Assembly: GCF_964355755.1 (NCBI RefSeq)
Contig: NC_092676.1
Location: forward strand, 4,570,288 to 4,634,287
Reading direction: 5' to 3'
DNA length: 64,000 bases
From: Antedon mediterranea
Lineage: Eukaryota; Echinodermata; Crinoidea; Comatulida; Antedonidae
The number at the start of each line of letters is the position of its first letter. The stretch's first letter is position 1. The notes under the pieces were generated by a model that was not told the origin of the DNA, did not search any database, and worked only from the letters and a program-made list of their open reading frames with translations. Positions 1-64,000 of the stretch are shown here, one piece after another. Both the position numbers and the translations under genes were made by a program.

Positions 1-289
1 GTCAAACTTAGATATCCTTTGGAAAAACTGTATGTAAATGAAAAACAACTAAGCATTATATTTATTATTATCCTTTTTATTGGGCCTCTTCTGTCTTCCA
101 TTTTAAATTGTAAATCTGTCTGGAAACATAAATTGCTCATTTTAAGGCAGGATAAAAAATTCACCTTTTAATAATTTTCTGGCATTTTATTTTTGCATAT
201 ATAAATATATAAGCCAAATTATTCTACCTAACCTAAAATCCAAATCCAATTGAATGACTTTTATTTGATGCCATGCCAGTGACTCTGGC

Positions 290-360
290 TGGGGCCTTTA
301 AAGCACTGGGGCCCCTGGGTTTAGCCAGTGAGCGCTCGTAGCCATTACGCCACAACTTTT
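290..360 (-). repeat. degenerate tRNA-derived (SINE-like) fragment
   Basis: Read on the minus strand, TGGCGTAATGGCTACGAG resembles a tRNA A box, but a good B box is not visible. It lies 3' of the last visible SDR exon. The rest of 1-507 shows nothing I can identify. Confidence 0.3.
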
Positions 361-507
361 ATATTTTACATTACATCAGACTCCCCACGCTCAAAACGCA
401 ACAACATATGGTACATTACAGATAATACTTTGCTAAACTGTGTGTAAATATTGTCAAAATTAGATATCAAGTAGGCTACACTTAGATAATATATAGATAG
501 CTCCGAC

Positions 508-2227
508 CTTTAACTTTTCTTATCAAAGGTAAGAATGCCTTTGTTATTCGAATCGTTCCAAACAGGTTGACTTCAGACACAAATTTGTACGTATCCATTG
601 TGTTCCATTCCACGTGACCAAATGTGGACGTGCCCGCATTGTTCACCACCGCCCATAAACCTTAAATAAAAAAATCTTATCTGTAGATTATTATAAATAA
701 AGTATTGTATTGTATCATAGTATAAATACCAAAAACTAAAAAAAAAAATAAATAATCTGATGAAACCATGATTTTATAGATTTTAATGACTAAAGCTGGG
801 TAACTATTTCTATCATAAAAATGGTATATTTTTTAATATATTTATATAAACACATCAGGGAACATTAATTCTAAACCGCCCGGTGATATACTGAAATTTA
901 ATTAAATGATTTCAAAAGATAAAGATGAGGAAATCTGTGAGAATGAGAAAAAGTCGCCCCAACCGAGACTCCAACCCGGCCCCCTTCTGCTTGATATGCG
1001 GATTTCCAACCATTAGACCATTGGGGCTTTCAGGGTACAGTATTGTTCAAACTCGACTTTTCACCAATCTGGTAAATTTAAGTATTTATTTCATGAAGCT
1101 TGCTCTGTTTAACTGGCTTTACTACTGTGGTTTAAAATCCACTGGTTTTATATATTATAATAAAAAATAGAAATTTTAAACCTGGACTTTATCATTTTAA
1201 AAATGGGAGGTGCTTATAATTTGTATGAAAAAAATTGATATGTAATCAAAATTTCATTTTATGAAGATATAACAATTACTTTCCTTGTTTTTAGAAATTT
1301 TGACAAAATGAAGTCAACTTTTTTTTACAGGTAGGCCTAATATATAAACAAATTACAAAAAGCAGACATACATCTGAAAATAATTATCAAAACATAAAAA
1401 AAATTAGAAAAATTCACAGCAAAATTAAAAATTACTTAATTACATACCATTTAAGTTCTTTACGTTGAGATTTGAATTTATAAGTTGAAAAGCTTCACTG
1501 ACTTGTTTGTCATTTGTGACATCAAGTTGTAAAATCGTTAAATTTGACGAGGTTGCTTTTTCTAATTCTTTTGCATTTTCGCCATCTTGAAATAAACATC
1601 CTTATAGAAGAAAAGATATACAATTACGTTTTTATTAAAATAAATAGATAAGTAGAACTTTATATATTTTCTATATAAAGTTGTGGTCGACCCATGAAAT
1701 CGATCGCGTTAAGCAACTTTCGGTATAATTTACCGCGCCGCGATGCGGCGATAAACAATTGATCATTCACATCGATTTATATACCGCGTACTAAACTGGG
1801 GTAGAAGGCTAGGATTTCTCACCATTGCATAGATAGAGCATATTGAGATAAAGAGGGATGTTTTTGTTTTTTTTGGTAAGTACGTTCTTTGGCTAGGCTC
1901 TCCATAATAGATACTAGGAAAACTTCATTTTATTCGCCACCAAAATAACACTAACATTAACCCTAAGCCTGTGATCGACGAAGACTGGGCGCGTAGGCCT
2001 GATAAACATACAAGTACTCCGTACTGAGCAGCAAAAGTCTATTTACCTGCGTATACCAGGTAGCCTAAACGATCGAGAGCTTTGGAAAGTTGGTAACCAA
2101 ATCCTGTATCACAACCCGTGATTAAAACTGCCTTTCCTTTAGGGTCGACATCAACACGTTTGATTAATGATGCGATTCCAAATACAGCTATTAATGATGT
2201 AAAACCCAATACAATTTCCACAAACAT
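508..2227 (-). CDS. SDR-family dehydrogenase (BDH1/RDH-like), 3' part off the left edge
   Basis: Predicted membrane-anchored NAD(P)-dependent alcohol or ketone oxidoreductase. Exons on the minus strand are 2227-2047, 1600-1448 and 660-508, joined in phase 1 each time and giving about 162 residues. Residues 2-22 are a hydrophobic N-terminal anchor. The Rossmann motif TGCDTGFG is at residues 37-44, and NNAG followed by TSTFG is at about 118-126. The stretch after it ([20 protein letters not shown]) is typical of the BDH1/retinol/17-beta-HSD (SDR9C) group. An in-frame upstream Met at 2302 would add 25 residues; I prefer 2227 because it puts the anchor at the N-terminus. The last donor (GTCGGA at 507-502) is weak. 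The exon with the catalytic Tyr-x-x-x-Lys is not in the window, so the gene is partial. Which SDR substrate class it belongs to cannot be decided here. Confidence 0.8.
940..1030 (-). repeat. tRNA-derived SINE-like fragment in SDR intron 2
   Basis: On the minus strand an A-box-like stretch (TGGTCTAATGGTTGG) is followed about 35 nt later by a B-box-like GGGTTGGAGTCTCG. This is the layout of a tRNA-derived SINE head. It is not an intact tRNA gene: no clean cloverleaf can be drawn. The rest of the SDR introns shows only AT-rich DNA. Confidence 0.4.
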
Positions 2228-2302
2228 TATTATAGGCCTATCTTGCAGACGATCCGATGTGGTGGATGGTGAAGCGAAATCCAGGGGCCAAATATCTGAC
2301 AT

Positions 2303-2500
2303 GACACATCATTGATTGGTCACATTTTGAATGACGTAACAAATGTTACGGTCCGTTAAATTCAAGTTCTTGCATATCCGTGCAAATGATTTGAATGGGA
2401 AAAAATCACGTTTTATGAGCATATTATACGACCTCTTGTGTTTATTGTTCTTTAAAAAGGCAAGATTAAACGGCGAGATTAACATTTTTAATTTCTAAAA
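2303..2500. promoter_or_regulatory. short divergent intergenic region between SDR and SULT gene 1
   Basis: The start codons of the two head-to-head genes are only 199-274 bp apart. Inside are GATTGG (inverted CCAAT box, 2314-2319) and TGACGTAA (CRE/ATF-like, 2332-2339). This layout suits a bidirectional promoter. No TATA box is obvious. Transcription start sites are not known. Confidence 0.45.
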
Positions 2501-5308
<2,808 letters not shown>

Positions 5309-5789
5309 ATGTTTAAAAAAGATAGCTGTGAAGAAATCAATGTATCATTATCACTAATAAAAGAGATAAAAAAACTATTTCGAAATCCACCTATTTTTTC
5401 TTGCGCGTCGTGTTCATATTTCTATAGAACTTTTCAGGTTTCTTATCGAAATAAAAAATATGATTTAGAAGGTTAGGCTCTGTTTATTTAAGGGTTAGGT
5501 TAATGAAGAGTTTAGGTTTAGTGGATAGGCCTAAGTTAGTCATAGGCCCGATTGTCCGTAGTCCCGATCGTCTGAATCTGATAACCGTACATTATTATCA
5601 GGGCCTATAATAATTAATAGCACATACGTCATACATAAAATTTCCAATAACAAAACTACTGTAAATGAAGGTTAGACAATAATTAATAGAATTGTGACTG
5701 GTTTATGTTTTAATAATCACAGAGTTTTTTTTATAGTAAATAATAAAATTTACTGTCCCCGATGACAATAATTTTTAATCAGACAACGA

Positions 5790-5825
5790 ATTTCACTCGG
5801 TATAGTAGACGAGTAGAGAACACGA
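5790..5825 (+). other. possible non-coding 5' exon end of SULT gene 2
   Basis: A strong donor GTAAGTCTT (from 5826) follows a stretch (TTTCACTCGG ... GAG) that resembles the sequence before the GTAAGTCTT upstream of gene 4. Many SULT genes have untranslated first exons. No acceptor is clear before the ATG here, so this is a weak call. Confidence 0.22.
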
Positions 5826-5926
5826 GTAAGTCTTTAACGTCTTTTAAATAAATTAAACTAAATAGTAGTAGTAGCATAGACCTATAAATCTATATGTCCA
5901 TGGTAGTAGTAAGTACGGTATCCAAT

Positions 5927-8045
<2,119 letters not shown>

Positions 8046-8236
8046 ATGTTTAAAAAACATAACTGTGACGAATCAATAATATAAACTGCTGAACATTATA
8101 AATGATATTATGCCTCCGACATAAATAATAGTATGTAAGTAATAATGTATCTTTAGGCCTAGAACTTTCAGGTTGCTAACCGAATAACAAATATCATTTA
8201 GAAGGTTAGGCTCGAATTATTTAGTGGTTAGATTGA

Positions 8237-8415
8237 TTTAAAGGCCAGGTGCGGGCAAAAAATTTATATTGATCATACATTCCAATAATTATCGATCTAT
8301 AGTTTCTCCTATGTTTCATAATTTTTTAGATTTTATTTGTGTTACACGAGCTTGTTGAAAATAAGCATTTTCATATCAGTGGGGGGATAGTTCAAATTAC
8401 ACAGTAAAATCTCTA
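8237..8415 (+). repeat. interspersed repeat R1 downstream of gene 2
   Basis: A block containing GCCAGGTGCGGGCAAAA and a run around ATTATCGATCTATAGTTTC recurs in inverted orientation in intron 3 of genes 5 and 6 (22958-23193 and 38949-39163). No coding capacity. Class unknown. Confidence 0.6.
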
Positions 8416-8822
8416 TTCTTTTGTACACACATTTTGTAAATAGAGAGGCATTTTAAAAAGCTATGAAAAATAAATGGTGTGGTAAACAAGAAGAAGAAAA
8501 AGATAAGGAGTTGTGAACATATGGTAGCCAATCGTCGGTATTGACCAAAGTTTACAATGAAATTGCCCTATGTTTTAACAATCATAGTGGTAAATATTCG
8601 GCAATTCATTTGCAACTCTTAGAAATGTACAGACACGTAGGCCCTATCGCTCGACGTACGCTCATACAGGGAAGAAGGTATGAGTTATTCACGATCGAGT
8701 TTACGAATTTTTAAAATTTACGAATAACCTTTGTACTGTGGGACACGTATTTGGAGGATTTTCAGAGATGAGGTGAGGGTGTTGGGCATATCGGGGATGG
8801 GGGTTCGCAGTCGGTTATGAGG

Positions 8823-8941
8823 GGTTCGCCCGAACCAGGCTACGGGCCCGATACTCAGACATCGAATTTTCATTCGGTATAATACACCGAATGAAAATTC
8901 GATGTTTGAGTATCAGGCCCGTAGCCTGGTTCAGGCGAACC
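8823..8941. repeat. near-perfect inverted repeat (arms about 58 bp)
   Basis: Two arms containing ACCAGGCTACGGGCC and CGAATTTTCATTCGG face each other around a centre of a few bases, with about four mismatches. Part of an arm resembles sequence upstream of gene 2 (around 5780). It is probably a foldback element or an inverted duplication. Confidence 0.7.
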
Positions 8942-9102
8942 CGAATGAAAATGTGATGTCTGATTAAAAATTATGGAAATCTTGGAGAGTACATTTTATT
9001 TTCATCTGAAAAATAAATACGTATGTCTGGTCCCTGGATGTAACATTGGTTGATACGATTCGTACAAAGTACACCGCCAGACAACAGCGTACCTATTGTT
9101 TA

Positions 9103-9782
9103 GATCACTGATACTACCATTGTAGGTCTAATCAATGATGACAGTGATGAGTCTAATTATCGCAACCAAGTTAAACGAGTTGTAGACTGGTGTAACGAAA
9201 ACAATCTGTTCTTGAATGTATCTAAGACCAAAGAAATGGTTGTTGACTTCCGTAAATCACTTAATGTCAAATATCCAATATTTATTAATGGTATATCAGT
9301 TGAGTTTGTAGAAGAATTTAAATTCTTGGGTATTTATATTTCAAATGATCTGAAGTGGCATATTAACACACGTAACATTATTAGAAAGGCCCAAAGAAGA
9401 ATCTACTTCCTACGTAGACTTAAATCATTTGGTATAAACTCTGAAATAATGTCGTCCTTCTATAGGTCAGTTATAGAGAGTGTAATAACGTATTCTTTAA
9501 CGGTATGGTTCGGTAGCGCTACCGAAAATGAAAAGCGTGACCTAAATAGAATAGTCAAGACCGCATCGCGTATAATTGGATCTACACAACTGCCTTTGGA
9601 GAACATATTTTCGGATCGTCTTCTGAAAAAGGCAGTGGCTATCAAAGATGATCATTTTCATCCGGCCTCTAGTATGTTCCAGTTGATGCGCAGTGGTCGG
9701 CGATTTCGTTCTATTAAGGCCAATAAGGCACGATTTACAAATAGTTTCTTTCCAGGATCTATTAGAGCCTTAAATATGATGT

Positions 9783-9821
<39 letters not shown>

Positions 9822-9950
9822 AGTTCGTGTTGTGTCCGTTGGATATTGTGCTCCGCCAACAGAGCAAACAGAATTTCTATGTTTTTCCTAAAACAAATGA
9901 TAATAAATGATACTTGATACTTGATACTTGATACTTGATACTGACAGTCA
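9103..9950 (+). pseudogene. 5'-truncated LINE (CR1/L2-like), 3' end of reverse transcriptase
   Basis: Reading starts inside the RT catalytic box, where DTTIVGLI is preceded by a degenerate TD instead of ADD, and continues in frame for about 225 codons to a stop at 9782-9784. Typical C-terminal LINE features follow: VVDWCNENNLFLNVSKTKEM, a FLGIYIS block, KAQRRIYFLRRLK, and a late HPASSMFQLMRSGRRFRS segment. A run of 34 T (9787-9820) comes after the stop. The tail is a 7-bp tandem repeat (TGATACT, about five units, near 9907-9942), as in LINEs that end in short tandem repeats. The 5' truncation shows a dead copy. Confidence 0.75.
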
Positions 9951-11699
9951 GCATGTATAATATAAAGTAGCCTATATAGCCTTCCGAGGTACATCAAAAA
10001 ATGGAATGCTGCGGTTATCTACAGTATTTATGTGTGGTTATGAAGTATATTGTATCATCATCATAGAGGATTATAGTGAATATTAATATATTACACTATA
10101 TCTAAAATCTACAGTAGTTTACATTATAGCATTCGATTTTTTTTTCTAGGCCACCAGCGTTTGATACGCATTGAATTTGCCTTCTCACGCGAAGTGCATT
10201 TCGGGGTTTGCCCAATCCGTAGGCCTACGTTCGTCGCATTGGAATTGAAAACGCAAAACAAAATATCGAGTGAATGATCAAACAATCGGCGCATCTAACA
10301 TACGGCAACAAAATGTTATCGTCTTTTAAAGGGGGTCTCGAGTGGGAGGGGAAGGAGTCTACTGTAAACTTCAGGGGATTTACTGTAATCTTCAGGGGTA
10401 ACGGACATGCGCGGTAGGATAGATTTAGACAGGATTAGCGATCCGGTGGGTACAAGCTGTGCACATCCATCGTTGCTGAGTAGCGGCTGTCTAGATTGTC
10501 AGTTATCCGTTTCTTCCAGGTACGTTACGGTAATACTATATCGTAGATTAAGATGATTAATTAATAGTATTAGTTGTATTATAACGAACTTGTTATTTTT
10601 GCCTGTATATAAAATTTATGTAGTTATAATAACAATAGTAACAATAGAAGGCACCGGCAACTCAGAGCCATATGTTGAAAGAGTTGCGACATTTTAGAAA
10701 ATCACGTGGGGGTGCACACCGCCCATTTTTGTGTTCAAAAATAGAAAAATGTATAACCTTCAGAAAGGTTTTAACTATCGAATTTAATATCAAAACAATC
10801 AATTTATTTAAAGTTTTTTGTGAAGATAACGAAATTAGAAAGAGAATATGATTTTAAACAACATCTTCGTGAGGTTAATTTCCCGATTGATCGTAATATG
10901 AAAACGGTACTGGGTATGGTCTACTAGTTTTTCTGCTCCCAACCAGTACATCCATAGAAGCTTTGATGAAGTAAGCCTCCCTGGTGGTAACCATAGAACG
11001 GTTCCGAGATAACGACTATACTTCGGCTTTAGTCGACAGAAGATTGAAAAAATTGTTAGAGATAGAGTATACCATGTTTGATTATGTGTAGATGTGTGAT
11101 TTGTTCTTTTATTCAAATGATGTTATTTATTTAATAAACTTTTTTATACCAATTAATTAAAATTATCGTAGATTGTATATTATGCGATAAATATTATTTA
11201 ATAAGTTTTTGATATATTATTATTGGTATTATTATTATTATATTAAAAAAGATATTTGTTAGTATAAATTAAAAAATATAGATATAAGGAAGAAAAGCAA
11301 AGAGATTATGGAGCGGCTGTACCAGAATATACAACATTAAATATTGTAAAGTTATAATACTAAAAAAAATTTAGGCGATCTTGTCAAAGGTCAAGCGCCT
11401 TCAGCCTGCCACGTTTCGATATTCAATATTGAACTTCACCTTGAATAGTAGGAAATATAATAAAACAATGTTTTGTTTATAACATTCAATTATGTGTTGT
11501 ACTACAGTTGTTGGATTACAGTGATTTTTAAAGATTACAATCGAATTATCAATAACCCATATGGACATTAGTAGTTAGTACGTCTGATTGTGTCTCAGTG
11601 ATTGCGAACTACCACAGTAGCAGTAATATTAGGCATAATATCTTTTATAATTTATAAATGTAATGTGTTATTATAGATTATAGAAGTACGGTATCCAAT
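9951..11699. other. intergenic DNA between LINE fragment and gene 3
   Basis: No gene is seen. A candidate splice donor (CCAG/GTACGT at 10519-10520) ends a GC-richer stretch of about 100 bp and could be an untranslated first exon of gene 3, which has an acceptor (ATTATAG) just before its ATG. A repeat shared with gene 7 intron 3 lies at 10670-10820. Confidence 0.35.
10670..10820 (+). repeat. interspersed repeat R3
   Basis: A stretch with TCAGAGCCATATGTTGAA, the CACGTG...GTGCACACC segment and AATCAATTTATTTAAAG matches, in inverted orientation, 45585-45795 in intron 3 of gene 7. It is non-coding. Confidence 0.5.
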
Positions 11700-14454
11700 A
11701 TGAGTAAATACGACCGTAGTGTTGATGGTATACGATATCCATGGGCAACGAAAGATGAAATTCTGGAGGCGATGAAAACATTTGAAGTCCGAAAAGATGA
11801 CGTTTGGCTCGTAACTTATCGAAAATCAGGTAAAACTGATAAATGATTAGATAGTCTATACCTATTGCCTTAAATAATCTAGGTACTGTAGGCTAGGCCT
11901 CTCTCATCTGTCAAGATAGCAATTAACATTACCTAAGAAGTTTTATTTGTTATTTATTTATTCAAATATCCACAAATCACAGAAAACAAGGCCATATACA
12001 TGGCTGCAGTCGCGTGCTCAAGTAACGTACTGACCAATCGACCGACCGACCAACCGAGCGACTAAAAACTGAATTGCTGAACTTTCTAGCCTATACGATC
12101 CACCCCTTTTGTTCAAATACAAATGATGATTTACTTTCTATTCGTGTGTCAAATTCAGAGATAACGACACTCTTCTTTAGATATGAAATATTAGTTATGT
12201 TTGTATAGACTCGTATGTATACCACTTGCCGTAAACACTTAACCTTCACATTAAAAGAAATTTCCTATCTAAGTGAATACAATTTAAGGAAAATACTTTG
12301 ACTGTCAAATACTTAACTAGAGGGTACTCCGAGAGTACAAACCTCCGCCTACTGTAAAATTTCCCTACATAAAATGTCCCCGGACAATATATATATATTT
12401 TTAAATTTTTTTAATTAGTTCTAAGTGTAAATAGGCTAACTGCACACTACAAAGTTGTGGATGAGAGTTTGGTGTAATGGTTATGTATCCAGGCTCTCAC
12501 AGTTGAGATTGCTGGTGCAAGTCCCGCTGAGATTTTTTTTATTTTTTATTTTTTTGTGGACCTTGATCTTTGACCCTGACCCTTCAAAATTTAATCACAC
12601 GTATATGATGAGTCATTGATCATTGTGGCTAGGTTTGGTGAGAATCGGATAAAAACTGTGGTCTCTAGGCAGTAAAATAGTTTTTTTTTAGTTGTGACCT
12701 TGACCTATAACCTTTTCACCTCAAAGTCGAACTCGTCCGAGATTTTGGGGCATAGATCATTGTGGCCAAATTTGGCCAGATTCGGATGAAAACTGTGGCC
12801 TCCAGGCTGTTCACAGACAGACAGACAGACACACAAACATACAGGGGTGAAAATATAACCTCCTTGGCGGAGGTAACAATATAAGGGAAACACCTCACTT
12901 AAGTGTGATTGGTAAATACACTGAATCCCGTCTAAGTCCTCTCTCTGAGGAAGCTAAGGATTGTGCAATACAAAGTGCTGAATGTGTTCAATATTAAGCT
13001 TAAGTTCATATTCCAATTCTTACTTTCTGCTTTATTCCATCTTTGGTGTAGGTAGTACCTGGGCAACAGCAATTATCACAGTCCTCTCTTGTGGCTGTGA
13101 TTTTACGAAAAGAGATGAAACGAATCCCATGAAACATACCATGAGTCTTCTAGATGTATTTGGACCAAATATGGCGGAATTTAAACATGTAACGACAGCT
13201 AAAAAACCATCGCCGAGGATCATAATGGGGACCCATTTTCAGAGCCGCCACATGCCAAGGGAACTCATCACAAAGAAGCCAAAGGTATTACAGCCCTAAT
13301 AGCAATTTAGGCCTAATGCATTATTAATGTATAGGCCTAGCTAGATGTACTTTACAAAACATAGTTGTCGAGCCACAGCCGGTAACTATTCGGTCTTTTT
13401 TTTACTAGATTGTGTATGTTGGTAGAAATCCCAAAGATGTGGCCGTATCTCTTTACTATTTTCACAAATCCAATAAATTGCTAAAAACATTTGAAACATG
13501 GAATGAATGTTTCCAGGCGTTCTATGACGGTGATCGTAAGTAGGTCTATTTAAACAAATATGTACAAGTATGATGGTTGAGATAAATATTCAGAGATATA
13601 ATATTTATCTTTTAAATGTACAATTATAAATTATAATATCTGAGATAATATTCATAAATAGTATCATTAATAATCTAATTTTAGTTGTAGGTGGTTCGTG
13701 GTTTGATATGAACTTATACTGGTGGAATAGAAGAAATGATGATAATGTATTGTTTCTTAAATTCGAAGATATGAGCGAGGTAAGTGATAGATTCGGTAGT
13801 TATTAGACTCTATAGCTCACTATGTCGGTCGGTTGGTCGGTAAACACAAACTCAATTTGCGACTACAGCCATGTATATGGCCTTCATATTTATAGCCAGT
13901 TGTCTTTGTCCAAAATTGATATCCAAAACAGTTTTAACTTTACTTCTGTATAATTGAATAATTTTACTTTTTAATTTCAGGATCTTGGATCAGCCATTGT
14001 TAAAATATCAGAGTTTCTTGGTTGGCCAGTACCTGAAGGAAAATTGGAAGAAGTTGTTAAACTCTGCTCATTTGGTATTATGAAGAGCAATACAAAACAA
14101 CACTGGTATACAGAAATTGGCGATAGTTTAGTGTCTTCATTTATGAGTAAAGGTAATTATTGTATACTATAAAGATACTATAGATAAAGGAAACACCACT
14201 AAAAAATACCACTTTGGAAATTCTTAAATATTATCATTGACTTAGGCTAATTGAACTACTTTGTGAAATAGCTAACTTATCTGTGACACAGTATACTTTT
14301 GCCTCCATACGTATTTATAGATTTATTTTCTTTAAAAGGTTTGGTTGTTGGAGAATGGAAGAAATACTTCACTGTGAGCCAAAATGAAGCGTTTGACAAT
14401 CTTTACGAAGAGAAAATGAAAGGCTCGGGCCTAGAATTCAGATACGAATTATGA
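11700..14454 (+). CDS. cytosolic sulfotransferase, SULT gene 3 (subfamily A, altered PAPS signature)
   Basis: Coding exons: 11700-11829, 13052-13284, 13409-13535, 13685-13779, 13981-14152, 14339-14454 (290 residues). The loop is YRKSGSTW. The catalytic His (H105) is in GTHFQ. The 3'-phosphate motif is GRNPKDVAVS. The C-terminal signature is changed: SKGLVVGEWKKYFT instead of [13 protein letters not shown], with the 3'-phosphate Arg replaced by Ser, an added Val, and Asp-Trp-Lys-Asn changed to Glu-Trp-Lys-Lys. Exon 1 has RKDDVW where siblings have REDDVW, and exon 2 has WATAII instead of WATEII. The acceptor of exon 6 (CTTTAAAAG) has a poor pyrimidine tract. The frame is open throughout, so it may be expressed, but PAPS binding is likely weakened. 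Confidence 0.88.
12319..12880. mobile_element. repeat element with CCTCCGCC/GGCGGAGG ends and inner tRNA-like part
   Basis: The left edge holds GTACAAACCTCCGCC and the right edge CTTGGCGGAGGTAAC, an inverted pair about 540 bp apart. Inside, 12470-12535 has an A-box-like TGGTGTAATGGTTA and a B-box-like GGTGCAAGTCCCGC, followed by a T-rich tract. The right part has a (CAGA)n run at 12809-12830. It lies in intron 1 of gene 3. It looks like a SINE-type or composite element; the class is uncertain. Confidence 0.5.
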
Positions 14455-14751
14455 ATGTTTAAAGAGAAAAACTACAATTTTGCAATAATTATTATATTTA
14501 AAATTAATATAAAATAAGTAGCAAAGTGCACATGTTAACTGTTATGACTCACTACTGTTTAACTACGTATGTTTTAGTACGTTAAGCCTACTGAATTTTC
14601 CTAACAATCAACTATGGCACCACATGACGTAAGTGCGCAGTAAGTAATTTGACCAATCACGACTACTCAATGGATCATCCGAACTCTCGTTTGTGATTGG
14701 TAAACTCACTTGCGTTGGCCGTATGGACAAGTTGTCAAACCAATGCAATCC

Positions 14752-14876
14752 AAAGCTTTGTCTACACTATCAAACTAGTTTAACAAAAAAGTGTGATGTG
14801 CCCAAATATGGTAGTGATATGGCATCATCATGTCCATATATGGGCACATCACGTCACATAAAGTTCGACACTAGCT
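14752..14876. mobile_element. MITE family 1, degenerate copy (duplication copy A)
   Basis: The left end AGCTTTGTCTACACTATC is clear; the right end (GACACTAGCTTA) is eroded. The inner region with CCATATATGGGCACATCA is kept. Confidence 0.6.
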
Positions 14877-15090
14877 TATTACTAGCGTTCGTAAATTTGG
14901 CAAGTTGGAAACCAATTTCTGCTCCTGTCTTTCTTTAGAGTCGACTGCACTAACATAAATCAATTACCAAATAAAAAAACAATGAATTATCTTATCCAAT
15001 CACATCACTTTGTTATGGAATAAATGGCATAATAAAAGTTTACTTTACGGTAATATACATGATTATTATTTTTATAAGATACATTACCGC

Positions 15091-15119
15091 AGGATTCTCA
15101 ATCGGTGAAAAAGAGTACG
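15091..15119 (+). other. possible non-coding 5' exon end of SULT gene 4
   Basis: A strong donor GTAAGTCTT follows at 15120. An acceptor-like TTTTATAG lies just before the coding exon (about 15944). The upstream boundary is not known. The same sequence is kept at 24823 for the broken copy 4B. Confidence 0.3.
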
Positions 15120-15226
15120 GTAAGTCTTAAGTCAACATTCATGATCTTTCTAATACAAACTTATCATACTATATATATATATATATAAATCAATGATGTT
15201 GCGTAGCACTGTGTAAATTATATATA

Positions 15227-15381
15227 AATCATACTGTAAATTATAGAAACAGTGCTCATATTCGGAACATGATCTCATAATCGCGTCGAGCATAGCTCAT
15301 TGGCGAAAGAATGAGCTATGCTCGACGCGATTATGAGATCATGTTCCGAATATGAGCACTGTTTCTATAATTTACAGTATG

Positions 15382-15384
<3 letters not shown>
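15227..15384. repeat. perfect 75-bp palindrome (loop 8 bp), copy A
   Basis: Arms 15227-15301 and 15310-15384 are exact reverse complements by my reading, around the loop GGCGAAAG. The right arm runs straight into an (AT)n microsatellite of about 78 bp (15385-15462), and a shorter (TA)n lies left of it at about 15170-15186. It has no coding content. Confidence 0.9.

Positions 15385-15462
<78 letters not shown>
15385..15462. repeat. (AT)n microsatellite
   Basis: Uninterrupted AT dinucleotides. The duplicate at 25089-25114 is only about a third as long, so the tract is unstable. Confidence 0.95.
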
Positions 15463-15466
<4 letters not shown>

Positions 15467-15640
15467 CCAAAGGCAAATTACTGAAAAAAATGACAATGCT
15501 GTGGGTATCAGTGGCTGGATCTCAATGGAGATACAAAAATAAAAAGCGAAAAGCTAAATCAAAACGATAAAGTAAACAGCCAGAAAAGTTAGCAGAGCTT
15601 TCGGGCAACACTAGCCCTTCATCAGTGCCATCATATTATT
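15463..15640 (-). repeat. interspersed repeat with hammerhead-like hairpin
   Basis: Read on the minus strand, CTGATGA is followed by a short stem (GGGC/GCCC with a 7-nt loop) and GAAA. That is the order of the hammerhead ribozyme core, with one extra A between CTGATGA and the stem. Such ribozymes are known in the terminal repeats of Penelope-like elements. I see no reverse transcriptase here. The assignment is tentative. Confidence 0.35.
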
Positions 15641-15966
15641 TAAAGTACTGTACACGGATTATCTGTAGTTAACATCAAAAGATGTAAAATAACGTCATAA
15701 GATGCGGGTTAAAGTAGGTAGTAGCCTAGCCTAGTAGCGTCACCTTATAGGCATCAACGAAACATACGTTTGAGTATTGAACGCTCAAAGTCAAGGCGCT
15801 CCGCCGGGCGCTCCGCCAAGAAATGTTTATTTTGGTATGAACTAACACACAAATAACCAGATTTAGCTTAATTAATTAGCCTAATTATACATCAGAACTA
15901 TTTTTACAATTCGTACATGTTGTAGGCCTAATTTTAATCTTTTATAGAATTATAGAAATTTAAAAA

Positions 15967-17902
<1,936 letters not shown>

Positions 17903-19494
17903 TGAATAAAAAGAAAACAAACAAAATTGATATATTATTATATGTAATAGTGGAAACTACCGTATGAACACTCTGCTGTAGGAACAAGGCAAGTGAGTTA
18001 ACCAATCACAGGACAGTTCCGATCCATCGCGTCGTTATTGATTAAATTGCTTTAGCGCTTACGTCCTTGCATTGGATGGAAACCAAGCTTTAAGCTACGT
18101 TTTTAGCCCAAGAAGATTTGTGAGTGCGTAACATTAAGAATTTGCAAATACTCCTTTTTTCTTTATGCGGTTCGATATTGAAACTAATATAAATTGATTC
18201 AGAAATGAATATTAATAGCAAAATGGTTACTGGCAGGCCTACGGTTCAACCAATAACAAGGTTTACTGTACTTTACGGCTGGGATGCAGTAATATTTTTT
18301 GTTCTACTTCTGAAGTTATAGCGGCATGAAAAACGTCACGCATTCTTCCTTACACAAAGAGTAAAACATTGACCGGAAAATTGTACTGGACGGTTTTAAA
18401 CTAATCCTACAGTACAGAAAACCCGCAGAAGGGAGAGTAAGGTTGGTGGTGGAAGAACAGCCGCCCTAATTTATTACAATCAGGGCCTATAATAATGAAT
18501 ATCAATAATTCATCCATGATATCACATTCGTCATGCAAGATGGTCGACAAAGTAGAGTAACAGTAAAAATTTCAAAATAAAATTTAGAATTTTGAGTAGA
18601 TCCTTTCAATTACGTAAAATAAATAATAATGTATAGTAGGCCTAAATAATAACGTATTATTAGTAAAGTTAACCCTTACAACGAAAATATGGTGAATTTC
18701 ACTCGGTGAATGGTCTTTCAAATGGAATAAAAATAATATCAAGTGACTTACTTCCACTATTAATCTTGCTATTATTTTAGCTTTCACACCAGTCACACCC
18801 AATTTCACTTATATTTCAAGTTTCCTGAACTTTCTGCATTCTCACTCCTGAGGACGATCAAATTATATTGATCGAAACGTCGAGAACAGTTCTTTTCAGA
18901 ACTATAATGTAGGCCTTCGTAGTGTACCGCAAACTGTATGTCAAAATATCAACGTCTATGTATGTATACAGATCAGGCCCTGCAGAAGATGCAACATGGT
19001 GCAACAAGTTATTCTTATATTATCAGCCTAGTAGGCCTAGGTTTGCTCAATTTAGTCCACAATTATCTAATTTAAGTAAATAAAATAGAACATGGTGATT
19101 TTATAAACATAATGTTTTATCAACTTGCAGAAATACAACAAGAAAATAAAGAAATAACAAAACAAATGACGTAATGCCCATGACCAATCCATGGTCTATT
19201 TTTAGGATAACAAAAGAAATGCAATGTACGATCGATAGTTCAACACTATTTTTCGTCTCTTTATGAACGAATGTCTACTGTTGAAAATAATACAACATTA
19301 CATTTTATTGAAAATTTTATTATGCATCAAAATGTCAATGAGTTTGTTAAGCCTTTTGAATGATACTTTACTAGTGTGTCAAAAATCGTACGATTGAAGC
19401 AGGGAGGTGTCAATTCCATGATTGAAACATCGTTATCATCATCGTCGTCGTCGTTGTCATCATCATCATCATCATTATAATAGCAAATTGTTCA
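17903..19494. other. intergenic DNA between gene 4 and the minisatellite
   Basis: No gene is seen. At about 18840-18890 a hairpin-forming stretch (GGACGATCAA ... TTGATCGAAACGTC) resembles repeat-borne motifs. A CAT/CGT trinucleotide run lies at 19434-19480. The region is duplicated at 29550-31095. Confidence 0.6.
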
Positions 19495-19496
19495 GT

Positions 19497-20690
19497 TTGT
19501 TTGTTTATTGAGTTTCTTTGTTTGTTGAGTTTGTTTGCTTGTTTGTTTGTTTATTTGTTGTATTTGCTTGGTTGTTTGTTGAGTTTGCTTGGTTTTATTT
19601 ATTTGTTTTTATTTTTTATTTATTCGACTTCTCACTAACTCAGTTAGTGAAGGATCTGGACCAACAGATGGTAAACACATCTAAAGGGTCTTTCACACTA
19701 ATTGTTCCGGTCCTCCGGCGCCGGCAAATCCAATCGAACGTCAATGTTTTGTTTTTACGCGCATATCGATTGGCGCATAGCCGCGTAGAGCATCGTGAAA
19801 ACGAAACATTGGCGTTCGATTCGCCGGACCGGAACCGTGTCGGAACAGGTGTGAAAGACCCTTAAAACGGTCCAGTCCCAATTTGCACAGTGGCTGTGTT
19901 TGTTTGTTGAGCTTGCTTGGTTGTTTGTTGAGTTTGCATGGTTGTTTGTTGAGTTTGCTTTGTTGTTTGTTGAGTTTGCTTGGTTGTTTGTTTGTTGAGT
20001 TTGATTGCTTGTTTGTTGAGTTTGCTTGGTTGTTTGTTGAATTTGCATGGTTGTTTGTTGAGTTTGCTTGGTTGTTTGTTTGTTGAGTTTGATTGCTTGT
20101 TTGTTGAGTTTGCTTGGTTGTTTGTTTATTGAGTTTGCTTGGTTGGTTGTTTGTTGAGTTTGCTTGGTTGTTTGTTGAGTTTGCTTGTTTGTTTGTTGAG
20201 TTGCTTGGTTGTTGGTTGAGTTTGCTTGGTTGTTTGTTTGTTGTGTTTGCTTGTTTGTTTGTTGAGCTTGCTTGGTTGTTTGCTGAGTTTGCTTGGTTGT
20301 TTGTTGAGTTTGCTTGGTTGTTTGTTGAGTTTGCTTGCTTGGTTGTTTGTTGAGTTGCTTGGTTGTTTTTTGTTGAGTTTGCTTGGTTGTTTGTTTGTTG
20401 AGTTTGCTTGTTTGTTTGTTGAGTTTGCTTGCTTGTTTGTTTGTTGAGCTTGCTTGGTTGTTTGTTTGTTGAGTTTGCTTGGTTGTTTGTTTGTTTGTTG
20501 AGTTTGCTTGCTTGTTTGTTTGTTGAGTTTGCTTGATTGTTTGTTAAGTTTGCTTGGTTGTTTGATTGTTTGTTGGTTTGTTAAGTTTGCTTGTTTGTAT
20601 GTTTGTTGAGTTTGCCCGGTTGTTTGTTGAGTTTGATTGGTTGTTTGTTTATTTGTTTCGTTTGTTTGTTTGTTGAATGTGAACTTGTGT
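19497..20690 (+). repeat. minisatellite array, copy A (about 21-bp unit)
   Basis: Tandem TTTGCTTGGTTGTTTGTTGAG units with 4-bp (TTTG) expansions and small variants. The unit is seven codons, so several frames on both strands stay open by chance; these are not genes. It is interrupted at 19618-19880 by unique sequence with a small TIR element. Confidence 0.9.
19684..19863. mobile_element. small TIR element inside minisatellite, long version
   Basis: Ends AAGGGTCTTTCACAC and its exact complement. The inner part is itself partly palindromic (CGAACGTCAATG ... CATTGGCGTTCG). The duplicate at 31261-31326 has the same ends but lacks about 115 bp of the inside. Confidence 0.65.
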
Positions 20691-21009
20691 ATAACTGATG
20701 TGGTTGGCGACTAGAGGAATTACTGTGAGTGAATATAAACTGTGTGTTTTTAAAAGTATCATACATGAGTTGAACTATTATTTGAAATGAAAAAAAAAAA
20801 TTACTGATAACCACCCTCTTCAGTCACAAAGACCATCATTTTTCTCAAAATGACAAATTACGATCTAGTTTATTACCATATATTTTATATAACCAGGTAG
20901 GCCTCCTCGTACCTCTCAATCAACCACACGGTTGTATGTAACACATGGTGATAATCATAATTTACGACACAGATTTATCTGGATATAAAAACATTATGGA
21001 TCTCTCAGT

Positions 21010-21070
21010 GAATCAGTTGACTCTCCCACATTTTGCTTAGTTGTTCAAAGAAATCACAAAGAAAGGTACG
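21010..21070 (+). other. possible non-coding 5' exon end of SULT gene 5
   Basis: The sequence GAAAGGTACG is followed by a strong donor GTAAGTG at 21071. An acceptor-like CATTATAG lies at about 21713-21720, shortly before the ATG. The same layout is kept for gene 6 (donor at 37073). There is no direct evidence of transcription. Confidence 0.3.
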
Positions 21071-21737
21071 GTAAGTGTTGTTTTTTAAACTGTGTAGGCC
21101 TATCTACCTATACGATAAGGAGAGAGGGTTGTCTGTTGTATCAAAATCCAGGTTATTTGTTGTTAATGCCGAAACTGTATTTAACCACAGAGGCCTAGGT
21201 TGTTCTTCCCTGGAGCCGTGCATATACAAAATGCAAACAATTTCAATAATATGTACAATATGTAAATAGAAGTTTACTTTAAACGATTGTAGGATCAGAG
21301 GAATGAATGTCAATTCACCAAGATTTTTCAATTGCACCTTCAATACAGGCTTATTGTTTTTATACTCATCTTGGGTAAAGCAGAGCAACATTACTGACTT
21401 AAGTGGCTTAGGGTTGTGTGTATAAATAATATTAGTGAGATAGTTTTATTTTTAGAATTTTATATATAAGTGAGATGATTTACAGTTTGCATTTAAGACA
21501 ATGTTTTCCAATTTTCAAGTTGGTTTCTGACTTCACTACTTGGGGTATCAGTATAACTATATTCTGTCTGATTATGAATAAATAAGTTTAGCCAGTGAAG
21601 AGTGAAATTTAGCTACTTTAATCCACAGAATAGACAAATTACATATTCAACTTTGTACTATATATATGGATCTTATCCTGAAGTAGTATGCAAATAATTT
21701 GAATATTCTATAACATTATAGTACAGTATAAAACAAA

Positions 21738-24258
<2,521 letters not shown>

Positions 24259-24455
24259 ATAACAAAAGAAAAGTTGAACAAATTATTAATAATTATATAT
24301 ATTTAAACCCTTTATGTACATATATACACACATTTATGTAGGATCAACGTTCGATCGAGCAAAATCTATTGAATGCAATTGACGGCTGGAACCCATTTAA
24401 TAATGGAACAATAGACCGTTGGCCGTATGGACAAGTTGTCAAACCAATGCAATCC

Positions 24456-24580
24456 AAAGCTTTTTCTACACTATCAAACTAGTTTAACAAAAAAGTGTGA
24501 TGTGCCCAAATATGGTAGTGATATGGCATCATCATGTCCATATATGGGCACATCACGTCACATAAAGTTCGACACTAGCT
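24456..24580. mobile_element. MITE family 1, degenerate copy (duplication copy B)
   Basis: Duplicate of 14752-14876, with the same eroded right end. Confidence 0.6.
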
Positions 24581-24930
24581 TATTACTAGCGTTCGTAAAT
24601 TTGGCAAGTTGGAAACCAATTTCTGCTCCTGTCTTTCTTTAGAGTCGACTGCACTAACATAAATCAATTACCAAATAAAAAAACAATGAATTATCTTATC
24701 CAATCACATCACTTTGTTATGGAATAAATGGCATAATAAAAGTTTACTTTACGGTAATATACATGATTATTATTTTTATAAGATACATTACCGCAGGATT
24801 CTCAATCGGTGAAAAAGAGTACGGTAAGTCTTAAGTCAACATTCATGATCTTTCTAATACAAACTTATCATACTATATATATATATATATAAATCAATGA
24901 TGTTGCGTAGCACTGTGTAAATTATATATA

Positions 24931-25088
24931 AATCATACTGTAAATTATAGAAACAGTGCTCATATTCGGAAAATGATCTCATAATCGCGTCGAGCATAGC
25001 TCATTGGCGAAAGAATGAGCTATGCTCGACGCGATTATGAGATGATGTTCCGAATATGAGCACTGTTTCTATAATTTACAGTATGATT
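24931..25088. repeat. 75-bp palindrome, copy B, with two arm mismatches
   Basis: Same element as 15227-15384. The left arm has GGAAAATGAT and the right arm GAGATGATGTTCC, so the arms no longer match at two positions. The adjoining (AT)n tract is short. Confidence 0.88.
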
Positions 25089-25114
25089 TATATATATATA
25101 TATATATATATATA

Positions 25115-25290
25115 AATCCAAAGGCAAATTACTGAAAAAATGACAATGCTGTGGGTATCAGTGGCTGGATCTCAATGGAGATACAAAAATAAAAATCGAA
25201 AAGCTAAATCAAAACGATAAAGTAAACAACCAGAAAAGTTAGCAGAGCTTTCGGGCAACACTAGCCCTTCATCAGTGCCATAATATTATT
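25115..25290 (-). repeat. interspersed repeat with hammerhead-like hairpin, copy B
   Basis: Duplicate of 15463-15640, with the CTGATGA ... GAAA hairpin unchanged. Confidence 0.35.
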
Positions 25291-25616
25291 TAAAGTACTG
25301 TACACGGATTATCTGTAGTTAACATCAAAAGATGTAAAATAACGTCATAAGATGCGGGTTAAAGTAGGTAGTAGCCTAGCCTAGTAGCGTCACCTTATAG
25401 GCATCAACGAAACATACGTTTGAGTATTGAACGCTCAAAGTCAAGGCGCTCCGCCGGGCGCTCCGCCAAGAAATGTTTATTTTGGTATGAACTAACACAC
25501 AAATAACCAGATTTAGCTTAATTAATTAGCCTAATTATACATCAGAACTATTTTTACAATTCATACATGTTGTAGGCCTAATTTTAATCTTTTATAGAAT
25601 TATAGAAATTTAAAAA

Positions 25617-26332
25617 ATGACCAAGTAGGCCTACGATCGTATTGTTGATGGTATACGATATCCATTGGCAATAAAGGATGAAATTCTTGAGGCGGTGAAA
25701 ACGTTTGAAGTTCGAGAAGATGACGTGTGGCTCATAACATATCGAAAATCAGGTAGGCCTATAAATAAATAACAAGAATAGTAATTAATCTATACAATTT
25801 GACTAAAGAGGTTTACATCCGGGGTTCTCCTCCTCCCCTTCCACAGTTTTGATTGGTGGTGGAGGAAGTTGTTGTGTTACTGCTTAGTGGTTGGCCTACT
25901 ATAAACGTTTCGTGCACACTGATTGCAGTTGCTCATATGTTTCAGTTTTTTATGAAACTTATTCTGGAGATGTTTGCAATCACATCCTTAGCTTGAAGTA
26001 ACTATCTTTATAACTACAGTACATTCATGCCAGCCATTATTGTTATCTGTATGCCAAATTTAGAAATACGGGTGTTAATCTTCCTTTCTATTGCAACCGA
26101 TGTAGGTACTACATGGGCACAAGAAATTCTTATTTTCCTCTCTTGTGGTTGTGATCTCGCCAAAAGAGATAAAATAGACATCACAGAGCGTATCAGTTTT
26201 CTAGATTTATTGAAACCCGGTATGACGGAATTTGCTCATGTAACGGCAGCTAAGAAACCATCGCCACGAATAATGGAAACCCATATGCAAAGCCGTCACA
26301 TGCCAAGAGAAATCATCACAAAGAAGCCAAAG
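25617..26332 (+). pseudogene. SULT gene 4B, broken duplicate of gene 4
   Basis: Only exons 1 (25617-25752) and 2 (26106-26332) remain. Exon 1 is six bases longer than in gene 4: GGCCTA is inserted after codon 3, giving Met-Thr-Lys-stop. Exon 2 is intact and nearly identical to that of gene 4. Exons 3 to 6 are missing: sequence matching 16799-17945 is absent and a Helitron sits at the junction. The gene cannot make a sulfotransferase. Its high identity to gene 4 shows that it died recently. Confidence 0.9.
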
Positions 26333-26458
26333 GTAGAGTTTTCCAGGCATTAGACACATGTCATTTAAATTGCAAAGACCGCCTTATAGACGCAAACACC
26401 TATGCGCATGCGCATAATGTTTGTCGTACGATTGTGATTAAGAACGATTATAGATACA

Positions 26459-29400
26459 CTAGCAATTATACCCGCCCCAGGGCGGGTTTCAAAATTAGTT
26501 TACAGCCTTCTCAGTACATAACACCCGACGCCAGTATCTGTCTATATTCACCAACCTCCACCCCTCTTCAATAACACCCCATACTCTTTCTTAAAAACAA
26601 ATTCTTCCCAGTGATGGACAAATTAAATTCAACCTAACCTTCGAATTGAGAGGAGTATGCATAGCTCCTAATAATAATGGGTCTAATAATGGTTGAAGTA
26701 CGTTGTAAATTGTGTAAATGAATAGGTGTCATATTGGCTGATAATTAAAATATGTAATTTAGATACTGCGGTCCCCCAGCCTTCTTTCTCCTTTCACGAT
26801 CCCAGCCACCATCAACAAACCTTAAAGGGGGATTCTGGGTTTAAAATTGCTTTTAAATATCGTTTATTTATTAAATAAAAAATATTATAACAATATAGAC
26901 ATGTCAGAATGAAGAAGTAATAACGAGAAATAAAAAAAAATAAATTTCATATACATTTTAGGGTAAATTCATGGAAAGTCTGTTTTTCAGCAGCTTAGGG
27001 AAGCTCATTAATATTCATGAGATATTCACAAAATCACGTCATCAGTGGATTCCAAACTCGCGACGTCAAGCTTGTACGTTGTGTTCTCTCTCCTCTCTGT
27101 CAAACGACGACCTCGACCACCCGATCATTGTGAAATACATTTTTTGTAGATTTGCTAAGCTAGGCCTAAAGTGTAATAATAACAGTAGTAGCATATACTT
27201 ATTTGACATTTAATGAAATACAAAATTTAGTACAGATTACGGATTCATAAATTATACTATTTTTATACCTCGAATTAATAGTACAGATCGTATATCGGCT
27301 TCACGTACTAGGCTAGGCCTAGCCTAAATCATTTTATTCATGCCTGGATGAGAGCCATTTCTGACTAGGGATTCCATGCCACGATGGCTACGTTAAAACA
27401 TTGGGGCCATCATTCATGGGCCTAGCTAGCATATTACTAAACGATTGGCCCATCAATAACAAAACTCAGTGGATTCCAAACCCATCCTATCAACCAAACT
27501 CCTAAACAATCTAAACCTAAAACGTTCTACAAAAATCGGCTGTAAATATTGAGGCAAAACAAGGTCCGATCGCCGTCCGCACGTATGGTGTCCCGATCGT
27601 CTATAATAAGTAGGCCTAGTTTACTCTCCAAAAAAGTGGATACTGCATCAAGCAAGTAGACCGGTAGTAGGAAGGAGCTAACCTAGCCTAGCCTTAGCCG
27701 ATCCGGCCCAGTTAAAAATTGAGCTAGCTAGTGTAGTAGACCCTATGCGAATTGATACTACCACCAGGCCTTTTACTATAGGCTACACTTGTTAAAATTA
27801 GCAATACTGTACTTATGTTTACAAATATTCCAACTCTCTCATTCGAGCTATATTATCTATACCATTCCGGTAGGTTGAGTCGACCTTCAATCAAATACTG
27901 TACATCGTTCATGTTGTGATTATAGACGGGGTATACTCGACCCGACCAGTTTGGTATTGTATACTGTATCTCCTTATCACGTGACGATGCCAGGCATGGG
28001 CAGAGAGAGCACGTGTATCGTCGTCTCGCTCTCCTCGCTCAGCAGGAATGTATACGTTACGCTTCATTGATTTTGAAGGCTTTCCCTAAGTCAGTGTGAA
28101 AATCGGCAAACGTAAAGTGCAAACTTATCTAATTTTTTACTGTTTTGATGGATTTTCATAGAAAATTGACTTTATAAATGGGAAGACCGACTAAAATTAC
28201 ATCAGATAAGTATAATTTTACAAAAGTAATTGATATGGTTAATGATAACGAGTCGTCGGAAGATTGACCATTTCACGAATTTCCTATTCTGTAACCACAG
28301 TGTGATTTTGCCGTAGCTGCACTTGTAATCTGGCCTCATTTCACAGCCTTCGTTCTGCTTCACTGGGCGCTTATATAAATTGAAACTTTTACCGTTCAAG
28401 AGACAAACAAATATATTTTACATTTTTTACTATTCATTTTAAACCCGGAACCCCCCTTTAACTCCTCCCCTGGAAAGTTCAAATTTAGTAACTTTTCCTA
28501 GTACAATCCAATCATATAGGCTACTTCATTACGCTAGTATTTTCGCTCCTCCTCCCCCTACAAACACACCCCAGATACACTGGGTGATGTGTTGAAGCCG
28601 GTTCCAGTACAAATTATGTTATTATCACTCCCAACCTATAATCCCTCAGCGGCAGTTTTCAAATGTAGTTTAAAACATTCCAAATACATTTTCGGTCATT
28701 GTGATAGGCCTACATGCCCACCCCAAATTCCCATCCGCTTCCCAAGGATGATTAAATACTTTAACATTTTCCAACCACAATTCTGGTGTAAGCAAAATCC
28801 CCACTATCCCCTGAACCCTATCTCCCAACCCCACTCTCCCACAATTGACGTTTTTTTCTTGGAGGATTGGTGATGTAGTTGAACACAGTAACAGTAAACA
28901 TCATGTGTATGTTCACACAGTGTATGGATGTCTGTAATGAGACAATCCAAGAGACCGATACATAGCTGGATATGGTTAAAGTACTTTGCTAAATGTATAA
29001 TTGAATAGGTGTCATATTGGTTAATGAATAAAATATGTATATCTATATCTATATTTCCCCAAACGCCTTGCTGAGGATAATTCAAATACTGTCAAACTTT
29101 TGCAGTATAATTTTACAATTCGATAGCCTACAACCCCGAGCCCTAGCAAAAAATGACATCACAAACCACCACACCACCCCCCGCCCCCACCCCTCCCACA
29201 AAAACCCCAGGAGTCGGGGGAATTTTTTTTAATGTAGTTTAAAACCTTCCGGGTACAATTGCTATCATTTTGATACCCCATACGTATGGTTACGTGCAGA
29301 AACAGAAATTTGTATAACGAACAAACATCGAAAGTGGGGGTTTTGACCACATTTTGGTCCCTAACTTGGATCCTAGGTGGCGGATGATGTTGAAATATAG

Positions 29401-29495
29401 CTTAGAACATTCCCGGTACAATTGCGGTCATTTTGATACCCCATATGTAAGATTACGTGCAGTAACAACAATTTGTATAACGAACAAACAAACAA

Positions 29496-29526
<31 letters not shown>

Positions 29527-29549
29527 AACTCTCTCACTTATAATATAGA
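26459..29549 (-). mobile_element. non-autonomous Helitron replacing exons 3-6 of gene 4B
   Basis: On the minus strand the element begins TCTATATTATAAG and ends with a GC hairpin (ACCCGCCC TGG GGCGGGT) followed after 7 nt by CTAG, then flanking T. The 5' flank is A. The 5'-TC, 3' hairpin, CTRR end and A/T target are the Helitron hallmarks. No Rep/helicase coding is seen. It contains degenerate internal repeats (about 26690-26760 and 28975-29042), a (CAGA)n run near 29500, and a nested TTAA element. Confidence 0.65.
26826..28457. mobile_element. TTAA-flanked TIR element nested in the Helitron
   Basis: Ends AGGGGGATTCTGGGTTTAAA and AGGGGGGTTCCGGGTTTAAA (complement at right) differ at two of 22 positions and are flanked by TTAA on both sides (26822-26825, 28458-28461). 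TTAA target duplication is the habit of piggyBac-type transposases. No transposase is encoded, so it is non-autonomous (1.6 kb). Confidence 0.65.
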
Positions 29550-31095
29550 TAGTGGAAACTACCGTATGAACACTCTACTGTAGGAACAAGGCAAGTGAGT
29601 TAACCAATCACAGGACAGTTCCGATCCATCGCGTCGTTATTGATTAAATTGCTTTCGCGCTTACATCCTTGCATTGGATGGAAACCAAGCTTTAAGCTAC
29701 GTTTTTAGCCCAAGAAGATTTGTGAGTGCGTAAAATTAAAAATTTGCAAAAACTCCTTTTTTCTTTATGCGGTTCAATATTGAAACTAATATAAATTGAT
29801 TCAGAAATGAATAGCAAAATGGTTACTGGCAGGCCTACGGTTCAACCAATAACAAAGTTTACTGTACTTTACGGCTGGGATGCAGTAATATTTTTTTTTC
29901 TACTTCTGAAGTTATAGCGGCATGCAAAACGTCATGCATTCTTCCTTGTACAAAGAGTATAACATTGACCGGGAAATTGTACTGGACGGTTTTAAACTAA
30001 TCCTACAGTACAGAAAACCCGCAGAAGGGAGAGTAAGGGTGGTGGTGGAAGAACCGCCCTAATTTATTACAATCAGGGCCTATAATAATGAATATCAATA
30101 ATTCATCCATGATATCACATTCGTCATGCAAGATGGTCGACAAAGTAGAGTAAAAGTAAAAATTTCAAAATAAAATTTAGAATTTTGAGTAGATCCTTTC
30201 CATTACGTAAAATAAATAATAATGTAGCCTATAGTAGGCCTAAATAATAACGTATTATTAGTAAAGTTAACCCTTACAACGAAAATATGGTGAATTTCAC
30301 TCGGTGAATGGTCTTTCAAATGGAATAAAAATAATATCAAGTGACTTACTTCAATCCATCCCACTATTAATCTTGTTATTTAGCTTTCACACCAGTCACA
30401 CCCAATTTCACTTATATTTCAAGTTTCCTGAACTTTCTGCATTCTCACTCCTAAGGACGATCAAAGTATATTGATCGAAACGTCGAGAACAGTTCTTTTC
30501 AGAACTATAATGTAGGCCTTATACGTAGTGTACCGCGAACTGTATGTCAAAATATCAACGTCTATGTATGTATACAGATCAGGCCCTGCAGAAGATGCAA
30601 CATGGTGCAACAAGTTATTCTTATAATTATTATCAGCCTAGTAGGCCTATGTTTGCTCAATTTAGTCCACAATTATCTAATTTAAGTAAATAAAATAGAA
30701 CATGGTGATTTTATAAACATAATGTGTTATCAACTTACAGAAATACAACAAGAAAATAAAGAAATAACAAAACAAATGACGTAATGCCCATGACCAATCC
30801 ATGGTCTATTTTTAGGATAACAAAAGAAATGCAATCTACGATCGATAGTTCAACACTATTTTTTGTCTCTTTATGAACGAATGTTTACTGTTGAAATAAT
30901 ACAAACATTACATTTTATTGAAAATTTTATTATGCATCAAAATGTCAATGAGTTTGTTAAGCCTTTTGAATGATACTAGTGTGTAAAAAATCGTACGATT
31001 GAAGCAGGGAGGTGTCAATTCCATGATTGAAACATCGTTACCATCATCGTCGTCGTCGTCATCATCATCATCATCATCATCATTATAATAACAAA
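29550..31095. other. intergenic DNA, duplicate of 17946-19495
   Basis: No gene is seen. It carries the same hairpin stretch (about 30450-30500) and the same trinucleotide run (31040-31083) as copy A. A 5-bp GCCTA insertion relative to copy A lies at about 30226. Confidence 0.7.
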
Positions 31096-32818
31096 TGTTT
31101 GTTGAGTTTGTTTGCTTGTTTGTTTGTTTATTTGTTGTATTTGCTTGGTTGTTTGTTGAGTTTGCTTGGTTTTATTTATTTATTCTTATTTTTTATTTAT
31201 TCGACTTCTCACTAACTCAGTTAGTGAAGGATCTGGACCAACAGGTGGTAAACACCTCTAAAGGGTCTTTCACACTTGTTCCGGCACGGTTCCGGTCCGG
31301 CGCCGGAACAGGTGTGAAAGACCCTTAAAACGGTCCAGTCCCAATTTGCACAGTGGCTGTGTGTGACAGTGGCTGTGTTTGTTTGTTGAGTTTGCTTGGT
31401 TGTTTGTTGAGTTTGCATGTTTGTTTGTTGAGTTTGCTTGGTTGTTTGTTTGTTGAGTTTGTTTGTTTGTTTGTTGAGTTTGCTTGTTTGTTTGTTGAGT
31501 TTGCATGGTTGTTTGTTGAGTTTGCTTGGTTGTTTGTTGAGTTTGCTTGCTTGTTTGTTTGTTGAGTTTGCTTGCTTGTTTGTTTGTTGAGTTTGCTTGT
31601 TTGTTTGTTGAGCTTGCTTGGTTGTTTGTTGAGTTTGCTTGGTTGTTTGTTTGTTGAGTTTGCTTGCTTGGTTGTTTGTTGAGTTTGCTTGGTTGTTTGT
31701 TGAGTTTGCTTGGTTGTTTGTTTGTTGAGTTTGCTTGCTTGGTTGTTTGTTGAGTTTGCTTGTTTGTTTGTTGAGTTTGCTTGCTTGGTTGTTTGTTGAG
31801 TTTGCTTGTTTGTTTGTTGAGTTTGCTAGCTTGGTTGTTTGTTTGTTGAGTCTGCTTGCTTGTTTGCTTGTTGAGCTTACTTGGTTGTTTGTTGAGTTTG
31901 CTTGGTTGTTTGTTGAGTTTGCTTGGTTGGTTGTTTGTTGAGTTTGCTTGGTTGTTTGTTGAGTTTGCTTGTTTGTTTGTTTGTTGAGTTTGCTTGGTTG
32001 TTTGTTTGTTGAGTTTGCTTGGTTGTTTGTTTGTTGAGTTTGTTTGCTTGTTTGTTGAGTTTGCTTGGTTGTTTGTTTGTTGAGTTTGCTTGCTTGGTTG
32101 TTTGTTGAGTTTGCTTGGTTGTTTGTTGAGTTTGCTTGGTTGTTTGTTTGTTGAGTTTGCTTACTTGGTTGTTTGCTGAGTTTGCTTGGTTGTTTGTTGA
32201 GTTTGCTTGGTTGGTTGTTTGTTGACTTTGCTTGGTTGTTTGTTGAGTTTGCTTGTTTGTTTGTTTGTTGAGTTTGCTTGGTTGTTTGTTTGTTGAGTTT
32301 GCTTGGTTGTTTGTTTGTTGAGTTTGTTTGCTTGTTTGTTGAGTTTGCTTGGTAGTTTGTTTGTTGAGTTTGCTTGGTTGTTTGTTTGTTGAGTTTGCTT
32401 GCTTGTTTGTTTGTTGAGCTTGCTTGGTTGTTTGTTGAGTTGCTTGGTTGGTTGTTTGTTGAGTTTGCTTGGTTGTTTGCTTGTTTGTTTGTTGAGTTTG
32501 CTTGGTTGTTTGTTTGTTGAGTTTGCTTGGTTGTTTGTTTGTTGAGTTTGCTTGCTTGTTTGTTGTTGAGTTTGCCTGTTTGCTTGTTGAGTTTGCTTGG
32601 TTGCTTGTTTATTGTGCTTGGAGGCTTGCTTGTTTGTTGAGTTTGCTTGATTGTTTGTTAAGTTTGCTTGGTTGTTTTCTTGTTTGTTGAGTGTGCTTGG
32701 TTGTTTGATTGTTTGTTGGTTTGTTAAGTTTGCTTGTTTGTATGTTTGTTGAGTTTGCTCGGTTGTTGGTTGAGTTTGATTGGTTGTTTGTTTATTTGTT
32801 TCGTTTGTTTGTTAGTTG
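31096..32818 (+). repeat. minisatellite array, copy B (about 21-bp unit)
   Basis: Same unit as copy A but about 0.5 kb longer, with more 4-bp expansions. A distinctive variant (TTTATTGTGCTTGGAGG, about 32609-32625) marks the part that is also found inverted at 36695-36945. Confidence 0.9.
31261..31326. mobile_element. small TIR element, short version
   Basis: Same ends as 19684-19863 (AAGGGTCTTTCACAC and complement), with only about 36 bp between them. Confidence 0.6.
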
Positions 32819-32838
32819 AATGTGAACTTGTGTATAAC

Positions 32839-35800
32839 AGTTTCAGTTTCAGTTTTTCAGTTTTTATTTTCCAATAATAAACAAGGATCATGAATATATA
32901 GCAAAAATGGAAGGATGACCAAAAAAGAGCAAAGCTCGAACAGTATTTGGCCACCTTAACAAAATAATTAATACATGATACAAACATAATTGAAACACAG
33001 GACGAGACAATACTAGCTAAACATGTTGGCATATGAACTCAAAGATAGTGCGATAAAATCAAAAAAGCAAAAGAACAATGTACATGTAAACATATTTGTA
33101 ACACTCATTGATAAGTTAAGAGCAAATTATTTTTATACAACTTTTTAAATACTTTGACAGATGATGAATTACGAATAGAAGCATCAATACTGTTCCATAA
33201 AATTGGACCATGTCCTCTGATAGTGTTTCTACCCATATCGGTAACAAAATTATAAGGACGATAAGTATCAAAGGACCTGATGCCATAATTATGAACTGAG
33301 TTTACTTTAACAAAATAATTAGAAAAGTTAGCTGGTAATAAATTATTCTTAAATTTGTACATGAAAACACCTTTTGATATCTTATGAATATCATACACAG
33401 TTAAGTTGTTAAGACTAGCAAATAATGGTGGTGAATGCGCAAGGAATTGAAAATTTGTGCATAAACGCATTATGCGCTTTTGTTTGCGATAAACAGTTTC
33501 AAGGCGACAGTTATTGTGGTCAGCCTAAATCAAGCTGCAGTATTGAATATGAGGAAGGACTAGAGTCTTGTATAAGGATGATAGAACATTGACATGTAAA
33601 ATTGGTTTTAGCCTAAAAAGAATACCAGAATATTTTGAAACTAAGTTTGCAATATGGATTGTATGTTGATTCCAGGTTAAGCATTCGTCCATTATTACAC
33701 CAAGAAATTTACAACTAGTTACACGAGAGATGTTATTATTATCAATGAAAATGTTAAGATATAGTCGAGATAGTCGAGAGATCGGAATTAACATTATCAA
33801 CTAGACGGTTTAAAACATTATCTGAAATTAAAAGGTTAGTGTCATCTGCATATAAAATAAGATTGGAATGTTTACAGATGTTTGCTAAATCATTAATGTA
33901 AATAATAAAGAGTAGCGGGCCTAAAATTGAGCCCTGTAGAACACCACAACAAATGTTTAAAGAAGAAGAACTATGATAATTAAAAGAGATATATTGCTTT
34001 CTATCCGTCAGGTAACTTCTGAACCAATCAAAGGCAACACCACGTATACCATAATGCTGTAGTTTCGACAGGAGAATGTCGTGATTGACGGTGTCAAAGG
34101 CCTTTGAAAGGTCCAGAAATATCCCAAGAACATGCTTTTTCTTATCTAATTCAGAGATTATGTTATCATATGCTTGTAGAACAGCCATTTCAGTAGACAT
34201 ATTTGGGCGGAAACCAAATTGGTTCTCTTGCAATAAGTTAAATCGAGAAAAATAATTATAGAGTCTTTTATGAATTATACGTTCTAAAACTTTGGAGAAA
34301 ACGGGCAGTACCGAGATGGGCCTATAATTGCTAAATTTATCAGTCTCACCATGTTTAAAGACGGGAATTATCTTGGCAATTTTCAGCTTCTCCGGGACAA
34401 TACCGGTAGCTAGTGATAAATAAAAAATATGAACAAGTGGAGATGCTATTAATTCCCCAACAGATTTAATAATATCTGGTTTAATGTCATCGAAACCGCT
34501 GCTAGCACCAGATTTCAGATTTCTGAATATTGTGAGTACTTCATCTTTATCAGTTGGTCAAAAAAACAGAGAGCTAACGGGTGATTTTATGTTATTTATA
34601 AAATAATCAAAAGTAATATCAGATTGAGGAATTTTACGTAGGTATTCAGGACCAATGTTGACAAAGTAATTATTAAAGTTATCAGCAATAATTTGAGAAT
34701 CAGATATATGTATATCATTTATTTAAAAAAATGATGATATGTGTTTATTGTTTTGTCTACCCATAATGTTATTGAGAACATTCCAAGTCTGTTTTGAATT
34801 AAATTTTGTTTCCTCAAGCTTTTCAGCATAATACTGCTGTTTAGTAGGGTTACTTGCATACTTTTTGTATAATTTATCTTTTCGAGTTATTGATTTTAGG
34901 ATCGCCGAAGTAATCCAAGGTTTTTGAGGAATACAACGACGCCGGGAATTGTTGTTGGAATGTTTAGAGATGGGAAAATGTACATTGTAGACCTCTGTGA
35001 ATTTATCGATGAAAACATTATATGCATGTTCAGAAGAATCAAGATCAGTAATACAACTCCAATCAACCAAGCTTAAATTTTCAAAAAAGTGTTGAATTCT
35101 AGTTTGGTTAAATAAACTAGTGGAAATTCTATTCGCGGTATTTGCGTTGCTAATTGGAGTTGATTTAGTGATTTGGTAAACAGGATAATAATCAGAAACA
35201 TCGGCAATAACAACACTCGATTTTATATAATGAGTAAAAACGTTAGTGATAATGTGATTGTCATTAGAATGTAGAAGGTCAAGATTAAAATCACCGGATA
35301 TATAACATTGTTTTTCTTCAGTATTAATTTTTGTGAGACAATTTGTAAGATCATAAAAAAATGTTTCAATATTGGTACGATGAGCACGATAGATATTGCC
35401 AACGACAATGTTTTTCCTACCGGGAACTGTTATTTCAATAAAGATAGATTCAGAATGATCAAAGTGCTCAGACGGTTTGTCAATTAATTTTAAATCATTC
35501 CGAATTCGAAATGAGATTGTATTATGAACATAGATAGCAACACCACCACTTCTTCTTCCACAGCGTGGTGTATTAACCAAGTTATAGTTATCTATGTGGA
35601 TTAAATTGGAACCATCCTCTTTAAACCAGGTTTCTGATAAAGCTAGAATCGAAAAGGTATGCCTTAAACTAGTGAGGAACGTGCTAATCAGATCAACGTT
35701 TTTATTGAAACTTCGTGGATTTATATGTAAGATGGAAAAGTCCTTTTCACATGTAGCTGAGATGTTATGATCAAAGGTATAAGAACATGAATGTTGTATG

Positions 35801-36478
35801 TCATAATCAATTAAATTATTAGAGTTATTTATCACATCGTTAAAGACAAATGGATTAAATTTCAGATTTAACATTCTATTATATTCAAGGGTATTATTAA
35901 GACTGAATAAAGCAAATTTAAATTCATCGTCGTCAATGTAATGGTTGAAAGGAAAGACATTTCCAGTACATTGAAAACAAAACCAGTCTTCATTAGCATT
36001 AACATCGGTATAAATACAATGTGTATGGTAAAAAGAGTTACAAATATTACAAACAATCGTTGACTGATGACTTCTAATGTCTTTTGAACAGCAATTACAA
36101 TAGTTAGTCATTTATTTGAATAATATATAATGGAATGTAATAGGTCATTAAATATAACGCATAATGAAATATATATGTAAAAAAAAAGAGTACCATGCCA
36201 ACATATAAAATATTATACACACTTAAACACATATACTTATCTAGGCAGAAAGTGAAAAACGAAGAGGACAAGAACAATGTGTTACTGGGGAAAGGTCCAT
36301 ATGATGTTTGAATTTAACGTGTGGACAGATAGAAAGATCAATGAAATCTCATACTACTTGCATTTTAAAAATTTATGAAATAATTAATTAATGTAAGAAT
36401 GGAAATACAAACAATTTACAGTTTCTCACTCCATAAAGTACTGCCGGCATTTGCATAGTTCAATAAATAAAGGAAACC
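32839..36478 (-). mobile_element. near full-length LINE (CR1/L2-like) inserted in the duplication copy B
   Basis: Copy A keeps the empty site: GTATAAC runs directly into TGATGTGG at 20691-20700. Here GTATAAC is followed by the LINE, which ends on its other side in CCAAC before TGATGTGG. A 3-bp AAC target duplication is possible. On the minus strand the element starts with about 370 bp of leader, then the ORF, and ends in ACTGAA-type short repeats. It is 3.6 kb long. It is younger than the duplication. Confidence 0.85.
33105..36111 (-). pseudogene. LINE ORF: PHD-like zinc finger, endonuclease, reverse transcriptase
   Basis: The first part (36111-34723, 462 codons) begins with a Cys/His zinc finger (CNCC ... 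CNIC ... HTHC ... CFQC) of PHD type, then an apurinic-type endonuclease (HINPRSFNKN, LSETWFKEDG, SGGVAIYVHN, SGDFNLD). The second part (34233-33754) is the RT with FLDLSKAFDTVNHDIL, GVLQGSILGPLLFIIYINDL and the catalytic YADDT. The third (33800-33105) is the RT thumb and C-terminus. The frame is broken between 34723 and 34233 (homopolymer runs near 34727 and 34555) and again near 33780, so this copy is inactive but young. The fused PHD-endonuclease-RT layout is known in CR1-type LINEs. Confidence 0.85.
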
Positions 36479-36689
36479 AACTGATGTGGTTGGTGACTAG
36501 AGGAATTACTAGAGTGAATATAAACTGTGTGTTTTTAAAAGTATCATACATGAGTTGAACTATTATTTGAAATGAAAAAAAAATTACTGATAACCACCCT
36601 CTTCAGTCACAAAGACCATCATTTTTCTCAAAATTACGAATTACGATCTAGTTTATTACCATATTTTATATAACCAGGTAGGCCTCCTC

Positions 36690-36950
36690 CTACTTAACAA
36701 ACAATCAAGCAAACTCAACAAACAAGCAAGCCTCCAAGCACAATAAACAAGCAACCAAGCAAACTCAACAAGCAAACAGGCAAACTCAACAACAAACAAG
36801 CAAGCAAACTCAACAACAAACAACCAAGCAAACTCAACAACAAACAAGCAAGCAAACTCAACAAACAACCAAGCAAACTCAACAAACAACCAAGCAAACT
36901 CAACAAACAACCAAGTAAGCTCAACAAGCAAGCAGACTCAACAAACATGG
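36690..36950 (-). repeat. inverted block of the minisatellite
   Basis: This is the reverse complement of the 3' part of the array at about 32400-32661, including the unique variant with CTCCAAGCACAATAAA. In copy A the same site (20905-20943) holds about 35 bp of unrelated sequence. It was inserted in the copy B lineage. Confidence 0.8.
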
Positions 36951-37009
36951 TGATAATCATAATTTACGACACAGATTTATCTGGATATAAAAACATTATG
37001 GATCTCTCA

Positions 37010-37072
37010 GTGAATCAGTTGACTCTCCCACATTTTGCTTAGTTGTTCAAAGAAATCACAAAGAAAGGTACG
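37010..37072 (+). other. possible non-coding 5' exon end of SULT gene 6
   Basis: Same sequence and donor (GTAAGTG from 37073) as upstream of gene 5. Confidence 0.3.
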
Positions 37073-37741
37073 GTAAGTGTTGTTTTTTAAACTGTGTAGG
37101 CCTATCTACCTATATGATAAGGAGAGAGGGTTGTCTGTTGTATCAAAATCCAGGTTATTTGTTGTTAATGCCGAAACTGTATTTAACCACAGAGGCCTAG
37201 GTTGTTCTTCCCTGGAGCCGTGCATATACAAAATGCAAACAATTTCAATAATATGTACAATATGTAAATAGAAGTTTACTTTAAACGATTGTAGGATCAG
37301 ACGAATGAATGTCAATTCACCAAGATTGTTCAATTGCACCTTCAATACAGGCTTATTGTTTTTATACTCATCTTGGGTAAAGCAGAGCAACATTACTGAC
37401 TTAAGTGGCTTAGGGTTGTGTGTATAAATAATATTAGTGAGATAGTTTTATTTTTAGAATTTTATATATAAGTGAGACGATTTACAGTTTGCATTTAAGA
37501 CAATGTTTTCCAATTTTCAAGTTGGTTTCTGACTTCACTACTTGGGGTATCAGTATAACTATATTCTGTCTGATTATGAATAAATAAGTTTAGCCAGTGA
37601 AGAGTGAAATTTAGCTACTTTAATCCACAGAATAGACAAATTACATATTCAACTTTGTACTATATATATGGATCTTATCCTGAAGTAGTTTATGCAAATA
37701 ATTTGAATATTCTATAACATTATAGTACAGTATAAAACAAA

Positions 37742-41494
<3,753 letters not shown>

Positions 41495-41652
41495 ATAACA
41501 AAAGAAAAGTCGTAAAAATTATTAATAATTATATATATTTAAACACTTTATTGTACATATACAAAAATATATGTAGGATCAACGTACGATCGAGCAAAAT
41601 CTATCGAATGCAATTGAAGTCTGGAACCAATTTAATAATGGATCAGTAGACC

Positions 41653-43296
41653 AAAAATTAATGTATGTTCTTGGTTAACCTGTACTTTATCATCCTATAA
41701 ATATTGAAATTGCATTCGATAGATTTGTAAAGGTTTCACTATACAGGCGCGGCATGGAAAAAGATAAGGGAAATCAACAATGAAAATATTAGTTCTTTGC
41801 TTTTTAAATCCTGTATTACTTTTAATCTTGTACATAATTTATTTCAAGTTTCCTAGTACTGTAAATAGGCCTATTGTTAAATCATTTTTTTTCCCTCTAA
41901 CTTTTATTTTACTTACTGTATTATGGACGCACCTTCATTCAAGAAGTGATGACACTGTTTTAAAAGTATTACTTTTGTTCATGTTATTTTTTTATATCTT
42001 GTAGGCCTACATAATTTAGTTTAAGTTTCCTTGTACTGTAAATAGGCCTATATCTCTAACTTTTATTTTTACTTACTCTGGACGCACCTTCATTCAAGAA
42101 GTGTGCCACTGTTTCAAAAGTGTAGCTTCCAAATAAATTATTATTATTATAAAAAAAAGTTGCGTCTTACATTGGTCTTGCATAAAAAAAAGAGGCTAAT
42201 CGTTAAGTTTATTTACTGATGCATGCAATAGTTCCTCTCATTTGCTACTGTAAGAATAGCATTATAACTACTAGATTGATTTAAATGAATAAAACCACGG
42301 TTTAATGACTTGTTGTTTTTTTATTCACACTTACTTGAGTGTTTTCAAGGAGGGTCGCATTGTTTTTCCTCCTAAAAGTTTAAGACAGCGCCATGAATCA
42401 ATTAAATATGGCATATGCCGATGGAAATATAGGGGCAATATTAGAATGGACAGAGATTTAATACCTCGTGTCGGACAGATTTCATTTTCATCCGCCTAAA
42501 TGTCCAGTGGTGTTAATTGAAAGCTTTAGTCCTGGGTTCGTCCATTAACATCATCATAATTATTTAGTGGGGGTGAGGATCAATTATAAATTTAGGAATT
42601 ATGTATCTATCTTTTAATTCGTTAATACTCTAATCGGCGTACCGTACCATAACCGGTATTTTTAAAGATCGACCCTGTTTTTTATGCATGTGTGCATGAT
42701 GACAATGCACTTCTGACACGCGAGCCTTGTTTAAAGTAGATAAATTGCATTTATAAGATATTAGTGGGTGAGTACTGTTGTATTTGTTAAATATTAATCA
42801 TATACTGTAGAAATATTAGACACTGGTCTCTGGCATAATTCGGGGTCAGTCCATGAGGATAAATATATACGTAGGGTAGCCTACTAGGCTAGGCCAGGTA
42901 GTAGGCCTAAGTCGGCCTCCACCAGCTCACTCGCAGCAGATGAAAGCCAGGAACGATGTGGTCGTGCAAGTCGTGTGAGTGTCCCGTCGACAGCCTATTT
43001 CTGACGCCGTTCAAACCAAGGGAACCACTCTTATTGGAACACCTCTAATTAATAAGAGGAAACTTTAACCAACTAGGCTATCCATGAAATAAATGGAGCC
43101 GGGTTCAATATTCTTTTTAATTTTTACATATTACCATCATATTCATGCCTGGCAGTGAGTGGCTGGGACACCCCCGGGCCCTATTTTTATACTAATAGTT
43201 ATACTTCAGGTCCCAACAAAGTTCCCCTTAATTAATAAATAGGGTTAATTTCGAGTAATTTCTACTTATATTTTATTTAGTATTAAGAAGCGAAAC
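41653..43296. other. intergenic DNA between gene 6 and gene 7
   Basis: No gene is supported. A block of about 180 bp is repeated in tandem (about 41845-41975 and 42015-42125; both contain GTACTGTAAATAGGCCTAT or a close form and GGACGCACCTTCATTC). It ends in AAATAAATTATTATTATTAT, which looks like a retroelement or transcript tail. The rest is unremarkable. Confidence 0.5.
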
Positions 43297-46200
43297 ATGG
43301 AAATTGATCGTGTAGTTGGTGGAGTGCGCCATCCTTGGGTGACCTCCGATGAAATCCTGGAAGCGATGAATACATTTGAAGTTCGTCAAGACGATATCTG
43401 GGTGATTACATTTCCAAAAGCGGGTAAGAAATGTACAGTTTTTCAAGTAATTATTTAAAGAATTTAGAATATTTTGACCTTCATTTTTTGTGTTTCAAGG
43501 GACTTTATTTAAGCAATTAACACCAAATTTTGAGTTGGTTTACCACTGTAATGGCTAAATGTTGATTAGACTAAGGATGTGCCTTGTAAGGAGCCTCGGA
43601 GTGAAATATTGAATAAAAAAAATATAAAAAATGTTGATTTACAATGCCTTATTTTAGGAACTACATGGATGTCAGAAGTAATCTCATGTGTGTACCACCA
43701 AGGTGATTTTGACAAAGCTGATGAAATTGTATTAAACCAAAGATTTACGTTTTTGGATCTTGCAAGACCTGGAGCAGATCCACCTCATTTATTGGCAGCT
43801 AAAACACCTTCTCCGAGGTTTCTGAAGACCCACCTGCCAAGCCATCAGATGGCAAAGGAAATCAACACAAAGAAACCAAAGGTAACACATACCCTATCCA
43901 TGGAGGTATATTTACACCTGCCATGCCCTATCCACACACTACATAGGCAAGCATGCAAGAATTATAACACAGTAATGCAAATAATTGCATAACCCATTTT
44001 GTACATTTTCCGTTCATTATGATTTAAATTAAACTTATAGAAATATTCTTGTAAAAGAAATAATTTATATATTATTTTGATACAAAATAAATGTTACATC
44101 TAGTACCATGAATAATAAAAAAAATGTTTATGAGTTGGATGGTGCGGAATATTTCATGAGCTGAAAGATTAACTGCTATTACGGTGACGTTCACAGTTTT
44201 CCTTGTTCGTACAAAAAAGCTAATCGTATATATAATGTCAAAAGCATACAATAGTGCAGATTATTGCACGCCACATGAACCTCAATCATCCAATCAACTG
44301 ACAAGAATTTACTTACATGTGTAATATACTGAATAAAAATGAATGGATTTGAAGATACAGTAAATAACAAAATTGATTTTCTGTGTTCAGGATGCCAATA
44401 AAGTTTCGTTGAAAATTCTATTCATTTAATATTGACTGTTCTACTATATAGAGGAACTACTTAGAGGACACTTTCTTAGATCCTGGAAGTATAGGGGTTA
44501 TACTTTATAATAAACTAAGTTTTTCTTAAAATAATACTTGCCACATTCTGTATTTATATCTTTAATTTATTTATATTTCATCTATTTTTACTATAGATAG
44601 TATATGTTGGAAGAAACGCAAAGGACAACGCTGTGTCTCTCTTCCATTTCCACCAATCACTCAAGGCTTTAAGAAGCTATGACTCATGGGAAGACTATTA
44701 TAACGCATTTTGTGACGGCGATGGTAATAAATCATATTTATCGTTCTTTTTTATTATAATGAGACCCAGTCAATAAAGTCATAATAATTTCTCCTGGTTT
44801 AGAGTTGCTTCATTGTAATAGCCATAAAAAATTAATGTTTTTATTAGGACAGGTTATAAAGCTTATTTATATATATATTTATAATATTTATCATTAAAGA
44901 TGTATTGTCCCCCTGAAAAAATAATTCTTAACATTTGTTGAATATGACATTAATGTCGCATAATAATAGTTTGACACAAAATTCGATTGAAGAAAAATGT
45001 TTATTTACCTGAAGTAAAAAAAACTTTAATTGAAAGTAAAAAATAGTCAATTGGCTGCTAGCCAATAGGTTTTATTTTGTCATTTTATAAGTGAAAACAT
45101 TAATTTTTTCTTTTTTTTTATGGAAGTGTTAACTTTATTAAAACTACAAAATAACGTATTTTATTTAATGAATCTTCATTTTTCATGTTTTTGGTAGACA
45201 ATACATCTTTAATGTTATTCCGGACCAAAAACCTTAAATAATAATAATGAAGAAACATATTTTTTTTTAAAACATTATTGGTCACTCTTCATAATAAATA
45301 TTGTTTGCACAGATGACAAACGTCTTAAATTTAAAACAAATATAATACAATACCTGAAGATTTTATAAAAAATTGGTCAACCTATAGATGGCGCTATAGT
45401 TCAAACAAAATCAGAGCCATATATTGAATTTCGACATGTGTTCAATATATGGCGGTGTGCGCTTCATGCATGTTCTACGCCTGCGCGTTAAGTTTGTACA
45501 GTAATTCTCTATAGTAATGCATTGTTTTTACATTTTGTTGTTTAAAATCATGTTCGCAGTAACTTTATAATTTTATCATTATCCCAACAAAAACCTTTAA
45601 CAAATTGATTGTTTTGATAATAAATTCGATAGTTAAAGCCTTGTGAATGTTATACATTTTTTAAGCAAATGACTTGACTCCATACTCTACATAAGCATAG
45701 TTGGACACAAAAATGACCGGTGTGCACACCACGTGACTTTCTAAAATCCGTGAATGTATTGTCATAACTCTTTAAATATTATAGCTCTGAACAAAATTAT
45801 TTCCCCCATTTTGTTTCATTTTTAGTAAGTTGATTAGTCATCAGTAGAGCATAATGATAGCATGCACAATCACCATCATGTGTCCAAATCAATCATGAGA
45901 AATGCATCTTTAGCCAAAGACGAGAAATTACTAAAAATTAGCAATTACCACGAGACTTGCGACGTCTGACAACATTATTTGTTATTTATCGAAATATGTT
46001 TGACATAATGCACTTACCTAAAACATTTTGTTGTTAGTTCATGGTGGTTCATGGTTTGACATGAACCTTTATTGGTGGAATAGAAGAAATGATGACAATG
46101 TATTATTTGTCAAATACGAAGATATGAAAAAGGTAGGATTTTAGTTATTATATATGTATTTTATACACAGATGATCATTTTTTATTATTTTTTTAAAATT

Positions 46201-46737
46201 TTTGCAGCGCTTCGTTCATTCAATATTTTCACGTTTATCTGTGAAAAAGTTTCTATCTCTCTTGCAGGATCTTGGATCCATCGTTAAACAAGTTTCAGAG
46301 TTTTTCGGTTGGCCGATTCCTGATGGAAAACTAGAAGAGATTGTTAAACATTGCTCCTTTAGTAGTATGAAAGAAAATCCAAAGACAAATTATAAAGTTC
46401 TTTCTACAAAATCTGAGTCGACTAACAGTTTTCAGTTTATGAGAAAAGGTAAGTGAACTAAAACTCCAGTAACATACTAAGATAGAAACAGCACACCTAC
46501 AGCATCATTTGTTGAGGAGTGCAATTTGTAACCCACCTGTAATTTTTAAAAGAGAAAGCTTCAAATTAACTTGTTTCAAACTTGCAACTTAACTCCTATT
46601 GTATTATTTTTGACATTTCTTTAGGCGAAGTTGGCGACTGGAAGAACTATTTTACTGTGAGCCAAAGTGAAGCATTGGACAAACTTAACGACGCGAAAAT
46701 GAAAGGTTCCGATTTGACGTTTGAATATGAATTATAA
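43297..46737 (+). CDS. cytosolic sulfotransferase, SULT gene 7 (subfamily B)
   Basis: Coding exons: 43297-43423, 43658-43881, 44597-44723, 46038-46132, 46268-46448, 46625-46737 (288 residues). This is the first member of subfamily B. The loop is FPKAGTTWM and the acceptor-site His is H101 in the classical KTHLP. The 3'-phosphate motif is GRNAKDNAVS. The C-terminal signature [13 protein letters not shown] and dimer motif [10 protein letters not shown] are intact. The start MEIDRVVGGVRHPW is one codon shorter than in subfamily A. Exon 4 keeps the motif GGSWFDMNLYWWNRRNDDNV common to all copies. Intron 3 (1.3 kb) is filled by MITE family 2 and repeat R3. Confidence 0.93.
44896..45211. mobile_element. 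MITE family 2 in intron 3 of gene 7
   Basis: Ends TTAAAGATGTATTGTCC and GGTAGACAATACATCTTTAA are inverted. The centre has a hairpin TTGGCTGCTAGCCAA. Non-coding. Several related copies follow downstream. Confidence 0.65.
45411..45795 (-). repeat. repeat R3 with inverted ends, intron 3 of gene 7
   Basis: Edges read TCAGAGCCATATATTGAA and TTAAATATTATAGCTCTGA, roughly inverted. The right part matches 10670-10820 in reverse. It is non-coding. Confidence 0.5.
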
Positions 46738-48620
46738 AGAGAAATATATTTATAATAATATTATAAAATATTATTATTAAAAATATAAATCGAGGCACTG
46801 CTTTTAGTTTATGTATTGATACTAGATCAAAATTTTATTTTGTTTAATTGTAACATAGAAACACTTGTATTATCCCTTGAAACACAACAAATAAAGGTCA
46901 AAATATTCTAAATTTAAATTGGCCATATCAAAGTAATATTAAAGTTATTCACTTTAAGTCGAAAATTCGAGCCAAAAACAACAAGTTTACGTAATTAACA
47001 GGTAAATTAATTTGATTACATTTCGTCTGGAAAATTGTCGGGAGCGAAAGTAACCAAAGATTTCAAACCACGAGTATGCATTATTCATGATGCTAATTAG
47101 GATTGTTTACAACTCGTCACGGTTGAGAAGGTATTTTCACACAGATCGCGAGGAAGTTTTATGATTATGCATACAGAGTAGCCAAACAAGCGCGTTGCAT
47201 TATGAGATATGTTTTGATCGAAAACTTTGACTTTGAACAAAAAAACGTCTGTATTTCAGTTAAATTATTTTTTTTTGCGACTAATTTTTGGTGAAAGTTA
47301 ATAACTATTAAAATACTTCAAAATGACCCACTTTTTTTCAAAATATTTTATTTTTTATTTTTTTGGAATTAGTCGAAAGGGACAATACATCTTTAAATAA
47401 GATTTAGATAATAAATATGTAATAAGGTTTCCGTTTTAAAAATACCTCAATTTTACAATTCCTTGATTTTTTAATATGGTAACCCATTGTCTTACCTCTT
47501 CCAGAAAAAAAAGTATATGTTATATAATTTATATTTTATATACATTTTGTCACAAATAGCATGTCATAACTGTACTTAATATTATAATAAGCCTCTGTTT
47601 ACATTGTTTTTCATGGAAATTCTGTTTTATTTTATATACAGCGTCATTTGAACATTTAATGTTTTAGTCTAGGTTCTGCTAGCTAGACAGCAAATAAATA
47701 TTCATTAAAAAAAAGAAAAACATTTTGGCACACATGGCGTGTCATAACTGTACTTAAACTGGAATCAAACTGTAAGAAAATCTTCCACTGGACAATCGGA
47801 ATAATCTGATAAATGAATAACCAAAAAAAATATAATAATGAGAGATGCAATGCTATACTAGTTTTAGAGAATTTATGTCAAATTGTCTTATATTGGAAAT
47901 ATACTGTAATATATTTCATTTTATTCTTTTCAAATAAATGAATTGAAATATAGTACTTGTATAAAGTGTATGTTTTAGTGTCACTAAATATATAGGCTTA
48001 ATTTTAATTGTTAAGGTATATATTATTCATTGTAAGTATTGTATTACTTGTTGATATAAAGTTTGCATGTTTTAGTGTCAAATAAATGTAATAATAGCTC
48101 AAATTAAATTTTTAAAGTATATCATTCATTGTAAGTGTTGTATTACTTGTTGATATAAAGTTTGCAGTACACCACGTATGTAGTTCTGAAAAGGAAACTG
48201 GAGAATATAAATGAAATTGGATGGGATATGCTAAAACAAAGGTAGGAGGGGATTGAAATTAGCTCATAGAAGAGCATAGTTTCCTAAGAACTTTCTTTGT
48301 ATGTGTGTATTCATAGTCTTAGCAGAAAATTTCACTCTTCCCTGGTCCTATCAATATAAATGTCCACTTTTAAATAGCTATATACCAACAGACAATGATA
48401 CCTAATGTTTTTTTTTGATGACGTCAACAAAATTTATTTTTTTGTAGCTTGGTTAGCTGAAATGAAATCTCAGTCTTGCCAATAGTACACTATTTTGCTG
48501 ATTTTCCAGCAGGTGAATTTATTCGCACGAACTGACTTTGTTGTGACGACGTGCGTGACGTATTCATATTATCAAAGATAGTATGTATGGCGTTCATTTT
48601 TTCGGAAATAAAGATATCTT
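46738..48620. other. intergenic DNA between gene 7 and LINE C
   Basis: AT-rich with no gene. A MITE family 2 end (GGACAATACATCTTTAA) is at about 47380-47397. A stretch is repeated at about 47955-48070 and 48075-48175 (GTATTACTTGTTGATATAAAG occurs in both). Confidence 0.5.
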
Positions 48621-50998
48621 AGTTTTAGTATGACTGTAGTAGCTGTCTTTCCAACTATTTGTTACGCAAACAAACAATATTTTTACGCTAAAACTAACGT
48701 CGAGGCTATTAATGAAGGTATTGGGAACATCACTTGGGAATCCATTGAATGTGAATCGGTTAATGGAGTATGGTCTAATTTTATTACCAAATTTATGGAA
48801 TGTGTGAATTTACATATCCCACATAGAAATCAACGCCGAAAGACCAAGCCCTGGATTTTCCCCGAAATTAAAAAAATGGCAGTCAAAAAGAGAAAATTGT
48901 TTAACCGCGCTAGACAAGTGGAAACATTAATGACTGGACTGCTTATAAAAAACTGCGTAATAAAATAAGATATGTCACAAATCGTTCCCACAGTAAATAT
49001 ATTGATGAATTAATGGGAAAAGCTGATAATATGAAGCAATTCTGGCAGTATGTCCAGTCTAAACGGAAGTCTGCAAATTGTTCTTCATTTGTGATTAATG
49101 ATACAATGTGCTCCGATCCAAGGACAATTGCGAACGCGTTTAATTCACTATTCGAATCTTATTTTACCCAGAATGACCCATTAACAGATGAATCTACATC
49201 ACCCAGACTAGAGGTTACTACTCTAGCAAACATTATTGTCCATTCCATTGTTGTTTTCAGGAAGATCATGAAACTCTCTTTGGGCAAAGCTGCCGGGCCC
49301 GATGGCATTACATCTCAAATGTTAAAACTCTGTGCCAAAGGTTTATCGCCATTACTTGCCGATGTTTTTAACTTCAGTTTGGAAAGTGGTGAACTTCCTT
49401 CGGCATGGAAATGTGCAAACATCGCACCAGTCCATAAGAAGCTCAGCAAGACGAACCTATGCAACTATAGACCAATTGCACTGACATCTTTGTTCTCAAA
49501 GGTGCTCGAGAGTATTGTCACCGATGAACTCCGTCTTCATCTGAACGAATTTGGACTCATGTTTGATGGCCAATATGGTTTTACTCCAGGAAAATCTTGT
49601 TCCTCAGTTTTGGCTGAGGCTACAACATCCTGGGTTAAGGCTTTAGATAATGGGGCACCACGGATTGATGTCGTGGCTCTTGATTACAGTAGGGCATTTG
49701 ATTCCATCTCGCATGACAATCTGGTGAATAAGCTTTCAAAAACGTATGGTGTTGGCGGTGTATTATTAAAATGGATTAACTCTTTCTTATCTGGTCGTAA
49801 GCAAAGAGTAATTTTTAATGGTGTCCAATCTGACTGGTGTTTAGTCAAGTCAGGTGTCCCCCAGGGGTCAGTCTTGGGGCCATTATTGTTCAACATTTAC
49901 GTGAATGACTTAAATCTTCACTTGGAAAGTAAACCGTACCAATATGCTGACGATACATTTATTAGTAAAGCAGTTTATTCTTATTGTGATTTTATTTCCT
50001 TACAGAGAGACATTAACAAAATCTCTGAATGGTCTATTTTAAACAAACTTATTTTAAACCCTACTAAATGTAACATCTTGTCTATCGATAGAAGGAGAGC
50101 TCCATCTTCTAATGACTATGTACTTAACGATCAGGTTATTGCACATTGCACATCTGAAAATTCTTGGTGTGTACATATCCGATGATTTGTCATGGTCTAA
50201 ACAAGTCCATGAGGTTGTAAATAAGTGTAATAGAACACTGGGTCTTGTTAGAGCAATTGCTGGTGGTTGTTCTACGGGCCGTTCTTTTAAAATTATACCA
50301 GTGTCTAGTCCTCCCTCATATACAGTACTGTTGCGAGGTGTGGTACCCTTATCGCATATGTCAAATTTAAATGATTGAGCAAATCCAGAGACGGGCCACC
50401 CGGTTGATCTTACATCAACGTCGTCAGGAAGAGTCATATGATGGGAGACTAGACACTCTTGATATCCCATCCACAATCGCTATTAGAGATTGTTATACTG
50501 TTCTATTTGTTTGCAATGTTTTACTTTATCATCAAAGATCTATTATTTATAATTTACTCATAGTTAATAATCGTCATGATACTCTCACTTTCAAGCATCT
50601 TCGCTCCAGTAATGATATGTCAAAATTTTGCATCCCGACCAGATTCACTAGAACTTGGAATTCCATACCCAATGAGATTCGTGATATTTTTGTTAATGGT
50701 TCTTTTATTAATTTTAAATTATCTCTAAAGCTATATTTTAAATGTCGGAGAGAAACTTTTTAAATTTTTAAATGAAATGATATGTCTACTATATTTGTAT
50801 ATTTGTATATATTCTTGTTATTTGTTATTTATGTATTGGAGAGACACACCTTACCGGTGACAGCGTTTGTTTAATGCTTTTTTCTTTCCTCGGCCTCGTG
50901 TCTTGTTTTTTATATATATATATATATATTTTTATGTTTTTTTTGTAATTATTATTATTTTATGTTTATTGCCGAAATGAATAAAATAAAAATATAAT
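48620..50998 (+). pseudogene. 5'-truncated LINE with reverse transcriptase (jockey/CR1-like)
   Basis: Pieces of one ORF in three frames: 48630-48968 (end of endonuclease and linker), 49013-50185 (RT), and 50371-50763 (C-terminus), with frame breaks near 48965, about 50130 and 50375. RT motifs: GKAAGPDGI, NYRPIALTSLFSKVLE, VALDYSRAFDSISHD, SGVPQGSVLGPLLFNIYVNDL and the catalytic YADDT. The 3' end has an (AT)n run (50914-50929) and an AATAAAATAAAAATATA tail. It is a dead copy; the family differs from the LINE at 32839-36478. Confidence 0.82.
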
Positions 50999-51744
50999 AC
51001 TGGGCCCTTGCTATTTTTGTTTAAAGCTCTTGACATCATAGCGCCCTCTACATAAAATGGAATACAGTACGTGTTTAGCTGCTGCTGAATACATTTCTAA
51101 CAATGAACTTATAATCAAGGTTCTTTGGTTCTAGTCTTTTCGACGTGCGCCGGAAGACGTTTTAAAAATAAATTAAGGTAGGGAGGGAGGCCTACAGCTA
51201 GGCGTCAGGTAATTGTACAGTAGCTAAGGAGCAATATTTCACTCCATTGTTGAAGGCCTGCACAATTGCAATTATTACTGCAGGCAATCCTCGAGATAAT
51301 CACATCCCGATATTCAAACAAGCGTATAAAAAAAGACAATACAATTCTTTTGTATACGATTGTTTATCTACAGGTAATTGCAGAATCTAAATATATGGCA
51401 CGCCATATGTGCCTTAATTGAAGAGACCCAATAATTCTTCAGTCAGACTCAAAGTCGATAGTTAAGTTCCGGGTTCATTTTGAAGTCGCTATGCTATTTA
51501 AAAATACTGGATCATACGACTGATACTTACTAGTTGCGCTACGTGCAAATAATTTCAATTTTTGCATACAAATTAAAAAATAATTTTGTGTTGCCCACTA
51601 AAACATGAAATGAAATCATAATTAAATTAGACTTTGAATAGGTTATTTTGTAGTTTTTTTAAACATTATTTTTCAGGTGGACAATACATCTTTAATATTT
51701 CATTTGTACTGTAGTACAGTATTTAGCACGGTAAGCTGAGAATC
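50999..51744. other. intergenic DNA upstream of gene 8
   Basis: No gene. The last part resembles the right end of MITE family 2 (GTGGACAATACATCTTTAA, 51678-51696). The rest is unremarkable. Confidence 0.5.
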
Positions 51745-54391
<2,647 letters not shown>

Positions 54392-54448
54392 AAAGCAATA
54401 GGAATTACGTTTCAATAGATGAAACATACGTTTAGTAAGAAAAGATTT

Positions 54449-54797
54449 AAAGCCGATTTTCTACTAGGCAAATTTGCGAATCCAACGTTACGAAGAGAAC
54501 AAATCGCCTACTCGCTTTCCACTTTAGCTGCGACATTCATGTTCCTCGCGTGGCTGCTGCTGAGGTTTTCGATTCGCATGATGAGTGCTCATGAAAGCGT
54601 CTTAGCTCATTTTCTGAGCTGTGATTGGTTGCGCAATATTTCGCTTTGCAAAAAGTAGAAACAATTCGAACTAGTGCAGCGAAAAATCGAAGGAACTAGA
54701 ATTCGGAGTATGACAGACCGAAACTCGAATGCGCATAAGCAGAGCATGACGCTTTCGATTCCCGCGAACAAATTCGCCTAGTGGAAAATCGGCTTAG
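54449..54797. mobile_element. MITE family 3 (CCGATTTTC ends)
   Basis: Inverted ends AAGCCGATTTTCTACTAGGC and complement, with a further GCAAATTTGCGAA/GCGAACAAATTCGCC pair. The open frame inside is a chance product. Confidence 0.65.
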
Positions 54798-54848
54798 TGA
54801 TCAAGACCGCCGATCCGTTTCTGCTAAAACACGCGAGTTATTGCAGGA

Positions 54849-55090
54849 GGTTCTGTTTACACAGAGGTACACAATGTTAAGCTCTGTCTACACTATTAGA
54901 TTAGTTTGACAAAAAATGTGATGTGCTCAAATACGGTGGTAATATGCCCAAATATGGTAGTGATAATCCGAAATATGGTAGTGATATGCCCAATGGTAGT
55001 GGTATAACATCACCATGTCCATAGTGGGGCACATAAAGTTTAATAGTGTAGACAGAGCTTAGCATTGTGTACCTCTGTGTAAACAGAACC
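54849..55090. mobile_element. MITE family 1 copy within a larger palindrome
   Basis: Outer arms 54849-54898 and 55041-55090 match at 49 of 50 positions. The inner half of each arm is the family 1 end (AGCTCTGTCTACACTAT); the outer half (GGTTCTGTTTACACAGAGG) is not found at other copies. Confidence 0.75.
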
Positions 55091-55288
55091 AGCAATACAT
55101 GATAGTTAATACAACGATGTCCTTGTTTCCTATTGGCTATGTAACTACAGTCTGCTATTTTCCCGCAATATTTTAAAGCGCCCGGATCTTGCCGTTGATT
55201 GCCACTTGCTGTTATTGTAAATTATTAAATTATTATTCATTTTCTTTTGATCATCACAGTATTGCTTCTTTTTACTAATTATGAATTT

Positions 55289-55501
55289 AGACATTTAAAG
55301 CAAAAAAATAGTCAAATTGGCTGTCAGCCAATTTGATTTTTTGGTTGAATTTAACCATTTATTATGTTATTTTATAAGTGAAACATTTTTTTCGTTTTTT
55401 TTTCTACAGAAGTGATTATTATTATTAAAACTACACAATTACCTATTCAAAGTCTGATAAACTTCATTTTTTATGTTTTGGGGGACAATACATCTTTAAC
55501 C
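55289..55501. mobile_element. MITE family 2, partial copy
   Basis: Holds the hairpin core (TTGGCTGTCAGCCAA) and the right end GGGGACAATACATCTTTAA. The left end is missing. Confidence 0.55.
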
Positions 55502-56390
55502 GATATAGAATAGGCCTATGGTGAAAGAAATGTCCGTATTTCGTAATAAATTATGTCATAATGTTAATATGAATATGTTTGTTTTATCACCTACCAGTAG
55601 GCCTATAGTTAAGATGCTCTTGATACAATATAGATGCTAGGGCCATGGTTATTGTAGAAAAAATATTTATAAAAATCAGATAGATTTAGCTGTCGCAATC
55701 TGATGTTTGTGCGTACAACACCCAGAAGAAATAACAGAACAGAAATAAAAGAACACGTTTTAAGCCGATATCGACTCGACATCTGAACTTTGGAACAAAA
55801 TAATATTCGTATTTGAAAATAAACCATATTGTAATGTAGATGAACTGGTTGCTTAGCTGTGATATTTATCTTTCATATTTATTCCTACGGACTAAGGTTT
55901 ATTTGAAAGTTTCCTTGATACAGCGGCACATGTTCGTTACATTATGATAGGCCTACTGACTATACACATTCATGACAAGCTTCGACTGATGCACATCAGA
56001 TTAGGATTATTGATACTAGGCCAACATGATATAGCCCTTGACTTACTTTTATTGTAAATGCTATTCATAAATGCACTATAAATCAGTTGATAAGACTTAT
56101 TGACAAAATCTCCCAAAACAATCAAAAGGATTGTGGTCATATCTGTATGTTTAAGGTACAGCAGAGTGGTGATTGAGGCGTTTCATACGTATAGAATACT
56201 AGGCCGACTGAAACCAGCTGAAACGAAGAAGAAGAGTTTTTGTTTTAAGGATTACAGAAGACTGTATCGTTCTGTAAGTGAGGTTCATGATTATTCTTTT
56301 TCTTTTTAACACATAGGCCTAATGTTTTATTAGAACCAAAAAGTTATTAACGTGAAAAAAATTGTGATTATGTTCTAGTTTAATAATCTT
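55502..56390. other. intergenic DNA
   Basis: No gene or recognised repeat beyond three TAGGCCTA palindromes. Confidence 0.4.
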
Positions 56391-56860
56391 GTTCTTTTAT
56401 TTGCACGGCGGCCGGACCATGAACCACATAATATTTTATTAGATACCAGCAACTAATTAACATGAAAGCCGGTTGATCTCCATTTGTGATTATGCTCTAT
56501 TGAACAAAGTATCTCTAGTTAATCTCAGTTGTTCTTTTTATTTGCACGGTGGCCGGACCGTGAAACACATAATATTTTATTAGAGACCAGTAAGTAGGCT
56601 AATTAACAGCCGGAATTGATCCTCACTTGTGATTAAATGTTCTAATGAACATTGTGTCTATTTAATCTTGTTCAGGACCCAAGTGGAAACAAGGAAACTT
56701 GTCTTGGCTATCCTTGTGATCAAGGTCTTTGCAAAATGTTTCCATTTCAGTTTTATTTTGATATTTATGTACAGTATTCTAATTGACCTCGAGAAACTCA
56801 AAACTCAAACTTTTTATTTGCACGGCGGCTGGACCGTGAAACGTATAATATTTTATTAAA
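56391..56860. repeat. repeat block with GCACGGCGGCCGGACC units, upstream of gene 9
   Basis: A unit of about 130-260 bp (TTTATTTGCACGGCGGC, ...CATAATATTTTATTAGA) occurs three times here (about 56397, 56538, 56811). The middle part, including GGAAACTTGTCTTGGCTATC, resembles LINE 3' ends. The block recurs at 58938-59290 in intron 2 of gene 9. Confidence 0.6.
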
Positions 56861-56875
56861 GACCAGCAACTAATT

Positions 56876-57274
56876 AAAGATGTATTGTCCCCTAACAAAT
56901 AATTGTGTTGTTTTGTTGTTGAATATACCATTTCAATGTCACCTAATAGTTATCCAGTTTGTCCGAAAAAAATGTGTTTACCTAAAAAAATGTAAATTAA
57001 AGCAAACAAATTGTCAAATTGGCTTCCAGCAAATGGGTTTTTGGTTGAATTTAACCATTATTTTGTCATTTTATAACTGAAAACATTAATGTTTTCCGGT
57101 TTTTTTTATTTTGTATTACTTTGTAATGTAACCAAGTTATGTAATGTATACTGTTTTATGAAATATAGAAAATAAAATTTAAAAAAAAGAAAGTGATAAC
57201 TTGATTAAAACTACAATCAAAGTCTGATTTTATTAATCTTTATTTTTCATGTTTTGGGGGACAATACGTCTTTA
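56876..57274. mobile_element. MITE family 2, full copy upstream of gene 9
   Basis: Ends AAAGATGTATTGTCCCC and GGGGGACAATACGTCTTT are inverted, preceded and followed by TTAA/TAAC-type sequence. No coding. Confidence 0.65.
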
Positions 57275-57483
57275 ACATGAAAGCCGGTTGATCCCTACTT
57301 GTGATAACAATAATATACTCAAGTCTTTCAAATCCAGCCCTATGCCTAAAAAAGACTTATTTATAATAAATATTGATAAATAAAGTTCAATTATTAGTTC
57401 AATAGATAATTTTTTAATTAGTTTCAAAAGACTAAATTCTCTTTTTTTTTATTTAAGTGTTAATAGAAATATTCAGAAGTACG

Positions 57484-60400
57484 ATGTCATCAGAAACAAA
57501 CAAAGAACATGCAGAGATTGATCGTGTTGTTGGTGGTGTCAGACATCCTTGGGGTACTTCAGATAAACTCTTAGAGGCAATGAAAACATTCAAAGTTCGT
57601 CAAGATGATATTTGGGTTATCACATTTCCAAAGGCTGGTAAGTGAAAAAGACACGATGCATTACATAACAACAAAACTATAATTCTACTGTACAACAATA
57701 CGAATGATACCGAGTGGTTGGTTTGCCTAGGCATCCGTACATTCAATCACAACTTTTCCATTCTTATTGTCCTTGCGTCCTGCCTCGCTTTCAGTCTCGA
57801 ACACACTTCACTGCAAGTCTTTATTCCATAATTACACAGTCCCATATCCACTGTCCAGAAAGCCTACCATCTCCGACTTGTACCGTCTCGATAGTGTGTC
57901 CTTCCCTTGTATCGCACACCCAACACAGCTTTCCATCACAACGCTCCCTTCTGATTCGTCTACTTGACCACCGGCGACTTGATTCATTTGCATGCGACAC
58001 CTGATTATCGTCACACGTAACACAACCCTGGAACTAGGTCAGGATTGAACCCTGGAACTAGGTCAGGATTGAACCCTGGAACTAGGTCAGGATTGAACCC
58101 TGGAACTAGGTCAGGATTGAACCCTGGACCTTGGGATTGGAAAGCAAGCACGTTAACCACCAAGCTACAGCTCCACTACATTTACATTTTTTCATGATTT
58201 ATTTTAGGCACCACGTGGATGCAGGAAATAATGTCAGTACTGTACCATGATTGTAATGTTGTGAAAGCAGACGAGAAGGCAATTGATGATCGCTTTGCTT
58301 TCCTAGATTTTGAAGACAAAAAATCAGATTCTCCCTACGTGTTAGCAGCCAAAAAACCTTCTCCACGATTTCTGAAGACTCATCTACCGAGTCACCAGAT
58401 GGCCAGTGAACTAACTAACAAGAAACCAAAGGTGGGCCTGGCTACGGATCTACCGTTTATCTTTCGTTAACAGGAAGGCATAATTCGTTTACAGGCCTCT
58501 TAAGTGTCATCCATGGTATACTGTTCATCTTCATATTAACACGTTTTTTGTATAATATTATATAGCCTATATGTATCTACAATTCAATTCAATAGCATTT
58601 CTTCAATAATGGTAAGACAAATAATACAAGAATAATAAACAATAAGAAACAGTAATACAATACAAAAACAAGAAAAGGTAAATAAAAGAAAGGAATGCCA
58701 TCATTGGTTGTGATGATTAGAAGAGTTAATTCATAAGAAAACATCTTGGATATTTAATGAGGTTATTTTTATCACAGTCTATTAGGCCTACTCGTTTTTC
58801 TTGAGTATATATGCTGATACTGTTATTTTGTTTGCTTCAATGTTTTCGAATGGTACGTGACCGGCGAGCGTGAGGCTTTGGGGAAGGGGATTGCTAGTAG
58901 ACCTAGGCCTAGTAAAGAGAACTTACATTACAAGTAATTAAGCCGGTTGATCCTCATTTGTGATTACGTTCTATTGAACAAAGTATCTCTAGTTAATCTC
59001 AGTTGAACTTTTTATTTGCACGGCGGCCGGACCGTGAAACACATAATAGAGACCAGTAAGTAATTAACAGCCGGAATTGATCCTCACCTGTGATTAAATG
59101 TTCTAATGAACATTGTGTCTATTTAATCTTGTTTAGGACCCAAGTGAAAACAAGGAAACTTGTCTTGGCTATCCTTGTGATCAAGGTCTGTTCCTTTGCG
59201 GAAATGTTTTCTATTTTTATATTAATTATGTGCAGTATTTTAATTGACCTTGATTATTTAATAAAGAAACTCAAAACTCAAACTAGTAAAGATAACTTAA
59301 ATAATTTCTTAAGAATATACCCTTTCTTTTAATAGATAGTGTATGTTTCAAGAAATCCGAAAGATAACGCCGTGTCTCTCTTTCACTTTCACCAGTCGCT
59401 TAGACTCTTGAAAACGTACGATTCTTGGGATGACTATTATAACGCATTTTGTGCTGGTGACGGTAACTTAAATTTCTTTTTTTTTGTGTGTGTGGGAAAT
59501 CGAATTCACTTTCTTCATACAGTATAACAAACTTAATTTTATTACATTCAATTTTTCAATATTATATTAAGCGTACTAACATTCTATTAAATAACTCTGT
59601 AATGTGTTTATAAAATTTCTTTCATAACAAGAAAAAAGTTAGTTTTGCTATGCCTCAATCTCAATATTTAGTATATTTATTTAAATAATGAAATATTTAA
59701 AAAAATCAATATTAGCCTAGTTACCGTATGAAACTTCTCATTGTTATATTAGTTCATGGTGGTTCGTGGTTTGACATGAACCTGTATTGGTGGAATAGAA
59801 GAAATGATGACAATGTATTATTTGTCAAATACGAAGATATGAAAAAGGTAATTACAGCATTCAAGATTCAAGATTCAAGAAATTTTATTTGTCCATAAAA
59901 ATGGAAATTCACTTTGCTTGGTAGATTAAAACAACAATATTGCAACAATTTAAAACGTGCAGTATTATAACAGATTAAAAATACAAGATAAAACGTTAAA
60001 AATACTGATAAAAATGTAAAACTATTTAAAAATTGCATTAACGTCTTACATTAGAATTAAAAATATGAATGCTATTTACAACGAAGGATTTTCTAGTTCT
60101 ACAAAGATTTGCTCTTGGAGGTCGTAGCCTAATACCTGATCTATTTAAGTTATAACAGTAATGTAACGGATGAGTGGGGTGTTTCATAATATTGTTTACT
60201 TTAAAAAAAATACTCTTTTCATTGATAAATGAACAAGGCGTTAGATCAGCTTTAATAATACGTTGTGCAATTTTACGTGGTCTATCAATTTTATTCTTAT
60301 CATTTTCAGTAAAGTTACCGTACCATAAAACCATCCAATGCTAAAAGATAAAATACTTTGAATAATACTTTGATAAAATAGAATTAAAATAGTGTTATCA

Positions 60401-61113
60401 ACTCTAATTTGCTTGAGTTTAAATAAATGTAGTAAAATATGTCATACTAATCTCTAATTCATCTGGGTTCAAATAATCTATTTTGAAAGTAGTCACTCGC
60501 ACATTATTTTTATTAAAAAAAGATATTTTTACATGTCAAAGTTCAGTTTAGAAAGAAAGTGAAGCTAATTAGACATACAGTGTTATCCCGTGAAAGATAC
60601 CAAATAATAATGTTTAGATATAAATAACTGAAATAAATGGAAATAATCATTAAAGCATATAAACTACAATGCTAATGAATTCATAAAAAAGAAGTCTGAA
60701 TTAAACAATATTGGATTTCGTTTCTGCAGGATCTAGGTGCAGCGATCACGAAGGTATCCAAGTTTTTTGGGTGGCCGATTCCTGATGGAAAACTCAAGGA
60801 GGTTGTTCAGCACTGTACATTTAGTAGTATGAAAAAGAATCCTACAACTAACTATGAGAAGATGAAAGAAATTGCTTCGAACCAAGATTTTCAATTTATG
60901 AGAAAGGGTAAGTTTTTTTTTATTTCTAAACACACACAAACACATACCATCATAACATTTTACCATGCTTTAATGACATTTTGGTTTCATCAAAATGTAG
61001 GACAAGTTGGTGACTGGAAGAACTATTTCACTGTGAGCCAAAGTGAAGCTTTTGATGTTCTGTATGAAAAAAAGATGAAAGGATCGGGTTTGACGTTTGC
61101 ATATGAACTTTGA
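57484..61113 (+). CDS. cytosolic sulfotransferase, SULT gene 9 (subfamily B)
   Basis: Coding exons: 57484-57637, 58208-58431, 59336-59462, 59753-59847, 60730-60907, 61001-61113 (296 residues). The N-terminus is nine codons longer than in gene 7 (MSSETNKEHAEIDRVV), as in gene 10. The loop is FPKAGTTWM; the catalytic His is H110 in KTHLP. The motif [23 protein letters not shown] and [10 protein letters not shown] are intact. Exon 3 ends in CAGD (elsewhere CDGD). An in-frame Met at 57457 would add nine residues, but an acceptor-like TTAATAG lies between it and 57484. Introns carry a tRNA-derived repeat, a LINE fragment and a duplicated block. Confidence 0.93.
58026..58180 (-). repeat. tRNA-derived SINE head with repeated B box, intron 1 of gene 9
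   Basis: On the minus strand TAGCTTGGTGGTTAACGTGC (A box) is followed by GGTTCAATCC (B box) 35-40 nt later. The B-box segment is then repeated: four exact 24-bp units (58026-58121; each includes CTGGAACTAGGTCAGG). Confidence 0.65.
58938..59290. repeat. duplicate of the 56391-56860 block in intron 2 of gene 9
   Basis: Shares GCACGGCGGCCGGACCGTG, ATTGATCCTCACCTGTG and AAGGAAACTTGTCTTGG segments in the same order. Confidence 0.65.
59858..60345 (-). pseudogene. LINE fragment (RT C-terminus) in intron 4 of gene 9
   Basis: Minus-strand frame 60334-60038 shows VLWYGNFTENDKNKIDR, a HPTHPLHYCYNLNRSGIRLR segment and a KSFVVNSI end, as in the C-terminal tail of the LINE at 9103. The 3' end carries short tandem repeats (about three TCTTGAA units, 59858-59880). 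It is 5'-truncated and dead. Confidence 0.7.
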
Positions 61114-62053
61114 ATGATTGTTTAATCAAAAATCAATCAAAATCAATTTCTTAATCAACGTACCAGCATCAGATGGGTAGCAGCTTATTATTTACACGTT
61201 TATTACTTTTATATTCATAAGTTGTGTTTCTTTTGCATATAATACTTTTGAAGAACTCTCGTTTTTATGAGTATTTTTCGTTAGATTTATATAATATACA
61301 AATAAAGTAAAGATGTATTGTCCACCAAAATCATGAAAAAAAAAATGAAAAAAAGTAATGCTTTCACTTATGAAACGATTAAATAAACGTTTAAAAATTA
61401 AATCAAAACAAATTTGACTATTTTTTACTTTGAATTACAGTTTTTTTCGATCCAATTTTTGTTCAAAGTGAATAACTATTGTGACATTAAAATAGCATAT
61501 TCAACAAAAAAAGTTCTATTCGTATTCGTATTCGTATTCAACAAATAGCTAAAACAAGTGTTATGTCAGAGCAGACTTAAATTATAAAATTGCTGGTTTA
61601 ATTTATTACGTAATAATAATATTACTATACTTTTACGAGACATGAACATCATACGATTGGTGTATTTTGAAAAATAAAAACATTTTAGCAAGCAGGGAGT
61701 ATCCGTGAGTTTGATTGACTGCTTTTATTGAGACCATACATTCTTGCTAGTACACTGTCATTGGCAATCGCCCAAAAACTAATTTATAGGCCTATTGATG
61801 AGTGAGTCCTGAAGGAACACGACGGCAAAGCTTGGTTTCAGTTATATTTTCTTAGGGCTGTGAAATCATTGGTAATTGTCATTGAATTATTTCTATTTGA
61901 ATTTAATGTATTTCAAGCAAAGTAGTAAGCCTCATTATTTTTTTTTATATACAGAAACTTAGAGTTTAGTACTTATTGTTATCGTTGAGGCAGAAAACAT
62001 TGTGTGAAAACAGATGAGTAATTCTTTCAATTGTAATACTTTACAGGAATAGG
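61114..62053. other. intergenic DNA between gene 9 and gene 10
   Basis: No gene. A MITE family 2 end (AAAGATGTATTGTCCACC) is at 61311-61328. A TATTCG tetrameric run (CGTATTCGTATTCGTATTC) is at about 61519-61538. An acceptor (TTTACAG) at 62040-62046 precedes the gene 10 start by seven bases, which suggests an untranslated first exon. Confidence 0.5.
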
Positions 62054-64000
62054 ATGTCATCAGAGACAAACAAAGAACATGCAGAGATTGATCGTGTTGT
62101 TGGTGGTGTCAGACATCCTTGGGATACTTCAGATGAAATCCTGGAAGCAATGACAACTTTTGAAGTTCGTCAAGAGGATATCTGGGTAATCACGTATCCA
62201 AAATCGGGTTAGTGCACATAAATGTATAGTATAACTATCAAACTTTATGTGACAAAACAAATGTGATGTGCCCATATGGAAGTGATAGGCACAAATATAG
62301 TAGTGATGACATCATCATGTCCATATATGGGCACATCACATTGTTTGTCAGAGAAAGTTTGATAGTGTAGACATAGCTTAACAGTAACATCCGGAAATTG
62401 TCAGTTATCTGTATCCGCCACTGCTTATTAAAGCAATATTTAAAGATATCGTCCCTGAAAACTATGAAGAATAATAAGTTGGACTTTGAATAGGTCATTT
62501 TGCAATTTTCAGAGGTTATTCACTTCCGAAAAAAATGAACAAAAAGAATTATTTCTCTTACTAAAAAGACAAAATAAACGGTTAAATTTAACCAAAAACC
62601 CATTTCCTGACAATTTGTATTTTGCATTCAAATTATAGCTATCAAAGTATAGCTATTATATAAAATGTTATATTAAAGATATACCATGAAAAACCAAATT
62701 ATAAAAAAAAAATTCCTCCAGGCAGACAATTTTTTTGAAAATGAATAATATAGGCCTAATATTGCTATACTGTATGTATCATTCCATGTTAAGCTATAGA
62801 TATTATACTAGTAATATTGCCACGAGGCGTAATCATGTTACTTCTATAATATCACGAATAATGTTATTTTATGTAATTTTTTAGGCACCACGTGGATGCA
62901 GGAAATAGTGTCAGTACTGTACAATGACTGTAATGTTGTCAAGGCAGATGAGAAGGAAATTGCTGATCGTTTTGCTTTCTTGGATTTAAAATTATCCCAC
63001 AAAGATTTCCCACACGTTGTAGCAGCCAAAACACCTTCTCCGCGATTTCTCAAGACTCATCTACCAAGTCATCAGATGGCAAAAGAAATCAATACAAAGA
63101 AACCAACGGTAGGGCTCAGATTGTTCATCTTAGCATAACGCATATTTTAGTCTTTCTTTTTTTTTCTTGTTCATTTCTTCTTTCTTTTTTCCCTTTATTT
63201 TTTTTCCTTCATTTTTCCCCTTTTTTTCTTCTTTTTCCATTTTTTCCCTTTTTTTAATTTCTTTTTGCCACCTACTAAAAACAATTCAATGATCCAATCC
63301 AATCCAAAAGATAACATTTTCCCGTACTACACCCTATAATTGATTGCAGAAATACCCCCATGTTATTAAAATGATCTATTATATTGCAGATAGTGTATGT
63401 TGCAAGAAACCCGAAAGATAACGCCGTGTCTCTCTTCCATTTTCATCAATCACTTAAATTCTTGAGAAGTTACGAATCCTGGGATGATTATTACAACGCA
63501 TTTTGTGCTGGTGATGGTAACTGTCGATAGTAGTATATAATAATGAGTTTGATTTGCGACGACCTATGACCTATTGTTTCATTGAATCCATCGAGAGGAA
63601 TCGAGAAATAAGGAAGCATGTCTAGTGTCTAGTATTCGTAATAAATTAAGATGACGTCATCATGTCCATATGTGGGCATATCACATTGTTTTGTCACATT
63701 ATGTGATAGTGTAGACATAGCTTTAAGCATCGGTATCATTGCAATATTTAAATTAAGATTTTGTTTGTCAATTCGTTTTATTTGTATCTGTACTTATTCA
63801 GTAGTTAATGGTTTAAGATGTGTATCAAGGTTTAAAAAAATAACAAATGACATTTTTTTTTAATTACATAAATCATAATGACAACTTTATGAATATTGAG
63901 TTATTATTCATTGTTGTTTTTTGTCTAGTTCATGGTGGTTCGTGGTTTGACATGAACTTATACTGGTGGAATAGAAGACATGATGAAAATGTATTGTTTG
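62054..64000 (+). CDS. cytosolic sulfotransferase, SULT gene 10 (subfamily B), runs off the right edge
   Basis: Coding exons in the window: 62054-62207, 62885-63108, 63390-63516 and the first 72 nt of exon 4 (63929-64000). Exons 5 and 6 lie beyond the edge. The N-terminus matches gene 9 (MSSETNKEHAEIDRVV). The loop is YPKSGTTWM, the fully classical form. The catalytic His is H110 in KTHLP. The 3'-phosphate motif is ARNPKDNAVS. Exon 2 ends in KKPT rather than KKPK. Exon 4 has NRRHDENV where all other copies have NRRNDDNV. Intron 1 contains a MITE family 1 copy, and intron 3 a partial one. Confidence 0.92.
62231..62381. mobile_element. MITE family 1, copy in intron 1 of gene 10
   Basis: The left end is eroded (starts at ACTATCAAACTTTATGTGAC). 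The right end is GTTTGATAGTGTAGACATAG followed by CTTA. Confidence 0.6.
62440..62700. mobile_element. MITE family 2-like, eroded copy
   Basis: Starts AAAGATATCGTCCCTGAAAA and ends ATTAAAGATATACCATG. Both ends are weak matches to the family. Confidence 0.35.
63145..63275 (+). repeat. long polypyrimidine tract in intron 2 of gene 10
   Basis: About 130 bp made almost only of T and C, with few A. Confidence 0.85.
63652..63725. mobile_element. MITE family 1, partial copy in intron 3 of gene 10
   Basis: Keeps the inner ATCATGTCCATATGTGGGC and the right end GATAGTGTAGACATAGCTTTA. Confidence 0.6.

Follow-up and report, generated by a model that had tools for sequence, protein, structure and literature searches.

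Our analysis suggests that the palindromic octamer TAGGCCTA is probably the fossil excision scar of a cut-and-paste DNA transposon of the IS630-Tc1-mariner/pogo type, and that its 128,871 copies in the genome are apparently a countable record of past transposon jumps. The word arises by insertion at TA, with a specific set of cores and, in several cases, a known direction of change; the insertion rate seen between paralogs agrees with that implied by the genome as a whole, and pogo-type elements whose ends match the related CAG and CCG cores reside in the same genome. Excision scars are usually observed singly in the laboratory, whereas this genome allows them to be counted in the hundred thousands, and decay allows them to be dated. 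The earlier note on this stretch of DNA, which proposed the footprint of a TA-specific transposon or a micro-insertion process, was largely right in its main idea, and the scale is the striking part.

Insertions at TA among recent duplicates

The window, a stretch of 64,000 nucleotides (C7:4570288-4634287), encodes proteins that we read as those of a sulfotransferase gene cluster. Exon 1 of sulfotransferase gene 4 (15968..16096, + strand), delimited by translation and paralog comparison, carries an empty TA site: gene 4 reads AAG-TA-CGAT at approximately 15976-15984, and its partial copy 4B reads AAG-TAGGCCTA-CGAT from 25626, an exact insertion in the alignment (scar at 25626..25633; none of the scars is assigned a strand). 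The start of 4B consequently reads ATG ACC AAG TAG, with an in-frame stop at codon 4. The paralogs starting at 2512, 5938 and 11711 have TACGAT or TACGAC without GGCCTA, and so the insertion in 4B is derived and the bare TA ancestral. The reverse history, named in the earlier note as an outcome that would overturn its reading, is thereby excluded for 4B; six copies with an empty site exclude it for one LINE copy as well. The accompanying statement that the insertion had killed a gene goes too far, as 4B holds only exons 1-2 of a six-exon sulfotransferase, and the new stop therefore sits in a partial copy and not in a complete gene.

Two further differences point the same way: a putative TAGGCCTA scar in the duplicate of gene 5, where it lies in intron 4 (39489..39496; empty TA at approximately 23507), and a putative scar of the 5-bp variant TAGCCTA (30225..30231; empty TA in the duplicate at approximately 18634). 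These and the 4B case, the three named in the earlier note, all align as exact insertions into TA, as it had claimed, and they account for the majority of simple 5-6-bp indels among recent duplicates in the window. A second 5-bp variant, TAGGCTA, forms a scar within a repeat (56595..56601), with an empty TA in the repeat copy at approximately 59,000-59,150.

A single case, TACTTTA at 19364..19370 (empty TA at approximately 30974), is probably the scar of another family with ends AAG...CTT. Such ends are those of a common short element with AAGATGTATTGTCC termini, which fits this difference; the element lies at window positions 44897, 47393, 51692, 55496, 56877 and 61310 and at 1009-1517 of locus L071, where its site is a TA in 17 other copies. 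TAGGCCTA was also seen in or adjoining the 5′ splice sites of gene 4 at 16096 (CAG|GTAGGCCTA) and 17015 (GATC|GTAAGTAGGCCTA).

A wider class of TA-X-TA insertions

Two LINE families in the window served as references for private insertions: TE1 (33100..36150, − strand, with reverse-transcriptase frames; 18 further copies aligned) and TE2 (48600..50780, + strand, with a reverse-transcriptase frame; 20 further copies aligned). The alignment of 19 TE1 and 21 TE2 copies covers 59.3 kb and contains 926 differences from consensus. Nine of the ten private 5-6-bp insertions in these young copies, counting one 10-base row as two adjacent events, convert TA to TA-X-TA (chance approximately 1e-8), so that scars of this form constitute nearly all such insertions in the LINE copies examined. 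Five of the nine inserts X were CTG or CAG, and the other four were CGG, CCTG, GGCC and CATG. Separately, TAGGCTA at 33609-33615 is common to nearly all TE1 copies (L047-L049, L053-L061, L063), which suggests an old scar that the source copy had inherited and that was multiplied with it.

The same pattern was found between paralogs. We considered every TA-N3-TA and TA-N4-TA site in the sequence that was read, regardless of its core, excluding the satellite contig C18, which gave 136 core classes and 2,422 sites with a paralogous copy. The paralogous copy had an empty TA in 8/87 cases for CAG/CTG, 7/51 for GGCC, 3/30 for GGC/GCC and 2/25 for CCG/CGG; together these four classes gave 20 of 193, against 13 of 2,229 for the remaining cores (p = 9e-15), several of the 13 being secondary readings of events already counted. 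Slippage may account for four of the seven GGCC cases, which fall within chains or local repeats; when these four are set aside, the p value for GGCC by itself is 0.004. The TAGGCCTA insertion belongs to a wider class of TA-X-TA insertions.

Abundance, spacing and decay of the octamer

The window contains 44 copies of TAGGCCTA, where 0.43 are expected from dinucleotide composition, exceeding the earlier count by eye of at least 35 against roughly one. Across the 354-Mb genome (11 large contigs; contig C17, considered as a mitochondrion, was rejected as such on reading), the word occurs once per 2,750 bases, and the reversed word only 1,589 times. As the reversed word contains CpG and is a somewhat unfair control, other palindromic octamers were also compared: in an unbiased 142-kb sample TAGGCCTA occurred 68 times and 17 other palindromic octamers 0-6 times each, including TTGGCCAA (four), ATGGCCAT (three) and AAGGCCTT (one), which have the same composition. 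The words TACTGTA and TACAGTA are also overabundant, with 314,802 occurrences genome-wide against 119,155 for their reversed words; for the much larger mouse genome, just over 300,000 have been reported (PMC4378557).

A full-text literature search for TAGGCCTA returned no comparable genomic motif among the matches listed. HIP1-like palindromes are likewise palindromic octamers found at high density throughout a genome, but new sites here arise by six-base insertion at TA and not by substitution or selection.

Scars outside hotspots are close to independent: adjacent TAGGCCTA pairs in unbiased sequence number four against 0.84 expected, two of them from a single chain. Tandem chains of TAGGCC (for example TAGGCCTAGGCCTAGCCTAG) form hotspots near the start of C1, at 5264-9355 (L001-L009), 80140-80300 (L094) and 159200-159680 (L093), at densities far above the genome average; one lies within an inverted repeat of approximately 2 kb by the contig start. 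Slippage or repeated local hopping may be involved in these hotspots.

Between paralogs, GGCC and GCC scars arise at approximately one per 257 substitutions, a rough figure based on four events. A simple constant-birth model, fitted to the density of TAGGCCTA and to the excess of its one-mismatch relatives (75 seen, 37 expected, an excess such as decay predicts), implies one TAGGCCTA per approximately 267 substitutions genome-wide, accumulated over approximately 0.18 substitutions per site. The two rates agree, and insertion plus decay is therefore sufficient, with no need for selection, although approximately 300 kb of sequence was read in all and the event counts are small. By this means, scars alone would allow long-term rates of transposon movement to be estimated, including those of families whose elements are rare or lost.

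Excision as the candidate mechanism

Excision by Tc1/mariner transposases leaves the duplicated TA and a few bases of the element ends as a footprint (PMC3878927, PMC2170065, PMC7913693, PMC4378557), following cuts that produce 3′ overhangs of 2-3 bases (PMC3878927). The published size range of footprints is 0-4 bp (PMC9976928, PMC7913693), and the consensus scars of Sleeping Beauty are TACAGTA and TACTGTA (PMC4378557). The insertions described here are confined to TA, duplicate it and add 3-4 further bases, and transposases of the pogo/Tc1-mariner group are present in the genome.

Our data are consistent with a model in which an element of this group would insert at TA, duplicating it, and would later be excised by staggered cuts, the host rejoining the DNA so that both TAs and the last nucleotides of the element remain. 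Elements ending CAG...CTG would in this way yield TACAGTA or TACTGTA, those ending CCG...CGG would yield TACCGTA or TACGGTA, and a putative element ending 5′-GG(C)...(G)CC-3′ would yield TAGGCCTA, with TAGGCTA and TAGCCTA as minor products. The four-base core could be formed by filling in and joining 2-nt GG overhangs, giving GG+CC; alternatively, GGC overhangs could anneal through GC, which would lead to GGCC and, after mismatch repair, to smaller amounts of GGC or GCC. The predicted minor products GGC and GCC are observed. Annealing of CCG ends through GC would be expected to give CCGG (TACCGGTA), which is rare here, and the 2-base route is therefore somewhat favoured. Scars would build up neutrally while elements stay few, and would decay by point mutation. 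Where they fall within genes, they also give rise to stops and frameshifts.

The cores CAG/CTG and CCG/CGG match the ends of resident TA-duplicating elements. The genome has 47 matches to the DDE_1 (pogo-type) transposase, several with intact frames, and eight to DDE_3. One pogo-type element, at C3:10566350-10569105, has matching ends CAGTAGAACCTCCATTTTACGTAC (CAGTAGAACCTCC), a TA duplication and a 550-residue frame; a second is represented by three copies, 98-99.7% alike, whose GACTG|TA ends are set in different flanks; and a third element, near C1:36,290-37,230, is 939 bp long, has CCGTAAAACCTC termini and is flanked by a duplicated TA. Ends of the CAGTNRAACYTCNAT type number 285 against four in the control, some of them in one tandem array on C4. 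The four DDE_3 frames at L084-L087 (on C5, C1, C2 and C8) are intact or near-intact and each different, and are possibly domesticated genes; three of the four loci read (L084-L086) had no detectable terminal inverted repeats, and L087 had none that were convincing.

The proposal of a TA-specific transposon is thus supported by the insertion at TA, the shape of the footprint and the CAG and CCG parallels, but its remaining component, a full element with GGCC-like termini flanked by TA, was not found by the searches that the earlier note had suggested. No GG(C)-ended element was present in approximately 250 kb of sequence or at the transposase loci read, a search that a low-copy family could escape. 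Searches for inverted repeats that are flanked by TA and end in GG, GGC, CC or GCC, and for words recurring after TAGGC, yielded only satellites, palindromes and local repeats. We therefore infer the source of TAGGCCTA itself by analogy, and the GGCC scar points to a putative TA-specific element with GG ends. Several further observations count against excision: scars are more numerous than recognisable elements by orders of magnitude; their flanks show only a mild preference for G at −1, without the palindromic AT preference of Sleeping Beauty and ZB; tandem TAGGCC chains are present in some hotspots; and the rarity of TACCGGTA is at odds with the GC-annealing route for CCG ends.

Comparison with known systems

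Sleeping Beauty and Frog Prince (Tc1/mariner) offer a close parallel, with a TA target that is duplicated, three terminal bases kept and a net gain of 5 bp; their words TACAGTA and TACTGTA are those found here in excess and among the private insertions. In contrast, the resident CAG-ended elements of this genome are pogo-type, and profile searches with PF01498 (Tc1-type transposase) and PF01359, neither of which detected its controls, gave no match. The GGCC core also differs in having four bases, and would derive from another family. The footprint of Caenorhabditis elegans Tc1, TACATGTA, has a four-base palindromic core to which each end contributes two bases, an arrangement that TAGGCCTA would share if left by GG...CC ends, and one CATG insertion, as with a Tc1-type core, was seen in a LINE copy; however, the core of TAGGCCTA is different, and no Tc1 element was found here. 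Pogo elements of the Passer/Tigger type share the DDE_1 transposase, the TA duplication and CAG termini (CAGTARAACCTC), and Passer leaves footprints of 0-4 bp (PMC9976928), but the searches here found none of the pogo type that ends in GG(C).

This genome is rich in young PIF/Harbinger and ISL2EU elements (at least 150 matches), and the inverted repeats of ISL2EU mostly start with GG (PMC4482050). The target duplications of these elements are TWA for Harbinger and AT for ISL2EU (PMC4482050), and not TA. The empty sites here, by contrast, are TA in contexts such as GTAC and ATAC, and a site like AAG-TA-CGAT matches neither target. ISL2EU, considered on account of its GG ends, was dropped as a source for its AT target (PMC4482050). 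Excision of the piggyBac type has a TTAA target and precise repair, whereas the sites here are TA and repair is imprecise. Telomere-type TTAGGC arrays, tried as GGCTTAGGC... repeats, gave no match as a source.

Alternative explanations

We consider it rather unlikely that TAGGCCTA was written either by a TA-specific micro-insertion machinery that works independently of any resident transposon or through the programmed loss of elements confined to the germline, in which case it would represent a major genome-wide mutation class. Under the former, itself unlikely, a 2-nt staggered break at TA would be filled in, duplicating TA, and preferred nucleotides (GGCC, CTG and others) would be added during end joining. 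This would accommodate the failure to find a GG-ended element, the excess of scars over elements and flanks with no preference beyond TA. However, only a few cores are allowed, two of the three classes are the termini of resident TA-duplicating elements, and inserts of 3-4 bases plus TA have the size known for excision footprints.

Growth of the microsatellite type, with TAGGCC units spread by replication slippage, is very unlikely as a general account. Slippage possibly plays a role in the TAGGCC chains, as indicated by the hotspots close to the beginning of C1, which contain TAGGCCTAGGCCTA chains, and by some chain-length differences among copies. For single sites it is contradicted by insertions at a unique TA with no pre-existing unit; chains are rare in unbiased sequence, as the pair counts above indicate, and insertions of CTG, CGG and CATG are left unexplained.

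Selection could in principle maintain TAGGCCTA as a protein-binding or chromatin motif, as has been proposed for some overabundant palindromes, and its very high density and perfect palindromy would suit such a role. We regard this as highly improbable, as sites arise by exact 6-bp insertion, once creating a stop codon, and the insertion rate with neutral decay accounts for the density, the one-mismatch excess included.

No more probable is programmed elimination, in which the body DNA that was sequenced would have lost germline-only, TA-bounded elements and the scars would be rejoined sites comparable to those of the internal eliminated sequences of ciliates. Common scars, the rarity of matching elements in the assembly and the TA boundaries all agree with this account, but pogo-type CAG- and CCG-ended elements are still in the assembly. 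Moreover, ciliate elimination at TA boundaries leaves a single TA, whereas the scars here are imprecise and one interrupts a reading frame.

Finally, deletion of six bases from an ancestral TAGGCCTA can practically be dismissed, for although the direction of change is not fixed in the gene 5 and TAGCCTA cases, it is contradicted wherever an outgroup exists, by the other gene 4 paralogs and by the majority of LINE copies at each private insertion.

Other repeats of the window

Minisatellite arrays with a 21/25-base unit (TTGTTTGTTGAGTTTGCTTGG) lie at 19900-20690, 31376-32830 and 36690-36947, at the edges of recent gene duplications. An element with CAAAGAACTTATAACACAAGAATC inverted ends occurs at 39685-40932 and 51916-52334, with approximately 470 first-look candidates genome-wide; the 40 that were scored are mostly 95-97% alike, which argues for recent activity.
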